Origin: Flintibacter sp. KGMB00164
Lineage (GTDB): Bacteria; Bacillota; Clostridia; Oscillospirales; Oscillospiraceae
DNA length: 64,000 nucleotides
Assembly: GCF_008727735.1 (NCBI RefSeq)
Contig: NZ_CP044227.1
Span: 2,367,001-2,431,000, forward strand
Reading direction: 5' to 3'
This document shows, one piece after another, positions 1-64,000 of the stretch. A model generated the notes under the pieces. That model worked only from the letters and a program-made list of their open reading frames with translations. It ran no database searches and was not told where the DNA came from. The position numbers and the translations under genes are program-made. The stretch's first letter is position 1. Every line of letters starts with the position of its first letter.

Positions 1-2447
1 CCCTGGTGGCCCAGCGGAGCCTGCGTCCAGAGGATCTGCTGTCCTGCTCCACCTCCATGGTAGAGGGAAAGGGGAGCATCCAGGAGCGCATCGCCCAGCT
101 GGTCAAGCACCCGAAGGCCAAAAAGACGGCCCTCGCTGCGGCAGTGGTCCTGCTGGCCCTGGCGGCGGTATTTACCTTTGGAGGCAGAACACAAGACCAA
201 ACCTCCAGCCGGGAGGAATTTCTCTCCAGCTTGGAGAATGCCCAGTCTGTCAGCCTCTCCCTGCCATCCCTGTCCAGTACCGGCTATGATCCCATCACCG
301 ACGAGGACTTGCTCACTCAGGTGCGGGAGCTTCTGGGACAAGCGGAGGCCTGGGACCGGGAAAATTCCGTGGACCTTGGTTTTCAGGACTTGGCCTCGTC
401 CTGCTGTACGGTATTCTTTCTAAATGATAAGGATACAAGCGCTTTCTACCTCTATGCAGGGCAAGGGGGCGACTACGTACTGGCCCGGCTGGATGACTCC
501 ACCGCCGGCTCCGAACCTTTGGCTGTTCTGCCGGAGGGTACCATCTTCCAGCTGGAGGACTTGTTCAAAACCCAGCTGGGGCGGAACCAATCCACCACTC
601 GGGTAGAGTACCCGGAATTCAAAAATCAGCTGACCGAGTTGTTCTTGAGTGTGGAGGAATGTGTGCTTCTCAACCAGAGCGAGGACTATGACATGGAAGA
701 GTGGCTGACCAAATACACCTCCTTCTATGAAATCGTCCACGGCGTTCCTTGGTGGCTGGAGGACGCCCCGGAGGGGTGGTATGCCCGGGCCATGGATGCG
801 GGAACCTGGTACACCATCATAATACCCGACTCCATCGTCTCTCAGGTCCAGGCCATCTGTCAGGAGCAGGCCCAGTATCCCAGTTTTGATACTGTTTATT
901 CCGCTCTGGGAAACACTGACACCATCCAATATGCGGCCATGAGTGCCATGAGCTCCCGGGTCGGGATCGACGACCCGGAGGTAATCAAACAGATCACAGA
1001 CCTGCTCCTGAACGATTCGCTGGACATCCCCAATCCCGGCCGAGTGACCATCGGTCAGGAGTTAGGCGTGCTGACCATCCCGGTGGACGAGCAGCGCAAT
1101 CTATCTCTCTGCCTCCAGGAGGTGGAAGAGGGCTGTCTGCTCTCCTGCGCCTGGACCGGCAGCATGTGGTCCTTCGATTCGGACACCCTGCCCGTTCTCT
1201 GGGTCCTTCCATCTGAAACGGCCTATGAGATCTATTCTATCTACGAGGATTGGTACGCCGACCAGCCGCAAACGGCCGGCGCCCCTAGTCGGGACTGGAC
1301 CCATGAGCAGTCCTTTGACCAGCTGGCCCCCGGGGACGAGATTGTAGGTGCTAACCCGGTCGTTGTTCCTTCCGGCGGAGCCGATTTTACTTACTTGATC
1401 AACTACACCCGGACCGGCCTGACTTTGGAGTTCGGCCTGCGGAGTGAGGACGGAACTGAATACCTCCAGCGTGTGGTGGGCGGAGACCTCAGCGGCACCA
1501 TTCCAAACATTCCTGCCGGCAGCTACACCCCCTTTGTACGCAACACAGGGGACTACACCCGGTACCCTATCTATGGAGATGATTCTCAGGATTACGATGC
1601 CACTGGGACCCTCGTTTTTCTTCTGGAAACCCCGCCCAGTTCGGCCAATTCAGGCCTTTTGAACACGATGTCTAACCTTCAGGCTTCAGACATTCAAACC
1701 ATTACCTTTGTAGGCGCTCCTGCCGCAGACAGTTGGGTCCAATCCCTGGATAAAACCGCTCTGGCTGAGCTGATCCGCCAGGCTTCCAAACAGCCGCTCC
1801 TTGCCTCTTCGGAGTACCCCAATGACGAGGCTGGTCTGGATTACGCCCTGTGGAGTCTGGAACTTCGGCTCTCCTCCGGCCAAACCCTGACCCTCATGGC
1901 AGGAAGAGAGAAAAATGTGGTCAGTCTTACCGAAACCGCCCGTTTGACCAACTGCGCGGAGCTCTATGACCTCATACGCGAAGGGGTTGACAGTGGCCAG
2001 CAGATCGCTGTCACGGACCAGGCCCTTCTGGATACAATGGAGCAGGTTCTGGAAGAAGAGCTGAAAAAGGCCCGTACCCTTCCTGAAATCTCCGACCTTG
2101 GTGCGGTCTATCAAAGCGCTCAGCTCACCTCCCTTCATCGCCTGGCCTCTTTTGACAACCTGGTGGACGGGAGCACAGTAAATATCTACGGCTATGATTT
2201 CGGCTTTGTGTTGGACGATCTGTTACATGCCCCCTGGGCCGGAGGTCCTTGGGTGGATGGACAGCTGCGTTATCATCCAGACATGGGCTACCAGCACCTC
2301 ATCACCGTGGAACAAAATGGAAAAGTTGCCCAATATGTTACCACAACCAACGACTTCCCCCTGGACCCGGAGAGCTATGCAGCTTCTACACAATCTCAAC
2401 TCTCCCTGGGTGAATACGCAGCCCTCCTGCTGGGCTTGAAAGGCTAA
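1..2447 (+). CDS. C-terminal part of an M56/BlaR1-like membrane protein (5' truncated)
   Basis: The reading frame is open through the left edge of the window, so the first in-frame GTG at position 6 is probably internal and the true start lies outside. The visible start (LLSCSTSMVEGKGSIQERI, then a basic stretch, then one hydrophobic helix at about residues 40-58) resembles the segment after the metallopeptidase domain in BlaR1-like M56 proteins, where a similar 'EG..I..RI' stretch precedes the last membrane helix. The following roughly 750 residues are hydrophilic and acidic, presumably extracytoplasmic, with no domain I can name. Known M56 proteins sense cell-wall or antibiotic stress and are often paired with a BlaI repressor; that partner would lie upstream and cannot be seen. 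A strong terminator follows directly. The M56 assignment rests on the short linker only, so an anti-sigma-like sensor is possible. Confidence 0.5.
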   Translation, partial: LVAQRSLRPEDLLSCSTSMVEGKGSIQERIAQLVKHPKAKKTALAAAVVLLALAAVFTFGGRTQDQTSSREEFLSSLENAQSVSLSLPSLSSTGYDPITDEDLLTQVRELLGQAEAWDRENSVDLGFQDLASSCCTVFFLNDKDTSAFYLYAGQGGDYVLARLDDSTAGSEPLAVLPEGTIFQLEDLFKTQLGRNQSTTRVEYPEFKNQLTELFLSVEECVLLNQSEDYDMEEWLTKYTSFYEIVHGVPWWLEDAPEGWYARAMDAGTWYTIIIPDSIVSQVQAICQEQAQYPSFDTVYSALGNTDTIQYAAMSAMSSRVGIDDPEVIKQITDLLLNDSLDIPNPGRVTIGQELGVLTIPVDEQRNLSLCLQEVEEGCLLSCAWTGSMWSFDSDTLPVLWVLPSETAYEIYSIYEDWYADQPQTAGAPSRDWTHEQSFDQLAPGDEIVGANPVVVPSGGADFTYLINYTRTGLTLEFGLRSEDGTEYLQRVVGGDLSGTIPNIPAGSYTPFVRNTGDYTRYPIYGDDSQDYDATGTLVFLLETPPSSANSGLLNTMSNLQASDIQTITFVGAPAADSWVQSLDKTALAELIRQASKQPLLASSEYPNDEAGLDYALWSLELRLSSGQTLTLMAGREKNVVSLTETARLTNCAELYDLIREGVDSGQQIAVTDQALLDTMEQVLEEELKKARTLPEISDLGAVYQSAQLTSLHRLASFDNLVDGSTVNIYGYDFGFVLDDLLHAPWAGGPWVDGQLRYHPDMGYQHLITVEQNGKVAQYVTTTNDFPLDPESYAASTQSQLSLGEYAALLLGLKG

Positions 2448-2460
2448 CGGCCTGTAAGGA

Positions 2461-2493
2461 CCCCCGGCGGCACGATGCCGCCGGGGGTTTTTT
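2461..2493 (+). terminator. Rho-independent terminator after the M56-like gene
   Basis: A perfect 12-bp stem (2461-2472 with 2476-2487) closes a CGA loop and is followed by six T. It lies 13 bases after the stop codon. Confidence 0.93.
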
Positions 2494-2715
2494 GTGCATT
2501 CCGCCAATTTACTTTTTTACTTTATTTCATTAAAAATTGTTCTTCCAAGGCAGAAATGCACAATTTTCGACCGTTAAAACGGCGTATTTCCTCCCTTTCC
2601 GCGCGTTAAGAAAGCGTTAAAATCGTTGTTTTTTCCCCCTTGGGGAAGTATCATAAGTAACGATCGAAATCGGTTCAATTTAGAATTTAGAATGCATGTC
2701 AGGAGCTTTTTTCAT
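2494..2715 (+). other. A+T-rich intergenic leader of the activase gene
   Basis: This 222-base gap is clearly richer in A+T than its surroundings and holds no gene. It contains a CCGTT-aa-AACGG inverted repeat (2571-2582), a TTCCCC-ctt-GGGGAA hairpin (2634-2648) and a tandem TTTAGAA repeat near 2680-2693. I could not fix a promoter with good spacing at both hexamers. An AGGAG ribosome binding site at 2701-2705 lies 10 bases before the chosen start of the next gene. Confidence 0.5.
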
Positions 2716-5649
2716 ATGAGTCTGCGCATCGGAATCGACATCGGCTCCACCACGGTTAAAGTGGTGGTGCTGGATGAACAAAATAAGCTGCTGTTCCGCT
2801 CCTACGAGCGGCACTACTCCAAGACCCGTGAGCGTGCCTGCGAGACCTTACACTCCATCCAGGAGATGCTCCAGGGCAAGCAGGTAAAGCTGGTCATCAC
2901 CGGCTCGGCCGGCTTGGGCGTGGCCAACGCCTCGGGCATCGACTTTGTCCAGGAGGTCTACGCCACCGCCGCCGCCGTCAATACATATATTCCCGACACC
3001 GACGCTGTCATTGAGCTGGGCGGCGAGGATGCCAAGATCATCTTCTTCGGCGGAGCGCTGGAGGAACGAATGAACGGTTCCTGCGCCGGCGGCACCGGCG
3101 CCTTCATCGACCAGATGGCCACCCTGATGAATGTCACCGTCAACGAGCTGGATGAGCTGTCTCTGAAACACGAGAAGATCTACCCCATCGCCTCCCGCTG
3201 CGGCGTATTCGCCAAGAGCGATATCCAGCCCATCCTGAACCAGGGCGGCCGGAAAGAAGACGTGGCCGCCTCTATCTTCCAGGCGGTGGTGGACCAGACC
3301 GTGGCCGGCCTGACCCAGGGCCGAGAACTGAAGGGTAAGATCGTCTTCCTGGGCGGTCCCCTCCACTTCCTCATGGGCCTGCGGCAGCGCTTTGTGGAGA
3401 CTCTGAAGCTGGACGAGGCGCACGCCATCTTCCCCGAGGACGGCGACTGCTTTGCCGCCATGGGCGCGGCCCTGTGCGCTACCGACTATGAGCCCATTCT
3501 CTTTGAGGACGCCCTGAAAAAGCTGGAGGAGAGCGTGGACACCACCACTCTGGTGGACACCATGCCCCCCCTGTTCCAGGACGTGACCGAGTACGGCGCC
3601 TTCTGCGCCCGGCACAACGCCAAGCGCCCCCCCGAGGTGGACATCAAGACCTATGAAGGTCCCGCCTGGCTGGGCATTGACGCAGGCTCCACCACTACCA
3701 AGCTGGCCCTCATCACCGAGGACGGCGGCCTGCTGTACACCTACTATCAGTCCAACCAGGGCAACCCCGTCTCGGTCGTTCTTCCCCAACTGAAGCAGAT
3801 CTACCAGCTGTGCGGCGACCGCATTGAGATCAAGGGCGCGGCCGTCACCGGCTACGGCGAGGACCTCATCAAAAACGCTTTCAACTGTGACCTTGGCCTG
3901 GTGGAGACGGTGGCCCACTACAAAGCCGCCGCCCACTTCAACCCCGACGTGGACTTCATCATCGACATCGGCGGCCAGGACATGAAGTGCTTTAAAATCC
4001 GCAACGGCGCGGTGGACTCCATCATGCTCAACGAGGCCTGCTCCTCCGGCTGCGGCTCCTTTATTGAGACCTTCGCCAAGGCCCTGGGCTACTCCATCGC
4101 CGACTTTGCCAAGCTGGGCCTGTTTGCCCAGCACCCGGTCAATCTGGGCAGCCGCTGCACCGTGTTTATGAACTCCAGTGTCAAGCAGGCCCAGAAGGAC
4201 GGCGCCAGCGTGGAGGACATCTCCGCAGGCCTGTCCATCTCCATCGTCAAGAACGCCATTTACAAGGTCATCCGGGCTGCCAGCGCCGACGACCTGGGCA
4301 AGCACATCGTGGTCCAGGGCGGCACCTTCCACAACGACGCGGTGCTCCGGGCCTTTGAGCAGGAGCTGGGACGGGACGTGACCCGCCCCACCATCTCGGG
4401 CATCATGGGCGCCTTCGGCGCCGCTCTGGCCGCCCGGGATCTGCATCTGGAAAAGAGCGGTATTCTCAATGCCAAGGCTCTGGAAAAGTTTACCCACGTG
4501 GCCAAGCCCGCCACCTGCGGCCTGTGCACCAACCATTGCTCCCTCACCATCAACACCTTTGACGGTGGGCGGCGCTTTGTCTCGGGCAACCGCTGTTCCC
4601 GTCCCCTGGGCGAGGAACCCAGCCACCTGCCCGACCTGATGCGCTACAAATACGGAAAGCTCCGCGCCCTCCACGGCAAGGGTCAGGGCAACGGCTCCCG
4701 TGGCAAGATCGGCATCCCCTTCGGCCTGAACATGTACGAGAACCTGCCCTTCTGGTTTGAGCTCTTTACCCGTCTCAACTTCGAGGTGGTCCTCTCCCCC
4801 GAGTCCTCCCGCAAGCTCTATTTGAAGGGCCAGCGCACCATCCCCTCCGACACCGTGTGCTATCCCGCCAAGCTGCTCCACGGCCACGTGGAGGCCCTGG
4901 TGGAGGCGTGCGTGGACGCCATCTTCTATCCCTGCATGCCCTATAACTTCAACGAGGGCGTCAGCGACAACAACTACAACTGTCCCGTGGTGGCCTACTA
5001 CCCCGAGCTGCTGGCCGCCAACGTGCCCAACCTGAAAAAGGTGCGCTACTTAAACCCCTACTTCGGCCTGCACCGTCCCAAGGACTTTGAGCGCAAGGCC
5101 AGCGAGTGGTTCTTCAACGAGTTCCAGGTGCCCAAGCGGGAGACCGTAGCCGCCGCCAAGGCTGCCTATGCCGCCTATGACGCCTACAAGGAAGATCTCC
5201 GCGCCACCGGCCGCGCCTACATCGAGCAGGCCCGTGCTGAGAACCGGCCCATCCTGGTGGTGGCCGGACGGCCCTACCACATGGATCCGGAGATCAACCA
5301 CGGCATCAATGACCTCATTACCTCCTTCGGCTTCATCCTCATCACTGAGGATGCGGTGGCCTACCTGGAGGATAAGGCTCCCCGCCATGTGCTCAACCAG
5401 TGGACCTACCACGCCCGTATGTACAACGCGGCCCGGTACGTGTGTACACAGGAGGACATGGAGCTCATTCAGCTGGTCTCCTTCGGCTGCGGCATCGACG
5501 CCATCACCGGCGATGAGATGCGCTCCATCCTGGAGCAGGGCGGCAAGCTCTACACTCAGCTGAAGATCGACGACATCAGCAACCTGGGCGCGGTCAAGAT
5601 CCGTATCCGGTCCCTGATGGCCGCCATCGAGGCCCGCAAGGCCCAGTAA
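2716..5649 (+). CDS. 2-hydroxyacyl-CoA dehydratase activase-like protein with two BcrAD/BadFG ATPase domains and a DUF2229 region
   Basis: Start ATG 2716 was chosen for its AGGAG site and because the ATPase fold begins at once (IGIDIGSTTVK, residues 5-15); the frame is open 30 codons further upstream. Two ASKHA-type activase domains are visible. The first has GEDAKI near 103-108, the cluster-binding loop NGSCAGGTGAF with Cys123, and SRCGVFAKSD with Cys162. The second starts with GIDAGSTTTK near 320 and has the loop NEACSSGCGSF near 438. A cysteine-rich CGLCTNHC motif near 600 opens the DUF2229-type part, which runs to residue 977. Known activases (HgdC/FldI) hydrolyse ATP to inject an electron into 2-hydroxyacyl-CoA dehydratases; the giant paralogues of this type have no assigned substrate. 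The next gene, 51 bases on, carries what is normally the C-terminal part of the same polypeptide. Confidence 0.85.
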   Translation: MSLRIGIDIGSTTVKVVVLDEQNKLLFRSYERHYSKTRERACETLHSIQEMLQGKQVKLVITGSAGLGVANASGIDFVQEVYATAAAVNTYIPDTDAVIELGGEDAKIIFFGGALEERMNGSCAGGTGAFIDQMATLMNVTVNELDELSLKHEKIYPIASRCGVFAKSDIQPILNQGGRKEDVAASIFQAVVDQTVAGLTQGRELKGKIVFLGGPLHFLMGLRQRFVETLKLDEAHAIFPEDGDCFAAMGAALCATDYEPILFEDALKKLEESVDTTTLVDTMPPLFQDVTEYGAFCARHNAKRPPEVDIKTYEGPAWLGIDAGSTTTKLALITEDGGLLYTYYQSNQGNPVSVVLPQLKQIYQLCGDRIEIKGAAVTGYGEDLIKNAFNCDLGLVETVAHYKAAAHFNPDVDFIIDIGGQDMKCFKIRNGAVDSIMLNEACSSGCGSFIETFAKALGYSIADFAKLGLFAQHPVNLGSRCTVFMNSSVKQAQKDGASVEDISAGLSISIVKNAIYKVIRAASADDLGKHIVVQGGTFHNDAVLRAFEQELGRDVTRPTISGIMGAFGAALAARDLHLEKSGILNAKALEKFTHVAKPATCGLCTNHCSLTINTFDGGRRFVSGNRCSRPLGEEPSHLPDLMRYKYGKLRALHGKGQGNGSRGKIGIPFGLNMYENLPFWFELFTRLNFEVVLSPESSRKLYLKGQRTIPSDTVCYPAKLLHGHVEALVEACVDAIFYPCMPYNFNEGVSDNNYNCPVVAYYPELLAANVPNLKKVRYLNPYFGLHRPKDFERKASEWFFNEFQVPKRETVAAAKAAYAAYDAYKEDLRATGRAYIEQARAENRPILVVAGRPYHMDPEINHGINDLITSFGFILITEDAVAYLEDKAPRHVLNQWTYHARMYNAARYVCTQEDMELIQLVSFGCGIDAITGDEMRSILEQGGKLYTQLKIDDISNLGAVKIRIRSLMAAIEARKAQ

Positions 5650-5700
5650 CCCCACTGTTTCAACGTAAAATACGTTTTCATGTAGAAAGGAAACATCTCT

Positions 5701-7038
5701 ATGGCTAAGCTTGTGTATGATGAAACCGGCCGTCTGCTCTTTACGAAGGAGATGAAGGAGGAGTACACCCTTCTGATGCCCCAGATGCTCCCCGTCCACT
5801 TTGGCATGATGCAAAAGCTCCTGCAGAATCAGGGCTACAAGGTGGATATGCTCACCACCAACCACCGCGGGATCGTGGATGAGGGCCTCAAGTACGTCCA
5901 CAACGACACCTGCTACCCCGCCCTGCTGGTCATCGGCCAGCTCATCGACGCGGTGAAGCATGGCGGCTACGACCCCCACAAGGTGGGTCTGCTCATCACC
6001 CAGACCGGCGGCGGCTGCCGGGCCAGCAACTACATCCACCTGCTGCGCAAGGCGCTGGAGAAGGCCGACATGGCCTATATTCCCGTGGTCTCCGTCAACC
6101 TGTCCGGCCTGGAGAAGAACCCCGGCTTCAACCTGACCCTGCCCTTTATCCGCAAGGCAGTGTACGCCATGATGTACGGTGACATCATCGTCAACGTAGC
6201 TAATCAGGTGCGCCCCTACGAGGTCAATGCCGGCGAGACCGACGCCATGATCGAGGCCTGGTCCCACCAGCTGGTCAACGGCTTTGAGCAGGGCAAGGGC
6301 ATGAGCCGCGCCCAGATGCGCAAGATTTTTGCCGAGATTTGCGATGACTTTGCCTCCATCCCCGTTCAGGGCGAGCCCAAGATCCGGGTAGGCATCGTGG
6401 GCGAGATCTACGTAAAGTTCGCCCCCCTGGGCAACAACAACTTGGAGAAGTTCCTGCTCAGCGAGGGCGTGGAGCCTGTGGTGCCCGGCCTCACCGACTT
6501 CATCATCTTCAAGATCTACAACCGGGTTTCCGACGTGGATCTGTACGGCGGCAAGTGGATCAAGAAGGCGGCCTGCAAGGCCTTTATGTCCTATATCGAG
6601 GGCTGCCAGAAGGATATGATCCAGGCTCTGGAGAACTCCCACCGCTTCCGCGCCCCCGGCACCTTCCAGGATCTGCACAAGCTGGTCCACGGCTACCTGG
6701 GCGACGGCAACAAGATGGGCGAGGGCTGGTTGCTCACCGCCGAGATGCTGGAGCTCATCCACTCCGGCACCAACAACATCGTCTGCACCCAGCCCTTCGG
6801 CTGCCTGCCCAACCACATCGTGGGCAAGGGCATGATCCGCAAGCTGAAGGACGACTACCCCACCAGCAACATCGTGGCCATCGACTACGATCCCGGCGCC
6901 ACCAAGATCAACCAGGAAAACCGCATCAAGCTCATGCTGGCCAACGCCAAGGGCCTCTCCCACCAGGAGAGCGCCGCGCCCCGTGCCGCCGCCCAGGAGG
7001 GCAGCCGCACCCTTACCCACGCCGGCGCCCACGCTTGA
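5701..7038 (+). CDS. 2-hydroxyacyl-CoA dehydratase (HgdB/DUF-type) family protein, partner of the upstream activase
   Basis: A 445-residue protein with the conserved cysteine motifs of the dehydratase-like C-terminal module found in giant activase proteins: HNDTCYPALLVIGQ near residue 64, TQTGGGCRASNY near 101, and CTQPFGCLPNHIVGKG near 362, followed by an IDYDPGATKINQENR segment. These cysteines probably bind a [4Fe-4S] cluster. The start has an AGAAAGGAA ribosome binding site. It is co-transcribed with the 977-residue activase, and in many clostridia the two halves are one protein of about 1,400 residues, so they probably form one complex. The C-terminal 30 residues are low complexity (Ala, Arg, His). 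The reaction is unknown; assignment to hydroxyacyl-CoA chemistry is by family only. A terminator follows. Confidence 0.82.
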   Translation: MAKLVYDETGRLLFTKEMKEEYTLLMPQMLPVHFGMMQKLLQNQGYKVDMLTTNHRGIVDEGLKYVHNDTCYPALLVIGQLIDAVKHGGYDPHKVGLLITQTGGGCRASNYIHLLRKALEKADMAYIPVVSVNLSGLEKNPGFNLTLPFIRKAVYAMMYGDIIVNVANQVRPYEVNAGETDAMIEAWSHQLVNGFEQGKGMSRAQMRKIFAEICDDFASIPVQGEPKIRVGIVGEIYVKFAPLGNNNLEKFLLSEGVEPVVPGLTDFIIFKIYNRVSDVDLYGGKWIKKAACKAFMSYIEGCQKDMIQALENSHRFRAPGTFQDLHKLVHGYLGDGNKMGEGWLLTAEMLELIHSGTNNIVCTQPFGCLPNHIVGKGMIRKLKDDYPTSNIVAIDYDPGATKINQENRIKLMLANAKGLSHQESAAPRAAAQEGSRTLTHAGAHA

Positions 7039-7054
7039 TTTGTATTTCAGCTTC

Positions 7055-7089
7055 AAAACGGCAGACCGCAAGCGGTCTGCCGTTTTTTT
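7055..7089 (+). terminator. Rho-independent terminator
   Basis: An 11-bp stem (7059-7069 with 7072-7082) with a very short loop is preceded by four A and followed by seven T. It ends the activase/dehydratase operon. Confidence 0.92.
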
Positions 7090-7124
7090 GCCTCTCTTCG
7101 GCCCTGAGAAGCCCTCTCACGCCC

Positions 7125-7153
7125 TTGACGGTCCAGGGGTATTCTGATATACT
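7125..7153 (+). promoter_or_regulatory. Promoter of the MATE exporter transcript
   Basis: TTGACG at 7125-7130 and TATACT at 7148-7153 are separated by exactly 17 bases. Transcription would start near 7160, giving a leader of about 120 bases that contains the structured element described next. Confidence 0.82.
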
Positions 7154-7159
7154 GAGGCA

Positions 7160-7257
7160 CAAGACAGCGCCATCCGTGCCCACGGGCCCGTCGATCCCCA
7201 CGGATGGATATTTCAGTTGGTAACACGGGCTCCCAGGGGGGGAGCTCGTGTTTTTTT
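7160..7257 (+). promoter_or_regulatory. Conditional terminator with pseudoknot potential; candidate guanidine-IV (mepA motif) riboswitch
   Basis: Between the promoter and the MATE start codon there are two stems. P1 is a perfect 9-bp stem (7170-7178 with 7199-7207) closing a 20-base loop. P2 is a 12-bp stem (7223-7234 with 7240-7251, one G-T pair) followed by a run of seven T (7251-7257), a complete intrinsic terminator placed before the gene. Bases 7184-7191 in the P1 loop can pair with 7225-7232, the 5' arm of P2 (8 bp, one wobble), so pseudoknot and terminator exclude each other. A P1 hairpin whose loop pairs with a terminator arm upstream of a MATE gene is the known architecture of guanidine-IV riboswitches. 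The structure is read directly; the ligand is inferred from architecture and gene context. Confidence 0.6.
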
Positions 7258-7282
7258 ATTCAAAAGAAAGGAACGAGATCTC

Positions 7283-8626
7283 ATGGAACAACACAACAAC
7301 ATCCTGGGCACCATGCCGGTGCGGAAGCTGGTGCTTACCATGTCCTCGCCCATCATGCTCTCCATGCTCATGGGTGCCATCTACAACCTGGTGGACAGCA
7401 TCTATGTGGCTCAGGTCAGCGATCTGGACTTTCTGGCTCTGTCCTACGCCTATCCGGTGCAGCTGATGATCGTAGCCTTCTGCGCCGGCCTGGGAGTGGG
7501 ATTCAACGCCATTCTGGCCAAGCGCCTGGGAGAAGGCCGCCTGGAGGATGCGGTAAATGCGGCCTGCCACGGCTTTTTGCTCTACGGCGCGGTCTGGCTG
7601 CTGGCTCTTATCTTTGCCCTGGTAGGCTGTACTCCCTTTTTCCAAAGCTGCTCGGACAATCCGGTGGTGGTTCAGTCAGGTATTGCCTATCTCACCATCT
7701 GCTGCGGACTGTCCATCGGCCTTTGCATGCAGTTTCTCTGTGAACGTATTCTCCAGTCCACCGGCCATCCCGCTGGATTTATGATCGTTCAAGGCTCGGG
7801 CGCGCTGCTGAACATCGTGCTGGACCCCATCTTCATCTTTATCTTTGACATGGGTGTGGTAGGCGCCGCGGTGGCCACGGTGATCGGACAGATTTCCGGC
7901 GCCTGCATCGGCTTTTTTCTTCTGTGGCGCCTTCGCCGCAGCTTTCCCATCTCTCCCCGCCGCTTCCACTTCTCTCCCCCGCTTACCGGTGAGATCCTGC
8001 GCATTGCCGCCCCAGCCATCGTCATGCAGTCTCTCTCCAGCTTTATGACGCTGGGGCTTAACCAAATCATGAACCTGTGGTCGGAGACCGGGGTATTCGT
8101 CCTGGGGGTCTACTTCAAGATTCAGTCCTTTGTGTTCATGCCCATCTTCGGCGTGAACAGCGGCCTCATTCCCATCATCAGCTACAACTACGGCGCGAAA
8201 GACGCTCCGCGCATTTCCCAGTCCATTCGCTTCGGACTTCAGCTGGGGGTGTGCACCGGTCTGGCCGGTACGGCAATCCTTTCTCTGGCCGCTTCCCCTC
8301 TGCTGCGCTGGTGCTTCCAGGCGCCGGAGGAGGCCGTTCAGATGGGCGTGCCCGCCCTGCGGATGACCGCGCTGGCTTTCGCCGTGGCTTCCGTGAGCAT
8401 TGTCCTCTCCGCCGCCTTCCAGTCCCTGGACCGCAGCAGTTGCTCGCTGCTGGTCTCCCTGCTGCGCCAGATCATTTTCCTGCTCCCCATCGCCCTGCTT
8501 CTGATCCGTGTGAAGCCGGAGCTGGTGTGGCTGTGCTTCCTTCTCGCTGAGCTGTTCACCGTGGCCATCGCCATTCCCCTCTACCGCAGGACTGTGGTTC
8601 CTCGCATCCGTGCCCTGGAAGGGTGA
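7283..8626 (+). CDS. MATE-family multidrug/toxic compound exporter (MepA-like)
   Basis: A 447-residue protein with about twelve hydrophobic helices and the two-fold MATE layout. The N-terminal half has the NLVDSIYVAQ segment near residue 35 and a LDPIFIF motif near 180; the second half begins near 235 with a matching helix set. MATE proteins expel organic cations and drugs using Na+ or H+ gradients. Start ATG 7283 follows an AAAGGAA site; a longer in-frame start at 7217 is rejected because it would lie inside the leader terminator. Expression is probably controlled by that conditional terminator. If it is a guanidine-IV switch, the exporter would serve guanidinium or related toxic cations; this is inference. 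Confidence 0.88.
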   Translation: MEQHNNILGTMPVRKLVLTMSSPIMLSMLMGAIYNLVDSIYVAQVSDLDFLALSYAYPVQLMIVAFCAGLGVGFNAILAKRLGEGRLEDAVNAACHGFLLYGAVWLLALIFALVGCTPFFQSCSDNPVVVQSGIAYLTICCGLSIGLCMQFLCERILQSTGHPAGFMIVQGSGALLNIVLDPIFIFIFDMGVVGAAVATVIGQISGACIGFFLLWRLRRSFPISPRRFHFSPPLTGEILRIAAPAIVMQSLSSFMTLGLNQIMNLWSETGVFVLGVYFKIQSFVFMPIFGVNSGLIPIISYNYGAKDAPRISQSIRFGLQLGVCTGLAGTAILSLAASPLLRWCFQAPEEAVQMGVPALRMTALAFAVASVSIVLSAAFQSLDRSSCSLLVSLLRQIIFLLPIALLLIRVKPELVWLCFLLAELFTVAIAIPLYRRTVVPRIRALEG

Positions 8627-8636
8627 AAAAGGGCGC

Positions 8637-8671
8637 AAAAAAGCTGTCCCCCGTTGGGGGACAGCTTTTTT
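8637..8671. terminator. Bidirectional terminator between convergent genes
   Basis: A perfect 16-bp stem (8637-8652 with 8656-8671) has A-rich and T-rich ends, so it can stop transcription of the MATE gene on the plus strand and of the facing membrane protein gene on the minus strand. Confidence 0.93.
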
Positions 8672-8675
8672 CATT

Positions 8676-9446
8676 TTAAATCATCTTGACGGTGTAATAC
8701 ACCAGCAGAGCAAACAGCCAGGCCACCATGGCATACAGCAGGTAGTAAGCCATAGAACCGCCCACAAAGGCGGCCAGCGCGATCACCACCAGGCTGACCA
8801 CAAAACTGAGGAAAATCAGGGAGTAGTTGGCCTCAGCGGGGAGCAGACGGGCTTTACCCTTGCCCAGCTGGAACAGGCCGTCCTTCTTCTTGAGCAAAAA
8901 CAGACCCAGAGTCAGCAGCACCAGCACGACCACCACCAGGATGGTGTACAGGCCCAGAGGGCTGGCGTGGCGCACAAACCACAGGCCCAGCAGGCCCAGA
9001 CCGCTGATCACAGCGGAGAAGAAGAATTCACGCTGATAGAGATAATACACCAGAGCCAGAGCAGCCCAGGCAGGAACCATCCAGAACATCATCCGCAGAC
9101 CGGCGTCCCGGAAGTTCAGGATCACATGGCTGCACAGCAGCAGCCCGCCGGCCGCAATGGCCAGTACGCCGGGCAGCACCGCATTTCCGTTCTTGGACAG
9201 CTGAACCAGCATCCAAACCACACAGACAACCAAAGCTACCAGGCTGACCCACCGCAGACCGACCAGTGCGGCCTGAATCGCCAAAACCCGATTGATGGAT
9301 TCAGTACTCGTAGTGTAGTTAATGTAGTAACGATTTACCAGTACCAGCAAAAATTCCAGAACGATGGCCACGCCCACCCAGATCAGAGCCTTATTCAGAG
9401 CTCGGTCCTCCTGGTGGCGGCGGGCCTCTCTCTCATTTCTATCCAT
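8676..9446 (-). CDS. Polytopic membrane protein of unknown function
   Basis: A 256-residue protein with a charged N-terminus (about 19 residues rich in Arg, Glu and Asp) followed by roughly eight predicted membrane helices, the first at about 20-42. I do not recognise the family and see no catalytic motif. ATG 9446 is preceded by an AAGGAGA site (9457-9463). The gene is alone between the shared terminator at 8637-8671 and its own promoter at 9550-9578, with a leader of about 95 bases containing two small hairpins (AGGGCA/TGCCCT at 9471-9485 and AAAGCAAG/CTTGCTTT near 9496-9515). Confidence 0.75.
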   Translation of the reverse strand: MDRNEREARRHQEDRALNKALIWVGVAIVLEFLLVLVNRYYINYTTSTESINRVLAIQAALVGLRWVSLVALVVCVVWMLVQLSKNGNAVLPGVLAIAAGGLLLCSHVILNFRDAGLRMMFWMVPAWAALALVYYLYQREFFFSAVISGLGLLGLWFVRHASPLGLYTILVVVVLVLLTLGLFLLKKKDGLFQLGKGKARLLPAEANYSLIFLSFVVSLVVIALAAFVGGSMAYYLLYAMVAWLFALLVYYTVKMI

Positions 9447-9549
9447 GTGTTTTGATTCTCCTTGCCTAACAGGGCAAAGTGCCCTTAATCCAAAGAAAGC
9501 AAGTTGCCTTGCTTTCCATAATGCACGTTAGTTATCCAGTCGATTTATT

Positions 9550-9578
9550 ATTTTACCAGAAGTCCTTATTTTTTGCAA
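9550..9578 (-). promoter_or_regulatory. Promoter of the polytopic membrane protein gene
   Basis: On the minus strand TTGCAA (9573-9578) and TAAAAT (9550-9555) are 17 bases apart. The element lies in an A+T-rich gap downstream of lysC. Confidence 0.72.
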
Positions 9579-9667
9579 CACAAAAAAAGGAAAAAAACGC
9601 TTGGATTCCGCACTTTCGGCAAAAAAATCGATTTTTTAAAGAATCCGCCCCATTTTTCTTGAAAACA

Positions 9668-9703
9668 GGATGGGAAACTATGCACTTCCACAGTTTCCCA
9701 TCC
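9668..9703 (-). terminator. Terminator of the hom-lysC operon
   Basis: A perfect 12-bp stem (9668-9679 with 9692-9703) with a 12-base loop lies about 30 bases past the lysC stop codon. On the minus strand it is followed by a moderately T-rich stretch (CCTGTTTTC), so it is a somewhat weak intrinsic terminator. Confidence 0.7.
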
Positions 9704-9732
9704 CGAAAATTCAATATAGACCTGTTTTTGGA

Positions 9733-10959
9733 TCAGTTGGCGCTTCCAAACTCGTTGAAGAAGCGGTCATGGATGGCCTGGACAGCCCGGTCAGCCTCCC
9801 GCTCATCCACCAGGACGGAGACCTTGATCTCGCTGGTGGAGATCATGTTAATGTTGACTCCGGCAGAGGAGAGGGCCTCAAACATCTTGCAGGCCACACC
9901 GGCGTTGTTCACCATGCCGGCGCCCACGATGGACACCTTAGCCACCTGGTTGTTGACTTCAATGGCCTTAAAGCCGATGTAATCCTTGTTCTCCTCCAGG
10001 ATCTTCTGGGCCTCCTCGCTGTCGCCGCGAGCCACGGTGAAGCTGATGTCCTTGCTCTCATCCCGGCCGATGGACTGGAGAATGATGTCTACGTTGATGT
10101 TCTTCTTAGCCAGCAGAGAGAAGATCTTAAAGGCGATGCCGGGCTCGTCAGCCAGGCCGATGAGGGCCAGGCGGGCCACATTCTTATCCTTCGCAACGCC
10201 GCTGACGTGAGTCTTTTCCATGGTTTTGACAACCTCCTTGACTTTTGTACCGGGATTTCCCGTGAGACTGGAGAGAACCTCCAGATTGACGTTATAGCGC
10301 TTGGCCATCTCCACAGAGCGGTTGTGAAGCACCTGGGCGCCCAGGCTGGCCAGCTCCAGCATCTCATCAAAGGTGATCTCCTCCAGCTTCTTGGCGCCCT
10401 TGACCAGGCGGGGATCGGCGGTGTACACGCCGTCCACGTCGGTGTAGATCTGGCACAGGTCAGCATGGAGGGCGGCGGCCAGCGCCACAGCGGAGGTATC
10501 AGAGCCGCCGCGGCCCAGAGTGGTGATGTCGCCGTACTTGTTGATGCCCTGGAATCCAGCCACCAGAACGATCTTCTTCTTGTCCAGCTCATTCTGGATG
10601 CGCTCGGTCTGGATGCGCTTGATCCGGGCGCTGCTGTAAGCCGAGTCGGTGTTCACACCGGCCTGCCAGCCGGTGAGAGAGATGACCTGGTAGCCCATGG
10701 CCTCGATGGCCATGGCGCACAGAGCGATGGAGATCTGCTCGCCGGAGGACAGGAGCATATCCATCTCCCGCTTGGACGGGTGACGGTTGATCTCCTGGGC
10801 CTTCTCAATGAGATCGTCGGTGGTGTCGCCCTGGGCAGAGAGCACCACCACTACGCTGTGGCCCTTGCGGTAGGTCTCGGTGATGATCCGGGCGACGTTG
10901 CGCACCCGGTCCGCGTTGGCGACGGAGCTGCCGCCAAATTTTTGTACAATCAGTGCCAT
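9733..10959 (-). CDS. lysC: Aspartate kinase
   Basis: A 408-residue enzyme that phosphorylates L-aspartate, the entry step to lysine, threonine, methionine and diaminopimelate. The N-terminal KFGGSSVA motif (residues 7-14) and the GRGGSDTSAVALAAAL segment near 165-180 mark the amino acid kinase domain. The part after about residue 265 forms two ACT domains (for example the IVGAGMVNNAGVA and INMISTSEIKVSVLV segments), so allosteric control by lysine and/or threonine is expected. It is the last gene of a minus-strand operon, 60 bases after homoserine dehydrogenase. Length and motifs match the monofunctional class. Confidence 0.97.
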   Translation of the reverse strand: MALIVQKFGGSSVANADRVRNVARIITETYRKGHSVVVVLSAQGDTTDDLIEKAQEINRHPSKREMDMLLSSGEQISIALCAMAIEAMGYQVISLTGWQAGVNTDSAYSSARIKRIQTERIQNELDKKKIVLVAGFQGINKYGDITTLGRGGSDTSAVALAAALHADLCQIYTDVDGVYTADPRLVKGAKKLEEITFDEMLELASLGAQVLHNRSVEMAKRYNVNLEVLSSLTGNPGTKVKEVVKTMEKTHVSGVAKDKNVARLALIGLADEPGIAFKIFSLLAKKNINVDIILQSIGRDESKDISFTVARGDSEEAQKILEENKDYIGFKAIEVNNQVAKVSIVGAGMVNNAGVACKMFEALSSAGVNINMISTSEIKVSVLVDEREADRAVQAIHDRFFNEFGSAN

Positions 10960-11019
10960 ATATTCTATCCCTCCAAGGTTGATGAAATCACAGGACTGCC
11001 CTGTATTCTATGCGCACGC

Positions 11020-12228
11020 TTACAGTACGCGGAACACCGAGCAGGTCTCCACCCCCGCCAGACGATCTATGAGCTGAGGATAGGTCATGGGCTGGGTGAG
11101 GAACGCGGCCTCCTGAGCGGGGGCGCCGCTGCGGGCCAGAGGCAGGATCTCTCCGCAGGCCAGACGGGCCTGGTCCATGGAGAGGTTGGCCCGGACATAC
11201 CACCGGGAGGTCAGCGAATCGCTGGAGACCACCAGGTCCTCGCTGCCGGGACCCCACTGGTTGCCGCGGTCCCGCTTGGGATCCCGGGCAATGTCGATGA
11301 CGTCGGCCACCACAGCGGAGGCGGTGGGCAGCTTGCCCGCACCCCGACCGTAGAACATCACGTCGCCCACGGCGTTGCCGGTGACGGCGATGGCGTTGAA
11401 CACATCCTCCACACCGGCCAGAGGATTCTCACAGGAGACCAGGTGGGGGGCCACAAAGGCGCACACCTTGCCCTCAGGTTCCCGCAGGCAGCGGCCCAGG
11501 AGCTTGATCTTATAGCCGCAGGAATCAGCGTAAGCTACGTCAGCCAGGGTCACTTCCCGGATGCCCTGGGTGGGCACCTGCTGGGGGTAAACGTGCTGGC
11601 CGCAGGCCAGAGCGGAGAGGATACAGATCTTGCGGCAGGCGTCGTGACCGTCCACGTCGGCGGTGGGGTCCTTCTCGGCGTAGCCGTTGTCCTGGGCCTC
11701 CTTGAGCGCCTGCTCAAAGGTGAGGCCCGCCTTGATCATGCGGGTGAGGATATAGTTGGTGGTGCCGTTGAGGATGCCGGTGATCTGCTCCACCTCGTTG
11801 GCAGCCAGGCAGTTGGTCAGGGGGCGCAGGATGGGGATACCGCCGCCCACGCTGGCCTCAAAGAGATAGCTGACTCCGTTGGCCTTGGCCAGCTGCAGCA
11901 GCTCGTAGCCGTGGGTGGCCACCAGCTCCTTGTTGGAGGAGACCACGCTCTTGCCCGCCTTCAGGGCGCGGGTGGTGAACTCCAGAGCCACCTTAGCTCC
12001 GCCGATGGTCTCCACCACCACGTCCACCTCGGGGTCGTTCTCAATGATGGAAAAGTCCTTCACGAAGCAGTCCTTAAAGGGGCTGTCGGGGAAATCCCGC
12101 ACGTCCAGGATGTATTTGACCTGGATCTCGCCGCCGGAGCGCCGGGCAATGCCCTGGCTGTTCTTACTGAGCACCTCGGCCACGCCGGAACCGACGGTGC
12201 CGAAGCCTAGAATCGCTACCTTTGTCAT
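11020..12228 (-). CDS. hom: Homoserine dehydrogenase
   Basis: A 402-residue NAD(P)H-dependent enzyme making homoserine from aspartate semialdehyde. GFGTVGSGVAE at residues 8-18 is the Rossmann dinucleotide motif; SSNKELVA near 98-105, EASVGGGIPILRPL near 124, GILNGTTNYIL near 151 and the AEKDPTADVDGHDACRK segment near 188 are family signatures that include catalytic lysine and acidic residues. A short C-terminal ACT-like region follows residue 335, so threonine feedback is plausible. The ATG follows an AGGTGAG site. It lies between an ACT-domain regulator (36 bases upstream) and lysC (60 bases downstream). Confidence 0.97.
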   Translation of the reverse strand: MTKVAILGFGTVGSGVAEVLSKNSQGIARRSGGEIQVKYILDVRDFPDSPFKDCFVKDFSIIENDPEVDVVVETIGGAKVALEFTTRALKAGKSVVSSNKELVATHGYELLQLAKANGVSYLFEASVGGGIPILRPLTNCLAANEVEQITGILNGTTNYILTRMIKAGLTFEQALKEAQDNGYAEKDPTADVDGHDACRKICILSALACGQHVYPQQVPTQGIREVTLADVAYADSCGYKIKLLGRCLREPEGKVCAFVAPHLVSCENPLAGVEDVFNAIAVTGNAVGDVMFYGRGAGKLPTASAVVADVIDIARDPKRDRGNQWGPGSEDLVVSSDSLTSRWYVRANLSMDQARLACGEILPLARSGAPAQEAAFLTQPMTYPQLIDRLAGVETCSVFRVL

Positions 12229-12264
12229 TCCAACTCACCTCATAAAAAACACAGAGTTTCTTTC

Positions 12265-12705
12265 TTAACCGGCCAGAACCTCACAGCGGATCACGCCGGT
12301 GCTGTCCGCGGCGGCCTGGAGCATATCCTCCAGGCTCAGGTGCATCTGAGAGGTCTCAGCCGTAATGGTCACCACAGCACAGCCGTTGACGGGGATATTC
12401 TGATTGATGGTCAGAATATTCATCCCTGTGCCGGCCAGTACGTTGAGCAGTCCTGAGAGTACTCCCGGCTCATCCCGCAGCATGGTCTGGAACGTGACGA
12501 TCCGTCCATGGAGCATATCCTGAAATGGCCGTACCGCGTCTTTGTATTTGTAAAAGGCGCTGCGGCTGATGCCTACGGCATGCGCCGCGCCGTTCACTGT
12601 GGTCTCCTCCCCGGTCTCCAGCAGCCGCTTGGCCTGAGCCACCTTGCGGAAGATCTCCGGCATGGAAGACGCCTGAACGATAAAATAGCCCTCGGATTGA
12701 TTCAC
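12265..12705 (-). CDS. ACT domain-containing regulatory protein (UPF0735/PheB family)
   Basis: A 146-residue protein with an HTH-like segment (AKRLLETGEETTVNGAAHAV, about residues 25-44, followed by GISRSAFYKYKD) and a C-terminal ACT domain (about 72-146, RDEPGVLSGLLNVLAGTGMN). This two-part layout is that of UPF0735/PheB proteins, found beside hom and thrB in many Firmicutes. The ACT domain suggests amino acid binding and the HTH suggests DNA binding, so a threonine- or aromatic-responsive regulator of this operon is a reasonable inference. It is the first gene of the operon and has its own promoter at 12766-12794. Confidence 0.88.
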   Translation of the reverse strand: MNQSEGYFIVQASSMPEIFRKVAQAKRLLETGEETTVNGAAHAVGISRSAFYKYKDAVRPFQDMLHGRIVTFQTMLRDEPGVLSGLLNVLAGTGMNILTINQNIPVNGCAVVTITAETSQMHLSLEDMLQAAADSTGVIRCEVLAG

Positions 12706-12765
12706 CTTCTGTTCCTCCGTCCCGTTGTCCGTGTGTCATGGTCATTTGTACTTGCGATGTGGTCT

Positions 12766-12794
12766 ATTTTAGCACACCAAAGTCCGGGATGCAA
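12766..12794 (-). promoter_or_regulatory. Promoter of the ACT regulator-hom-lysC operon
   Basis: On the minus strand TTGCAT (12789-12794) and TAAAAT (12766-12771) are separated by 17 bases, the same two hexamers as in the DUF1292 gene promoter at 15856-15884. The start point would be near 12759, about 55 bases before the ATG. Confidence 0.78.
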
Positions 12795-12888
12795 TGGGCA
12801 GGCGGTCAATCAACCGGTCAATTTTTCACTGGTCTACCCTGCTGTTATTCGTCATTTTCCACAATTTTTCGTGTGGCCATGTACTGAC

Positions 12889-12917
12889 GCAAAGAGAAGG
12901 GCCGCCTGCGGCGGCCC
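12889..12917 (-). terminator. Terminator of the penicillin-binding protein gene
   Basis: A perfect 8-bp G+C stem (12899-12906 with 12910-12917, TGC loop) is followed on the minus strand by TTCTCTTTG. It lies 19 bases beyond the stop codon of the PBP gene. Confidence 0.8.
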
Positions 12918-12935
12918 TCTCCTCGGTGGTGATCA

Positions 12936-15560
12936 CTATCTTACGGAGTTGGTTACATCCTCCGGCTGGCTGGTTTCTCCTCCGCCGCCCTCCTGAGAGC
13001 CGCCCTCCGGATCGGTAGGTTCCTCCCCGCCGTCGGGGTTCTCCGGGTTCTCAGGGTTGGAAGGATCATCGGGATCGGTGGTTTCTCCTCCTTCCGGAGG
13101 CACCACTGCCTCGCCGGTGTGGACGGTACACACGCCTACGTTAGGCAAGTTGGAGTAGAAATACTGGCTGTCTTCCGCCCAGGCGCCGCCCACGCTCTCC
13201 CGATCCAGGTTGAGGTAGGCATAGGTGCGGATGCTGATCTCGGGACAGTAGGGACCGGCCAGATGGTAGCTGCCGGTAAACTCTCCGTTCTCATCCAGCA
13301 CCGGATCATCCACGCAGACCCGGACCAGAGAGTTGGAACCCTCCTCCAGAGAGTGGCAGGAACACGACGTGGAAGGCGCGTCCTCAGCCATCACATAGCC
13401 GGTGGCCACCCGGGATCCCCGGGGATCGGCCTGACAGGCAGCGGTGGCCAGGCCGCCGCAGTCCTTACAATAAGAGACCTGCACCAGGCCGCTGGGCTTG
13501 CTGAATCCGGTGTTTTCCAGCCCGTCATGGATGGGAGACATGACCTTTTTCCACAGCTGGGCCGCCGGGTTGCCCGAAGAGGGCACACGCTCGTTGTACT
13601 CATAGCCCACCCACACCGCAGCGGTGTAGTAGGGAGTGTAGCCTACGAACCAGCGGTCAAACTTACTGTCGGTGGTACCCGTCTTACCAGCAACGGACAT
13701 GCCGCTGATCCGAGCCTCGGTACCGCCGCCGTTCTGCACCACATTCTGCAGCATGGTGTTCATATAATAGGCTGTGGACTCCTTGATGGCAGTCTCGTCC
13801 TCCCGGCTGTTGTCCAGGATCACATTGCCGTCGCTGTCCTCCACCTTGGTGTAGGTGCGGGCCTCCCGGTAGATGCCGTTCTCGGGGAACACGGCAAAGG
13901 CGTTGGCCATCTGCCGGGTGGTGACGCCGTCGGTCAGACCGCCCATGGCCAGAGGAGCCAGGTTAATGTCGCTTTGCATCTGTCCATTGACCATTCGGCC
14001 GCTCTCCAGGTTCAGATGGAAGTGCTGGGTGGCAAATTCATAGGACTTGGCCGGGGTGACCATCGCTATGGTCCGCACGGCCACGGTGTTGTAGGACCAC
14101 TGCAGCGCCTCGGTTACAGTCACCTGGCCACGGTAGCGGCCGTCTACGTTCACTGGCCAGGCTTTGCCGTCCAGCACCTGATAGGGGTAGTCGGGCAGCA
14201 CCGAAATGGGGCTGAGCAGTCCCATCTCCATGGCCGGGGCATAAGCGGTCAAAGGTTTGATGGAAGAACCGGGCTGGCGCAGAGCGCCGGTGGCCAGGTT
14301 GGTACCGCGGTTGATGGTCTTTTCTCCGATACGGCCCACCAGACCGGCAATGTCGCCGGTGGAGTTATCAATGATGGTAATGGCCGACTGGAGCTGCTGG
14401 CCTGTTTTGGAAGAGGTGTAGTTCAGGTTGGAGCGGTCATAGTAGATGGCCTCCGCCGCCGCCTGGACCTGGGGGTCCACGCAGGTGTAGATGCGCAGGC
14501 CGCCGTTGGAGAGCATCTGGCTGACATACTGGCTGGAGTAGCCGTACTCCTCCTTCAGGTCGTTCATCACATCGGTGATGACCTGCTCCTCATACCAGGA
14601 GTAGATATCCGAGGTACTCTGGCCGGACTCGGAATTGCTGCCCACAAAGACCAGCTCCTGGGCCACCGCCTCGTCGTACTCCTCCTGGGAGATCTTGCCC
14701 TGTTCCAGCATCTGGCCCAGAATGACCTCCTGGCGGTACTTGTTCCACTGCACCGCACTCCACATCTCGCCATTGCTGTTTTCCACCTGGGCGGTGGAAT
14801 AGGGACCATACTTGGAGGGGTTGTTGGTGATGCCGATGAGGCTGGCGCACTCGGCCAGGGTCAGATCGGACACCGACTTGCCGAAGTACTTTTCGGCCGC
14901 CGCGCCCACACCCTCACAGCCGCTGCCCAGAGGGATCACGTTGAGGTAGAGCTCCAGAATATCCTCTTTTTCATAGTGGGAGTCTACATACAGAGCGCGG
15001 AAGATCTCGGTGACCTTTCGCTTGACGGTGGTCTCGTTATAATCGGTCAGGTTTTTAATAAGCTGCTGGGTGATGGTGGAGCCACCCTGGATATCGCCGC
15101 CGGTAAACATGCTCACCACCGCCTGGGTGGTACGCCACCAGTCCACGCCGTTGTGCTTCCAGAACCGGCGGTCCTCGATGGCCACGGCGGCATCCTTGAG
15201 GTACTGGGGCATATCCTCATAGTCCACCCACTGGGAGTTGGTGACACTGAGTACCTGGCGCAGTTCTTTATACTCTCCGGTACTCTTATCCTGATAGTAC
15301 ATCACACTGTTCTCGTCCACATTGAAGCTGGAGAGATCCATGTTGGCCTGAGGGAGAATCACGTTGACAATATACACTGCCGCAAAGCAGGCCAGGAAAG
15401 CGCTGGTGGTCAGGAAAATCAGCAGCAGCGTGCCGATGATCCGCATCACGCCGCCCTTTTTCTTTTTGCTCTTTTTACGGCGGCGCGCAGGCTGGTCCCC
15501 GTTCTGGCTGGAACGAGCACCTTCTCGTCTGGAATGGGAAGAATAATTTTGTTCAGACAC
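12936..15560 (-). CDS. Class A penicillin-binding protein (PBP1A-type transglycosylase/transpeptidase)
   Basis: GTG 15560 is chosen as start because GGAGG (15569-15573) lies 8 bases upstream; the frame is open 59 codons further but those encode implausible Arg/Ala-rich residues. The 874-residue protein has a lysine/arginine-rich cytoplasmic tail, one membrane helix (about 38-66), a GT51 glycosyltransferase domain (EDRRFWKHNGVDWW near 130, GGSTITQQLIKN near 160, LELYLNVIPLG near 200) and a transpeptidase domain with the active-site SSIK (PGSSIKPLTAY), SYNT and KTGTT motifs. The last 60 residues are a low-complexity tail of Pro, Glu, Gly, Asp and Asn. It polymerises and cross-links peptidoglycan at the outer face of the membrane. 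It stands alone on the minus strand. Confidence 0.95.
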   Translation of the reverse strand: MSEQNYSSHSRREGARSSQNGDQPARRRKKSKKKKGGVMRIIGTLLLIFLTTSAFLACFAAVYIVNVILPQANMDLSSFNVDENSVMYYQDKSTGEYKELRQVLSVTNSQWVDYEDMPQYLKDAAVAIEDRRFWKHNGVDWWRTTQAVVSMFTGGDIQGGSTITQQLIKNLTDYNETTVKRKVTEIFRALYVDSHYEKEDILELYLNVIPLGSGCEGVGAAAEKYFGKSVSDLTLAECASLIGITNNPSKYGPYSTAQVENSNGEMWSAVQWNKYRQEVILGQMLEQGKISQEEYDEAVAQELVFVGSNSESGQSTSDIYSWYEEQVITDVMNDLKEEYGYSSQYVSQMLSNGGLRIYTCVDPQVQAAAEAIYYDRSNLNYTSSKTGQQLQSAITIIDNSTGDIAGLVGRIGEKTINRGTNLATGALRQPGSSIKPLTAYAPAMEMGLLSPISVLPDYPYQVLDGKAWPVNVDGRYRGQVTVTEALQWSYNTVAVRTIAMVTPAKSYEFATQHFHLNLESGRMVNGQMQSDINLAPLAMGGLTDGVTTRQMANAFAVFPENGIYREARTYTKVEDSDGNVILDNSREDETAIKESTAYYMNTMLQNVVQNGGGTEARISGMSVAGKTGTTDSKFDRWFVGYTPYYTAAVWVGYEYNERVPSSGNPAAQLWKKVMSPIHDGLENTGFSKPSGLVQVSYCKDCGGLATAACQADPRGSRVATGYVMAEDAPSTSCSCHSLEEGSNSLVRVCVDDPVLDENGEFTGSYHLAGPYCPEISIRTYAYLNLDRESVGGAWAEDSQYFYSNLPNVGVCTVHTGEAVVPPEGGETTDPDDPSNPENPENPDGGEEPTDPEGGSQEGGGGETSQPEDVTNSVR

Positions 15561-15855
15561 AGCAAATACCTCCGAACTGGCAGGCGCGCAGCGCACCGGC
15601 CCGCCCTGAGCACCGGAACAAGTGCCAGGCTGCCATGCGCTTTGGCGCAGTTGTTTCGCATGTCCGGCGCCCCGCTCCCGCGGCCGGCGCCTCTTTTGCC
15701 CTGCCGCCTCTGCCGGCGCATTTCTTTGGCGATGCACCCCTTAAACAGAAGCATGACGGCAAAAAATCAGTATATATTATACCATATTATCCCCATTTGT
15801 CTATCCCAGGATTTCTTTTGCGCAACGGCCGGTAAAAATTTACCTCGCTCCCTAC
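15561..15855 (-). other. Long G+C-rich leader of the PBP gene and divergent promoter region
   Basis: About 200 bases upstream of the PBP start are G+C-rich without a plausible gene on either strand. The best minus-strand -10 element is TATAAT at 15776-15781, without a clear -35 at the right distance, which would give a leader of about 210 bases. The promoter for the divergent DUF1292 gene begins at 15856. Short inverted repeats are visible but I could not derive a convincing fold. Confidence 0.4.
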
Positions 15856-15884
15856 TTGCATTTTTTCCGCACACAGGGTAAAAT
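15856..15884 (+). promoter_or_regulatory. Promoter of the DUF1292 gene
   Basis: TTGCAT (15856-15861) and TAAAAT (15879-15884) are 17 bases apart, and the start codon follows 34 bases downstream. Confidence 0.82.
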
Positions 15885-15917
15885 ATGGTCAGTACATAAG
15901 CAGGAGGGATCTCCCCT

Positions 15918-16232
15918 ATGAGCGAAGAATTCGGCCCTGATTTCATCACCGTGACCGACGAGGACGGCAATGAATTTGAGCTGGAACTGGTGGATACACT
16001 GGAACATAACGGCATCACCTACCACGCCCTGTTCCCCGCAGTCGCTGAGGATGAAGAGACCGGCGAGCCGGTGGATGTGGACGCGGATGACGAGGAGTAC
16101 GGTCTGGTCATTATGAAGGTCGTGGAGGAAAACGGCGAAGAGCTGCTCTCCACCCTGGACAATGACGAAGAGGTGGAAACCGTCTACAATCTCTTTATGG
16201 AGCGCTTCTTCGAGGAAGAAGAGGAAAATTAA
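15918..16232 (+). CDS. DUF1292 domain-containing protein
   Basis: A 104-residue, extremely acidic protein (runs of Glu/Asp, ending in EEEEEN) with the DUF1292 core: an ITVTDEDGNEFELELVDTLE start, ITYHALFPA near residue 33, and YGLVIMKVVEENGEELLSTL near 60. In many Firmicutes such a gene sits in the yrrL-yrzB-like group near alaS; here it is alone. Function is unknown. The ATG follows AGGAGGG with good spacing and a 17-base-spacer promoter. A probable 6S RNA follows immediately, so read-through could link the two. Confidence 0.88.
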   Translation: MSEEFGPDFITVTDEDGNEFELELVDTLEHNGITYHALFPAVAEDEETGEPVDVDADDEEYGLVIMKVVEENGEELLSTLDNDEEVETVYNLFMERFFEEEEEN

Positions 16233-16240
16233 ATCGCAGA

Positions 16241-16466
16241 CTCAGGTGAGTTTTCCTGCTCGGTGCGTGATGGGCTCTTTTAAACCCACATTTTTTAAAC
16301 GGGACGCCCACCTCACGGCGTGGCTTGCAGGCCTCCCGGCCCCCATCGAGGTCGGCTGGAAGTTGGAAGCAGATAAGCGTCGTGGAGGCGACCCACCTGC
16401 CATTTCGTGCAGGTTTTAAACGGGTTCACACGGCCAGAGCGGGGTATATAAAGCTCATTTGGAACT
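16241..16466 (+). ncRNA. ssrS: Probable 6S RNA (long rod-shaped structured RNA)
   Basis: The 226 bases before a strong terminator fold end to end. Closing helices pair 16246-16254 with 16450-16458 (two wobbles), 16255-16261 with 16437-16443 (one wobble), 16262-16264 with 16433-16435 and 16266-16269 with 16429-16432. Then comes a large A/T-rich internal bubble whose 3' side carries a small hairpin (16395-16400 with 16409-16414), then a G+C-rich apical arm (around 16312-16320 with 16378-16388). A closing stem, a central bubble with a small 3'-side hairpin and an apical stem is the architecture of 6S RNA, which binds the housekeeping RNA polymerase. The identification is by structure, not by remembered sequence. 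Exact ends are uncertain and I see no clear promoter of its own. Confidence 0.55.
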
Positions 16467-16496
16467 GGGCCGCGGCTTATGCCGCGGTCTTTTTTT
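16467..16496 (+). terminator. Strong terminator after the structured RNA
   Basis: A 10-bp stem (16467-16476 with 16481-16490, two wobbles) closes a TTAT loop and runs into seven T (16490-16496). Confidence 0.92.
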
Positions 16497-16571
16497 CGTT
16501 TTCTTTTCAAATAACCTTCACTTTTTCCATGAACATTCTGTAAAACCTTCCCTTCTTGTCTCTTTTGCCCC

Positions 16572-16600
16572 TTGAATCCCATGGAAGTTTTTTATATAAT
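16572..16600 (+). promoter_or_regulatory. Promoter of the parvulin foldase gene
   Basis: TTGAAT (16572-16577) and a consensus TATAAT (16595-16600) are 17 bases apart. The leader then holds two back-to-back hairpins, GCGGAA/TTCCGC (16604-16620) and CCCGGC/GCCGGG (16620-16634), ahead of a GAGG ribosome binding site. Confidence 0.86.
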
Positions 16601-16667
16601 AATGCGGAATCTTCTTCCGCCCGGCTGAGCCGGGTGACTTTTCAACAACGAGAGGACGGAATCAACT

Positions 16668-18218
16668 GTGAGTGCATCCAGAGAAAAGAAGACCCGCCAG
16701 GGCTCGACTTATGCCCAGCGGCGCAACAACAAAGCGGAGGAAAAAAGCAGCCGCATGCACGTGGTCTATGGCGTGGTCGGCGTTGTCATCGCCGTTTTGG
16801 CCATCGCCCTGCTGGTGTGGGACAGCGGCTTTTTCCAGAAGCGTACCACCGCTGTGACCATTGACGGCGAGGACTTTACTCCCGCTGTCGTTCAGTATTA
16901 TTACCACAACGCCATGACTGAGACCCTGTACTATGCTCAGATGGGCATGAACACCGGTTTTGACTCCAGCGTGGACCCCAAGGACCAGGTCAAGGACGAG
17001 GAGTCCGGCACCACTTGGTATGACTACTTCCTGGATCAGGGCCTGACCAGTCTGACTCAGGTCACCATGCTCAACCACGCCGCCGAGAAGGAGGGCTACA
17101 CTCTGCCCGCCGCTGGCCAGGCCTATGTGGATGCCAGCATAGAGCAGACCGCTCAGTCCGTACGTGCCAGCGGCTATTCCAGCCTGGAGCACTATCTGCG
17201 CACCAACTTTGGCTCCTACATGACTGAGAAACTCTATAAGGAGATCCTCACCGCTCAGACCATCGCCACCTACTATCAGCAGGATCACCAGGATAACCTG
17301 ACCTACTCCGATGAGGAGCTGGAGGCCTACTATCAGGAGAACAAGAACAACCTGGACACCTTTAATTACTCTGTCTTCACTGTTCAGGCCTCCATTGAGA
17401 CTACCACCACCGACGAAGAGGGCAACTCTGTGGACCTGACCGACGAGGAGAAGCAGGCCGCCTTTGATACCGCCAAGGCTCAGGCCCAGGCTACCGCTCA
17501 GGAGATCCAGAACAAGCTGGCCGCCGGCAGCGACGCCGCTGACCTGGCTGAGGAGTACTCCGATAAGCTCTATTCCTCCACCGTGCATCAGAGCCAGATG
17601 GGCTCCTCCTTCTCCAGCAGCAGCTATGCCGAGTGGCTCTATGACGCCGCCCGCCAGGCCGGTGAGACCACCATCGTGGAGAACGACCAGAGCGACAGCT
17701 ACGTCTTCAACTACTATGTGGTTCAGATCGACAGCCGCACCCGCGATGAGTCCGCTACCGCCGACGTCCGTCACGTCCTGGTCTCCGCCGGCTCCAATCC
17801 CACCGACGAGCAGTTCGCCCAGGCTGAGGAGAAGGCCCAGAGCCTGCTGGACAGCTGGAAGTCCGGCAGCGCTGACGAGGAGTCCTTCGCTGTGATGGCG
17901 GTCCAGAACACCGCCGACCGCGGCTCTCAGAGCAGCGGCGGTCTGTACACCGGCGTTTCCCGTTATGACGGCTTTATCGAGGATTTCACCAACTGGTGCC
18001 TGGACAGCAGCCGCCAGCCTGGTGACACCGGACTGGTGAAGAACACCGGCAGCTCCACGCAGGGCTGGCACATCATGTACTTCGTGGGCTGGAACGATCC
18101 CGCCTGGAAGGTCACCGCCAAGAACGCCCTGGCTTCCGAGGCCACCAATGAGTGGGCCGAGGGCCTGTACGGTGATGTGGAGGCCCAGCAGGGCTCCGGC
18201 ATCCAGTACGTAAAATAA
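16668..18218 (+). CDS. Membrane-anchored parvulin-type peptidyl-prolyl isomerase (PrsA/SurA-like foldase)
   Basis: The 516-residue protein starts at GTG 16668. A basic cytoplasmic tail of about 30 residues precedes one membrane helix (about 33-53), then a long SurA-N-like helical domain rich in Tyr, Gln and Asp. The C-terminal part (about 355-490) is a parvulin/PpiC domain: ADVRHVLVSAG near 364, SGGLYTGVSRYDGF near 425, and GWHIMYFVGW near 465. Such proteins assist folding of secreted proteins outside the membrane. Unlike PrsA it has no lipobox and is held by an uncleaved helix. The gene is monocistronic, between its own promoter and a terminator. Confidence 0.86.
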   Translation: MSASREKKTRQGSTYAQRRNNKAEEKSSRMHVVYGVVGVVIAVLAIALLVWDSGFFQKRTTAVTIDGEDFTPAVVQYYYHNAMTETLYYAQMGMNTGFDSSVDPKDQVKDEESGTTWYDYFLDQGLTSLTQVTMLNHAAEKEGYTLPAAGQAYVDASIEQTAQSVRASGYSSLEHYLRTNFGSYMTEKLYKEILTAQTIATYYQQDHQDNLTYSDEELEAYYQENKNNLDTFNYSVFTVQASIETTTTDEEGNSVDLTDEEKQAAFDTAKAQAQATAQEIQNKLAAGSDAADLAEEYSDKLYSSTVHQSQMGSSFSSSSYAEWLYDAARQAGETTIVENDQSDSYVFNYYVVQIDSRTRDESATADVRHVLVSAGSNPTDEQFAQAEEKAQSLLDSWKSGSADEESFAVMAVQNTADRGSQSSGGLYTGVSRYDGFIEDFTNWCLDSSRQPGDTGLVKNTGSSTQGWHIMYFVGWNDPAWKVTAKNALASEATNEWAEGLYGDVEAQQGSGIQYVK

Positions 18219-18227
18219 ACCTTTCTC

Positions 18228-18260
18228 TGCCCCCGAACCCCAGCGGTTCGGGGGCATTTT
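18228..18260 (+). terminator. Rho-independent terminator
   Basis: A perfect 12-bp stem (18228-18239 with 18245-18256) is followed by TTTT, nine bases after the foldase stop codon. Confidence 0.88.
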
Positions 18261-18320
18261 CCCGCCTGATTGCGGGCATATGTTGTGTTGTGTGGTAAAA
18301 ACATTTGGGAGGCTCTTGGT

Positions 18321-19445
18321 ATGACATCCACCCATTCTCTGTGGCAGTTTATCCGGCGTGAGCCGGTGCTGTCCATCTCCTTTGTGTGTGCCCTGGTCTC
18401 CGCCTTCTTTGTCCCCCCCTCCGCCGCCTATGTGGACTATATCGACCTGCGGGTACTGTGTCTGCTGTTTTGTCTGATGGCCGTGGTGGCGGGACTTCAG
18501 GAGTGCGGATTGTTTTTGGTGCTGGCCCAGCGGCTGCTGGCGGGAGAGCGGCCGGTGCGGCTTATTTCTCTCACTCTCATCCTGCTGCCCTTCTTCTGCT
18601 CCATGCTGGTGACCAACGATGTGGCTTTGATCACCTTCGTCCCCTTCGCCATTCTGGTGCTGGAGATGGTAGGCCGCCGTGATCTGCTTATCCCTATTAT
18701 TTCCCTTCAGACGGTGGCCGCCAATCTGGGCAGCATGGCCACCCCGGTTGGCAACCCGCAAAACCTGTTTCTCTACGCCCATTTCTCCCTGTCCATGGGC
18801 GATTTTCTCTCTCTGCTGCTGCCCCTGACCCTCATCAGTCTGGTGGGCCTGGCGGCGGCAGGGCTGTACTTTGGCGGCAAGGGATGGATCTCCGTCTCCT
18901 TTCCTGAGCAGGTGCGCCTCACCAGCCCCAAACATCTGGCCCTGTACCTAGTGCTGTTTGGCCTGTGCCTGCTGTCGGTGTGCCGCGTCCTGCCCTACGG
19001 CATCCTCACCGTCCTTGTAATCGTCTCTCTGCTGCTGGCCCGCCGGCAGCTGCTGGGCCAGGTGGACTACATGCTGCTGCTCACCTTTGTGTGCTTCTTT
19101 ATTTTCAGCGGCAACTTGGGCCAGATGCCCGCTGTGCGCGCCGGATTGGGCAGTCTGCTCTCCCGCAGCCCCCTGCTGTGCTCCGCCGCCGCCAGCCAGA
19201 TCATCAGCAACGTCCCCGCCTCCGTGCTTCTCTCCGGCCTTACCGAGGACTGGAAGGGCCTGCTGGCCGGGGTGGATGTAGGCGGCCTGGGAACCCCTGT
19301 GGCCTCTCTGGCCAGCCTCATTTCCATGAAGTTCTATCTGCGCTCGCGGGAGGCGAAGCCGCTGCCCTACTTTCTGTGGTTCACTGCCGCCAACGTGGTA
19401 GGTCTGCTGGTACTGCTGCCCGTGGCCGCCCGATTGGTCCATTAA
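18321..19445 (+). CDS. SLC13/ArsB-NhaD superfamily anion permease
   Basis: A 374-residue polytopic membrane protein with about ten helices. The segment LVTNDVALITFVPFA near residue 93 and ANLGSMATPVGNPQN near 135 match the duplicated TN-D and GS-TP-GNPQN hairpin motifs of the SLC13/CitM/ArsB fold; a second, weaker copy (ASQIISNVPASVLLSG) lies near 290. The substrate cannot be told: dicarboxylate, citrate, sulfate and arsenite carriers share these motifs. ATG 18321 follows GGGAGG. Its stop codon overlaps the ribosome binding site of cca, so the two genes are co-transcribed. Confidence 0.82.
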   Translation: MTSTHSLWQFIRREPVLSISFVCALVSAFFVPPSAAYVDYIDLRVLCLLFCLMAVVAGLQECGLFLVLAQRLLAGERPVRLISLTLILLPFFCSMLVTNDVALITFVPFAILVLEMVGRRDLLIPIISLQTVAANLGSMATPVGNPQNLFLYAHFSLSMGDFLSLLLPLTLISLVGLAAAGLYFGGKGWISVSFPEQVRLTSPKHLALYLVLFGLCLLSVCRVLPYGILTVLVIVSLLLARRQLLGQVDYMLLLTFVCFFIFSGNLGQMPAVRAGLGSLLSRSPLLCSAAASQIISNVPASVLLSGLTEDWKGLLAGVDVGGLGTPVASLASLISMKFYLRSREAKPLPYFLWFTAANVVGLLVLLPVAARLVH

Positions 19446-19457
19446 AGGAGGTCCATG

Positions 19458-20768
19458 ATGATCCAATGGGACCCCAGAGCTCTGGAGGTGCTCTCCCGCC
19501 TGCGGACGTCCGGCTATCAGGCTGTACTGGTGGGCGGCTGTGTGCGGGACTTTCTGCGGGGCAAGGAGCCCCACGACTATGACGCCGCCACCTCCGCCCG
19601 ACCGGAGGAGATCATGTCCGCCTGCGCCGACCTGCACTGTGTCCCCACCGGGCTGCGCCACGGGACGGTGACGGTGCTTTGTCAGGGACTGCCGGTGGAG
19701 GTGACCACCTTCCGCCGGGAGGGAACCTACTCCGATGGCCGCCACCCCGATCAGGTGTCCTTCACCACCAGCCTGACGGAGGACTTGGCCCGGCGTGACT
19801 TTACCGTCAACGCCATGGCCTGGGACGAGGACGGGCTGGCAGACCGCTTTGGCGGCCGGGCCGACCTGGAGGCCGGGCTCATCCGCTGTGTGGGGGAACC
19901 GGAGCGCCGCTTTCAGGAGGACGCTCTGCGCATCCTCCGGGGACTTCGGCTGGCCGCTCAGCTGGACTTTGCCATCCATTCGGACACCGCCCAAGCCATC
20001 CGGACTGAGACGCCGCGGCTGGCCATGGTGGCCCGGGAGCGCATCGGCGGGGAGTTTCTCCGCTTGCTCTGCGGTCCCGGTGCTGGCCGGGTCCTGCTGG
20101 ACTTTCCACAGACCGTGTGTGAAATTGTTCCCCAGCTGGCCCCCACGGTGGGATTTGACCAGAAAAATCCCCACCACGCCTGGGATGTGTACACTCATCT
20201 GGTAAAAACGGTGGAAAAGGTGCCGCCCCAGCCCGCCCTGCGGCTGGCGGCGCTCCTCCATGATGTGGGCAAGCCCGCCACCTTTTTTATGGACGAGAGC
20301 GGCACCGGGCACTTCTACGACCACGCGGAAGAGAGCGCCCGGCTGTGTGAGGACATCGCCCAGCAGCTGCGCCTGGACAGCACCACCCGAAACCGGGTGG
20401 TCACACTGGTGCAGCGTCACCACCTGCCTCTCCAGTCCACCCAGGCCTGTGTGGGCCGGTGGCTGCGGCGGTTGGGACCGGAGCTCTTTTTCCAGCTTAT
20501 TGATCTTATGAAGGCGGACGGGGCCTCCTGCCTCCCCAAGCAGTCTGCCCGAGAAGAACTGGACGAGGTAGCCGACCTGGCCCGCACCATTCTGGCCCAG
20601 GCTCCTTGCCTGACGTTAAAAGATCTGGCGGTGAACGGCCGGGACGCTATGGCGGCGGGGCTGTCCGGCCCGGCCATTGGCCGCGCTCTCAACCGCCTGC
20701 TGGATCAGGTGGCGGAGGGAATGCTTCCCAATGAGCGGGATATTTTGCTGAAACATCTGACAGACTAA
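19458..20768 (+). CDS. cca: CCA tRNA nucleotidyltransferase
   Basis: A 436-residue enzyme that adds or repairs the 3' CCA end of tRNAs. The nucleotidyltransferase head is clear: VLVGGCVRDFLRG near 22-34, DYDAAT near 40 (catalytic acidic pair) and RRDFTVNAMAW near 112-122. RFQEDALRILRGLRLAAQL near 155 is the neck signature. An HD-type segment (LAALLHDVGKP near 267, with a later DHAEES) follows, as in many Firmicute CCA enzymes with phosphohydrolase-like domains. AGGAGG at 19446-19451 favours ATG 19458 over the adjacent ATG 19455. The encoded CCA on the tRNA-Arg in this window suggests repair is part of the role. Confidence 0.94.
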   Translation: MIQWDPRALEVLSRLRTSGYQAVLVGGCVRDFLRGKEPHDYDAATSARPEEIMSACADLHCVPTGLRHGTVTVLCQGLPVEVTTFRREGTYSDGRHPDQVSFTTSLTEDLARRDFTVNAMAWDEDGLADRFGGRADLEAGLIRCVGEPERRFQEDALRILRGLRLAAQLDFAIHSDTAQAIRTETPRLAMVARERIGGEFLRLLCGPGAGRVLLDFPQTVCEIVPQLAPTVGFDQKNPHHAWDVYTHLVKTVEKVPPQPALRLAALLHDVGKPATFFMDESGTGHFYDHAEESARLCEDIAQQLRLDSTTRNRVVTLVQRHHLPLQSTQACVGRWLRRLGPELFFQLIDLMKADGASCLPKQSAREELDEVADLARTILAQAPCLTLKDLAVNGRDAMAAGLSGPAIGRALNRLLDQVAEGMLPNERDILLKHLTD

Positions 20769-20771
20769 AAA

Positions 20772-20820
20772 CGCGGCGGCGTGACGAAAAAACTCGTCAC
20801 GCCGCCGCGCTTCACTTTTT
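20772..20820. terminator. Long bidirectional terminator
   Basis: A perfect 16-bp stem (20772-20787 with 20794-20809) with an AAAAAC loop is followed by CTTCACTTTTTT on the plus strand and by TTTTAGT on the minus strand. It separates cca from the convergent hydrolase gene. Confidence 0.92.
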
Positions 20821-20822
20821 TC

Positions 20823-21437
20823 TTACTTCACCGGGCAGATAAGCACCGCCGTCTGGGCGGGGGTGTCTGCGGTGAGTTCCAGAGCATTGCCGGGGTAGCG
20901 CACCACATCAGAGCACAGGGCCAGATAGTCCTCCAGCGGACCAATGACATCGTAGCCAAAGTTCTCCCCTCGGTAGTGCATGGGGACAGCCACCCGGGGC
21001 TTCAGCTGCTCCACCACCTTGCGGGCCTGTTTAGCGTCGATGGTATAGAAGCCGCCCACAGGGAAGAGAAGGGCATCCAGTCCGGCAAGGCGCTCCACCT
21101 GCTCCTGGGTCAGCTCACAGCCCAGGTCGCCCAGATGGGCCACCCGCAGGCCCTCGGCGGTAAAGATACGGATGGTATTCTTGCCCCGCAGAGCGCCCTG
21201 CTCCGGGTCGTGGTAGGTCTCGATCTCCTCCACCTGGACGGTGTGGCCCCGTCCGGAGAGGGTCACCAGCTCCGCGCCGGCGTGGTCGTCGTGCTGATGG
21301 CTGCAGTAGACGCCGTCCGCCTCCAGCTTCAGGTCAGGCAGCCCGGGCACCGAGCCGGGCCGATAGGGGTCCAGCACCAGCGTGCCCTGCCGGGTCTCCA
21401 GGGTAAAGCAGGAGTGTCCATTCCATGTCAGATGCAT
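20823..21437 (-). CDS. Metallo-beta-lactamase-fold metal-dependent hydrolase (UPF0173-like)
   Basis: A 204-residue single-domain protein. It opens with LTWNGHSCFTLET (residues 3-15), has the metal-binding YCSHQHDDHAG motif near 44-54, LRVAHLGDLGCEL near 95 with the bridging Asp, and MHYRGENFGYD near 168 with a late His. This matches the small UPF0173/UlaG-like branch of the metallo-beta-lactamase fold; the substrate is unknown. ATG 21437 follows AAGGAAGGA on the minus strand. A TATAAT at 21468-21473 is a likely -10 element, without a convincing -35. Confidence 0.85.
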   Translation of the reverse strand: MHLTWNGHSCFTLETRQGTLVLDPYRPGSVPGLPDLKLEADGVYCSHQHDDHAGAELVTLSGRGHTVQVEEIETYHDPEQGALRGKNTIRIFTAEGLRVAHLGDLGCELTQEQVERLAGLDALLFPVGGFYTIDAKQARKVVEQLKPRVAVPMHYRGENFGYDVIGPLEDYLALCSDVVRYPGNALELTADTPAQTAVLICPVK

Positions 21438-21736
21438 AAGTCCATCCTTCCTTTCTTTTTTGTGAATATTATACCATAGCAAATGAAAAATTTGGAGCGT
21501 TCTTTTTTTCAGCCCGGTCATTGTCCGGTTATTTCCCTGCGTTTTTCCCTTTTACTCCACTCTTCTGTCCTTTCGCCGTCTTTTACCCTTCCCTTCTTTT
21601 CCCCAAAGTTCGGCACAATGCCCGATTCTCCCCCATTCCGCCCCCCTTGAATTTCCCAATTTCACAAAACCATTGTCCTTCCCTGCGTTTTCTCCCGGTT
21701 TTTTAATTTTTTTGTAATTTTTCGACCATTTTATAG
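21438..21736. other. Divergent intergenic region with a long pyrimidine-rich tract
   Basis: The gap between the hydrolase (minus) and trmL (plus). From about 21500 to 21715 the plus strand is overwhelmingly C and T, with runs such as TTTTCCC and CCCTTCCC, and G+C lower than the flanks. I see no gene in it; both strands have open frames only because of the composition. Confidence 0.6.
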
Positions 21737-21765
21737 TTGAATTTCTCGCCCATTTGGAATACAAT
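21737..21765 (+). promoter_or_regulatory. Promoter of trmL and possibly the glycolytic cluster
   Basis: TTGAAT (21737-21742) and TACAAT (21760-21765) are 17 bases apart; the start point would be near 21772, only about 20 bases before the trmL start codon. Confidence 0.84.
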
Positions 21766-21793
21766 GATACCCGACACGCGAGGAGGGTCTAAG

Positions 21794-22309
21794 TTGCTAA
21801 ATATCGTCTTGGTTGAACCTGAAATTCCCCAAAATTGCGGCAACATTGCCCGTACCTGCGCCGCCACCCGCAGCCGCCTGCACCTCATCGAGCCTCTGGG
21901 CTTTGATATCAGCGAAAAAGCGGTGCGCCGGGCCGGGCTGGACTACTGGCCCATGGTGGATCTGCGTGTATACCGAAACCTGGAGCACTTCTTCGCCGAG
22001 AACCCCGACCCCGACCTGTGGCTGGCCACCACCAAGGCCCCGCAGGACTATACCGGAGCCACGTTCCGCGACAACTGCTACCTGTTTTTCGGCAAGGAGA
22101 CGGCAGGCCTGCCGGAGGAGTTTCGTCTGGCCTACTATGACCGCTGTATCCGGATTCCCATGCGGGCGGACGCCCGCAGCCTCAACCTGTCCAACTCCGT
22201 GGCCATTCTGGCCTACGAGGCACTGCGCCAGCAGGGGTTCCCCCAGCTGTCCGGCGTGGGTGAGATGGCAGGAGGGCGGGATGGTTCCCTCCCGTCCGGG
22301 GCACGCTGA
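21794..22309 (+). CDS. trmL: tRNA (cytidine(34)-2'-O)-methyltransferase
   Basis: A 171-residue SPOUT methyltransferase that methylates the wobble base ribose of certain tRNA-Leu. It begins with a TTG codon at 21794, chosen because AGGAGG (21781-21786) lies 7 bases upstream and because the family starts with NIVLVEPEIPQNCGNIAR. Signatures are YLFFGKETAGLPE near 95 (SAM-binding knot) and IPMRADARSLNLSNSVAI near 121. The C-terminal 15 residues are variable. It is the first gene of the plus-strand region leading to pgk, about 100 bases downstream. Confidence 0.93.
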   Translation: MLNIVLVEPEIPQNCGNIARTCAATRSRLHLIEPLGFDISEKAVRRAGLDYWPMVDLRVYRNLEHFFAENPDPDLWLATTKAPQDYTGATFRDNCYLFFGKETAGLPEEFRLAYYDRCIRIPMRADARSLNLSNSVAILAYEALRQQGFPQLSGVGEMAGGRDGSLPSGAR

Positions 22310-22408
22310 ACATTGGACGAGTCTCACCGCGCCGGTCCCCCGAGCCGCGGGTGATTTCGGAAAGTTTTTCCCTGTTCCATTTATTTGCGAAGAGAGGAGC
22401 GTTTTCCC

Positions 22409-23605
22409 ATGAATTACAACAAGAAAACTGTCAAGGACATCGAGGTCGCCGGCAAGAAGGTTCTGCTGCGCTGCGACTTTAACGTGCCCATGGCCAAGGA
22501 CGGCAGCGGCGTCATCACCGATGACAAGCGTATCCGCGCCGCTCTGCCCACCATCCAGTACCTGCTGGATCAGAATGCCGCTGTGATCGCCTGCTCCCAC
22601 ATGGGCAAGCCCAAGGGTGAGGTTGTGCCCTCCCTGAGCCTGAAGCCCGTGGCCAAGCGGCTCAGCGAGCTGCTGGGCAAAGAGGTCATCATGGCCGACG
22701 ACGTGGTGGGTCCCGACGCCCAGGCCAAGGCCGCTGCTCTGAAGCCCGGTCAGATCATGCTGCTGGAGAACACCCGCTTTGAGAAGGGTGAGACCAAGAA
22801 CGATCCCGAGCTGGCCAAGGCTATGGCTTCCATGGCTGAGGTGTATGTGTCCGACGCCTTCGGCGCTGTGCACCGCGCTCACGCCTCCACCGCCGGCGTT
22901 GCCGATTACCTGCCCGCTGTCAGCGGCTTCCTGATCCAGAAGGAGCTGGAGATCATCGGCGGCGCTCTGGCCAACCCCAAGCGTCCTCTGGTTGCCATCC
23001 TGGGCGGCAGCAAGGTCTCCTCCAAGATCGGCGTCATCAATAACCTGCTGGAGATCGCCGACACCATCATCATCGGCGGTGGCATGACCTACACCTTCCT
23101 GAAGGCTCAGGGCGGCTCCATCGGCAAGTCCCTGCTGGAAGAGGATTGGCTGGACTACTGCAACGACATGATGAAGAAGGCCCAGGAGAAGGGCGTAAAG
23201 CTGCTGCTGCCTGAGGACACCATCTGCGCCAAGGAGTTCTCCGCCGACGCTGAGCCCATCCTGGTGGACAGCATGAACATCCCCGACGACTGCCTGGGCA
23301 TGGACATCGGCCCCAAGGCCATTGAGGCCTATTCCAACGCCGTGAAGGACGCCGGCACCGTGATCTGGAACGGCCCCATGGGCGTGTTTGAGTTCCCCGC
23401 CTTCGCTAAGGGCACCCAGGCTGTGGCCGAGGCCCTGAGCAACAGCAACGCCATCACCATCATCGGCGGCGGCGACAGCGCGGCTGCCGTGCAGCAGCTG
23501 GGCTATGCCGACAAGATGACCCACATCTCCACCGGCGGCGGCGCCAGCCTGGAGTTCATGGAGGGCAAGGAGCTGCCCGGCGTGGCTTGTTTGCTCGACG
23601 CCTAA
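22409..23605 (+). CDS. pgk: Phosphoglycerate kinase
   Basis: A 398-residue glycolytic enzyme making ATP from 1,3-bisphosphoglycerate. [11 protein letters not shown] near 19 carries the substrate-binding Asp-Asn pair; [10 protein letters not shown] near 60, [11 protein letters not shown] near 113, [12 protein letters not shown] near 151 and the C-terminal [13 protein letters not shown] near 354 are all as expected. ATG 22409 follows AGAGAGGAG. It begins a cluster with tpiA, gpmI and eno; a gapA gene is not present here. Codons are strongly biased to G/C-ending and uniform choices, typical of high expression. Confidence 0.97.
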
Positions 23606-23731
23606 TTTCTCCATTCGTCTTGTTTGATTATTCCGAACTCCCCCGCCCCGGCCTGTGTGCCAGGGCGGCGGGCAGTCCGGTTCTATATCATCTCCCACAG
23701 CACCCGTATAAAGGAAAGGAAGAAAAAGAAC

Positions 23732-24505
23732 ATGAATCGTCGTTACCGTAAGACTATCATCGCCGGCAACTGGAAGATGAACAACACCCTGTCCCAGACC
23801 AAGGCTTTTGCTGAGGAGCTCAAGCCCATCATGCCCCGCGGCAAGTGGTGCAACGTGGTGCTGTGTGTGCCCGCCACCAACATCCAGTCCGCCGTCCGCC
23901 TGTTCAAGGACTGCCACATCGCCATCGGCGCTGAGACCTGCCACTATGAGGATCACGGCGCTTACACCGGTGAGATCACCGCTGAGATGATCAAGGAGGC
24001 CGGCGCTAAGTACGTCATCATCGGCCACTCCGAGCGCCGCCAGTACTATAACGAGACCGACTTCACCGTCAACAAGAAGGTCCACGCCGCCATCAACGCC
24101 GGCCTGTTCCCCATCATCTGCGTGGGCGAGAGCCTGGAGCAGCGTGAGCTGGGCGTGACCATGGAGCTGATCGCTTACCAGGTCAAGTGCGCTCTGGCCG
24201 GCGTGCCCGCCGACAAGATGCGTCACGTGGTCATCGCCTACGAGCCCCTGTGGGCTATCGGCACCGGCAAGACCGCCACTGCCGAGCAGGCCGGCGAGGT
24301 CTGCCAGGCCATCCGTGCCGTCATCCGCAAGCTGTACGGCGCTCACGTGGCCCGCTCTGTCACCATCCAGTACGGTGGTTCCATGAACGCCAAGAACGCC
24401 GCTGAGCTGCTGGCTCAGCCCGACGTGGACGGCGGCCTGATCGGCGGCGCCAGCCTGAAGCCCGCTGACTTCGTGCAGATCATCAACTCTGCTAACCAGG
24501 AGTAA
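23732..24505 (+). CDS. tpiA: Triosephosphate isomerase
   Basis: A 257-residue TIM barrel enzyme interconverting dihydroxyacetone phosphate and glyceraldehyde 3-phosphate. IIAGNWKMNNT (residues 9-19) holds the catalytic Asn-Lys, VIIGHSERR near 98 the catalytic His, AYEPLWAIGTGKTA near 170 the catalytic Glu and hinge, and YGGSMNAKNAAEL plus GGLIGGASLK the phosphate-binding end. ATG 23732 follows AAAGGAAAGGAAG. It lies 126 bases after pgk and 381 bases before gpmI. Confidence 0.97.
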   Translation: MNRRYRKTIIAGNWKMNNTLSQTKAFAEELKPIMPRGKWCNVVLCVPATNIQSAVRLFKDCHIAIGAETCHYEDHGAYTGEITAEMIKEAGAKYVIIGHSERRQYYNETDFTVNKKVHAAINAGLFPIICVGESLEQRELGVTMELIAYQVKCALAGVPADKMRHVVIAYEPLWAIGTGKTATAEQAGEVCQAIRAVIRKLYGAHVARSVTIQYGGSMNAKNAAELLAQPDVDGGLIGGASLKPADFVQIINSANQE

Positions 24506-24886
24506 GAAGCGCGAAGGCGTGCGGAGCAGCGCGGATGGACTGGAGCGAGGGCGAGCGTTGGGCCGCTCAGCGGCCCAAGACCAGCCCGAGTCGTAGGGAA
24601 GCCGCGCGTTGCACAGCCGCCGCAGCGTGACCAAGAAGCGCGGAGGGCAGGCGCATAGGGGCGACAGACTCCGAAGCGGATGGGCAGAGCCCAGGGGCAT
24701 CCAAGGGCTGAACCGGGTCTGCCCGGAGTCGGAGGAGTTGTCACCCCGGCCATGCGCCCAGCCCGCAGCGTGACAGTCCGCTGCCGCGCACCGCGGGCGG
24801 GAACCAGTTCCCCCCGCGTGCCCCCCTCCGCTCTCCGAGGGGAATAAGGTGTCCTCCGGACCTATTGCTAAGGAGAATTTGTTTTT
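24506..24886 (+). other. Large multi-hairpin G+C-rich element between tpiA and gpmI
   Basis: A 381-base gap with no gene but strong structure. One hairpin is perfect: 24558-24566 with 24570-24578 (loop TCA). A long compound hairpin runs from 24650 to 24758: GGCGCAT with ATGCGCC, GGGG with CCCC, GACA with TGTC, ACTCC with GGAGT, GGGCAGA with TCTGCCC (24682-24688/24718-24724) and an apical AGCCC with GGGCT. CGCAGCGTGAC occurs twice as a direct repeat (24621-24631 and 24764-24774). The flanks (about 24512-24545 and 24770-24800) are partly complementary. The last 80 bases are ordinary leader with a TAAGGAG site for gpmI. It could be a structured RNA, a mobile palindromic element or an mRNA-processing signal; I cannot tell which. 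Confidence 0.6.
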
Positions 24887-26401
24887 ATGAAAACACCTAC
24901 CACTTTGATCATTATGGACGGCTTTGGTCTCACCAGCCCCGACGCTGGCAACGCGGTGGCCAACGCCTCCACCCCCAATCTGGACCACATCTTCCGGGAC
25001 TGCCCCGGCTGTAAGCTGTCTGCCTCCGGCCTGGACGTGGGTCTGCCTGAGGGCCAGATGGGCAACAGCGAGGTCGGCCACACCAACATGGGCGCTGGCC
25101 GGGTGGTCTTCCAGGACCTGCCCCGCATCACCCGGGATATTCAGACCGGGGACTTCTTCAAGAACAGCGCCTTCCTGGAGGCCATGGACAACTGCCGTGA
25201 GTGGGGTTCTTCCCTGCACCTGATGGGCCTTCTGTCTGACGGCGGTGTTCACAGCCACATCACTCACCTGTTCGCTCTGCTGAAGATGGCCAAGGAGCAG
25301 GGTCTGAAGAAGGTCTACGTCCACTGCTTCCTGGACGGCCGTGACGTGCCCCCCACCTCCGGCAAGAGCTACGTGGAGCAGCTCCAGGCCAAGATCCAGG
25401 AGCTGGGCATCGGTGAGATCGCCACTGTTATGGGCCGCTACTACGCCATGGACCGTGACAAGCGCTGGGACCGCCTGCAGCGGGCCTACGACGCTATGGC
25501 CTGCGGCATCGGCCCCGTTGTTGAGGACGCTGCTCAGGCTGTTCAGGCCTCCTATGACGCCGGCGTGACTGACGAGTTCATGGAGCCTGTGGTTTGCTGC
25601 AAGGACGCCAAGGTCCACGACAACGACTCCATTATTTTCTTCAACTTCCGTCCTGACCGCGCCCGTGAGATCACCCGCTGCTTCGTGGACGAGGACTTCA
25701 CCGACGTAGAGCGCAAGACCGGCTTCCTCTCTGTGGACTTTATCTGCACCACCGAGTATGACGCCACCATGCCCAACGTCACTGTGGCTTATCCCCGTCA
25801 GAAGCTGGAAAACATTTTTGGCGAGTATATCTCCAAGCAGGGTATGACCCAGCTGCGCATTGCCGAGACTGAGAAGTACGCCCATGTGACCTTCTTCTTC
25901 AACGGCGGCGTGGAGCAGGTGTTCCCCGGCGAGGATCGGGTGCTCATCCCCTCCCCCAAGGTTGCTACCTACGACCTGCAGCCTGAGATGTCCGCTTACG
26001 CGGTCACCGAGGAGGCCGTGCGCCGCATCGAGAGCGGCAACTATGACGTGATCATCCTCAACTTTGCCAACTGCGACATGGTGGGCCACACCGGCGTGTA
26101 CGAGGCCGCTCTGAAGGCCGTGTCCACTGTGGACGAGTGCGTGGGCAAGGTTGTGGAGGCCACCTCCAAGATGGGCGGCGTGTCTCTCATCACCGCCGAC
26201 CACGGCAATGCCGAGCACATGGTGGACGAGAAGGGCGATCCCTTCACCGCTCACACCACCAATCTGGTTCCCTTCTATATCGTGGGCGCCAGCGTGAAGC
26301 TGCGTGACGGCCGTCTGGCTGACATCGCTCCCACCATGCTGGACCTCATGGGCCTGGAAAAGCCCAAGGAGATGGACGGAGAGACCCTGATTCTCAACTA
26401 A
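24887..26401 (+). CDS. gpmI: 2,3-bisphosphoglycerate-independent phosphoglycerate mutase
   Basis: A 504-residue Mn-dependent mutase of the alkaline phosphatase superfamily. LIIMDGFGL (residues 7-15) has the first metal Asp; GQMGNSEVGHTNMGAGR near 57-73 holds the phosphorylated Ser; HCFLDGRDVPPTSG near 146 and MGRYYAMDRDKRWDR near 182 form the phosphatase-insert signatures; NFANCDMVGHTG near 389 and LITADHGNAEHM near 431 bring the remaining metal ligands. It carries out 3- to 2-phosphoglycerate conversion between pgk and eno. The AAGGAG site and ATG 24887 fit. Confidence 0.97.
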   Translation: MKTPTTLIIMDGFGLTSPDAGNAVANASTPNLDHIFRDCPGCKLSASGLDVGLPEGQMGNSEVGHTNMGAGRVVFQDLPRITRDIQTGDFFKNSAFLEAMDNCREWGSSLHLMGLLSDGGVHSHITHLFALLKMAKEQGLKKVYVHCFLDGRDVPPTSGKSYVEQLQAKIQELGIGEIATVMGRYYAMDRDKRWDRLQRAYDAMACGIGPVVEDAAQAVQASYDAGVTDEFMEPVVCCKDAKVHDNDSIIFFNFRPDRAREITRCFVDEDFTDVERKTGFLSVDFICTTEYDATMPNVTVAYPRQKLENIFGEYISKQGMTQLRIAETEKYAHVTFFFNGGVEQVFPGEDRVLIPSPKVATYDLQPEMSAYAVTEEAVRRIESGNYDVIILNFANCDMVGHTGVYEAALKAVSTVDECVGKVVEATSKMGGVSLITADHGNAEHMVDEKGDPFTAHTTNLVPFYIVGASVKLRDGRLADIAPTMLDLMGLEKPKEMDGETLILN

Positions 26402-27935
<1,534 letters not shown>

Positions 27936-27950
27936 TTCCTTCCAACTACA

Positions 27951-27982
27951 AGCAGGACCGCTTTTGCGGTCCTGCTTTTTTC
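27951..27982 (+). terminator. Rho-independent terminator after eno
   Basis: A perfect 11-bp stem (27951-27961 with 27966-27976, TTTT loop) runs into seven T. Confidence 0.93.
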
Positions 27983-28299
27983 TTGCCCAGCTCCTTGCGG
28001 ACCTGTTTCCAGGTATCTCGGCGGCGAAGCCGCTGTACCAGCGCACAACCCAGCGAAGCGGTTGTGCACTGGAGAGGAGGAGCAAGGAAGCGGAGTAAAG
28101 AATGGTCGAAAGACCGTTCTGAACAAAGCGGACTTTGCGACGACGCGAAAGAAAGCGGGGCAAAGAACTTCCTGCAAAGCTTCGCTTCGCCTCTGCGCGC
28201 TCAGATAAGACTTCTACAAAAAATTTTGATAAAATGGAACCGAATCTCTTTCCCGTGCATCTATAAGACGTCCGGACAACAAGAGACGAGGTGAACCCC
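27983..28299 (+). other. Structured intergenic element: junction of three hairpins plus a GNRA hairpin
   Basis: An outer stem (27990-27998 with 28082-28091, one bulged A) encloses three successive hairpins: ACCTG-tttc-CAGGT (28001-28014), GCGGC-gaa-GCCGC (28021-28033) and a longer CCAG-GCACAAC/GTTGTGC-CTGG stem (28038-28072), a four-way-junction layout. Next is an 8-bp hairpin with a GAAA tetraloop (28100-28119) and CAAAG-cgga-CTTTG (28124-28137). It starts directly behind the eno terminator. The final 90 bases are the A+T-richer promoter region of the sigma factor gene. No protein gene is seen. Confidence 0.6.
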
Positions 28300-28797
28300 A
28301 TGGAGAACAACCAGGACAACCGGCAGCGTTTCGCCGCCCTGATACGGGAACACAGCCATTCCATGTTCCGCGCCGCCCGTGCCATTCTGGACTGTGACGC
28401 CGACGCAGAGGACGCGGTAGGCGAGGCAGTTTTGCTGGCCTGGCAGGCCCTTCCCAAACTGAAAAACCAGGCTGCAGCCCGCCGCTGGCTGCTGAAGATC
28501 ACCGTCAACTGTGCCTACGGCCAGCGAAGAAGCCAGCAGCGGGTGGTCTACATGGACGATCTGAGCCAGGCGGCAGGGAGCGCGCCGCTCCCGGAGCCAT
28601 CCGGTCTGTGGGATGCGGTTTTGCGCCTGCCGGAGGACCAGCGGCTGGCTGTGATGTTCTACTATTACGAGGACATGCCGGTGGCGGAGATCGCCAAGAC
28701 TTTAGGTGTTGCCCAGGGAACGGTAAAATCCCGGCTGAGCCGAGGGCGGGAACGTCTGAGAGCGCTGCTGCGGGAGGAGGAAGCATATGGATTTTGA
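28300..28797 (+). CDS. ECF-type RNA polymerase sigma factor
   Basis: A 165-residue sigma-70 family protein with region 2 (about residues 20-75, with DAEDAVGEAVLLAWQ) and region 4 (about 105-160, with LPEDQRLAVMFYYYEDMPVA, then a KTLGVAQGTVKSRLSRGRERL helix-turn-helix). ATG 28300 has a GAGGTG site. The final codons overlap the next gene by 11 bases, so sigma and anti-sigma are translationally coupled. The target regulon cannot be read here; ECF factors of this type usually activate their own operon, but I could not confirm an ECF-type promoter upstream. Confidence 0.92.
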   Translation: MENNQDNRQRFAALIREHSHSMFRAARAILDCDADAEDAVGEAVLLAWQALPKLKNQAAARRWLLKITVNCAYGQRRSQQRVVYMDDLSQAAGSAPLPEPSGLWDAVLRLPEDQRLAVMFYYYEDMPVAEIAKTLGVAQGTVKSRLSRGRERLRALLREEEAYGF

Positions 28798-29743
28798 TTG
28801 GAAGGACTTTGACGCCCAAATGAAAGGGCGTGCAGGGATAGAGGACTGCCCCATTCCACAGGACTTTGAGGAGCGGCTGGAGAAGCGCCTGGAGGAGCTG
28901 CCTGCCCAGGCCAGGAGCAAAAAACGGTTGGGGCGGCGGATCATCGCCATCATGGCCGCCGTGCTGATCCTGACCGGCTCCGCGCTTGCCATCTCTCCTA
29001 CACTGCGGGAACAGCTCAGCCGGGCTCTGGGGCTTTTCGAAGCCTATACCACGCCATTGGAAGGCGCTTCTGCCGTGGACCAGGGAGTGGAGATCCGCCT
29101 GTTGTCCGCTATGGCAGACGAGTACACCGTCCGAATTTACCTGGAAGTGCAGGATCATACCGGGACGCAGCCTATGGAAAATATCTGTGACATCTTAATC
29201 GATTTCCTCACTCCAAAGGAAGGCACTGAGATTCGAGGCATGACCTCCGGGACCGAACTCCTTGGATATGAGGAAGATACCCACACCGCATTGGTCGAAT
29301 TGCATGCGGCAGGTGAGAATTACAGTCAGATGAGAGACTGGAATCTCAGCATTGGCGGGATTGGTTTTTATTATGGAGGCAGACGGGAATCTATTTACGG
29401 GACTTGGGAGATTCCCTTCACACTCACCCCTCTGGAAACCAGAACAATCTCCCTGGACGCAGGCGATCATTCCGATTTCTACACCCTGAAAATCAGCCCC
29501 ATCGGCATGGTTCTGGAAGGCGGGCCAGATAGTTTTGTCCAGACCGATGACATAGAGGTGACCTTTGCGGACGGGCAGACCATGACGATAAAATCCGGGG
29601 CAGGAAGCGGAGGAATGGGACGGTCAACCAGCACCTGGTACTTTGACAAGCCTGTATCTCCCGAAGAAATCGTCCGTTTGGAGCTGCCCTGTTGGACTAT
29701 CACACTAAACGGCACAGACCAGGGAAGCGTGACGCGGAAATAA
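28787..29743 (+). CDS. Membrane anti-sigma factor with DUF4179-like domain
   Basis: A 318-residue protein: a cytoplasmic N-terminal segment of about 50 residues (presumed sigma-binding), one membrane helix at about 51-68 (IIAIMAAVLILTGSALAI), then an extracytoplasmic domain that begins like DUF4179 (EGASAVDQGVEIRLLSAMADEYTVRIYLEVQD). The layout is that of anti-sigma factors partnered with ECF sigma factors in clostridia, and the 11-base overlap with the sigma gene supports it. The signal sensed outside the membrane is unknown. Confidence 0.82.
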   Translation: MDFDWKDFDAQMKGRAGIEDCPIPQDFEERLEKRLEELPAQARSKKRLGRRIIAIMAAVLILTGSALAISPTLREQLSRALGLFEAYTTPLEGASAVDQGVEIRLLSAMADEYTVRIYLEVQDHTGTQPMENICDILIDFLTPKEGTEIRGMTSGTELLGYEEDTHTALVELHAAGENYSQMRDWNLSIGGIGFYYGGRRESIYGTWEIPFTLTPLETRTISLDAGDHSDFYTLKISPIGMVLEGGPDSFVQTDDIEVTFADGQTMTIKSGAGSGGMGRSTSTWYFDKPVSPEEIVRLELPCWTITLNGTDQGSVTRK

Positions 29744-29766
29744 ACAAACCAATATCGTTTCCACCA

Positions 29767-29798
29767 GGGCCGGTTCGCAAGCGAACCGGCCCTTCTCT
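29767..29798 (+). terminator. Terminator of the sigma/anti-sigma operon
   Basis: A perfect 12-bp G+C stem (29767-29778 with 29781-29792) with a two-base loop is followed by TTCTCTT. It lies 23 bases after the stop codon. Confidence 0.78.
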
Positions 29799-29803
29799 TC
29801 CCC

Positions 29804-29832
29804 TTGCGGCTTTCCACAAGACAGGCTATAAT
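29804..29832 (+). promoter_or_regulatory. Promoter of the cysteine desulfidase-family gene
   Basis: TTGCGG (29804-29809) and a consensus TATAAT (29827-29832) are 17 bases apart. The leader of about 80 bases has a small TTTCTC/GAGAAA hairpin near 29846-29863. Confidence 0.8.
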
Positions 29833-29919
29833 GGGGAAAGAATCCTTTCTCCTAAGCGAGAAAGCCCTGTGAGAACCTGCGCTTTTGGAAAAACGAGCAA
29901 CAAGAAAGGGTGTATCTGT

Positions 29920-31197
29920 TTGGATCAGGCACTGTATGAGAATCATTTGACTATTCTGCGCTCGGAGCTGTCCATGGCCCTTGGGTGCACCGAACCCATT
30001 GCGATCGCCTACGCCGCCGCCAAGGCCCGCCAGCTGCTGGGAGAGATGCCCGAGCACTGCACCGTCCATTGCAGCGGCAATATTGTCAAAAACGTTATGG
30101 GCGTCACTGTCCCCAACTCCGGTGGACTGCGTGGCATTGACGTGGCCGCCACTCTAGGTATTGTGGGCGGCAACCCGGAACTGGAGCTGGCCGTGCTGGA
30201 GGGTATCACCGACGAGCACCGCGCCAAGGTGCGTGAGCTGCTGAAGGGCGACTTCTGCTCCTGCAAGCTCATCGAAAATGTGGCTACCCTGTACATCGTG
30301 GTGGAGCTTACCGCCGGAGAGCACTCCGCCCTGGTAGAGATCCAGAATACCCACAAAAATATTACCCGGATGCAGAAGGACGGGGTGGACTGCCCCGGCG
30401 TCACCGTCACCAAGGAGGAGAAAATCCAGCAGAGCGGCGACCGCAGCCTGCTGACGGTGAAAAATATCCTGGAGTTTGCCGACGAGGTGAAGCTCTCTGA
30501 GGTGGAGCCCATCCTCACCCCCCAGATCGAGTGCAACATGGCCATCTGCCGGGAGGGTCTGGAGCACTCCTACGGCGCCGAGGTGGGCCGTGTCCTGCTG
30601 GAGGGCTACACCGATCCTCCCGTCCACATCCGCGCCCGCGCCTATGCCGCCGCCGGCTCTGACGCCCGGATGAACGGCTGCCCCATGCCGGTGGTCATCA
30701 ACTCGGGCAGCGGCAACCAGGGCATCACGGTCAGTGTGCCGGTGATCATCTACGCCCAGGAGCACAGCGTCCCCCGGGAGAAGCTGCTGCGGGCGCTGGT
30801 GGCCGCCAACCTCATCTCCATCCACCAGAAGAGCTATATCGGCAGCCTGTCCGCCTACTGCGGCGTGGTCAGCGCCGCCTGCGGAGCCGCCTGCGGCATC
30901 TGCTACCTGCTGGACTACCCCTATGAGGTGCTGTGCGACACCATCACCAACACCATTGCCACCGTGGGCGGCATGGTGTGCGACGGAGCCAAGTCCTCCT
31001 GTGCCGCCAAAATCGCCACCGCCGTGGAGACCGCCCTGCTGGGCATGAAGATGGGCCTGCACAACCGCACCTTCCAGCCCGGCGAGGGTCTGGTCAACGA
31101 GGACGTGGAGGAGACCATCAGCAACATCGGCCGTATGGGCCGGGTGGGCATGAAGTCCACCGACAATGAGATTTTGAACATCATGCTGGGCAACTGA
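29920..31197 (+). CDS. L-cysteine desulfidase / UPF0597 family protein (CyuA/YhaM-like)
   Basis: A 425-residue enzyme of the iron-sulfur serine-dehydratase-alpha superfamily. TTG 29920 is chosen because AGAAAGGG lies about 9 bases before it and the family alignment begins there; the longer open frame would run through the promoter. LGCTEPIAIAYAAAKA with Cys23 near the N-terminus matches the first cluster cysteine of characterised desulfidases, and SAYCGVVSAACGAACG near 305 plus GMVCDGAKSSCAAKIA near 347 supply the others. The expected reaction is L-cysteine to pyruvate, ammonia and sulfide, using a labile [4Fe-4S] cluster; a serine-type substrate is possible. Confidence 0.88.
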   Translation: MDQALYENHLTILRSELSMALGCTEPIAIAYAAAKARQLLGEMPEHCTVHCSGNIVKNVMGVTVPNSGGLRGIDVAATLGIVGGNPELELAVLEGITDEHRAKVRELLKGDFCSCKLIENVATLYIVVELTAGEHSALVEIQNTHKNITRMQKDGVDCPGVTVTKEEKIQQSGDRSLLTVKNILEFADEVKLSEVEPILTPQIECNMAICREGLEHSYGAEVGRVLLEGYTDPPVHIRARAYAAAGSDARMNGCPMPVVINSGSGNQGITVSVPVIIYAQEHSVPREKLLRALVAANLISIHQKSYIGSLSAYCGVVSAACGAACGICYLLDYPYEVLCDTITNTIATVGGMVCDGAKSSCAAKIATAVETALLGMKMGLHNRTFQPGEGLVNEDVEETISNIGRMGRVGMKSTDNEILNIMLGN

Positions 31198-31200
31198 CAA

Positions 31201-31243
31201 ACAAACGCCGGGCAGGTACTGCGTACCTGCCCGGCGTTTGTTT
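31201..31243 (+). terminator. Very long terminator hairpin after the desulfidase gene
   Basis: A perfect 19-bp stem (31201-31219 with 31223-31241, TGC loop) ends in TTT followed by CGTTTTG. Confidence 0.9.
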
Positions 31244-31287
31244 CGTTTTGTATCCTCGAAACAGTATCGATGCTAGTAGATATGGGG

Positions 31288-31417
31288 CCCCACACGGTGG
31301 GGCGGCGCTTATGCGCCGTACAAGTGTTTTCGCCAGGGGCGAAAACCTTGGCGCAGGGCGAATTTACTTCGCCCGAGCATTTTAATCACCGGAGGGTGAA
31401 GGCGGCCTTTGGCCGCC
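31288..31417. other. Bead-like array of six different hairpins
   Basis: Six short inverted repeats follow one another with almost no spacing: CCCCAC/GTGGGG (31288-31302), CGGCGC-ttat-GCGCCG (31303-31318), GTTTTCGCC/GGCGAAAAC (31326-31346), GGGCGAA/TTCGCCC (31356-31374), TCACC/GGTGA (31386-31399) and GGCGGCC/GGCCGCC (31401-31417). They differ in sequence, so this is not a tandem repeat. The terminators of the flanking genes extend the series on both sides. It contains no open frame of interest. Confidence 0.75.
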
Positions 31418-31422
31418 AAAAC

Positions 31423-31467
31423 CCAAAAAGAAAGACATCTGCACATTGCAGATGTCTTTCTTTTTGG
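31423..31467 (-). terminator. Terminator of the tRNA-Arg gene
   Basis: A perfect 21-bp inverted repeat (31423-31443 with 31447-31467). Read on the minus strand it starts inside the CCA end of the tRNA and ends with a T-rich arm (TTTCTTTTTGG), followed by GTTTTGG. Confidence 0.82.
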
Positions 31468-31540
31468 TACGCCCGAAGGGACTCGAACCCCCAACATTCA
31501 GAACCGGAATCTGACGCTCTATCCATTGAACTACGGGCGC
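31465..31540 (-). tRNA. tRNA-Arg, anticodon CCG
   Basis: Reading the minus strand, a 7-bp acceptor stem (GCGCCCG with CGGGCGT, the first pair G-T), a D-arm, an anticodon arm with TCAGA/TCTGA around the loop TTCCGGT, and a T-arm with GGTTCGAGTC are all present. The anticodon CCG reads the arginine codon CGG. The discriminator is A, and the CCA end is encoded in the genome (31465-31467). Confidence 0.95.
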
Positions 31541-31561
31541 ATCTCTTAAGTTGCTCCGTTA

Positions 31562-32164
31562 TTATAGCAGATTCTCATCTCCTTGTAAAGGGCTAATTTC
31601 CTTTCCCAGGCCGCTTACCCACTGGATTTCCTGGGGGGGAACCTCCAGACCGCAGGCCGCTCCCCGCCAATTTTCTCCCAGATAGACACGAAATTGGATC
31701 TCTCCCAGGGTGTAGATCTGCCCGGGATCATAGGGCTCCCCCAGCGGGGGCACAGGCACCGCCTGACGGCTGGGCGGGTAGGACAGACCGTAGCCTGTCT
31801 GCTTGCCTGCGCTCTCCTTCAGCGCCCAGAGCTGGGCAAAGTCCTCTCCCCGGTCTCCCAGGCTGGCCAGCCAGGCCCGCTCTTCCGGACGACAGGTACG
31901 CTCCACCAAAGAAGGCCGCCAGGCGGCCCGCATCTCCTGGACATCCACTCCCACCTCCCCATCGGCCAAGGCACACAGTGCCAGCTTTCCGCTGTGGCTC
32001 AGGTTAAAGTGGCGCTGGGGACAGGCGGGAAACCAGGGCTTCCCCCGCTCCCCCGCCGCGATCTGCGGCAAGGGAGACAGCCCCCAGTACCGCTCCGCTC
32101 CCCAGGCCAGCAGTTCTCTGGCCTGCTCCCGCCGGGCCAGATCGTTGATCCCCAAAAGTATCAT
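31562..32164 (-). CDS. 4'-phosphopantetheinyl transferase (Sfp family)
   Basis: A 200-residue protein with the Sfp-type signatures: KPWF near residue 42, FNLSHSGKLALCAL near 53, GEVGVDVQ near 69 (Mg-binding Asp) and FAQLWALKESAGKQTGYGL near 109 (the W-KES motif). It transfers phosphopantetheine from CoA to a carrier protein; no polyketide or peptide synthetase is in the window, so its target could be elsewhere or a fatty acid ACP. It is the last gene of a four-gene minus-strand operon, 19 bases after the DUF6512-like gene, with an AAGGAG site. Confidence 0.9.
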   Translation of the reverse strand: MILLGINDLARREQARELLAWGAERYWGLSPLPQIAAGERGKPWFPACPQRHFNLSHSGKLALCALADGEVGVDVQEMRAAWRPSLVERTCRPEERAWLASLGDRGEDFAQLWALKESAGKQTGYGLSYPPSRQAVPVPPLGEPYDPGQIYTLGEIQFRVYLGENWRGAACGLEVPPQEIQWVSGLGKEISPLQGDENLL

Positions 32165-32183
32165 GTGGAGGTACTCCTTCTCT

Positions 32184-32693
32184 CTACTTCATTTGCTGCC
32201 CGCTCTCCTGGGAGAAATCAGTAAACAAAGCTCCCTGAGGCGGGCAGAATGTAAACCACACCATGGCCGCCACCAGCAGCGCCGCCAATAGAGCAGGCAA
32301 ATGCCACCGCAGGCCCTGGAACGGTCCGGCCATGCGGGTGGGCAGCCAGAAGCCCAGAGCCATCAGCACGCCGTACAGCACCAGGTCCGCTGCTAGGCTG
32401 TTCCAGCCCAGCACCACATGGAGCAGGTATCCCACCGCCAACATGGCCAGGCAGATCCCCACTCCCGTCAGCAGCCAGGGGCGCAGGCCGGTGGGCCTTC
32501 CCCAGGTGAGCCACACCGCCGCCGCCAGATAGGGCCAGAATAAAATTTTGGTGTGCTCCCAAATACTCTCGTTCACCGGTGAAAACAGGGCTGTGACCCC
32601 GTTGGGACACAGCCCGTAGACAAAGTGCAGTCCCGCTCCTGCCAGTACCGCCAGCACAAAGGCCAGGAGCAGCTGCTTTTTTTCATACACCAT
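32184..32693 (-). CDS. DUF6512-like small polytopic membrane protein
   Basis: A 169-residue membrane protein with about five helices. The segment FSPVNESIWEHTKILFWP near residue 38 is highly characteristic of a family of five-helix proteins (DUF6512) whose function is unknown. ATG 32693 follows AGGTGAG. It lies between the short unknown gene (54 bases upstream) and the phosphopantetheinyl transferase. Confidence 0.78.
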   Translation of the reverse strand: MVYEKKQLLLAFVLAVLAGAGLHFVYGLCPNGVTALFSPVNESIWEHTKILFWPYLAAAVWLTWGRPTGLRPWLLTGVGICLAMLAVGYLLHVVLGWNSLAADLVLYGVLMALGFWLPTRMAGPFQGLRWHLPALLAALLVAAMVWFTFCPPQGALFTDFSQESGQQMK

Positions 32694-32747
32694 AAGGTCT
32701 CACCTCTCTCGGAGAAACCTTATGCCGCCGTTTCAATTTTTATGCGC

Positions 32748-33062
32748 TTATCCTACCAGTTCAAACAGACAGCCCCACAGCCGGTCCAGCCCCTCAAAGG
32801 GGGTATCCGGTCCCAGGCGGCATACCGCCAAGCCGTCTTCCACCTGGATTTGAATATTCCAGCGCTCCCCCAACTGCTGCTGAAGCCAGACGCTGTCCTT
32901 CCCAGGCACCCGGAAACGTACTGTTCCGGTGGCCTGGTCCGCCTGGACCACCTCCGGTCCTCCCGGACCAAAGTCCTCCAGACGTGCCTTCAGGTGCCGG
33001 GTGAGCCGTGCCACACGGGGTGCCTGGGCCGATGTGGGCACGATATTGCGTGTCAGATCCAT
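32748..33062 (-). CDS. Short protein of unknown function
   Basis: A 104-residue soluble protein, without signal peptide, cysteine cluster or recognised motif (one Cys at 86 and one at 97). It starts at ATG 33062 behind AAGGAG, 11 bases after the stop of the deacetylase-like gene, so it is clearly in that operon. A short QATGTVRFRVPGKDSVWLQQQLGE stretch suggests an alpha/beta fold. I do not recognise the family. Confidence 0.65.
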   Translation of the reverse strand: MDLTRNIVPTSAQAPRVARLTRHLKARLEDFGPGGPEVVQADQATGTVRFRVPGKDSVWLQQQLGERWNIQIQVEDGLAVCRLGPDTPFEGLDRLWGCLFELVG

Positions 33063-33073
33063 GGCGTAACTCC

Positions 33074-34243
33074 TTACAATCTGGTCTCCAGGGGTACGCT
33101 GACCCCGTAGCCCTCTGCAGATAGACGGCGCAGCAGGGTGGGCAGCACCCGAGCCGTCTCACTGCTGCCATCCAGGGTGAGATACACCCGGGCATGGTTT
33201 CCGCTGATGCGGCTGAGCACCTTATTTGCATAGGTACTGGCGCTCACACCCTGATCCGGGACCGCCGAAGCCGTCTCGTTCCAACAGATCCAACCCTCTT
33301 GCTCCAGCTCCTCCCGCTGGTTCTCCGGCACCAGGACCACCGAGGCGCGGGTATAGGCCACCTCACTGAGGGTCTCGTTGGCCTGCTCCAACAGGCGGCG
33401 GGTACCGGCCGCCGTGCGGCCCTGTGCAATCAGCCCGATACTGTGCCCGCTGCCCAGAATCCGGAAGATCAAATCGTCCTCCCGCTCCAGGCCCTCTGCG
33501 TCAAAGAAGAAAATCGCCCTTTGACTGTAACTGTCCAGCGTATCCAGGATCTCACTCAGCCCCTGGGCATCCTCACAGGAAAAGCCAAGATAGGCGGGGA
33601 TCACACTAGTGTCATCCGGATCGTCTGGCACAGTGATCTCGGGCTGGGGATCCTCCGTATTGTTGGTGGGGGGCAGTACGCCGGGGGTGGGCTGGCTCTG
33701 GTTGGCCTGGTTGTAATCCCGAATCCGGCTGCGGATGGAGTTTTGGGCCGCGTCCACAAACCAGGCATCGCTGAGCACCACCGCCGAGCTTTTGATGCGC
33801 ACGATATACCCCTCGTCAATATCAATGACCGAGTAGGACAGGCCAAAAAAGCTGCACACGGTAGCAACCGGCACATAGGGTCTTCCGTTGCGCAGAATGG
33901 CCCGGCCGGAGATGGTCTCTTCCGTGATGGGATTATAGCATGTCCCCCGGTTCAGATCGAAGATCATCATCTGCTGCAGGTTATACAGGGTGACGGTCCC
34001 GCCGTCCCGGCTGTAACTGCTGCTGATGCCTAAATTGATACCGGTATAGCTGCTGTCAAAGACGGTGTAGGGCACGTACAATACGCCCCCCGACCAGGTT
34101 GGCATAGTATCCGATGTGAGCTCCAGCACGCTCTCATTGACTGCCGTCAGATAGATATTTCCCGCCGCCTGAGCGGTGTTCAGCAGCGCCACCAGCAGGG
34201 TCAGTGCCAGGGCCAGCGCCGTCCGCTTTTTCCATTTCTTCAC
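33074..34243 (-). CDS. Secreted protein with copper amine oxidase-like N-domain and polysaccharide deacetylase-like C-domain
   Basis: A 389-residue exported protein starting with GTG 34243 (GGAGG at 34252-34256). Residues 1-26 form a signal peptide ending near TAQAAG. Residues 27-155 resemble a Cu-amine-oxidase-N repeat (GRPYVPVATVCSFFGLSY). A Pro/Asn/Asp-rich linker (about 180-215) leads to a deacetylase-like domain of the NodB fold (SQRAIFFFDAEGLERED, then ILGSGHSIGLIAQG), but the catalytic Asp-Asp and His-x3-His motifs are not evident, so it may be inactive. A cell-surface or wall-binding role is inferred. It is the first gene of a four-gene operon. Confidence 0.72.
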   Translation of the reverse strand: MKKWKKRTALALALTLLVALLNTAQAAGNIYLTAVNESVLELTSDTMPTWSGGVLYVPYTVFDSSYTGINLGISSSYSRDGGTVTLYNLQQMMIFDLNRGTCYNPITEETISGRAILRNGRPYVPVATVCSFFGLSYSVIDIDEGYIVRIKSSAVVLSDAWFVDAAQNSIRSRIRDYNQANQSQPTPGVLPPTNNTEDPQPEITVPDDPDDTSVIPAYLGFSCEDAQGLSEILDTLDSYSQRAIFFFDAEGLEREDDLIFRILGSGHSIGLIAQGRTAAGTRRLLEQANETLSEVAYTRASVVLVPENQREELEQEGWICWNETASAVPDQGVSASTYANKVLSRISGNHARVYLTLDGSSETARVLPTLLRRLSAEGYGVSVPLETRL

Positions 34244-34266
34244 CGTCTTTGCCTCCTTTCCGGCAC

Positions 34267-34295
34267 TTGCTAGCGAAATTATATCATAGTATAAT
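34267..34295 (+). promoter_or_regulatory. Plus-strand promoter overlapping the divergent one
   Basis: TTGCTA (34267-34272) and TATAAT (34290-34295) are 17 bases apart, pointing to the DUF4342 gene at 34405 with a leader of about 100 bases. Confidence 0.7.
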
Positions 34296-34306
34296 CAGTT
34301 GGGCAA
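34278..34306 (-). promoter_or_regulatory. Minus-strand promoter of the deacetylase operon
   Basis: On the minus strand TTGCCC (34301-34306) and TATAAT (34278-34283) are 17 bases apart. It overlaps the facing plus-strand promoter almost entirely, with the two -10 boxes interleaved. Confidence 0.75.
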
Positions 34307-34335
34307 GACAGCCCCCCTTTAACCCATTTTTAAGA

Positions 34336-34352
34336 AAGGGTAAAGTACCCTT
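34336..34352 (+). promoter_or_regulatory. Operator-like inverted repeat in the DUF4342 leader
   Basis: AAGGGTA-aag-TACCCTT is a perfect 7-bp inverted repeat about 35 bases downstream of the predicted start point; it could be an operator or a small RNA hairpin. Confidence 0.4.
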
Positions 34353-34404
34353 CAACCCGCGTGTGGTATCCTTATGGCACAAGCTGGGGAAAGGAGCTAA
34401 CACC

Positions 34405-35013
34405 ATGGAAATTACCCTGGAGCAGGTGGAACGCCTGCGTGAAAAAGCCGACGTGTCCTACGGCCAGGCCAAGCAGGCCCTGGAGTACAGCGGCGGCAAT
34501 CTGTTGGACGCCCTGATCTATCTGGAGGAGCAGGGCGCCATTCCCCGTCCCCAGGGGGCCTACTACTCCACACGAAATGAAACGCCTCCGCCGCCGCCCT
34601 CCCAGGAGGAGTTGGCCCCTCTGGGGGAGAAAACGGACGGGACGGAAAAACGAAAGAAAAAGAAGTTTAAGGGCATGGGGGTGAAGGTAGTCAGCGGCAA
34701 GACCCTGTTCGGAACCCTGCGCCGCTGGCTCATTGACAATGAGCTGGAGATCTGGCGGCGGGGCCAGCCGGTGACCTCTCTGCCCATTTTGGTGCTGATC
34801 GTACTGGTGCTCTTTGCTCCCTGGGTCTCGCTGCCCCTGCTGCTTCTGGGCCTGTTTTTCGGCTTCCGGTATCAGATCTCCGGCCCGGATCTGGAGGACG
34901 AGACCATCAACGGCGTGATGGGCAGTGTGGCCGATACCGCCGCCGACTTGGGCCGCCAAGTGATGGAAGAGCTGAAAAACCAGCACGATAAGTATAACAA
35001 CCGTAAAAAATAA
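34405..35013 (+). CDS. DUF4342 domain-containing membrane protein
   Basis: A 202-residue protein. Residues 1-48 form a UBA-like three-helix module (VERLREKADVSYGQAKQALE, then NLLDALIYLEEQGAI). A proline/glutamate/lysine-rich linker (about 50-90) precedes the DUF4342 core, including a membrane segment of about 40 residues with two helices (near 130-165, LPILVLIVLVLFAPWVSLPLLLLG). A short charged C-terminus follows. It lies 41 bases before a response regulator gene, suggesting co-transcription. Function is unknown. ATG 34405 follows AAAGGAG; a much longer open frame is rejected because it would run through both promoters. Confidence 0.83.
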   Translation: MEITLEQVERLREKADVSYGQAKQALEYSGGNLLDALIYLEEQGAIPRPQGAYYSTRNETPPPPPSQEELAPLGEKTDGTEKRKKKKFKGMGVKVVSGKTLFGTLRRWLIDNELEIWRRGQPVTSLPILVLIVLVLFAPWVSLPLLLLGLFFGFRYQISGPDLEDETINGVMGSVADTAADLGRQVMEELKNQHDKYNNRKK

Positions 35014-35054
35014 CTGTTTGGAATCAAAATTTTCAATGTAAGGGAGCGAACTCA

Positions 35055-35729
35055 ATGGCAGAGAAGATCCTTCTGGTGGAGGACGAGGAGAAGCTGGCCC
35101 GGATGGTGGAGATGGAACTGCGCTACGAGGGCTACGAGGTAACCAAGGCCTTTGACGGGCGCAGCGGGCTGGAGCAGGCTCTGAGCGGCAAGTACGATCT
35201 GGTGCTGCTGGACATTATGCTGCCCCAGCTTTCCGGGATGGAGGTGCTGCGCCGCCTGCGCCGGGAGAGCGACCTGCCCGTTATCATGCTCACCGCCCGG
35301 GACAGCGTCATCGACAAGGTGTCCGGTCTGGATTCCGGAGCGGACGACTATATCACCAAGCCCTTTGCCATCGAGGAGCTGCTGGCCCGGATCCGGGCCG
35401 CTCTGCGCAAACGGGCTGTCCACACCGGCAGCATCCTCACTGCCGGAGAGCTGGCTATGGATGTGGAACGCCACCAGGTAAGCGTCCGGGGACAGAGTGT
35501 GGAGCTGACCAAGAAGGAATTTGATCTTCTGCACCAGCTGCTGGAAAACAAGGGCCGGGTACTCACCCGGGAGGCCCTGCTGGACAGCGTATGGGGCTTT
35601 GACTTTGTGGGAGAGACCAACTCAGTGGATGTGTACATCCGCTTTCTCCGCAGCAAGATCGACGAGGCCTTCGGCATCAAGCTCATCCACACCGTGCGCG
35701 GCGTGGGCTATGTGATCCGGGAGTCCTGA
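35055..35729 (+). CDS. OmpR-family response regulator
   Basis: A 224-residue two-domain regulator. The receiver domain shows VEDEEKL (residues 8-14), the phosphoacceptor Asp53 in LVLLDIMLP, the Thr in MLTARD near 81 and the Lys in YITKPF near 103. The C-terminal winged helix (about 128-224) has the KEFDLLHQLLENKGRVLTRE and VDVYIRFLRSKID segments typical of OmpR/PhoB. It is read together with the flavodoxin-like gene and the histidine kinase that follow. Confidence 0.95.
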   Translation: MAEKILLVEDEEKLARMVEMELRYEGYEVTKAFDGRSGLEQALSGKYDLVLLDIMLPQLSGMEVLRRLRRESDLPVIMLTARDSVIDKVSGLDSGADDYITKPFAIEELLARIRAALRKRAVHTGSILTAGELAMDVERHQVSVRGQSVELTKKEFDLLHQLLENKGRVLTREALLDSVWGFDFVGETNSVDVYIRFLRSKIDEAFGIKLIHTVRGVGYVIRES

Positions 35730-35755
35730 CGCCACACAGAAAGGAAGTTATTGCA

Positions 35756-36262
35756 ATGGTAATCGTCTACCAGTCTCACACCGGCTTTACCAAGGAGTAC
35801 GCCCAGATGCTGGGCAAAGCAGAAAAGATGAAGACCTACACCTTGGCCGAGGCGGAGCGCCAGCTCCTGTCCGACGCCCAGGTGTTTTATATGGGACCTC
35901 TCACCGCCGGACACATCGGCGGTCTGGACCGGTCTATGAAGCGCTGGAAGATCCAGGGCGTATGCGGCGTGGGCATGTCCCAGCCCGGCGAGGGCACTAT
36001 GGCCTCTCTGCGCCGGTCCAACTATGTGGGGGACGCGCCCCTGTTCTACCTTCAGGGCGGCTGGGCTCCCAAAAAGGTGGGGTGGCTCAAGCGGCGGATG
36101 GTAAATATGGTCACCCGCTCCACCCGTCAGTCCCTGGAGGCCAAAGGCTCCGCCCGCACTCCCCAGGAGCAGGCCATGCTTGACATGCTCCTGCACGGGG
36201 GCAGCTTTGTGGCCTTTGAGAACCTGGACTCCATCCGCGCCTGGCTCAAAACCCAAGCGTAA
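35756..36262 (+). CDS. Flavodoxin-like domain protein between response regulator and kinase
   Basis: A 168-residue protein that starts with IVYQSHTGFTKEYAQMLG (residues 3-20), a flavodoxin-type FMN phosphate loop (here SHTGFTK). VFYMGPLTAGHIGGLD near 44 and LFYLQGGWAPKKVGW near 97 correspond to the later flavin-binding loops of flavodoxin_5-type protoporphyrinogen-oxidase-like proteins. The ATG follows GAAAGGAAG. The position inside a two-component operon suggests a redox input or output, which is inference only. Confidence 0.78.
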   Translation: MVIVYQSHTGFTKEYAQMLGKAEKMKTYTLAEAERQLLSDAQVFYMGPLTAGHIGGLDRSMKRWKIQGVCGVGMSQPGEGTMASLRRSNYVGDAPLFYLQGGWAPKKVGWLKRRMVNMVTRSTRQSLEAKGSARTPQEQAMLDMLLHGGSFVAFENLDSIRAWLKTQA

Positions 36263-36290
36263 TCATCCTTTTTGAGAAAGGAGGGCCGTC

Positions 36291-37746
36291 ATGGCAAAAA
36301 AAACGGCAGCGCTTTCACTCTCCGCCCCCCACGGCCCCCATTTCCACCGCCCGGGACACCTCTCTGGCCTTTCGGCTGAATCTGGGCTTCTTCTTCCGCC
36401 AGCTGTGCATCTTTGTGGTGCTGGACCTGCTGCTGGCCGGTATGGCTCTGTGCGGGCTGATCCTCTACGGAGAAAACCGCTGTGCCGATGTGGCCGCCCT
36501 GGTGGAGGAGCGGGGCGTCCCCACCCAGGACGCCCTGGCCTGGATGGAGGCCAGCGACTACACCATCACTCTTTTGGACGGGGAGCCCACAGGCTACCCG
36601 GTGCCCGTTTTCGCCTGGCTCCCCATCCGTGAGGAGACCGTCGACGGTCTGCGGCTTTGGGACTTAAGCCACTATTACCAGATTCAGATGCCCAGCGAGA
36701 CCACCCCCTACGCCATCACGGTCAACCTGACCGGCATCTTCCAGACCTTGTACTGGGCGGGAGTTGTGGTGCTGGTGTTTCAGGGCATCTTCCTGCTCAC
36801 CAGCCTGTTTGGCAACAACCGCTCCATCCGCAAGGTGCTGCGCCCCCTTCAGGATCTGGCTGCCACCGCCTCCCGCCTCAGCTCCATGACCCACATGTCC
36901 CGCCAGGAGCTGGAGGCTCTGGCCGGGGAGCTGGAGAAGATCAACGCCAAGCATCTGGACAGCCGCATCGATCTGCCCGCCACCCAAAAGGAGCTGCGCT
37001 CTCTGGCTCAGTCCATCAACGCCATGCTGGAGCGCATCAACCGGGCTTACAGCGCCCAGGCCCGCTTCGTCTCCGATGCCAGCCACGAGCTGCGCACCCC
37101 AATCGCCGTCATCCAGGGCTACGCCGCCCTGCTGGACCGCTGGGGCAAGGACGACCCGGAGGCCCTGCAGGAGTCCATCAGCGCTATCCGCTCCGAGGCC
37201 AAGTCCATGGAGGAGCTGGTGGAGCAGCTCCTGTTCCTGGCCCGGGGAGACAACGACACCCAGCCGGTGAAACCCAGTCTGTTTGATCTGTCCGCTCTGG
37301 CCGGCGAGGTACTGCGGGAGGAAGAGATGATTTGCCCCGACCGGGTGTTCCTGCCCCGATGGGGAGAAGAGCCGGTCCCAGTGCGGGCCGACCAGGGACT
37401 GATCAAGCAGGTCATGCGCATTTTAATGGACAACGCCATCAAATACAGCCCCCCGGGCAGCCGGATCTATCTGCGTCTCTCCACCCAGGAGCGCTATGCC
37501 CGTCTCACCGTACAGGATGAGGGAGACGGCATTCCTCCCGACAGCATCCCCCACATCTTTGAGCGCTTTTACCGGACCGACCAGTCCCGGGACCGGAAAA
37601 CCGGGGGCACCGGGCTGGGTCTGTCCATTGCCCGCTGGATCGTGGAGCGCCACGAGGGATGGTTTGAAGTGGTCTCCCGCCCCGGTGTGGGTACCCGCAT
37701 CTCCTTTTTACTGCCTCTGGCGCCGCCGGAACAGGAGGCAGGATAA
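36291..37746 (+). CDS. Sensor histidine kinase, N-terminus interrupted by an A8 tract
   Basis: The expected start is ATG 36291 behind AAAGGAGGG, but an eight-A tract (36296-36303) throws that frame out after four codons. If one A were absent, the frame would read MAKKRQRFHS, then a first membrane helix (about residues 31-58), and continue unbroken to 37746 (484 residues). Without correction the first in-frame start is GTG 36415, with no ribosome binding site and the first helix broken. Downstream all parts are intact: extracytoplasmic loop, second helix, HAMP-like linker, the phosphoacceptor SDASHELRTPIAV, MDNAIKYSPPG (N-box), QDEGDGIP (G1) and TGGTGLGLSIAR (G2). It is probably the partner of the upstream regulator. 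Confidence 0.8.
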
Positions 37747-38033
37747 TGTGGTATGTCTATCTGCTGCGCTGCGCCGACGACACCCTGTACGCCGGCTGCA
37801 CCAACGATCCCCCGCGCCGCCTTCAGCAGCATAACGCCGGGCAGGGCGCCAAGTATACCCGCTCCCGCCGTCCGGTCTCCCTGGTCTATCTGGAGCAGGC
37901 CGGGGACCACGGCCAGGCCCTGCGCCGGGAGGCCGCCTTAAAGCGCCTCACCCGCAAGGAGAAACTGGCCCTGATCGCCGCCGCGCCCCCTCTTCCCGAC
38001 TCACTTATACCCACTGAAAAAAAGACGCCTTAG
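37746..38033 (+). CDS. GIY-YIG nuclease-like protein (YhbQ/UPF0213 family)
   Basis: A 95-residue single-domain protein with WYVYLLRCADDTLYAGCTND (residues 2-21, the GIY-YIG motif appearing as VYLL/YAGCT), RRLQQHNAGQGAKYTRSRRP near 24 and REAALKRLTRKEKLALI near 62. The family resembles structure-specific endonucleases. Its ATG overlaps the stop of the histidine kinase by one base, so it is translationally coupled. Its last codons lie inside the terminator stem. Confidence 0.9.
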   Translation: MWYVYLLRCADDTLYAGCTNDPPRRLQQHNAGQGAKYTRSRRPVSLVYLEQAGDHGQALRREAALKRLTRKEKLALIAAAPPLPDSLIPTEKKTP

Positions 38034-38046
38034 GGCGTCTTTTTTT
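38017..38046 (+). terminator. Terminator overlapping the end of the GIY-YIG gene
   Basis: GACGCC (38024-38029) pairs with GGCGTC (38034-38039) around a TTAG loop that contains the stop codon, extended by seven A-T pairs on each side, ending in seven T. Confidence 0.92.
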
Positions 38047-38116
38047 GCTTTCGTTTTTCAAACCGAGGCATGCGTTTTTTTCAAATGCTATTTTTTTGCA
38101 GAATGCCCTTCCTCTC

Positions 38117-38145
38117 TTGCTTTTTCCCTGTATCACTACTATAAT
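38117..38145 (+). promoter_or_regulatory. Promoter of the secreted-protein gene
   Basis: TTGCTT (38117-38122) and TATAAT (38140-38145) are 17 bases apart, 74 bases upstream of the start codon. Confidence 0.78.
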
Positions 38146-38218
38146 GTATGCTGATTTCTTATCACATTCTCCGCACCCCCTTCTTACACCAACGACCGGA
38201 AAAGGAGATGCTTATCCG

Positions 38219-38866
38219 ATGAAGCGCGCTGCCATTCCCCTGATCCTGCTGGTGTCTGGATTTGTTCTGGGGCTGCTGTGTTCCGTATCGCTGCGGCACC
38301 CTGCCGCCGCCACGCCCGCTGCCGTGATTCAAAAGGAAGAGACTCCCTCGGAATCCGCGGTAAACACGACCAGCCTGCTTCACACTGCCGCCGCGGTCAC
38401 CAACGCCTTGCATGACCAGGACTATGAGACTCTGTCCACCTATGTGCATCCCACCCGCGGGGTGACCTTTACCCCCTACTCCACGGTAGACCTTCAGCGC
38501 GACCAGAACTTTACCGCCGATCAGATCAAGAATCTGTCGTCGGATACCAGCACCTATACCTGGGGCTATGAGGACGGCCGGGGCGAGTCCATCCAAATGA
38601 CCATGTCGGAGTATTTTTCCCGCTTCGTCTTTGATGCGGACTATACACAGGCCCCTAAGGTGGGCGTAGACCAGATCATCACCAGCGGCAACGCCCTGGA
38701 AAATCTGACCGAGGCCTACCCAGACTGCCACTTTGTAGATTTCTGCTATCCCAGCCGGGACCCTGCCAACGAGGGACTGGATTGGTGTTCCCTCAAGCTG
38801 GTGTTCCTGGGAGAGAAAACCTCCTGGTATTTGGTGGGTGTGGTCCACGGAGAGTGGACCATCTGA
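38219..38866 (+). CDS. Putative exported protein of unknown function
   Basis: A 215-residue protein with a hydrophobic N-terminal helix (residues 5-22, signal peptide or anchor, no lipobox) followed by a soluble domain. The pattern NALHDQDYETLSTYVHPTRGVTFTPYSTVD near 60-90 is shared by a family of small exported clostridial proteins I remember only as hypothetical. ATG 38219 follows AAAAGGAG. A weak hairpin (AGCCG/CGGCT, 38887-38900) separates it from trkA; read-through into the potassium genes is possible. Confidence 0.7.
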   Translation: MKRAAIPLILLVSGFVLGLLCSVSLRHPAAATPAAVIQKEETPSESAVNTTSLLHTAAAVTNALHDQDYETLSTYVHPTRGVTFTPYSTVDLQRDQNFTADQIKNLSSDTSTYTWGYEDGRGESIQMTMSEYFSRFVFDADYTQAPKVGVDQIITSGNALENLTEAYPDCHFVDFCYPSRDPANEGLDWCSLKLVFLGEKTSWYLVGVVHGEWTI

Positions 38867-38931
38867 TGCACCCGAGATCATCCTTCAGCCGAAGACGGCT
38901 TTCATATTAGAAAGAGAGGCTTGCCGATACT

Positions 38932-40335
38932 GTGAAAATCATCATTATAGGCACCGGAAAAGTCGGTTTTTCTCTGGCGGAGCAGCTTTTGAACGAAAAG
39001 CATGACATTACCATCGTGGATACCCAGGACAGCGCCCTGCGCCGCGCTACCGACGCGCTGGACATTATGAGCGTCAAGGGCAACGGCGTATCCACCGACA
39101 CCCTGCGGGAAGCGGGAGCAGAGGACGCCGACCTGCTGGTGGCTGCCACCAACTCCGACGAGGTGAACATGGTCTGCTGTCTCACCGCCAAGCACCTGGG
39201 AGCCAAGTACACCATCGCCCGCATCCGCAACCCGGAGTATAACCTGGGTCTGCACGAGCTGAAAAAGAACATGGGCATCGATATGGTCATCAACCCGGAA
39301 AACGCCACGGCGGTGGAAATCTCCCGCCTGCTGCGCTTCCCCTCGGCGGCCAACATTGAGACCTTCTGCCGCGGCCGGGTAGAGCTGATGGGCTTTCGCC
39401 TGCAGGAGGGGGACTTCCTGGTCAACCAGCCCCTCCACGCCCTGTCTGCCCAGGTCAAGCAGCTCTCCCTGCTGGTGTGTGCCGTAGACCGGGACGGCGA
39501 GGTCACCATCCCCAACGGCTCCTTTGTGCCCCAAGTGGGGGACAAGCTTTATCTCATCGGCCGCCCCACCAGCCTGGACCAGTTCTTCCGCCTGCTGGGC
39601 CGGTACAGCCCCAAGGTAAAGACGGTATTCATTGTGGGTGGAGGCAAGATCTCGGTGTACCTCACCGCCATTCTGGAAAAGATGAAGATGCGGGTCAAGA
39701 TCGTGGAGCTGAGCGAAAAGCGCTGCCGTCTGGTCAGCGAGATGATGCCCCGCACCACCGTGATCTGCGGCGACGGCACCGATCAGGAGCTGCTGGAGTC
39801 TGAGCGCATGTCTGCCGCCGACGCCTTTGTCGCCCTCACCGACCGAGATGAGGACAACCTGATCATCTCCCTGTACGCCATGCAGCAGGGCATGCACAAG
39901 GTAGTCACCAAGTGTAACCGCCAGAACTATACCGGCATTGCCCGGGCTGTGGGTCTGGACAGCGTCATCTCCCCCAAGCTTATCACCGCCGCCCAGATCC
40001 TTCAGCTGGTGCGCGGCATGCAGAACTCCCAGGGCAGCGTGATGAACACCCTCTACCGCATTGCCGACGGTAAGACTGAGGCCATGGAGTTTACCGTTGG
40101 CTCCTCCACCCGCCATCTCAATGTGCCCCTGCGGGATCTGCACCTGCACAAGGGCATCCTCATCGCCGTCATCATGCGGGACGGCGAGATCATCATCCCC
40201 GAAGGTTCCTCCTGCATCCAGGAGGGTGATTCGGTCATTATCATCTCCCGTGACCGGCCCATCCAGGATCTCAATGACATCTATGCCGAGGAGGACGCAA
40301 GCTTTCTCCTGACTGGAGGCAAGGATGAACATTAA
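38932..40335 (+). CDS. trkA: Trk potassium uptake regulatory subunit, two RCK domains
   Basis: A 467-residue cytoplasmic protein starting with GTG 38932. It has two tandem NAD-binding RCK modules: the first with IIIGTGKVGFSLAEQL (residues 3-18), the second with FIVGGGKISVYLTAIL near 230, each followed by a TrkA-C domain (VNQPLHAL near 163 and VPLRDLHL near 397). It gates the TrkH channel in response to nucleotides. Its last 11 bases overlap trkH, which is strong evidence for coupled expression. Confidence 0.94.
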   Translation: MKIIIIGTGKVGFSLAEQLLNEKHDITIVDTQDSALRRATDALDIMSVKGNGVSTDTLREAGAEDADLLVAATNSDEVNMVCCLTAKHLGAKYTIARIRNPEYNLGLHELKKNMGIDMVINPENATAVEISRLLRFPSAANIETFCRGRVELMGFRLQEGDFLVNQPLHALSAQVKQLSLLVCAVDRDGEVTIPNGSFVPQVGDKLYLIGRPTSLDQFFRLLGRYSPKVKTVFIVGGGKISVYLTAILEKMKMRVKIVELSEKRCRLVSEMMPRTTVICGDGTDQELLESERMSAADAFVALTDRDEDNLIISLYAMQQGMHKVVTKCNRQNYTGIARAVGLDSVISPKLITAAQILQLVRGMQNSQGSVMNTLYRIADGKTEAMEFTVGSSTRHLNVPLRDLHLHKGILIAVIMRDGEIIIPEGSSCIQEGDSVIIISRDRPIQDLNDIYAEEDASFLLTGGKDEH

Positions 40336-41761
40336 GCTGGTTTTTAAGCTGCTGGGCCGGATTTTGTCCATGGAGGCCGCCGTGCTGGTACTGCCCATGG
40401 CGGTGGCTCTGCTCTACCACGAAAGCCCCATGCCCTTTGTCTGGAGCATTCTGGTCATTTTGTGCATCAGCCTTCCCCTGTCCTTCCTGCCCGCAGAGCG
40501 GCACTTCCACGTGCGGGAGGGCTTTGTATCGGTGGGACTGCTGTGGCTGCTCACCGGCGTGGTAGGCGGACTTCCCTTCTATTTTTCCGGCTATTTCAAC
40601 TCCTTTATCGACTGCGTGTTTGAGGCCTCTTCCGGCTTCACCACCACCGGAGCTACCATTCTCACCAACATTGAGGCCCTGCCCTACGGCATCCTCTTCT
40701 GGCGCGCCTTCACCCACTGGCTGGGCGGCATGGGCGTGCTGGTGCTGGTCACCGCCATCGTCCCCTCCCTGGGGGTGCGTCCCCACTATCTCACCCAGGC
40801 GGAGACCCCCGGTCCGGTCTTTTCCAAGCTGGTGCCCAAGCAGTCCCAGACCTCCAAGATCCTCTATCAGATGTATTTCGCCCTCACGCTGGCAGAGGTC
40901 ATTTTGCTGAAGATCTGCGGTCTGCCTCTGTATGACGCCCTCATTCACTCCTTTTCCACTGCCGGTACCGGCGGCTTCTCCAACCGCAATCTCAGTGTGG
41001 GCGCCTACGGCAATCCCACTGCCGAAATCATCATCGCCATCTTCGCCCTGCTCTTCTCCCTGAACTTTGGCCTGTATTTCCTTCTGCTTCAGCGCCGGTT
41101 CAAGGAGGCGCTCAAGAGCGATGAGGCCCGGTTCTTCCTGCTGCTGGTGGCAGGTTCCACTGCGCTGATCACCATCAATATCATGCCCATCTATGAGAAC
41201 GTGTGGGACAGCCTGCGCTACGCCTTCTTCCAGGTGGCGTCCATCATCTCCACCACTGGCTTTGCCACGGCGGACTTTGTGCTCTGGCCCCACTTCTCCC
41301 AGATGATTCTGGTGATCCTCATGTTCTGCGGCGCCTGCGCCGGCTCTACCGGCGGCGGCATCAAGTGCTCCCGGGTGGTCATGCTGCTGCGCTCCATCCG
41401 CCGGGAGCTGCACCGCATTGCCCATCCCCGCTCGGTGGAAGTGGTGCGTCTGGACGGAAAGCCGGTGGATGAGAGCACTCTGCACTCCGTGCTGGTGTTT
41501 ATCGGCTTTTATATCCTGATCATCCTCACTGCCGCTTTGGTGGTCTCTCTGGATAACGTCCCCTTTGACGTCTCCTTCTCTGCCGCCCTCACCTGCGTAA
41601 GCAACGTAGGTCCCGGTTTGGCAACCATCGGCCCCTCCGGCAATTTTGCCGCCTTCTCCCCGCTGAGCAAGGTGGTCCTCTCCCTGTGCATGATCATCGG
41701 CCGGTTGGAGATCTTCCCCATCCTGGTTCTGTTCAGCCGCCACACCTGGCGCCGCAATTAG
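40325..41761 (+). CDS. trkH: Trk potassium transporter, membrane subunit
   Basis: A 478-residue membrane protein with the fourfold M1-P-M2 fold of the Trk/Ktr/HKT superfamily. Selectivity-filter-like segments are SGFTTTGATI near residue 103, STAGTGGFSN near 215, STTGFATADF near 311 and CVSNVGPGL near 425, each with the key Gly. GGMGVLVLVTAI near 137 is a TrkH hallmark. It imports K+ with the regulatory subunit encoded just upstream. Confidence 0.94.
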   Translation: MNIKLVFKLLGRILSMEAAVLVLPMAVALLYHESPMPFVWSILVILCISLPLSFLPAERHFHVREGFVSVGLLWLLTGVVGGLPFYFSGYFNSFIDCVFEASSGFTTTGATILTNIEALPYGILFWRAFTHWLGGMGVLVLVTAIVPSLGVRPHYLTQAETPGPVFSKLVPKQSQTSKILYQMYFALTLAEVILLKICGLPLYDALIHSFSTAGTGGFSNRNLSVGAYGNPTAEIIIAIFALLFSLNFGLYFLLLQRRFKEALKSDEARFFLLLVAGSTALITINIMPIYENVWDSLRYAFFQVASIISTTGFATADFVLWPHFSQMILVILMFCGACAGSTGGGIKCSRVVMLLRSIRRELHRIAHPRSVEVVRLDGKPVDESTLHSVLVFIGFYILIILTAALVVSLDNVPFDVSFSAALTCVSNVGPGLATIGPSGNFAAFSPLSKVVLSLCMIIGRLEIFPILVLFSRHTWRRN

Positions 41762-41776
41762 CATTTCGCCTGTTTC

Positions 41777-41807
41777 TGCCCGCAGTGTTCTGCTGCGGGC
41801 ATTTTTT
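41777..41807 (+). terminator. Rho-independent terminator after trkH
   Basis: A perfect 9-bp stem (41777-41785 with 41793-41801) is followed by six T. Confidence 0.9.
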
Positions 41808-41840
41808 ATACCTCGAGACTGCGTTTTGCACAATCCGCCC

Positions 41841-41868
41841 TTGCATTCTATCCTCGGTATGGTAAAAT
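41841..41868 (+). promoter_or_regulatory. Promoter of the pyrophosphatase gene
   Basis: TTGCAT (41841-41846) and TAAAAT (41863-41868) are 16 bases apart; the leader is about 80 bases. Confidence 0.65.
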
Positions 41869-41954
41869 GATGATAAGAGGCCTGTAATTTTCTATATTTT
41901 TTGGTTGTTTCCAACAAGCGCAGGCTTCTATATCCAAAGAAAGGGCGTGTTTTC

Positions 41955-44033
41955 ATGGAGAACCTGTACTGGCTGGGCTTTGCGGGCGCACTGGCTGCCC
42001 TCCTGTTTGCTCTGCAGCAAAAGGGGCGGGTCATGTCCTATTCGGAAGGGACCCCCGCTATGCAAAAAATTGCCGGGGCCATCCGCTCCGGCGCCAATGC
42101 CTACCTCAAGCACCAGTACGCCACGGTGGCCAAGGTCTTTGCCGTGGTCTTTGTTCTGCTGCTGGTTATGGCCTTCGGCACGGGCGGACAGATGCTCTCC
42201 CGATTCACTCCCTTTGCCTTTCTGACCGGCGGCATCTGGTCCATGCTGGCCGGTCTGGTGGGCATGAAAATTGCCACCAATGCCAACGCACGCACCGCCC
42301 AGGCCGCCAGCGAGAGCCTGAACCGGGGACTGCGGGTGGCCTTCTCCTCGGGCTGTGTCATGGGCTTTACTGTGGTGGGCCTGGGACTGCTGGACATCTC
42401 CCTGTGGTTTGTCATCCTGCGCCTGGGGGCCGGGATCGACGACCCGGTGACTCTGGGCAATATCATGGTGATGAACGGCATGGGCGCCTCCTTTATGGCT
42501 CTGTTCGCCCGGGTGGGCGGAGGCATCTACACCAAAGCTGCCGACGTAGGCGCTGACCTGGTAGGCAAGGTGGAGGCGGGTATCCCGGAGGACGACCCCC
42601 GCAACCCCGCCACCATTGCGGACAACGTGGGCGACAACGTGGGCGACGTGGCCGGCATGGGCGCTGACCTGTACGAGTCCTACGTGGGCTCCATCCTGGC
42701 CACTTTCGCTCTGGGCGCCAGCGCCGGCTACGGCTGGAATGGGCTGATTTTGCCCATCCTGCTGGCGGTGTGCGGCATTTTGTGCTCCATCGTGGGCAGC
42801 TTCTTCGTAAAAACCGAAGAGAACGCCTCCCAGAAATCCCTGCTGCGCTCCCTGCGCACCGGCACCTATCTGGCCGCTGCTCTCTCCGCCATCGCCGCCG
42901 CTCCCCTCACCTATTTCCTGCTGGGCCACTGGGGCGTCTATGTGGCCATTCTGGCCGGACTGGCCGGGGGCTGCGCCATCGGCTACTTCACCGAATATTA
43001 CACCTCCGACACCTATAAGCCCACCCAGCGGCTGGCTGCCGCCTCCGAGACCGGCGCGGCCACCGTGATTATCGGCGGCATCTCTCTGGGAATGCTGTCC
43101 ACCATTGCCTCCATCTTGGTGGTGGCTATCGCCATCCTGGTCAGCTTCTACGCCGCCGGGGGAGCCTCCTCCTTTAACCAGGGGCTCTACGGCATCGGAA
43201 TCGCCGCCGTGGGCATGCTGTCCACCCTGGGTATCACCCTGGCCACTGACGCCTACGGCCCCGTGGCCGACAATGCGGGCGGCATTGCCGAGATGTCCGG
43301 CCTGCCCGAGTCCGTCCGGGAGCGTACCGACGCACTGGACTCTCTGGGCAACACCACCGCCGCCACCGGCAAGGGCTTTGCCATCGGCTCGGCCTCCCTC
43401 ACCGCCCTAGCCCTGCTGGTGTCCTATGTGAACATCGTGCAGACCAAGACCCCCGAGGTACTGGACCTCACCCTCACCAACCCTCTGATGCTGGTGGGGC
43501 TCTTCATCGGAGCCATGCTTACCTTTGTCTTCTCCGCACTCACCATGAACGCAGTGCAGACTGCCGCCCAGTCCATCGTGGTAGAGGTACGCCGCCAGTT
43601 TAAGGAAATCGCGGGCATCATGGAACATGAAACCGACCCGGACTACGCCTCCTGCGTGGCTCTATGCACCAAGGGCGCGCTGCGGGAGATGGTAGTCCCC
43701 GCCCTGTTGGCCATTGTGGTCCCCATCCTCACCGGCCTTATCCTGGGCCCCATCGGCGTGGTGGGTCTGCTGGGCGGCGTGTCGGTGACCGGCTTTGCCA
43801 TGGCGGTGTTCATGTCCAACGCGGGCGGCGCCTGGGACAACGCGAAAAAGTACATCGAGGCGGGCCACCACGGGGGCAAGGGCTCCGACTGCCACAAGGC
43901 CGCCGTGGTGGGCGACACGGTGGGCGACCCCTTTAAGGACACCTCCGGTCCTTCCCTCAACATCCTCATCAAGCTGGTGTCCACGGTATCCATCGTGTTC
44001 TCCGGCCTGGTGGTAGCCTTTCACATTTTGTAA
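41955..44033 (+). CDS. hppA: K+-dependent membrane-bound ion-pumping pyrophosphatase
   Basis: A 692-residue integral membrane pump with about sixteen helices that couples pyrophosphate hydrolysis to Na+ and/or H+ export. [20 protein letters not shown] near 196 is the DLVGKVE pyrophosphate-binding signature, [19 protein letters not shown] follows near 220, and [15 protein letters not shown] near 465 has Ala rather than Lys at the position that separates K+-dependent from K+-independent enzymes. The C-terminal catalytic loop [15 protein letters not shown] and [15 protein letters not shown] are intact. K+-dependent enzymes of anaerobic Firmicutes usually pump Na+, but the ion cannot be proven from sequence here. 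It lies directly after the Trk genes. Confidence 0.95.
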
Positions 44034-44053
44034 TGTTTCTCCCTGATATCACA

Positions 44054-44083
44054 AAGAGGACCCGGCTCAGGCCGGGTCCTCTT
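44054..44083. terminator. Bidirectional terminator between hppA and the facing gene
   Basis: A perfect 13-bp stem (44054-44066 with 44071-44083, TCAG loop). The stop codon of the minus-strand gene (44067-44069) lies in the loop. Confidence 0.82.
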
Positions 44084-45542
44084 CTGTTTCCTCACTGATC
44101 CAGTTAATGGAGGCCTGGGCTGTCTGGAAACTTCCTGATCTCCAAATTCCAAGCTTTTCATACTCTTCCGCCGTCATCAGGGGGTAGTTCCAAAATCCAA
44201 CCTGGTGAGTATAATTCATCCAGGACTGCAAAATCTTGCTGTCCTCCCCGGTACTCATGGGATAGGTGAGATAGCCCCGGCAGTTCTCCCCACCCAGCGG
44301 GATAGAAAACAGCGCCATGAACAAGTGCTTTTCTGTCGGGCTCCAGAAGATAGAATTTGTAGTGAACACTTCCTCCTCCAGGTGGTAGTAGTCCCCCAGA
44401 TAGGTCGTTCCATCCTTGTCATAGAGCAGCCGCCCGGTGACGGTTCCCTCCATGTGAACACCCTCTACGCCTGTGTGTGCCGCAGACTTGAGAGCAATGC
44501 ACTCGGTGGTGCGGTACTTGGGCTGGACCTGCCACTGGAAGTGGTGGATGATCTTCCACTGCCTGCCCGGAAGCTCCACCGCCAGGTTGGTCACCTTCAG
44601 CTCTTTTACTACATATTCACTGTAATAGACCCCCGTGGAGGTGTACATCATCTTCCCATTGTTAAAGGGCGCTTCAGTTACCTCCGCCTCCACTCTCAGG
44701 GCCCCCTCCAGGCTGGACAAGTCCTCGGCTGACAGGTCGTCGGCCACCTGCTCCGGCATCCCCAGCTCCACCAGGTTGACGCGGATCTCCTCCAGGCCCG
44801 CCTGCTCTCCCTCCGGCCGGGGCGTCCACTCCATAGGATAGCGGCCAAAGAGGAGGGTGGCCGCCGAAATGCACACCAGCAGAGCAGCAAACCAAGTGAT
44901 CCAGATACTTCGGTCAGATACCCGCACCGGGGCAGGCTGTACCTGATAGCCTGCCTCATCCAGCAGATGGGCAAACTTACTCAGGCTGCGCAGGATCAGG
45001 ATATAGACCACCAGGAGAGCTCCTACAATAATCAGCCCCTGGACATTCAGCAGGGCAAATGCAGCCAGCACCAGATAGAACCAGATGAGCGCTCCGGCGG
45101 CTCTCGCCTCGGCCGGCTGTCCCGCCCGGCGGCGTACTTCTATGATGCCCTGCCACAGACAGATATACTGGATCAGCGGAAGCATCAGTCCAGAATAGGA
45201 CAGCCAGCTAAGGGGCTGTTCTGAAACCCAGATGGTGGCATTGAGTATCAAACCAGCAAACTGAAATGCCGCCTCGATCAAACTGATGACCCAGCAGGCA
45301 GTAAAGCACCGATTCTCCCGCCGCAGTGCCCGAAAGCCCAGCCACAGCAGTACCGTACCCACAGCCAGCATCAGATACTTTATGATCCAAACATTTAAGG
45401 TACACGTGGTCAGTCCGATGCCCCAGACAATGCGGTATATTGCCCGCTTCCAGGGCGTGATCGCCTCATCCACCACCGGGGGAGGGGGCAGCTCCCCCGC
45501 CTCCTGGGTCAGCAAAACGTCCAGCTTGTCCTCCTCACGCAT
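44067..45542 (-). CDS. Polytopic membrane protein coupled to an ECF sigma factor (putative anti-sigma)
   Basis: A 491-residue protein. A cytoplasmic N-terminus of about 30 residues is followed by about six membrane helices (about 35-190), a loop, one more helix near 205-225, and a long extracytoplasmic domain of about 260 residues rich in Glu, Tyr and Trp. I do not recognise the family. ATG 45542 lies inside the end of the sigma gene (8-base overlap) with a GGGAGGTG site; an upstream GTG is too close to that site. Sharing an operon with a sigma factor suggests a membrane regulator, but no zinc-anti-sigma motif is seen and the many helices are unusual. Confidence 0.68.
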   Translation of the reverse strand: MREEDKLDVLLTQEAGELPPPPVVDEAITPWKRAIYRIVWGIGLTTCTLNVWIIKYLMLAVGTVLLWLGFRALRRENRCFTACWVISLIEAAFQFAGLILNATIWVSEQPLSWLSYSGLMLPLIQYICLWQGIIEVRRRAGQPAEARAAGALIWFYLVLAAFALLNVQGLIIVGALLVVYILILRSLSKFAHLLDEAGYQVQPAPVRVSDRSIWITWFAALLVCISAATLLFGRYPMEWTPRPEGEQAGLEEIRVNLVELGMPEQVADDLSAEDLSSLEGALRVEAEVTEAPFNNGKMMYTSTGVYYSEYVVKELKVTNLAVELPGRQWKIIHHFQWQVQPKYRTTECIALKSAAHTGVEGVHMEGTVTGRLLYDKDGTTYLGDYYHLEEEVFTTNSIFWSPTEKHLFMALFSIPLGGENCRGYLTYPMSTGEDSKILQSWMNYTHQVGFWNYPLMTAEEYEKLGIWRSGSFQTAQASINWISEETEEDPA

Positions 45543-46080
45543 CAAACTCACCTCCCAGCGCCTTCTGCAGCTTTTTGCGCAGGCGGTACAGCTTGCCCTC
45601 CACCGCCCGCTCGCTGGTACCCAGCTCCGCGGCGATCTGCCGGGTGGACTGCAAGTAGTAATATTTTCGGTAAAACAATATCTGCTCCTGGTGGGACAAA
45701 TTGCGGATGGCCTCTTGAAGCCGCTCCCGCTCCTCTGCTTTCAAAACCTGCTCCTCCGGGCCATCCCCAGGATGGGGAACCCTCTCGTCCCACTCCGCTC
45801 GCCCCGCCTCCCGGCGGCGCTGGGCTCTTTTCCGGTTGAGGGCCGCGTTCCGGGCCAGGGTGGTGAGCCAGGTAGTGAAGCTGCCCCGTTTTGCGTCAAA
45901 CTGCTCCCGTGCCTGCCACACCTGGTGGAGTACATCGGCCAGGCACTCCTCCCGCTCCTGCTTATCCTCCAGAATAGCAAAAATCACATAGTTCAAAAGC
46001 GGCGTATAGGCCGCCGACACCGCATCCAGGGCATCCGGCTCCCCGGCTGCCAGACGGCGTACCGCCTCCTCTCCCTTCAT
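45535..46080 (-). CDS. ECF-type RNA polymerase sigma factor
   Basis: A 181-residue sigma-70 family protein: region 2 at about residues 22-85 (CLADVLHQVWQAREQFDAKRG, then FTTWLTTLARNAALNRKRA) and region 4 at about 120-175 (LSHQEQILFYRKYYYLQSTRQ, then AAELGTSERAVEGKLYRLR as helix-turn-helix). ATG 46080 was chosen because AGGAGGAGG lies 8 bases upstream. A TATAAT on the minus strand at 46113-46118 may be its -10 element; no matching -35 was found, so it may be read from a non-housekeeping promoter. Confidence 0.9.
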   Translation of the reverse strand: MKGEEAVRRLAAGEPDALDAVSAAYTPLLNYVIFAILEDKQEREECLADVLHQVWQAREQFDAKRGSFTTWLTTLARNAALNRKRAQRRREAGRAEWDERVPHPGDGPEEQVLKAEERERLQEAIRNLSHQEQILFYRKYYYLQSTRQIAAELGTSERAVEGKLYRLRKKLQKALGGEFDA

Positions 46081-46196
46081 AGCCCTCACCTCCTCCTGTG
46101 CGCCTCTATTCTATTATACACGGCCCGCCCGGTTACCCCACGGCGTTTTTCCAAAATATTCGTTTCTCTCCTCCATTTTCTTGGTTCTTTTTCCTC

Positions 46197-46225
46197 TTGC
46201 TATTTTCCTACTAATTTAGTAGGAT
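46197..46225 (+). promoter_or_regulatory. ldh promoter overlapped by a perfect palindrome
   Basis: TTGCTA (46197-46202) and TAGGAT (46220-46225) are 17 bases apart. Bases 46207-46223 form a perfect palindrome, CCTACTAA-T-TTAGTAGG, which fills the spacer and enters the -10 box, an ideal place for a repressor. It does not match the Rex half-site TTGTTAA. Confidence 0.62.
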
Positions 46226-46292
46226 AATAGTACCGAATGGCACTCCGAAAAACGGGCAAAACTACTGCCAACTGGAAAGGAGCGTTTATACT

Positions 46293-47240
46293 ATGATCAA
46301 CGTACGAAAGGCCGCGGTGATCGGCTGCGGTTTTGTGGGAGCCTCTATCGCTTTCAGCCTGATGCAGAAGGGCATTTTCTCCGAGCTGGTGCTCATTGAC
46401 GCCAACCGGGAAAAGGCAGAAGGTGAGGCCATGGACCTGAGCCACGGTCTGCCCTATACCGCCTCCATGCGCATCTACGCCGGGGACTACGACGATGTGG
46501 CCGACTGCGCCATGGTCATCGTCACCGCCGGAGCCAACCAAAAGCCCGGTGAGACCCGCCTGGACCTGATTGGCAAGAACGTGGCTATTTTGAAGAGCAT
46601 CATTCCCCAGCTCACCAGCCGGAATTTCAAGGGCATCCTGATGATCGTGTCCAATCCGGTGGATGTGCTCACCTACGCCGCCTGGCGGCTGTCCGGCCTG
46701 CCTGCCCACCGGGTGATCGGCTCGGGCACCGTGCTGGACACTGCCCGCCTCAAGTACCTGCTCAGCCAGGAACTGGGGGTGGATAGCCGCAACGTCCACG
46801 CCGCCATCATCGGCGAGCACGGAGACAGCGAGCTGGCAGTGTGGAGCAGCGCCAACATTTCCACCGTGGACCTGGCCCAGTTCTGCACCCTGCGTGGCAT
46901 CCAGGACCAGGCCGCCCTGCGGGACAAGATCTATCACGAGGTGCGGGACAGCGCCTATGAGATCATCCAGCGCAAGGGTGCCACCTACTACGGCATTGCC
47001 ATGGCGGTCTCCCGCATCGCCGAGTGCGTGATGAAGGATGAGCACGCCATGCTCCCTGTGTCGGTGCTGCTGGAGGGCCAGTACGGCCTGGACGGCCTGT
47101 GCCTGAGCGTCCCCTCCATCGTGGGAGAGAACGGCGTGGAAACCGTGCTGGAGATTCCTCTGGACGAGAAGGAGCACCAGGCCCTTCTGTCCTCCGCCCA
47201 GCAGCTCAAAGAGGTCATTGCCACCCTGGATCTTCCCTGA
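46293..47240 (+). CDS. ldh: L-lactate dehydrogenase
   Basis: A 315-residue NAD-dependent dehydrogenase. AVIGCGFVGASIAFSL near 8-23 is the Rossmann loop, DANRE near 36 selects NAD, TAGANQKPGETRLDLIGKN near 78 has the mobile-loop Arg, VSNPVDVLTYAAWRLSG near 118, GSGTVLDTARLKYLL near 143 has the substrate Arg, and IIGEHGDSELAVWS near 172 the catalytic His. It reduces pyruvate to L-lactate and regenerates NAD+. It is monocistronic between a promoter with an operator-like palindrome and a terminator. Malate dehydrogenase is less likely because the specificity segment has Gln (GANQK) as in lactate enzymes. Confidence 0.93.
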   Translation: MINVRKAAVIGCGFVGASIAFSLMQKGIFSELVLIDANREKAEGEAMDLSHGLPYTASMRIYAGDYDDVADCAMVIVTAGANQKPGETRLDLIGKNVAILKSIIPQLTSRNFKGILMIVSNPVDVLTYAAWRLSGLPAHRVIGSGTVLDTARLKYLLSQELGVDSRNVHAAIIGEHGDSELAVWSSANISTVDLAQFCTLRGIQDQAALRDKIYHEVRDSAYEIIQRKGATYYGIAMAVSRIAECVMKDEHAMLPVSVLLEGQYGLDGLCLSVPSIVGENGVETVLEIPLDEKEHQALLSSAQQLKEVIATLDLP

Positions 47241-47248
47241 TTTTTATG

Positions 47249-47284
47249 AAAAAGCCGGAGAGCACGCTGCTCTCCGGCTTTTTT
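47249..47284. terminator. Bidirectional terminator between ldh and the aldolase gene
   Basis: A 15- to 16-bp stem (47249-47264 with 47268-47283) with A-rich and T-rich ends serves both convergent genes. Confidence 0.92.
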
Positions 47285-47286
47285 GA

Positions 47287-48321
47287 TTATAGATTCTGGA
47301 TGTCCGCCACCAGCGCGTCCACATCCTCCTCCCGGGTGGCCCAACTGGTGCAGAAGCGCACCGCCGCCCGGTCCTCGTCCATCGCCTGCCAGAAAGAGAA
47401 GGCGTACTTCTCCCCCAGCTTGTCCCGCTGGGCCTGGGTCAGGATGGGGAACTGCTGGTTGGTGGGGGATTTATGGAGCATGGAGATGCCCTTTGTCTCA
47501 AACGCTGCCGCCAGCTTCTGGGCCAAGGCCACGGTGCGGCGGCCCAGCTGCTCATAGAGTCCATCCTGAAACAGAACCTCAAACTGGATTCCCAGCAGCC
47601 GGCCCTTGGCCAGCATACCGCCCATGCGCTTGATCATGTACCGGAAGTCCTTCTGGATGGCCGGGTCGGGGATGACCACCGCCTCTCCGAACAAGGCGCC
47701 CACCTTGGTGCCGCCGATGTAGAAGACATTAGCCAGACGGGCCAGATCGGCCAGGGTCACGTCGTTCTCTGCTGCACCCAGGCCATAGCCGCACCGGGCT
47801 CCGTCGATGTACAGGGGCAGGCGGTACTCATCGCAGGCCTTTCGAATCTCCTCCAGTTCAGAGAGGGTGTAGAGGGTACCCTCCTCGGTGGGCTGGGAGA
47901 GATAGACCAAACCGGGCTGGACGATATGTTCATGGGTGGCGTCCTCCCAGTGGTCCCGGCAGGCGCGGCGGATTTCCTGAGCGGCGATTTTCCCCTCCTT
48001 GGCAGGCAGAGGCAGCACCTTGTGGCCGCTGGCCTCAATGGCTCCCGTCTCGTGGACATTGATATGTCCCGTCTGGGCGCACAGGGCTCCCTGGTAGGGC
48101 CGCAGGATGGCGGCGATCACGGTGGCGTTAGCCTGGGTACCGCCCACCAAAAACTCCACCGCCGCCTCCGGGGCCTGGCAGGCCTGGCGGATAAGTTCCC
48201 GGGCGTGGTCGCAGTGGGGGTCCATGCCGTAGCCCGCCGTCTGCTCCAGATTGGTCTGGGTCAGGGCCTCCAGAATTTTGGGGTGGGCCCCCTCCCCGTA
48301 GTCACATTCAAAGCGTATCAT
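47287..48321 (-). CDS. Low-specificity L-threonine aldolase / beta-eliminating lyase family enzyme
   Basis: A 344-residue PLP enzyme of fold type I. FLVGGTQANATVIAAILRP near 58 binds the cofactor phosphate, INVHETGAIEASGHKVLPL near 87 stacks the pyridine ring, YIDGARCGYGLGA near 174 has the Asp for the pyridine nitrogen, and FYIGGTKVGALFGEAVV near 200 has the Schiff-base Lys. Known relatives split threonine to glycine and acetaldehyde; some act on allo-threonine or other beta-hydroxy amino acids. ATG 48321 has AAGGGAG. It is convergent with ldh. Confidence 0.87.
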   Translation of the reverse strand: MIRFECDYGEGAHPKILEALTQTNLEQTAGYGMDPHCDHARELIRQACQAPEAAVEFLVGGTQANATVIAAILRPYQGALCAQTGHINVHETGAIEASGHKVLPLPAKEGKIAAQEIRRACRDHWEDATHEHIVQPGLVYLSQPTEEGTLYTLSELEEIRKACDEYRLPLYIDGARCGYGLGAAENDVTLADLARLANVFYIGGTKVGALFGEAVVIPDPAIQKDFRYMIKRMGGMLAKGRLLGIQFEVLFQDGLYEQLGRRTVALAQKLAAAFETKGISMLHKSPTNQQFPILTQAQRDKLGEKYAFSFWQAMDEDRAAVRFCTSWATREEDVDALVADIQNL

Positions 48322-48587
48322 GTTCTTGCTCCCTTCCCGCCCTTTGGAAAGGGCGCTTGTTTTTTCTTATCATACCGCGCCCGCCACAACGGCGCAAGAA
48401 TCCGCCCCTCATTTTTTGTAATTTTGCATATTTTCTTTGTTCCCTCTTCCTTTTTTGTGGACAATCTGCTACAATAAGGTCAGCAAATTGGATGACAAAA
48501 GACACGGGTCCGGACTCTCTGCCCTTCTGTGCAGAGGCCCGGCCTTTCTGCGCCTGAGGCAGAGATACCATCAGAGGAGGAATTACC

Positions 48588-49505
48588 ATGGACGAACTTC
48601 TGGAGCAGCTGATCGAGGAGAATCGCCATTATACCAAGGAAGGGCGCTTGGCCAATTACATCCCCGAGCTTGCCAAGGCCAACCAGGATGACCTGGGCAT
48701 CTACGTGGTCTCCAGCGACGGCAAGACCAGCTTCGCCGGGGACTTTCAGAAGCGGTTTACCATCCAGAGCATTGTAAAGCCGCTCTTTTTACTCCTGGCT
48801 CTGATGGACAACGGGGAGGAGATGGTCCGCGCCCACGTGGGTGTGGAGGCCACGGGAAAGCCTTTTGACGCCATCAACTACACCGACCAGGCCCTGCTCA
48901 GCGAACATCTTAACCCCATGGTCAATATGGGCGCCATTCTGCTGTGCACCCTTATCAAGGGTGAGACCTATGAAACGCGCTTTCAGCGTCTGCTGGAGCT
49001 GACCCGGAAGGTGGCGGGCAACCCGGACATCGACATCAGCCAGGCCGTCTATGAGTCGGAGAAGCGCACCGGCAGCCGAAACCGTGCTCTGGCCTTCCTG
49101 CTCAAGAGCCATGGGCTTATCCAGGATGACGTGGAGGAGGTGCTGGACTGTTACTTCAAGGCCTGCTCCATCCTGGTAAACTGCAAGGACCTGGCCAACA
49201 TCGCCTTCGTCTTTGCCAACCGCGGCCGCCGCCCGGTGTCGGAGGAGCGTGTGTTCTCCAGCCGCTACGCCCACTATGTCAACGCCATTCTCATGACCTG
49301 CGGCATGTACAACGGCGCGGGTGACTTTGCCATCAAGGTGGGACTGCCCGCCAAGAGCGGCGTTGGCGGCGGCATTATGGCCGTCTCCCCCACCCGTATG
49401 GGCATCGGCATCTACTCCCCCGGTCTGGACGACAAGGGCAACAGCCTGGCCGGTATCCACGTGCTGGAGGACCTGAGCCGCAAGCTCTACCTCAGCGTAT
49501 TTTAA
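48588..49505 (+). CDS. glsA: Glutaminase A
   Basis: A 305-residue serine-dependent glutaminase that releases ammonia from glutamine. The Ser-x-x-Lys catalytic pair is in FTIQSIVKPLF near 58-68; LNPMVNMGAILLCTL near 107, ESEKRTGSRNRALAFLLKSHG near 156, YFKACSILVNCKDLANIA near 185 and AKSGVGGGIMAVSPTRMGIG near 255 (Tyr/Val and Ser-Gly-Val signature) complete the family pattern. ATG 48588 follows GAGGAGG. The 266-base gap upstream has a TACAAT -10 candidate at 48470-48475 with a weak TTCCTT at 17 bases, and otherwise nothing I can name. Confidence 0.95.
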   Translation: MDELLEQLIEENRHYTKEGRLANYIPELAKANQDDLGIYVVSSDGKTSFAGDFQKRFTIQSIVKPLFLLLALMDNGEEMVRAHVGVEATGKPFDAINYTDQALLSEHLNPMVNMGAILLCTLIKGETYETRFQRLLELTRKVAGNPDIDISQAVYESEKRTGSRNRALAFLLKSHGLIQDDVEEVLDCYFKACSILVNCKDLANIAFVFANRGRRPVSEERVFSSRYAHYVNAILMTCGMYNGAGDFAIKVGLPAKSGVGGGIMAVSPTRMGIGIYSPGLDDKGNSLAGIHVLEDLSRKLYLSVF

Positions 49506-49510
49506 CCGCA

Positions 49511-49542
49511 AAAATTGCCGCCTGCATAGGCGGCAATTTTTT
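49511..49542 (+). terminator. Terminator between glsA and the facing PPK2 gene
   Basis: A perfect 12-bp stem (49511-49522 with 49529-49540) ending in TTTTTT; its A-rich 5' side also serves the minus strand. Confidence 0.9.
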
Positions 49543-49550
49543 ATGCTTCT

Positions 49551-51020
49551 TTAGTCCAGAGCCCGCTCCAGGGCGTGGATGACGATTTTCATGGCCTTAA
49601 TGCGGGCGTAGCGCTTGTCCACCGACTCCAGGATATGCCAGGGGGCATTCTCCGTATTGGTGCGGGCGAGCATCTCGTTGACCGCCACCTGATAGGCGTC
49701 CCACTTCTCCCGGTTGCGCCAGTCCTCATCGGTGATCTTCCAGCGCTTCTCCGGGGTGTTCTCCCGGGCCTGGAAGCGCTGGAGCTGGGTGTCCTTGTCG
49801 ATCTGCACCCAGAACTTCAGCACCACCGCGCCTGCGTCGGTAAGCTCCCGCTCAAATTCGTTGATCTCATCGTAGGCCCGCTGCCAGTCCTCCAGGGTGC
49901 AGAAGCCCTCCAGACGCTCCACCATCACCCGGCCGTACCAGCTGCGGTCAAAGATGGCGATGTGGCCCGTCTTGGGCAGCTTGCGCCAGAAGCGCCAGAG
50001 ATAATGGCGGTGCTTTTCGTCGGGCGTAGGGCTGGCGATGGGAACCACCTCATAGCCCCGGGGGTCCAGGGCGGAGGCCAAGCGCTTGATGTTGCCCCCT
50101 TTACCGGCGGCGTCCCAACCCTCGTAGGCGATGACCACGGGAATCTTCTTGCGGTAGAGCTGGTTATGCAGGTCCTCCAGCTTCTCCCGGCAGGCTTCCA
50201 GTTCCCGCTGGTACTTGTCCTTGTCCAGGGACTTGTCCAGCTTCACCTTCTCCAGGGGCTGGATATCCACCAGAGGCCAGCGGTGCACCGGCGGCTCCGC
50301 CGTGGGCGGACAGCGCAGGGCAGCGGTGATCTGTTGGTAGAGCCAGTCGGCTGCCGCCAGCTGGGCACAGGGACCGGAGGTGGCGTCGATCACCTTCCAG
50401 GGAGCCCAGTCGGTGTGGGTAGCCTGCATGAAGTCGTCAAAGGCCTCCTGGGTGCGGCGGTAGTTCTTGTTCTGCCGCCAGTCGTTCTCCCCCGCCCGCC
50501 AGGCGGTGTCCTTGTGCTTTTCCAGCTTCTCCAGGCGCTTGCGCTGGGTGTCCTGCTCGGTGTGCAGAAACAGCTTCACCAGCAGGTAGCCTCCTGCCGC
50601 CAGCTGCCGTTCAAAGAGGTTCACACTCTCCAGCCGCCGCTGGTACTCCCCGTCAGACAGGTCGCCCCGCAGCCGCTCCCGCACCGTCTCATCCATCCAC
50701 CCGGAATCCAGGAATAAAATTTTCCCCTGCTCCGGGATGGCCTCAAAGTGGCGCTTGAGGAAGGGCCAGCGCCGCTCCTCCTGGGTGGGCATGGTTACGC
50801 TGCGCACCAGAAATCCCCGGGGGTCCAGCTCCCGGATGAGGGAGCGGATCATGCTGCCCTTGCCGGAGGCCCCCCAGCCCTCGATGAGCACGATCACCGG
50901 CAGTCCCGCCCCCTTGATGGGCTGCTGCAAACCGGCCAGATCCAGCCGCCGGGCCTTCAGACGGACTTTGCACTCCGCCTCGTCCAACTTTTTCCGATCA
51001 AATTTCCACTCCTCCAGCAT
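49551..51020 (-). CDS. Two-domain polyphosphate kinase 2 (class II PPK2, polyphosphate:AMP phosphotransferase type)
   Basis: A 489-residue protein with two tandem PPK2 domains. Each has a P-loop: LIEGWGASGKGS near 47-58 and YEGWDAAGKGGNIKR near 302-316. The C-terminal domain keeps the full lid and Walker B pattern (FDRSWYGRVMVERLEGF near 363-379); the N-terminal domain has FLDSGWMDETVRERL instead, lacking the DRSWY motif, so it is probably structural or weakly active. Two-domain enzymes of this class phosphorylate AMP to ADP with polyphosphate. ATG 51020 has an AAGGGGG site; upstream in-frame codons are rejected. It lies alone, convergent with glsA. Confidence 0.9.
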   Translation of the reverse strand: MLEEWKFDRKKLDEAECKVRLKARRLDLAGLQQPIKGAGLPVIVLIEGWGASGKGSMIRSLIRELDPRGFLVRSVTMPTQEERRWPFLKRHFEAIPEQGKILFLDSGWMDETVRERLRGDLSDGEYQRRLESVNLFERQLAAGGYLLVKLFLHTEQDTQRKRLEKLEKHKDTAWRAGENDWRQNKNYRRTQEAFDDFMQATHTDWAPWKVIDATSGPCAQLAAADWLYQQITAALRCPPTAEPPVHRWPLVDIQPLEKVKLDKSLDKDKYQRELEACREKLEDLHNQLYRKKIPVVIAYEGWDAAGKGGNIKRLASALDPRGYEVVPIASPTPDEKHRHYLWRFWRKLPKTGHIAIFDRSWYGRVMVERLEGFCTLEDWQRAYDEINEFERELTDAGAVVLKFWVQIDKDTQLQRFQARENTPEKRWKITDEDWRNREKWDAYQVAVNEMLARTNTENAPWHILESVDKRYARIKAMKIVIHALERALD

Positions 51021-51130
51021 AAAAAGCGCCCCCTTTGTTTTTTCTTTAGTGTATACGCACAGGCTGAAAATTACAATGAAAAAACGCGTCAAAAAGAGGT
51101 GATTTTCCTCTTTTTGACGCGCAGCTGGGC

Positions 51131-51841
51131 TTAACCGCCCAGGTAAGCTTTTTTGATCTCGGGGCTGCGGATAAGCTCCTCGCCGGTGCCGGTGGTGACG
51201 ATCTTGCCCGTCTCCAGCACATAGCCGCGGTGAGCCACGGACAGCGCCATCTGGGCGTTCTGCTCCACCAGCAGAATGGTGGAGCCCTGCTTATTCAGGT
51301 TCTTTATGATCTCAAAGATCTGCTCCACCAGCAGGGGGGCAAGGCCCATAGAGGGCTCGTCCAGCATCAGCAGCTTGGGGTGGGACATCATAGCCCGGCC
51401 CATGGCCAGCATCTGCTGCTCGCCGCCGGACAGGGTGCCCGCCACCTGGTTGCGCCGCTCCTTCAGCCGGGGGAAGAGCTCAAAGACCATCTCCAGGTCC
51501 TTGGGCACTCCGGCCTGAGGCTGGGTGTAGGCTCCCATCTCCAGGTTCTCCTGCACCGACATCTGCAAAAAGACCCGCCGTCCCTCAGGAACCTGAGCCA
51601 GGCCCCGGGAGACCAGCTTGTCCGCCCGGATATTGGTGATGTTCTGTCCCTGGAAGGTAATGCTTCCGGTGCGGGTATGCAGCAGGCCGGAAATGGTCTG
51701 CAAGGTGGTGGTCTTGCCCGCGCCGTTGGCGCCGATCAGGGTGACGATCTCCCCCTGGTTTACCTCAAAGGAGATGTCCTTGATGGCGTGGATGGCGCCG
51801 TAGTAGACGTTGATCCCCTCAACTTTCAAAATGGTCTCCAT
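51131..51841 (-). CDS. livF: Branched-chain amino acid ABC transporter ATP-binding protein LivF
   Basis: A 236-residue ATPase with Walker A GANGAGKTTT (37-46), the ABC signature LSGGEQQML near 140 and Walker B LLMLDEPSMGLAP near 158-170. Its GANG-type start and the QVPEGRRVF segment near 90 are typical of LivF. It is the last gene of the liv operon, three bases after livG, and energises uptake of leucine, isoleucine, valine or other amino acids with LivG. Confidence 0.95.
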   Translation of the reverse strand: METILKVEGINVYYGAIHAIKDISFEVNQGEIVTLIGANGAGKTTTLQTISGLLHTRTGSITFQGQNITNIRADKLVSRGLAQVPEGRRVFLQMSVQENLEMGAYTQPQAGVPKDLEMVFELFPRLKERRNQVAGTLSGGEQQMLAMGRAMMSHPKLLMLDEPSMGLAPLLVEQIFEIIKNLNKQGSTILLVEQNAQMALSVAHRGYVLETGKIVTTGTGEELIRSPEIKKAYLGG

Positions 51842-51844
51842 GGA

Positions 51845-52696
51845 TCACGCCTCCTTCTGCTTGCCCAGGTAGGCCTCAATGACCACCGGGTCGTTCTTGA
51901 TCTCGTCAGGGGTGCCCTTGGCGATGATCTGGCCGAAGTTGAGTACCGCGATGCCCTCGCAGATACCCATGACCAGGTTCATATCGTGCTCGATGAGCAG
52001 GATGGCAATGCCGAAGGTGTCCCGGATCTTAACGATGTTCTCCATCAGCTCCGCCGTCTCAGAGGGGTTCATGCCGGCCGCCGGCTCGTCCAGCAGCAGC
52101 AGGCTGGGGTTGGTGGCCAGGGCGCGGACGATCTCCAGGCGGCGCTGGGCGCCGTAGGGCAGGGAGCCCGCCTTGTACTTGGCCAGATAGCCCATATCGA
52201 AGATGGACAGCAGTTCCATGGCCCGGTCGTGGGCCACTTTCTCCTCTTTCCAGTAGTTGGGCAGACGGAAGATGCCGCTCCACATCCCGTAGTTGATGTG
52301 GTTATGAAGGCCCAGCTTCACGTTGTCCTCCACGGTGAGGTTATCAAACAGGCGGATATTCTGGAAGGTACGGGCGATGCCCGCCTTGTTCACCTGGACG
52401 GTATTCATGTTGTGGGTGTCCACACCATCCACCAGGATGGTGCCACGGGTGGGCTGGTACACCTTGGTGAGCAGGTTGAAGACGGTGGTCTTGCCCGCGC
52501 CGTTGGGGCCGATGAGACCGGCAATCTCGGTGCGGCCGATGGCCATGTTGAAGTCCTTTACCGCGGCCAGACCGCCAAAGTCGATGCCCAGGTGGCGGCA
52601 TTCCAGAATGGGGCTTTTATCAATATCACGCTCGGGAATCTTGTTGGTGCTGGGCACCTCTACAAGCTTCACCGGCTCTTTGGGAATTCGGCTCAT
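51845..52696 (-). CDS. livG: Branched-chain amino acid ABC transporter ATP-binding protein LivG
   Basis: A 283-residue ATPase: Walker A GPNGAGKTTVFN near 62-73, signature LPYGAQRRLEI near 184 (a LivG-type variant of LSGGQ) and Walker B LLLLDEPAAGMNP near 203-215. An N-terminal extension of about 28 residues precedes the core. Its start codon overlaps the stop of livM (ATGA), showing translational coupling. Confidence 0.95.
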   Translation of the reverse strand: MSRIPKEPVKLVEVPSTNKIPERDIDKSPILECRHLGIDFGGLAAVKDFNMAIGRTEIAGLIGPNGAGKTTVFNLLTKVYQPTRGTILVDGVDTHNMNTVQVNKAGIARTFQNIRLFDNLTVEDNVKLGLHNHINYGMWSGIFRLPNYWKEEKVAHDRAMELLSIFDMGYLAKYKAGSLPYGAQRRLEIVRALATNPSLLLLDEPAAGMNPSETAELMENIVKIRDTFGIAILLIEHDMNLVMGICEGIAVLNFGQIIAKGTPDEIKNDPVVIEAYLGKQKEA

Positions 52697-53751
52697 TGTG
52701 CCCCTCCTTTCTTCTCCGCCGCGCGGCTGCGCAGCCGGGCAAAGAAGCCCTGAATACTGGGGTTATTGGTGGCCAGCATGACCAGAATGAGGACGATGGC
52801 GTACACCAGCATGCGGTAGTCGGCAAACTGGCGCAGGGCCTCGGGCAGGATGGTCAGAGCAGCGGCAGCGATCACCGAGCCCCACATGTTGCCCAGACCG
52901 CCCAGAACCACGAACACCAGGATCAGGATGGAGGTGTTGAAGTCAAACTTGGTGGCGGTGAAGGTAACCTGGCTGCATCCATACAGGGTACCGGCGGCAC
53001 CGGCCAGAGCAGCGGAGGTAACAAAGGCAATCATCTTGTACTTGGTCACGCTGATGCCCACGCTCTCGGCGGCGATGCGGTTGTCCCGGGCGGCCATGAT
53101 GGCCCGGCCGGTGCGGCTGTTGACCAGATTGAAAATAATGATCAGGGTGATCATCACCAGGATAAAACCAGCAATAAAGGAGGAGATCCGGGCGGTGTTC
53201 ATCACGCCCATGGGACCTTTGATCAGCTGGATGCCGCCCTCGCCCAGGGTGTTCTTATCGCTGAGGAAGCTGAACTGGAAGCCGTCCTTATCCACGCCCA
53301 AATAGACGTTGGTCAGCAGGCTCTTGATGATCTCGCCGAAGGCCAGAGTAACAATGGCCAGATAGTCGCCGTTGAGGCGCAGCACGGGGATACCGATAAG
53401 GAAGCCAAAGAAACCGGCCAGGGCGGCGCCCACCAGCATAGCCACGGCCAGGCGCAGGGGCGCAAAGGGAATCACACCTGCCAGAGCGCTGGCAGCGGAG
53501 CAGCCCATAAAGGCGCCGATGCTCATAAATCCGGCGTGGCCCAGGCTCAGCTCGCCGGACACGCCAACCACCAGGTTCAGGGCCAGAGCCATGGTGACGT
53601 AGGCACAGATGGGGATCAGCTGTCCCTCCAGCACAGAACCGATGCCAACGGTACCCCGCAGCACCTGGATGATCAGGAAGGCCACAATGACCAGAGCATA
53701 GGTAAACAGGCTGGACCGGGTGGTCTTGTTCATATTCGCAAGTCGAATCAT
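52693..53751 (-). CDS. livM: Branched-chain amino acid ABC transporter permease LivM
   Basis: A 352-residue permease with about nine helices. GELSLGHAGFMSIGAF near 68-83 and LNGDYLAIVTLAFGEI near 130 are LivM family signatures, and GRAIMAARDNRIAAESVGI near 215 is the cytoplasmic loop that contacts the ATPases. ATG 53751 is preferred to an earlier GTG because the ribosome binding site (GAGGTGGTAGG) covers the latter. It begins 10 bases after the livH stop codon. Confidence 0.93.
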   Translation of the reverse strand: MIRLANMNKTTRSSLFTYALVIVAFLIIQVLRGTVGIGSVLEGQLIPICAYVTMALALNLVVGVSGELSLGHAGFMSIGAFMGCSAASALAGVIPFAPLRLAVAMLVGAALAGFFGFLIGIPVLRLNGDYLAIVTLAFGEIIKSLLTNVYLGVDKDGFQFSFLSDKNTLGEGGIQLIKGPMGVMNTARISSFIAGFILVMITLIIIFNLVNSRTGRAIMAARDNRIAAESVGISVTKYKMIAFVTSAALAGAAGTLYGCSQVTFTATKFDFNTSILILVFVVLGGLGNMWGSVIAAAALTILPEALRQFADYRMLVYAIVLILVMLATNNPSIQGFFARLRSRAAEKKGGAQ

Positions 53752-53761
53752 TCCTACCACC

Positions 53762-54682
53762 TCACACTTTCTCGCGCACGGTCTTGCCCAGCAGACCAGC
53801 GGGCTTGACCAGCAGCACCACGATCAGCACGCCGAACACCACGGCGGTGGACAGCTGGGTGGAGATATAGGCGCTGGCAAAGATCTCGATGATGCCCAGC
53901 AGCAGACCGCCCAGCAGAGCGCCGGGGATGGAGCCGATGCCGCCGAAGACGGCGGCGGTGAAGGCCTTGATACCAGGCATGGAACCGGTGGTGGGGGTCA
54001 GGGTGGGATAGGCGGAGCACAGCAGCACGCCGGCGATGGCCGCCAGAGCGGAACCAATGGCAAAGGTCATGGAGATGGTGCGGTTGACGTTGATGCCCAT
54101 GAGCTGAGCCGCGCCCTTGTCCTCAGACACGGCGCGCATGGCCTTGCCCATCTTGGTCTTGCCGGTGAACAGGGTCAGGCACACCATGATCACGATACAG
54201 GCCACAATGGTCACCAAAGTCACGTAGGAGATGTTCAGAGGGCCTACCTGGAGCTGTCCGCTGCCTACAATGGGGGAGAAAATCTTGGGGCTGGAGGACC
54301 AAAGCAGCAGGGCGGCGTTCTGCAAAAAGTAGCTCACGCCGATGGCGGTAATCAGCACAGCCAGGGAGGGCGCCTGACGCAGGGGCTTGTAGGCCAGCCC
54401 CTCAATGACCACGCCCAGGGCGGTACACACTACCATGGACAGCACCACGCCAGCCAGGGCGGGAACCACCATGGCAGCCACGCTGCCCTCCTCAAACATG
54501 GGGCTCATGCCCGTCACCGTGAAGAAGCAGGCGTAGGCACCCACCATGATCACGTCTCCGTGGGCGAAGTTGAGCATTTTCGCAATGCCATACACCATGG
54601 TGTAACCCAGGGCGATGATGGCATAGATGCTGCCCAGACTCAGCCCTCGGATCAAATAATCCAACAGGGTCAAGAAATCCAT
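53762..54682 (-). CDS. livH: Branched-chain amino acid ABC transporter permease LivH
   Basis: A 306-residue permease with about eight helices. LGSIYAIIALGYTMVYGIAK near 16-35, LNFAHGDVIMVGAY near 38, GKAMRAVSEDKGAAQLMGIN near 180 and AFTAAVFGGIGSIPGALLGG near 233 are classic LivH motifs. ATG 54682 follows AAAGGTGAG. It lies 153 bases after the binding-protein gene, with two strong hairpins in between. Confidence 0.95.
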   Translation of the reverse strand: MDFLTLLDYLIRGLSLGSIYAIIALGYTMVYGIAKMLNFAHGDVIMVGAYACFFTVTGMSPMFEEGSVAAMVVPALAGVVLSMVVCTALGVVIEGLAYKPLRQAPSLAVLITAIGVSYFLQNAALLLWSSSPKIFSPIVGSGQLQVGPLNISYVTLVTIVACIVIMVCLTLFTGKTKMGKAMRAVSEDKGAAQLMGINVNRTISMTFAIGSALAAIAGVLLCSAYPTLTPTTGSMPGIKAFTAAVFGGIGSIPGALLGGLLLGIIEIFASAYISTQLSTAVVFGVLIVVLLVKPAGLLGKTVREKV

Positions 54683-54704
54683 AATTCACTCACCTTTTCT
54701 CTCT

Positions 54705-54810
54705 TTTTAGGCGCATGGGAAAATTGCCGGGCCCTTCCGGCCCCTTTCCCATGCGTCCCCTTCTCACTTCAGAAATGGGTATCCCAGGGGGCTGCCGCGC
54801 AGCCCCCTGG
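54705..54810 (-). promoter_or_regulatory. Two strong hairpins between livJ and livH
   Basis: On the minus-strand transcript, a 13-bp stem CCCAGGGGGCTGC/GCAGCCCCCTGGG (about 54784-54812) is followed by a second stem GCATGGGAAA/TTTCCCATGC (about 54712-54756) with its own inner GCCGGG/CCGGCC pairing. Neither has a run of T, so they look like 3'-end protecting or partial-stop elements that raise the binding-protein mRNA over the permease mRNA. Confidence 0.55.
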
Positions 54811-54835
54811 GGATTGCTTTACGTTTTGACTGGGC

Positions 54836-56014
54836 TTAGTCCATGCCGACGTAAGCGCCGTCCTTGATGACCATGCCCTTGGGGCTCTTGGACACCGCAC
54901 CGGTGGAATCCCAGGTGATGCCCGCGCCGTCGCCGGTCAGGCCGGTGAAGGTGATGGTGGGGAAGGTCTCCTTCAGCTTGGCATTGATATCAGCCGCGCT
55001 CATATCGGGGGTGCAGCCAGCGGTCTCCAGAGCCTGCTTGTAGGCGTAGACGCAGTCGTAGGCGTCAGCGGCAAACTGGATGGGAGTCTCGTTGTACTTC
55101 TCCTGATAGGCCTTGACAAAGTGCTGGGTGGCCTCGTCCTCGTCGTCGGCGTTGAAGGGGGTCAGCAGCATGACGCCCTCGGCCAGGGAGGTATCAAAGT
55201 TCGCCTGGGTCAGGATACCGTCCATGCCGTCCACGCCGAAGAACTTGGGGGCATAGCCCATGGCGTTGGCCTGGGTCAGGATCAGGGAAGCAGCATCATA
55301 GTAGATGGGCAGGAACAGCAGGTCGGCCCCGGCCTGCTTGGCCTGGGTCAGCTGCACGGTAAAATCGTTCTTGCTGTCCGCGGTGAAGGTCGCATTGCCC
55401 ACTACGTTCAGGCCAAGAGTCTCAGCCTCAGCCACAAACTTATCCTTGATGCCGGTAGAGTAGTTGTCGTCGCTCTTCCAGATGATAAAGACCTTCTCGC
55501 CCAGCTTCTGCTCCGCGATGTACTTGGCGGAAGCGGTGCCCTGGTTGGGGTCGGAGAAGCACATCTGATAGACGTTGTCCTTGCCGGAGATGACGTCGGG
55601 GGAGGAGGCGGAGGGAGTCAGGGCAAAGATGCTGTCGGCAAAGTTGTAGCTGGAGGTGGCGATGCCGGGCTGGGTGGTGACGGAGCCCAGGGAGATCTGC
55701 ATGCCCCACTCCTTCAGTGCGTTGTAGGCGTTGACAGCCTTCTCAGGGTCGTTGACGTCGTCCTCGTACTTCAGCTCGAACTGGATAGCGCCGCCCTCGG
55801 CGTTGATCTCATCCACAGCGATCTGAGCGCCGCGCTGGGCAGCCAGGCCGTAGATAGAGGCGTCGCCGGTCAGGGGGCCGGTGCCGCCCAGCTTGAACGC
55901 GGCGCTGCCGGAGCCGTCAGCGCTGGTATTGGAGCCGGAACTGGAACCGCCGCCGCAGGCAGCCAGAGACAGCGTCATCGCTGCCGCCATGGTGAAGGCA
56001 AGAAACTTTTTCAT
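54836..56014 (-). CDS. livJ: Branched-chain amino acid ABC transporter substrate-binding lipoprotein
   Basis: A 392-residue exported lipoprotein with signal peptide and lipobox LAAC (Cys20), then a Gly/Ser-rich linker. FKLGGTGPLTGDASIYGLAAQRG near 40-62, EDDVNDPEKAVNAYN near 83 and LGSVTTQPGIATSSYN near 109 identify the Leu/Ile/Val-binding type I periplasmic-binding fold. It should capture branched-chain amino acids or related compounds outside the membrane and deliver them to LivHM. It is the first liv gene, with AAGGAG before the ATG. A terminator hairpin lies only about 45 bases upstream of it, so its promoter must be very close or lie beyond the hairpin. Confidence 0.93.
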   Translation of the reverse strand: MKKFLAFTMAAAMTLSLAACGGGSSSGSNTSADGSGSAAFKLGGTGPLTGDASIYGLAAQRGAQIAVDEINAEGGAIQFELKYEDDVNDPEKAVNAYNALKEWGMQISLGSVTTQPGIATSSYNFADSIFALTPSASSPDVISGKDNVYQMCFSDPNQGTASAKYIAEQKLGEKVFIIWKSDDNYSTGIKDKFVAEAETLGLNVVGNATFTADSKNDFTVQLTQAKQAGADLLFLPIYYDAASLILTQANAMGYAPKFFGVDGMDGILTQANFDTSLAEGVMLLTPFNADDEDEATQHFVKAYQEKYNETPIQFAADAYDCVYAYKQALETAGCTPDMSAADINAKLKETFPTITFTGLTGDGAGITWDSTGAVSKSPKGMVIKDGAYVGMD

Positions 56015-56054
56015 AACAATCTCTCCTTACAGTTGGATTTCATATTGCGTATGA

Positions 56055-56097
56055 TATATAAAAAGCGGCTTCGTTCCTGGGAACGCAGCCGCTTTTT
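56055..56097 (-). terminator. Terminator upstream of livJ (end of the 86-residue gene)
   Basis: AAAAAGCGGCT (56060-56070) pairs with AGCCGCTTTT (56087-56096), with an inner CGTTCC/GGAACG stem. On the minus strand it ends in TTTTTATATAT. It could act as an attenuator if livJ is read from the upstream promoter. Confidence 0.8.
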
Positions 56098-56103
56098 AAC
56101 CCG

Positions 56104-56364
56104 TTACATCCCACCTGACGGTGGAGAAAGCTGCGTTCGCTGAACCATCACGCCCAGAATGACCAATACCGCCAGCAGGGCGGCCAGAATAATTCGAGTG
56201 CTGAGCAGTACGGTTACACCCAGCAAAATAGCAAAAATGGACACCAGCAGAATGGTGTCCATCATGGCGTGATTCAGGAAAAAGCGCGCAAAGGAACCAG
56301 CCTCACGCTGGGGAGCAGCGTGGGACATGCACTGATATCGAGCTGCACAGCACTGCATCATCAT
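56104..56364 (-). CDS. Small cysteine-containing membrane protein of unknown function
   Basis: An 86-residue protein. The N-terminal 12 residues (MMMQCCAARYQCM) hold three cysteines; after a short basic part, a hydrophobic stretch of about 40 residues (near 34-72) forms one long or two helices. I do not recognise it. ATG 56364 gives 9 bases to the AAGGAG site; GTG 56370 would be too close. It has a very good promoter at 56416-56444 and its own terminator. Confidence 0.6.
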   Translation of the reverse strand: MMMQCCAARYQCMSHAAPQREAGSFARFFLNHAMMDTILLVSIFAILLGVTVLLSTRIILAALLAVLVILGVMVQRTQLSPPSGGM

Positions 56365-56415
56365 GATCACGCACTCCTTTCCTTTCGCACTTCATCCGGA
56401 TAAATCATTTTCCTT

Positions 56416-56444
56416 ATTTTATGACAGCCCCGCACGTTCGTCAA
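56416..56444 (-). promoter_or_regulatory. Promoter of the small membrane protein gene (and possibly livJ)
   Basis: On the minus strand TTGACG (56439-56444) and TAAAAT (56416-56421) are 17 bases apart. Confidence 0.82.
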
Positions 56445-56513
56445 TGGGGCTTTCGTACAGAAACAGCACAGGTATCACTGTATATCCTGTCTCTTATGCA
56501 CAACTTTCGACCT

Positions 56514-57206
56514 TCAAGCTTCTTCCAGGGGCACCGGGGCGGGTACCTTCTCCGGGTCGCTGTCCAAATACTCCTGGGATACGGCTTCCAGAGCCACCTC
56601 CTGCTCCCCAAGCATCTGGTTGAGCTGGTCCAGGCACCGGCCGGCTTTGCTCAGCTCATCGGCGGCGTGGGAGACGGTGGATTCCACCTGGCTGCGCAGC
56701 TGCTCATACTCCTGCTGCACCTGGCGCAGCCACTGCTCCGTCTGCCGGCGGACCTGGCGGGCCTGCTGATCGGCCTGCTCCTGTACCGCATGAGCCCGGC
56801 AGTGGGCCTGCAGCTCCATGCCCGCGGTGCGGTCCTTCACTGCCGCATAGGCGGCGGCGTCGGGCTCCAGCGCGGCCACCCGGGCGCGCAGACGGTCCCG
56901 CTCCTGGCGCAGCTGGGTCAGCTCCTCACTCTGGGTCTTTTCCCGCTGCCGGATGTCCTGAAGCACCCCCTTGGTCTGCTCCAGCTCCCGGGACATGCTT
57001 TCCCGCTCCCGGCTGAAGATGGCCTCCCGCTCCTCCAGCTCGCCGGAGCGGCGGCGCAGCTGCTCCAGCTCCTGCTTCTGCTGCTCCAGCTGCTTTTCCA
57101 GCTCCTGCTGCTTCTGCGCATTCTCCGCAGCGGTCTTTTCCAAATAATCCAGCACGTCCTGGCGGTTAAATCCGCCTACGGCGGCACTTCGGAAGGGATG
57201 ATCCAT
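56514..57206 (-). CDS. DivIVA-like coiled-coil protein
   Basis: A 230-residue, almost entirely helical protein. The N-terminus FRSAAVGGFNRQDVLDYLEK (residues 5-24) matches the membrane-targeting start of DivIVA/GpsB proteins. Residues 25-115 are a heptad-rich Glu/Gln/Arg coiled coil; a second coiled segment (about 130-200) follows. Such proteins mark curved membranes at poles and septa. It is monocistronic and divergent from the methyltransferase gene, with its own promoter at 57260-57288. Confidence 0.78.
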   Translation of the reverse strand: MDHPFRSAAVGGFNRQDVLDYLEKTAAENAQKQQELEKQLEQQKQELEQLRRRSGELEEREAIFSRERESMSRELEQTKGVLQDIRQREKTQSEELTQLRQERDRLRARVAALEPDAAAYAAVKDRTAGMELQAHCRAHAVQEQADQQARQVRRQTEQWLRQVQQEYEQLRSQVESTVSHAADELSKAGRCLDQLNQMLGEQEVALEAVSQEYLDSDPEKVPAPVPLEEA

Positions 57207-57259
57207 GGGGCACCTCGTCTCTGCCCCAAAATCCGGGGCGTTTTGTCAGTTTCCGTGTT

Positions 57260-57288
57260 ATTCTACCACACTTCCAAAAGAATTACAA
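57260..57288 (-). promoter_or_regulatory. Promoter of the DivIVA-like gene
   Basis: On the minus strand TTGTAA (57283-57288) and TAGAAT (57260-57265) are 17 bases apart. Confidence 0.68.
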
Positions 57289-57319
57289 TTCTTTCTGGCC
57301 ATTTGACCGTTGCTTTTCA

Positions 57320-57348
57320 TTGACGGCCCAAATTCGGGATGGTATACT
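57320..57348 (+). promoter_or_regulatory. Promoter of the methyltransferase gene and probably the ECF module
   Basis: TTGACG (57320-57325) and TATACT (57343-57348) are 17 bases apart, the same two hexamers as in the MATE promoter at 7125-7153. The start point would be near 57355. Confidence 0.85.
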
Positions 57349-57383
57349 ATATTAGTTTTAAATGAGACGAGAGGGGTAACTTT

Positions 57384-58244
57384 ATGTGGGTTTCCGACCA
57401 ATGGAAGGACTATGAGCTCATTGACTGCGGGCGCGGCGAAAAGCTGGAGCGCTGGGGGGATCAGCTGCTGGTGCGGCCCGATCCTCAGGCCATCTGGAAC
57501 ACGCCCCGTACCCACCGCGGCTGGAAGGTGAACGCCGGGCGGTATGCCCGCTCCTCCACCGGAGGCGGTCAGTGGCAGAACAAGTCCATGCCCCAGCGCT
57601 GGACCGTGTCCTACCGGGACCTTACCTTTAATATTAAGCCCATGAACTTCAAGCACACCGGTCTGTTCCCGGAGCAGGCCGCCAACTGGGACTGGGCCCG
57701 GGAGCAGATTCAGAAGGCGGGCCGTCCCATCAGCGTGCTGAACCTGTTTGCCTACACCGGCGGAGCCACCGTGGCCTGCGCGGCGGCGGGCTCCAAGGTG
57801 TGCCACGTGGATGCGGCCAAGGGCATGGTCCAGTGGGCCCGGGAAAACGCCAAGAGCTCCGGGCTGGAGGACGCCCCCATCCGCTGGATTGTGGACGACT
57901 GCGGCAAGTTTGTAGAGCGGGAGATCCGCCGGGGCCGGAAGTACGACGCCATCATCATGGACCCCCCCTCCTACGGCCGGGGTCCCACCGGTGAGGTGTG
58001 GAAGCTGGAGGAGAACCTCTACCCCTTTGTAGAGCTGGTAAGCGGGGTGCTCTCCGATGATCCCCTGTTCATTATTTTGAACTCCTACACCACCGGCCTG
58101 GCTCCCAGCGTAGTCACCTACATTCTGGAGACCGTGGTCTCCAAAAAATTCGGCGGCCACACCGTCAGCGACGAGCTGGGCCTGCCTGTCACCCAGACGG
58201 GCCTGGTGCTGCCCTGCGGCGCCACCGGCCGCTGGAGCAAGTAA
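57384..58244 (+). CDS. Class I SAM-dependent methyltransferase (RlmI/RlmK-like catalytic domain)
   Basis: A 286-residue methyltransferase. VLNLFAYTGGATVACAAAG near 117-135 is motif I of the large-subunit rRNA methyltransferase-like family, CHVDAAKGMVQWARENA near 139 is the acidic SAM-ribose loop, and DAIIMDPPSYGRG near 190 is the catalytic DPP[SF]xG motif. An N-terminal part of about 90 residues is short for RlmI and has no clear PUA domain, so the RNA target is uncertain. It stands 35 bases before ecfA and shares its promoter. Confidence 0.87.
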   Translation: MWVSDQWKDYELIDCGRGEKLERWGDQLLVRPDPQAIWNTPRTHRGWKVNAGRYARSSTGGGQWQNKSMPQRWTVSYRDLTFNIKPMNFKHTGLFPEQAANWDWAREQIQKAGRPISVLNLFAYTGGATVACAAAGSKVCHVDAAKGMVQWARENAKSSGLEDAPIRWIVDDCGKFVEREIRRGRKYDAIIMDPPSYGRGPTGEVWKLEENLYPFVELVSGVLSDDPLFIILNSYTTGLAPSVVTYILETVVSKKFGGHTVSDELGLPVTQTGLVLPCGATGRWSK

Positions 58245-58279
58245 GATTCCATCCTTGATCTCACAAGTGAGGTATTGCT

Positions 58280-59128
58280 ATGAGCGAACCCATCATTTCC
58301 GCCCAGGATGTGCGCTTCTCCTACGTCACCGCTGAAGGAGTGGCCCCCATTGTGCTGGGCGGCGTCAGTCTGGACATTGAGGAAGGCTCCTTTGTGGCCG
58401 TTCTGGGCCACAATGGCAGCGGAAAGTCCACCCTGGCCAAGCATATGAACGCCATCCTGCTGCCCACCGGTGGCAAGGTGTACGTCAGCGGCATGGACAC
58501 CAGCGAGGACCAGCTGCTGCTGGATATCCGGCGCACCGTGGGCATGGTGTTCCAGAATCCGGACAACCAGATCGTGGCCAACGTGGTGGAGGAGGATGTG
58601 GCCTTCGCCCCCGAGAACCTGGGCGTTCCCTCCGACGAGATCCGCCGCCGGGTGGATGACGCCCTGAAGGCCGTGGGCATGTACGAGTACCGGGAGCACG
58701 CCCCCCACCTTCTCTCCGGCGGCCAGAAGCAGCGCATCGCCATCGCGGGCGTCATCGCCATGCAGCCCCGGTGCATCGTGCTGGACGAGCCCACCGCCAT
58801 GCTGGACCCCATCGGCCGTGCCGACGTGCTGCGCACCATTAAAACCCTGAACCGGGAGCGGGGAGTCACCGTGGTCCTCATCACCCACCACATGGACGAG
58901 GCCGCCCAGGCCGACCGCCTGGTGGTCATGGCCAAGGGCAAGGTCATTGCCGACGGCACCCCCAAGGAGGTCTTTCAGGACGTGGAGGGACTCAAGGCCG
59001 TAGGCCTCACCGTCCCCGACACCACCGAGCTTCTCTGGCAGCTGCGCCAGGATGGGCTGGATCTGCCTCTGGACGCTTTGAGCGATGAGGAGTGCGCTCA
59101 GGCTCTCTATCAGCTGCTGAAAACTTAA
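58280..59128 (+). CDS. ecfA1: Energy-coupling factor transporter ATPase 1
   Basis: A 282-residue ABC ATPase with Walker [13 protein letters not shown] near 42-53, the Q-loop [19 protein letters not shown] near 94, signature [13 protein letters not shown] near 148 and Walker [17 protein letters not shown] near 168. The NPDNQ form of the Q-loop region is characteristic of EcfA. With EcfA' and EcfT it makes the shared module that drives uptake of vitamins and metals through separate S components, none of which is in this window. Confidence 0.94.
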
Positions 59129-59165
59129 CAAGAGAAAACCAGACTCACAGAAGGGAGACTTCGCT

Positions 59166-59423
59166 ATGAGCAATTCAGAAGGAAGCGCCCGGGTCTTTGC
59201 GGGCATCGCCACGTTTTTCGTCGTTTTCTTTCTTCCAAAACTACTCGTGCCCATTTTTGAAGAAAGCTCCCTCACCGTACTGTGGGGCCTGGTTGCTCTG
59301 GCCGCCGCATGGGTGGCCGTGTGTCTGGTCTCTCTGAAGCAGCGGGTCAAACGGCTGGAGATGCAGACCTATTATCTCCAAACCCAGTTGGAAAAACTGA
59401 ACAAACACTCTGACGAACCGTAA
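59166..59423 (+). CDS. Small membrane protein inserted between the two ECF ATPase genes
   Basis: An 85-residue protein with two hydrophobic helices (about 9-30 and 36-55) and a charged C-terminal coiled coil (KQRVKRLEMQTYYLQTQLEKL). The ATG follows AAGGGAG, 37 bases after the ecfA1 stop codon. I do not recognise it; the usual ECF module has the two ATPase genes directly adjacent, so this is an insertion in the standard layout. Confidence 0.7.
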   Translation: MSNSEGSARVFAGIATFFVVFFLPKLLVPIFEESSLTVLWGLVALAAAWVAVCLVSLKQRVKRLEMQTYYLQTQLEKLNKHSDEP

Positions 59424-59494
59424 GTACCGCATTTTCTCTTTCGGGCGTGATCCCAGCGGGACATGCACCACTCTGCCATAAGGATGGTACCACA

Positions 59495-60358
59495 ATGGAA
59501 GCGATCATCGAAACAAAACATCTCACCCACACCTACTCGGCGGGCACTCCCTTCGAGCGCTCCGCCCTGCTGGATGTGGACTTTTCCGCCTATAAGGGGG
59601 AGTACCTGGGCATCATCGGCCACACCGGCTCGGGGAAATCCACCCTTATTCAGCACCTCAACGGCCTGCTGAAACCCACCTCCGGCCAAGTGCTCTTTCA
59701 GGGGGAGGACATCTGGGGCGATCCCAAGCGCACCCGGATGACCCGGTTCCAGGTAGGTCTGGTGTTCCAGTATCCGGAGTATCAGCTGTTTGAGGAGACG
59801 GTATATAAAGACATTGCCTTCGGTCCCACTAACATGGGACTGGACGAGAAGGAGATCGACCGGCGGGTGCGCTCCGCGGCCTACTTTGTAGGCCTGCGGG
59901 ATGACCAGCTGGACAAGTCCCCCTTTGAGCTCTCCGGCGGCCAGAAGCGCCGGGTGGCCATCGCAGGCGTCATCGCCATGGAGCCCAAGGTGCTCATTCT
60001 GGACGAGCCCACCGCCGGACTGGACCCGGTGGGCGTGGAGTCCATTCTGGGTAACATCCGGGACTACCACAAGGCTCAGAATGCCACCATCATCCTGGTG
60101 TCCCACTCCATGGAGGAGGTAGCCCGGTCGGTGGACCGCCTGGTGGTGGTCAACGACGGAAAGATTCCCTTCCAGGGCGCACCCCGGGAGGTCTTTGCCC
60201 ACGGGGATGAGCTGGAGGCCATGGGTCTGGGCGTGCCTCAGATGACCCGGGTGTTCCACCGCCTGCGCCAGATGGGCGTGGACATCGACCCGTCGGTGTA
60301 CACCATCGACCAGGCCAGACAGGCCATTCTGGCCAAGCTGGGAAAGGCGGTGAAGTAA
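59495..60358 (+). CDS. ecfA2: Energy-coupling factor transporter ATPase 2
   Basis: A 287-residue ABC ATPase with Walker A GHTGSGKSTLIQHLNGLLKP near 38-57, Q-loop QYPEYQLFEETVYKDIAFGP near 93 (the form typical of EcfA'), signature LSGGQKRRVAIAG near 146 and Walker B VLILDEPTAGLDPVG near 168. ATG 59495 was chosen over an upstream in-frame ATG at 59447 because AAGGATGG lies in front. It is followed without a gap by ecfT. Confidence 0.94.
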   Translation: MEAIIETKHLTHTYSAGTPFERSALLDVDFSAYKGEYLGIIGHTGSGKSTLIQHLNGLLKPTSGQVLFQGEDIWGDPKRTRMTRFQVGLVFQYPEYQLFEETVYKDIAFGPTNMGLDEKEIDRRVRSAAYFVGLRDDQLDKSPFELSGGQKRRVAIAGVIAMEPKVLILDEPTAGLDPVGVESILGNIRDYHKAQNATIILVSHSMEEVARSVDRLVVVNDGKIPFQGAPREVFAHGDELEAMGLGVPQMTRVFHRLRQMGVDIDPSVYTIDQARQAILAKLGKAVK

Positions 60359-61168
60359 ATGGCACTGAAAGACATTACCCTGGGCCAGTACTTCCCCGGC
60401 CACTCCTTTGTCCACAAGCTGGACCCCCGCACCAAGCTGCTGGCAGTGGTGCTGTATATCGTAGCACTGTTTCTGGCCAAGAGTTTTATTACCTACGGCA
60501 TCATGTTCCTGCTGCTGGCGGTATCAATTGCCATCTCCAAGGTGCCTCTGAAATCCATCGTCCGCGGCCTGAAGCCTGTGGTATTCATTGTGGTGTTTAC
60601 CGCAATTTTGAACCTGTTTTATACGCCCGGTGATCACGTGCTGGCCAAAGTTTGGATTTTGACCATCACGCTGGAGGGTGTGTTCAACGCATTTTTCATG
60701 GTGGTGCGTATTCTGATGCTCATTGCGGGCACCTTCCTGCTCACCTACACCACCTCCCCCATCCTCCTCACCGACGCCCTGGAATCTCTGCTGGGGCCGC
60801 TGAAGAAGATCAAGGTGCCGGTGCATGAGCTGGCCATGATCATGTCCATCGCCCTGCGCTTTATCCCCACCCTCATTGAGGAGACCGACAAAATCATGTC
60901 CGCCCAGCGTGCCCGGGGCGCCGACTTTGAAAGCGGCAATCTCATCCAACGGGCCAAGGCCCTTATCCCCCTGCTGGTGCCTCTGTTTATCTCTGCCTTC
61001 CGCCGTGCCGACGAGCTGGCGGTGGCCATGGAGTGCCGTTGCTACCACGGCGGCGAGGGCCGTACCCGTCTGCGTCAGCTCCACTACGTGGGCCGGGACT
61101 ATTTTGTACTGGTGCTGTTTGTGGTGCTCACCGTGCTGGTGGGCGTGCTGGGTCGTATGGGCCTTTAA
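60359..61168 (+). CDS. ecfT: Energy-coupling factor transporter transmembrane protein
   Basis: A 269-residue permease with about six helices. SFVHKLDPRTKLLAVVLYI near 14-32 is the classic EcfT start, and the cytoplasmic coupling segments AQRARGADFESGNLIQRAKALIP near 181 and ADELAVAMECRCYHGGEGRTRL near 216 carry the Ala-Arg-Gly-type motifs that contact EcfA and EcfA'. It joins the ATPases to the substrate-binding S component. The ATG is directly next to the ecfA2 stop codon. Confidence 0.95.
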   Translation: MALKDITLGQYFPGHSFVHKLDPRTKLLAVVLYIVALFLAKSFITYGIMFLLLAVSIAISKVPLKSIVRGLKPVVFIVVFTAILNLFYTPGDHVLAKVWILTITLEGVFNAFFMVVRILMLIAGTFLLTYTTSPILLTDALESLLGPLKKIKVPVHELAMIMSIALRFIPTLIEETDKIMSAQRARGADFESGNLIQRAKALIPLLVPLFISAFRRADELAVAMECRCYHGGEGRTRLRQLHYVGRDYFVLVLFVVLTVLVGVLGRMGL

Positions 61169-61191
61169 AATCTCACTTGTTTGGTGATTCA

Positions 61192-61944
61192 ATGGAACGA
61201 AATATTGCCCTGAAACTGATGTACAACGGCACCGCCTACCACGGCTGGCAGGTGCAGAAAAACGCTATTTCTGTGGCGGAAACTCTGGAAAAGGCCCTGT
61301 CCACCGTAGTGTGCCACCCGGTAAAGTGTACCGGCGCGGGCCGCACCGACGCCGGGGTCCACGCCGAGGTATATATCGCCAACTTCCGCACCACCTCCAC
61401 CATCCCCTGCGACCGCATCCCCCTGGCGGTAAACACCCGCCTGCCCCGGGATATCGTGGTGGTGAAGGCCACGGAGGTGCCTATGGAGTTTAACGCCATC
61501 GGCTCCTGCCACCGCAAGGAGTACACCTACCGCATCTATAACTCCCGCCTGGGCAACCCTTTCTATGTAGACCGGGCCTGGTTTTACCCCAAGTACCTGG
61601 ACGAGAAGATCATGCAGCAGGCGGCCGACCAGTTCGTGGGCACCCACGACTTCCGGGCAGTGCGGTCGGTGGGCACGGAGACAAAAACTACCGTGCGTAC
61701 CGTGTATTACTTTGACGTGACGCGGCACGATCAGCTTATCGAGTGCAAGGTTTGTGCCAACGGCTTTCTCTACAACATGGTCCGGGCTATGACCGGCACC
61801 ATCGTCTATGCCGCCGAAGGGAAACTGTCCCCTCAGGACATCCCGGCCATTCTGGAGTCGGGCAATCGCACCCTGGCCGGCCCCACCGTCCCCCCCGGAG
61901 GACTGTACATGACAAAGCTGTGGTACGACGAGGACGTGCTGTAA
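61192..61944 (+). CDS. truA: tRNA pseudouridine(38-40) synthase
   Basis: A 250-residue enzyme that makes pseudouridine in the anticodon arm. LMYNGTAYHGWQVQKN near 8-23 starts the fold, GAGRTDAGVHAEVYIANFRT near 44-63 carries the catalytic Asp, FNAIGSCHRKEYTYRIYN near 97 and FLYNMVRAMTGTIVYAAEG near 188 are family motifs. ATG 61192 has only a weak GGTGA upstream, so coupling to ecfT (23 bases) is likely. The ecfA-ecfA'-ecfT-truA order is the usual Firmicute one, though the ribosomal protein genes that normally flank it are absent here. Confidence 0.95.
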   Translation: MERNIALKLMYNGTAYHGWQVQKNAISVAETLEKALSTVVCHPVKCTGAGRTDAGVHAEVYIANFRTTSTIPCDRIPLAVNTRLPRDIVVVKATEVPMEFNAIGSCHRKEYTYRIYNSRLGNPFYVDRAWFYPKYLDEKIMQQAADQFVGTHDFRAVRSVGTETKTTVRTVYYFDVTRHDQLIECKVCANGFLYNMVRAMTGTIVYAAEGKLSPQDIPAILESGNRTLAGPTVPPGGLYMTKLWYDEDVL

Positions 61945-61983
61945 CTGCTGTCCCGTCTCCACCCCAACAAGAAAGGGTTTTCT

Positions 61984-63150
61984 ATGAGCGAGATGGAATC
62001 GAAACCCAAAAAGCCGAATATCCTGGTTCGTGTGCTGGCCCTTCTGGTCACTGCCGCCCTGCTCATTGGGGCGGTATTTCTGGTAGCCAACCGGGACAAA
62101 TTCAATCTGGACGCTCTGAAGCGCTGGTTTGAATACCGGGACCTGAAAACCAGCGACACCGGCGAGGCCGCCCCCTTCTCCCACGCGGGAGGAGACCAGG
62201 CCACCTTCGCCTATCTGGAGGACGGCATCCTGCTCTCCTCCACCTCCGGTGTGCGCTACTACTCCTTCTCGGGTGAGACCTACGCCCAGGAGGTACTCAC
62301 CTTGGAGCACCCCACCCTCTCCACCGCCGGAGCTACCGGCGTGGCCTACGATGTGGGCGGTCAGAACCTGTTTGTCTTCCGCAACGCCCAAGAAGCCTTC
62401 CGCCTCACCCTGGACGACGGAAACAGCCTGCTCTCCGCCCGGGTCAACGAGGCGGGCTGGCTGGCTGTCACCGCCCAGCAGAGTGGCTATAAGGGCAGCG
62501 TCACGGTGTACAACAGCACCTTTGACAAGACAGTCATTCAGATCAATCTCTCCAGCACCTTTATCATGGATGCCGTTCTCTCCCCCGACTGCAAGACAGT
62601 GGCCATTCTAACCTTGGGGCAGTCGGGCGGCTCCTATGAAAGCCAGGTCCGCTTCTACCCCGTGGACCAGAAGGAGCCCTCTGCGGTGGTCTCTCTGGGC
62701 AACCTGGTTCCCCTGGACCTGGATTACGAAAACGGAGCCCTGTGGGTGCTGGGCGAGGACGAGGTGGTCATTGTCTCCCCCAACGGAAAGGAGACCGCCA
62801 CCTATTCTCTGGGCGGCAACTATCTGAAGGGCTGTGACCTGGGCGGCGACGGCTTTGCCGTGCTGCTGCTGGGCCGCTACCGGGCGGGCTCGGCCAACCA
62901 GATCGTCACCGTGGATTCCAATGGGGAGGAGATTGCCACCCAGTCTCTCACCTCCTCCGTGCTCTCCTTTGACGCGGCAGGGCGGTATTTCTCCCTGCTC
63001 ACCGGCGATACCCTCACCATCTACACGTCTGATATGACAACATATAGTATTCTGGAGCATACGCAAAACGCCCGGTATACGGCGCTGTCCTCCTCCGGGG
63101 CCGCCGTGCTGGCCAATGCCCAGCAGGCTTGGCTGTACCTGCCCAACTAA
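61984..63150 (+). CDS. DUF5711 family membrane-anchored protein
   Basis: A 388-residue protein: a basic N-terminus, one membrane helix (about 15-35), then a beta-rich extracytoplasmic domain of about 330 residues whose repeated 40-residue units (for example YLEDGILLSSTSGVRYYS and VVIVSPNGKETATYSL) suggest a WD40/PQQ-like propeller. This layout is that of DUF5711 proteins, usually next to a CvpA-family gene as here. Function unknown. ATG 61984 follows AGAAAGGG. Confidence 0.8.
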   Translation: MSEMESKPKKPNILVRVLALLVTAALLIGAVFLVANRDKFNLDALKRWFEYRDLKTSDTGEAAPFSHAGGDQATFAYLEDGILLSSTSGVRYYSFSGETYAQEVLTLEHPTLSTAGATGVAYDVGGQNLFVFRNAQEAFRLTLDDGNSLLSARVNEAGWLAVTAQQSGYKGSVTVYNSTFDKTVIQINLSSTFIMDAVLSPDCKTVAILTLGQSGGSYESQVRFYPVDQKEPSAVVSLGNLVPLDLDYENGALWVLGEDEVVIVSPNGKETATYSLGGNYLKGCDLGGDGFAVLLLGRYRAGSANQIVTVDSNGEEIATQSLTSSVLSFDAAGRYFSLLTGDTLTIYTSDMTTYSILEHTQNARYTALSSSGAAVLANAQQAWLYLPN

Positions 63151-63186
63151 GAAGCGCCCCCCACGCGGGGAAATAAGGAGATTCCC

Positions 63187-63912
63187 ATGAGCTATCTTTT
63201 CTTTGACCTGATCCTTGCCGTTGTCCTGGCCGTTACCCTGTTTCAAGGCTACCGCAAGGGCTTTGTCCTGACCCTGTGCGGCTTTCTGGCTGTGTTCGTG
63301 GCCTTTATCGGGGCCTCCGTTCTCTCTGACGCTCTGGCGGAACCGGTCAGCCAGATGGTCCGCCCCGCTATTGAGCTCAACATCAACTCCGCTCTGGAGG
63401 AAAGCCTCCAGGAGCAGGGCGTGACCCTTCCCGAGGGAAGCACTTCCTCTTCGGACAGCTCCGGCCTGGACGGCCTGGGTGAGGACTTCTCCCTGGAGCA
63501 GATCCTGGACCTGGTGGGCGACTCCGCTCTGGTACAGTATTTCTCGGACGCCATTCACGGCGCGGTGAGCCAGGGCGTGCTGGCGGTGACCTCCAATGTG
63601 GTGGAGTCCATTGCCGGATACATCGCCCTGCAGATCGCCCAAGGCGTGCTGTTTATCATCTGCTTTGTCCTGGTGCTGGTGGCCTGGCACTTCCTCAGCC
63701 AGGCTCTGAACCTGGCCTTCAAGCTGCCGGTACTGTCCACCCTCAACCACTGGGCGGGCGCGGGCATGGGTCTCATCAAGGGAGCCGCCCTGCTATTTAT
63801 CGCCTGCTGGCTGCTGCGCAGCATGATCCCCCAGGAGGCGGTGGACGGCACCATGCTGCTCCACTTCTTCTGCACCACCAATCCCTTTGCCCTGATGGCC
63901 AGCTTTCTGTAA
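63187..63912 (+). CDS. CvpA family membrane protein
   Basis: A 241-residue membrane protein. The N-terminal FDLILAVVLAVTLFQGYRKGFVLTL (residues 6-30) with the GYRKG turn marks the CvpA family; a Ser/Glu/Gly-rich loop (about 75-110) separates the first helix pair from a later block of three helices. The family is linked to colicin V production in E. coli and to membrane or wall homeostasis elsewhere. It is 36 bases after the DUF5711 gene with an AAGGAG site, in one operon. Confidence 0.85.
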   Translation: MSYLFFDLILAVVLAVTLFQGYRKGFVLTLCGFLAVFVAFIGASVLSDALAEPVSQMVRPAIELNINSALEESLQEQGVTLPEGSTSSSDSSGLDGLGEDFSLEQILDLVGDSALVQYFSDAIHGAVSQGVLAVTSNVVESIAGYIALQIAQGVLFIICFVLVLVAWHFLSQALNLAFKLPVLSTLNHWAGAGMGLIKGAALLFIACWLLRSMIPQEAVDGTMLLHFFCTTNPFALMASFL

Positions 63913-63915
63913 TTC

Positions 63916-63944
63916 ATGACCAGTTCATAATTGTGGTGTATGAT
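63916..63944 (+). promoter_or_regulatory. Candidate promoter for the gene at the right edge
   Basis: ATGACC (63916-63921) and TATGAT (63939-63944) are 17 bases apart. The leader contains GGAG...CTCC complementary ends around 63957-63978. Confidence 0.5.
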
Positions 63945-63994
63945 ACCCCGTAACTTGGAGCGTAACACGTTCACTCCGGAAAGGAGCGCAATAT

Positions 63995-64000
63995 ATGCAG
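63995..64000 (+). CDS. First two codons of a gene cut by the window edge
   Basis: ATG 63995 is preceded by AAAGGAG (63980-63986) at a spacing of 8 and by a plausible promoter, so a gene very likely begins here; only Met-Gln is visible and nothing can be said of its product. Confidence 0.5.

What the first reader, a model, noticed from the sequence alone, without database searches (positions are those of the whole stretch)
7125..7282. Pseudoknot-type conditional terminator in front of a MATE exporter: candidate guanidine-IV riboswitch
A consensus promoter is followed by a 9-bp hairpin and then a complete 12-bp terminator before the MATE ribosome binding site. Eight bases of the first loop (7184-7191) can pair with the 5' arm of the terminator (7225-7232), so loop pairing would prevent termination. 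Established knowledge: the guanidine-IV (mepA motif) class has this compact loop-to-terminator pseudoknot and precedes MATE genes. The ligand here is inferred and could differ.
Basis: partly seen in the sequence, partly recalled or inferred. Interest (0 to 1): 0.7.

Follow-up and report, generated by a model that had tools for sequence, protein, structure and literature searches.

The report
Possible new riboswitch before exporter gene
In front of an exporter gene of a bacterium related to Flavonifractor lies a short RNA hairpin followed by a transcription stop signal, an arrangement found in eight genomes of one genus that appears to differ from the guanidine-IV riboswitch it was taken for; it likely acts as an on-switch that would let the exporter be made when an unknown small molecule is present, which would give a lead to what the exporter carries.

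Summary
In detail: a promoter (7125-7153), a 9-bp hairpin (7170-7207), a 13-bp terminator (7222-7252) and an 8-bp match between hairpin loop and terminator 5' arm precede a MATE gene (7283-8626). Nine copies were found, in 8 of 64 genomes of the genus; 8 of 9 visibly precede a MATE gene. The hairpin co-varies (4 of 9 pairs change on both sides) and 7 of 9 copies start just behind a promoter. The loop-to-terminator pairing keeps one register in all nine but shows only one-sided changes: likely, not proven. The guanidine-IV label fails. A covariance model built here from six sugE leaders that carry most published guanidine-IV residues also finds such an element before a pnuC gene of this same genome and matches 21 of 71 genomes of the order (15 of 22 places read), but not this element or its homologs. 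Rfam reports no riboswitch on ten of those loci, so its silence says nothing. Best reading: an orphan, likely ligand-gated ON switch with guanidine-IV-like logic and a different aptamer; ligand unknown. The Gd4v motif could be judged only by proxy. Binding and switching were not tested.

The parts
7125..7153 (+). sigma-70-type promoter, TTGACG-17-TATACT
   Evidence: a promoter-like pair with 17-nt spacer (9 or 10 of 12) ends 6-15 nt before the element in 7 of 9 copies
7170..7207 (+). hairpin P1: arms 7170-7178 and 7199-7207, loop 7179-7198
   Evidence: 4 of 9 pairs with changes on both sides across 9 copies, 96.3% of cells paired
7179..7198 (+). conserved loop (putative ligand-sensing part), consensus YCCAYGG(G)YCCG...UCCC
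   Evidence: 11 of 20 columns invariant (gap columns count as variable), linker 0 of 22; alignment A6
7184..7191 (+). loop strand of the proposed pseudoknot
   Evidence: 8 bp with 7225-7232; same register in 9 of 9 copies, no two-sided change
7219..7221 (+). conserved GG[UC] in the linker, role unknown
   Evidence: GG[UC] followed by 1-3 nt and ACGGG in all nine sequences read
7222..7257 (+). intrinsic terminator: arms 7222-7234 and 7240-7252, U-run to 7257; 7225-7232 is the other pseudoknot strand
   Evidence: ACGGG of the 5' arm invariant in 9 of 9
7267..7273 (+). ribosome-binding site AAAGGAA
   Evidence: sequence
7283..8626 (+). MATE-family exporter gene, the likely regulated gene
   Evidence: PF01554 113.8 bits, TIGR00797 161.8 bits, both over the cut-off; closest solved structures by sequence are BH2163 entries

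Best explanation
The leader at 7160-7258 belongs to an RNA motif with nine copies found here, and it likely is a ligand-gated transcription switch in which the conserved loop of the first hairpin is predicted to pair with the 5' arm of the terminator, which would stop the terminator from forming and would turn the MATE exporter gene on. Shown: the hairpin, the terminator, their conservation, co-variation of the hairpin, the position behind a promoter (7 of 9) and in front of MATE genes (8 of 9). Inferred: that the loop-to-terminator pairing forms, that a small molecule stabilises it, that the default is termination (OFF) and the ligand turns it ON. Order of events would be: P1 folds first; its loop meets the terminator 5' arm (about 40 nt later) before the 3' arm leaves the polymerase; with ligand the pairing persists and the polymerase reads through; without it the 13-bp hairpin wins. 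The ligand is unknown; a MATE substrate, perhaps an amine or cation, is the likeliest kind. It would work like guanidine-IV but, by the tests here, is not a guanidine-IV riboswitch.
For: Nine copies in 8 of 64 genomes of the genus (15 places listed, 6 rejected by reading), 8 of 9 visibly 5' of a MATE ORF. Over both helices 6 of 22 pairs have two-sided changes against 2.6 in shuffles, and 92.9% of cells pair against 33-51% when slid. Loop 11 of 20 columns invariant, linker 0 of 22. All nine keep a 6-9-pair loop/terminator match, wobbles included, in one register; the window's 8 bp is reached by 13 of 2000 shuffled loops. A promoter ends 6-15 nt before the element in 7 of 9. Isolated pairing -13.6 kcal/mol in the window.
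Against: The pseudoknot has only one-sided changes, so co-variation neither supports nor refutes it. With at most one G-U allowed, shuffled loops match as well in 694-848 of 2000 for the three short-loop copies, 707 for G014 and 53-62 for G414/G559; isolated pairing falls to -8.3 and -5.6 kcal/mol in short-loop copies. The loop could pair with the 3' arm instead. The number of further pair types is not above shuffles (10 against 10.2), the shuffles ignore kinship, and A6 was fitted to the structure. P1 is not unusually stable by energy (z 0.16). All copies come from one genus. 14 of 21 close MATE loci show no copy (one, L169, starts inside the gene). No ligand, binding or termination data.
Confidence: 0.56

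Rival explanations
1. It is a guanidine-IV riboswitch, or its Gd4v variant, and senses guanidine or a related compound.
For: Same overall plan (hairpin, terminator, loop-to-terminator pairing, likely ON switch), and MATE genes are among the genes of both motifs (PMC7736828, PMC9788692); GNAT genes, also shared by both, lie beside the MATE gene in 4 of 25 loci.
Against: Model R3 of guanidine-IV, which matches this genome and 20 others of 71 (15 of 22 places read), does not match the element. Loop of 18-20 nt instead of a 4-nt [AG]CCG cap; no UAGG[CU] loop; an invariant ACG trimer where the class is stated to have none. R3's identity rests on my reading of published residues; no published alignment and no Gd4v sequence could be seen, so for Gd4v the test is by proxy.
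Confidence: 0.08
2. A protein-controlled attenuator: an RNA-binding protein holds the first hairpin or its conserved loop and thereby prevents the terminator.
For: A short hairpin with a conserved loop in front of a terminator is also what anti-terminator proteins bind (established knowledge); narrow distribution fits a lineage-specific protein.
Against: Rfam shows no known protein-bound leader. Conserved residues lie in both loop and terminator arm, as in an RNA-only switch. Neighbouring genes were not surveyed for regulators, so this rival is little tested.
Confidence: 0.17
3. A DNA operator: the inverted repeat 7170-7207 just behind the promoter is the binding site of a repressor, and the terminator is a plain attenuator.
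For: The arms form a 9-bp inverted repeat close to the expected transcription start; symmetric changes in the arms would also fit a dimeric repressor.
Against: The spacing between the arms changes by 2 bp between types (20 against 18), which would rotate the half-sites, and the spacer is as conserved as the arms (11 of 20 against 5 of 9 columns). A terminator follows in all nine.
Confidence: 0.08
4. A leader-peptide attenuator or a terminator without regulation.
For: A GTG-initiated 15-codon frame runs from the first hairpin to just before the terminator in the window; stretches like a ribosome-binding site precede other frames in 6 of 9 leaders.
Against: No such site precedes the GTG frame in any of the nine; that frame is 13 to at least 100 codons long in the copies and shifts by 2 nt in three; the other frames share no position. 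An unregulated terminator would not need a conserved 5' hairpin and loop.
Confidence: 0.11

Closest known systems
Guanidine-IV riboswitch (GGAM-1, mepA motif)
   Same: Hairpin then intrinsic terminator, loop-to-terminator pseudoknot, ON by preventing termination (here inferred), MATE among its genes; pseudoknot strands about 40 nt apart in both (C30-G71 in C. botulinum, PMC11611296 passage; 7188-7228 here).
   Different: Copies read here have an [AG]CCG-capped hairpin that pairs with a UAGG[CU] terminator apical loop; the window motif has a long conserved loop and would pair with the lower 5' arm; its MATE is of another branch (26% identity).
Gd4v motif (guanidine-IV variant, ligand unknown; PMC9788692)
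   Same: Orphan; genes for MATE and GNAT proteins among its neighbours; a hairpin part above the pseudoknot strand of the terminator.
   Different: Described as extremely similar to guanidine-IV in sequence and structure, which the window motif is not; over half in front of a transaminase gene, here MATE in 8 of 9. Its alignment could not be opened.
HMP-PP (thiS) riboswitch, terminator-embedded aptamer
   Same: Terminator hairpin takes part in ligand sensing (start of abstract in a listing, and a passage of PMC8632094).
   Different: Different gene and ligand; Rfam finds no relevant family at the element. Sequences not compared.

Membership tests
Guanidine-IV riboswitch | match to a covariance model of the class | tested here: not met
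   R3 (from six sugE leaders, L183 L187 L198 L201 L210 L227, identified by published residues) matches nothing at 7160-7262 at E up to 10 (default filters) and none of the nine elements with filters off (11 matches, all elsewhere in the loci); control: 39.6 bits before pnuC in this genome, matches in 21 of 71 genomes of the order
Guanidine-IV riboswitch | [AG]CCG-capped hairpin pairing with UAGG[CU] in the terminator loop | tested here: not met
   of 21 copies (6 of them R3's own) 10 have G-C and 9 A-U as third pair, none mismatched, 2 not parsed; absent from the window element
Guanidine-IV riboswitch | highly conserved G (Lla G72, Cbo G77) in the second loop | tested here: not met
   G at that spacing in 19 of 21 copies; without a UAGG[CU] loop the window element has no counterpart
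Guanidine-IV riboswitch | no conserved ACG trimer (PMC7736828) | tested here: not met
   ACG in the terminator 5' arm in 9 of 9 and in the loop in 7 of 9
Guanidine-IV riboswitch | terminator-based ON switch in front of an exporter gene | tested here: inconclusive
   terminator and MATE present; switching not measured
Guanidine-IV riboswitch | guanidine binding | not testable with these tools
   needs in-line probing
Gd4v motif | core extremely similar to guanidine-IV (PMC9788692) | tested here: inconclusive
   by proxy it fails: the guanidine-IV model does not match; but no Gd4v sequence was on hand to show that R3 would find Gd4v
Gd4v motif | D1: not G at the guanidine-IV conserved position; D3, D4 | not testable with these tools
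   figure and alignment not held; text only
[quoted passage not shown]
   from one to about five terminator pairs lie above the pseudoknot strand, depending on the copy, without an internal bulge
Gd4v motif | gene classes transaminase, GNAT, MATE | tested here: inconclusive
   MATE in 8 of 9; GNAT beside MATE in 4 of 25 loci, just upstream of the element in two; no transaminase case among the nine
Riboswitch (any) | conserved cis-regulatory RNA with co-variation in front of a gene | tested here: met
   all copies from one genus
Riboswitch (any) | direct ligand binding | not testable with these tools
   no ligand known

The most novel reading that the evidence does not exclude
A new, rare riboswitch class of the Flavonifractor/Pseudoflavonifractor group: a compact aptamer made of an 18-20-nt hairpin loop docked on the 5' arm of a terminator, sensing a so far unknown small molecule exported by a MATE transporter, and living beside a true guanidine-IV riboswitch in the same genome, doing the same kind of job with another aptamer.
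Probability: 0.48. Interest if true: 0.7.

Novelty: new variant of a known kind. Interest (0 to 1): 0.52.

Why it matters
If it is a riboswitch, its ligand would tell what this MATE exporter carries; MATE substrates cannot be read from the family name. It would add a second terminator-docking aptamer plan next to guanidine-IV in one genome, so the two could be compared directly. It also shows that a negative Rfam search does not rule guanidine-IV in or out.

Tried and rejected
Rfam at gathering and relaxed thresholds: no relevant match. The first alignment misplaced the element because the wrong ends of two loci were given and was dropped. Model R1, which includes the terminator, collected mostly plain terminators: 71 of 394 genomes of the order at E up to 0.5; of 30 loci 29 were read at the match (L060 was not) and two hold the motif, the window's own and G414; matches without a locus were not read. 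Hits at query 73-90 gave no motif. Pattern scans of viral contigs gave 8 stretches, none with the linker and terminator. BLAST of the element in plasmids (2 records) and phages (5) gave only short weak matches. Looking for Gd4v beside ornithine-cyclodeaminase genes found none that I could recognise. Twenty MATE loci of four genomes gave no Rfam match. The guanidine-IV pattern had 9 hits; three (L258, L264, L300) were rejected as long and coding-like. Leader peptide rejected. A self-dimerising loop was considered: the palindrome is lost in G018.

Papers: PMC9788692 text parts 1-5 of 6 read; PMC7736828 section 12 (part 1 of 2), section 13 and passages; PMC11611296, PMC12186494, PMC11477304, PMC6429828, PMC8632094, PMC11701678, PMC12335538, PMC13273304 passages only; all others search listings. 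No listing or passage seen describes this motif (searches, 108 of the held open-licence library); figures and supplements could not be opened. That Flavonifractor and its kin are gut bacteria is recalled, not from a call.

Full report
What is there. The leader of the MATE gene holds a promoter (7125-7153), a 9-bp hairpin with a 20-nt loop (7170-7207), a linker, a 13-bp intrinsic terminator (7222-7252, U-run to 7257), a ribosome-binding site and the ATG at 7283. The gene upstream ends at 7038 and is followed by a terminator-like hairpin, so this promoter-leader unit likely serves the MATE gene. Eight loop bases (7184-7191) match eight bases of the terminator 5' arm (7225-7232) with one G-U. Shuffled loops reach this in 13 of 2000 cases; of 114 other terminators in the window and related loci one offers an equal partner. 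The first hairpin is not unusually stable by energy (7155-7224, z 0.16).

Is it conserved? BLAST in 60 genomes found three relatives in two genomes. A model of five sequences (R2) found 15 places in 13 of 64 genomes of the genus at E up to 0.05; reading them leaves nine true copies in 8 genomes; six were rejected (five places without the motif, one antisense reading). In a draw of 398 genomes of the phylum three matched: the own copy and two rejected on reading. In 240 genomes of the family three matched, all of this genus. Strict filters were used, so weak copies may be missed. Carriers by record title include Flavonifractor sp. An100 and uncultured Oscillospiraceae bins.

Context. Eight of nine copies precede a MATE ORF, in G036 at a distance of some 250 nt; the ninth contig ends. 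Six of the encoded proteins are 59-85% identical to the window's. Of 25 related MATE loci seven hold the element. A GNAT acetyltransferase gene lies beside the MATE gene in 4 of 25: in two the element sits between the genes, in two none was found. In G414 the element follows a tRNA-Gly gene, with the best promoter match in front of the tRNA. In 7 of 9 a promoter-like pair with 17-nt spacer ends 6-15 nt before the element; in G559 the contig starts too close.

Structure. On the nine-member alignment A6, P1 has 96.3% of cells paired and 4 of 9 pairs with changes on both sides; the terminator 90.4% and 2 of 13. Sliding the partners drops pairing to 33-51%. Against this: A6 was fitted to the structure, the copies are kin, and further pair types are not above shuffles (10 against 10.2). 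The loop has 11 of 20 invariant columns, each P1 arm 5 of 9, the linker none of 22. In the terminator 5' arm ACGGG never varies, but 17 of 121 local terminators, the family's own included, also carry CGGG there, so this invariance is weaker evidence than the loop.

The pseudoknot. A hand-set register gives 8 pairs in the window, 6 in the three short-loop copies and 9 in the G414 type, wobbles included. All changes are one-sided. With at most one G-U, shuffled loops do as well in 694-848 of 2000 for the short-loop copies, 707 for G014, 53 and 62 for G414 and G559, and 12-13 for the window, G036 and G567. Because ACGGGCCCGT is self-complementary the 3' arm is an alternative partner of 4-7 pairs. 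The 5' arm is preferred because it is transcribed first: this is inference. The minimum-energy fold of the transcript ending at 7236 contains the loop-to-arm pairing, though at the cost of P1.

Is it guanidine-IV? Rfam gave no match, but that proved uninformative. I surveyed leaders of SMR (sugE) genes. Besides guanidine-I (5 of 6 loci, 4 of 20), six of the 66 leaders read share a hairpin capped by GCCG and a terminator loop UAGGCC. These fit the published guanidine-IV residues G66 and G72, in part G62, of L. lactis and the pairs C30-G71 and A29-U72 of C. botulinum, with U67/U72 replaced by C and the partner A by G. The identification is mine, from these residues, not from a published alignment. 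Model R3 from these six found a copy in front of a pnuC gene in this same genome, there with the published A-U version, and matches in 21 of 71 genomes of the order. Of the 22 places 15 were read: ten precede genes that look like pnuC (one tested by Pfam), two MATE-like, one SMR-like, one another gene, one shows no ORF. PnuC and MATE are named guanidine-IV gene classes. Over 21 copies the third pseudoknot pair is G-C in 10 and A-U in 9, never mismatched, 2 not parsed. Rfam reported no riboswitch on ten such loci, only tRNAs. R3 finds nothing at the window element or at its homologs with filters off. By these tests the window motif is not guanidine-IV. For Gd4v the only statement available is its close similarity to guanidine-IV, so that exclusion is by proxy.

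How it most likely works. P1 folds at the very start of the transcript; its loop, with the linker GG[UC], would form a pocket when docked on ACGGGC; a ligand would hold this state and block the terminator; without ligand the terminator (hairpin -23.6 kcal/mol against -13.6 for the isolated pairing) would win. This would make the MATE gene inducible, likely by its own substrate. Every step after the anatomy is inferred.

Verdict. Interest is moderate: rare and short, but with a clear test plan.

Noticed in passing
G000:C1:2538473-2538556 (outside the window; L301:1501-1584): A guanidine-IV-like element (39.6 bits) precedes a pnuC-type transporter gene (PF04973) in the window's own genome.
   Followed up: yes
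L301, L305-L318, L183, L187, L198, L201, L210, L227: In guanidine-IV-like copies the pseudoknot swaps between GCC/GGC and ACC/GGU; 8 of 9 parsed ACC/GGU copies precede pnuC-like genes (the ninth, L307, shows no ORF), the parsed SMR and MATE ones are GCC/GGC; L310 is GCC/GGC before a pnuC-like gene.
   Followed up: partly
L301, L305, L306, L308, L309, L310, L312, L313, L315, L317: Rfam 15 at gathering thresholds reports no riboswitch on ten loci with guanidine-IV-like elements, so a negative Rfam scan is no evidence about this class.
   Followed up: yes
L161:2772-2948; L160:1-176: In G414 the element sits right behind a tRNA-Gly gene and a terminator-like hairpin, with no promoter of its own seen, so the MATE mRNA may start as tRNA read-through. 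G559 shows the same order by sequence, but its contig starts inside the tRNA and ARAGORN reported none.
   Followed up: partly
L166:2036-2599, L168, L156, L171: A GNAT acetyltransferase gene lies next to the MATE gene in 4 of 25 loci, suggesting a shared amine substrate.
   Followed up: partly
G000 whole genome: PF01554 gives 45 domain matches in this genome, roughly 22 MATE genes at two per gene; only one copy of the element was found.
   Followed up: no
L223, L228 (end of leader): Two SMR leaders share an unexplained arrangement of hairpins with GGAACGGGUUAUU or GGAAUGGGUUAUU before a terminator.
   Followed up: no
window 16250-16449: 6S RNA gene (Rfam RF00013, 76.4 bits).
   Followed up: no
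window 7176-7223: A GTG-initiated 15-codon frame overlaps the element; its length and end are not conserved in the other copies.
   Followed up: yes
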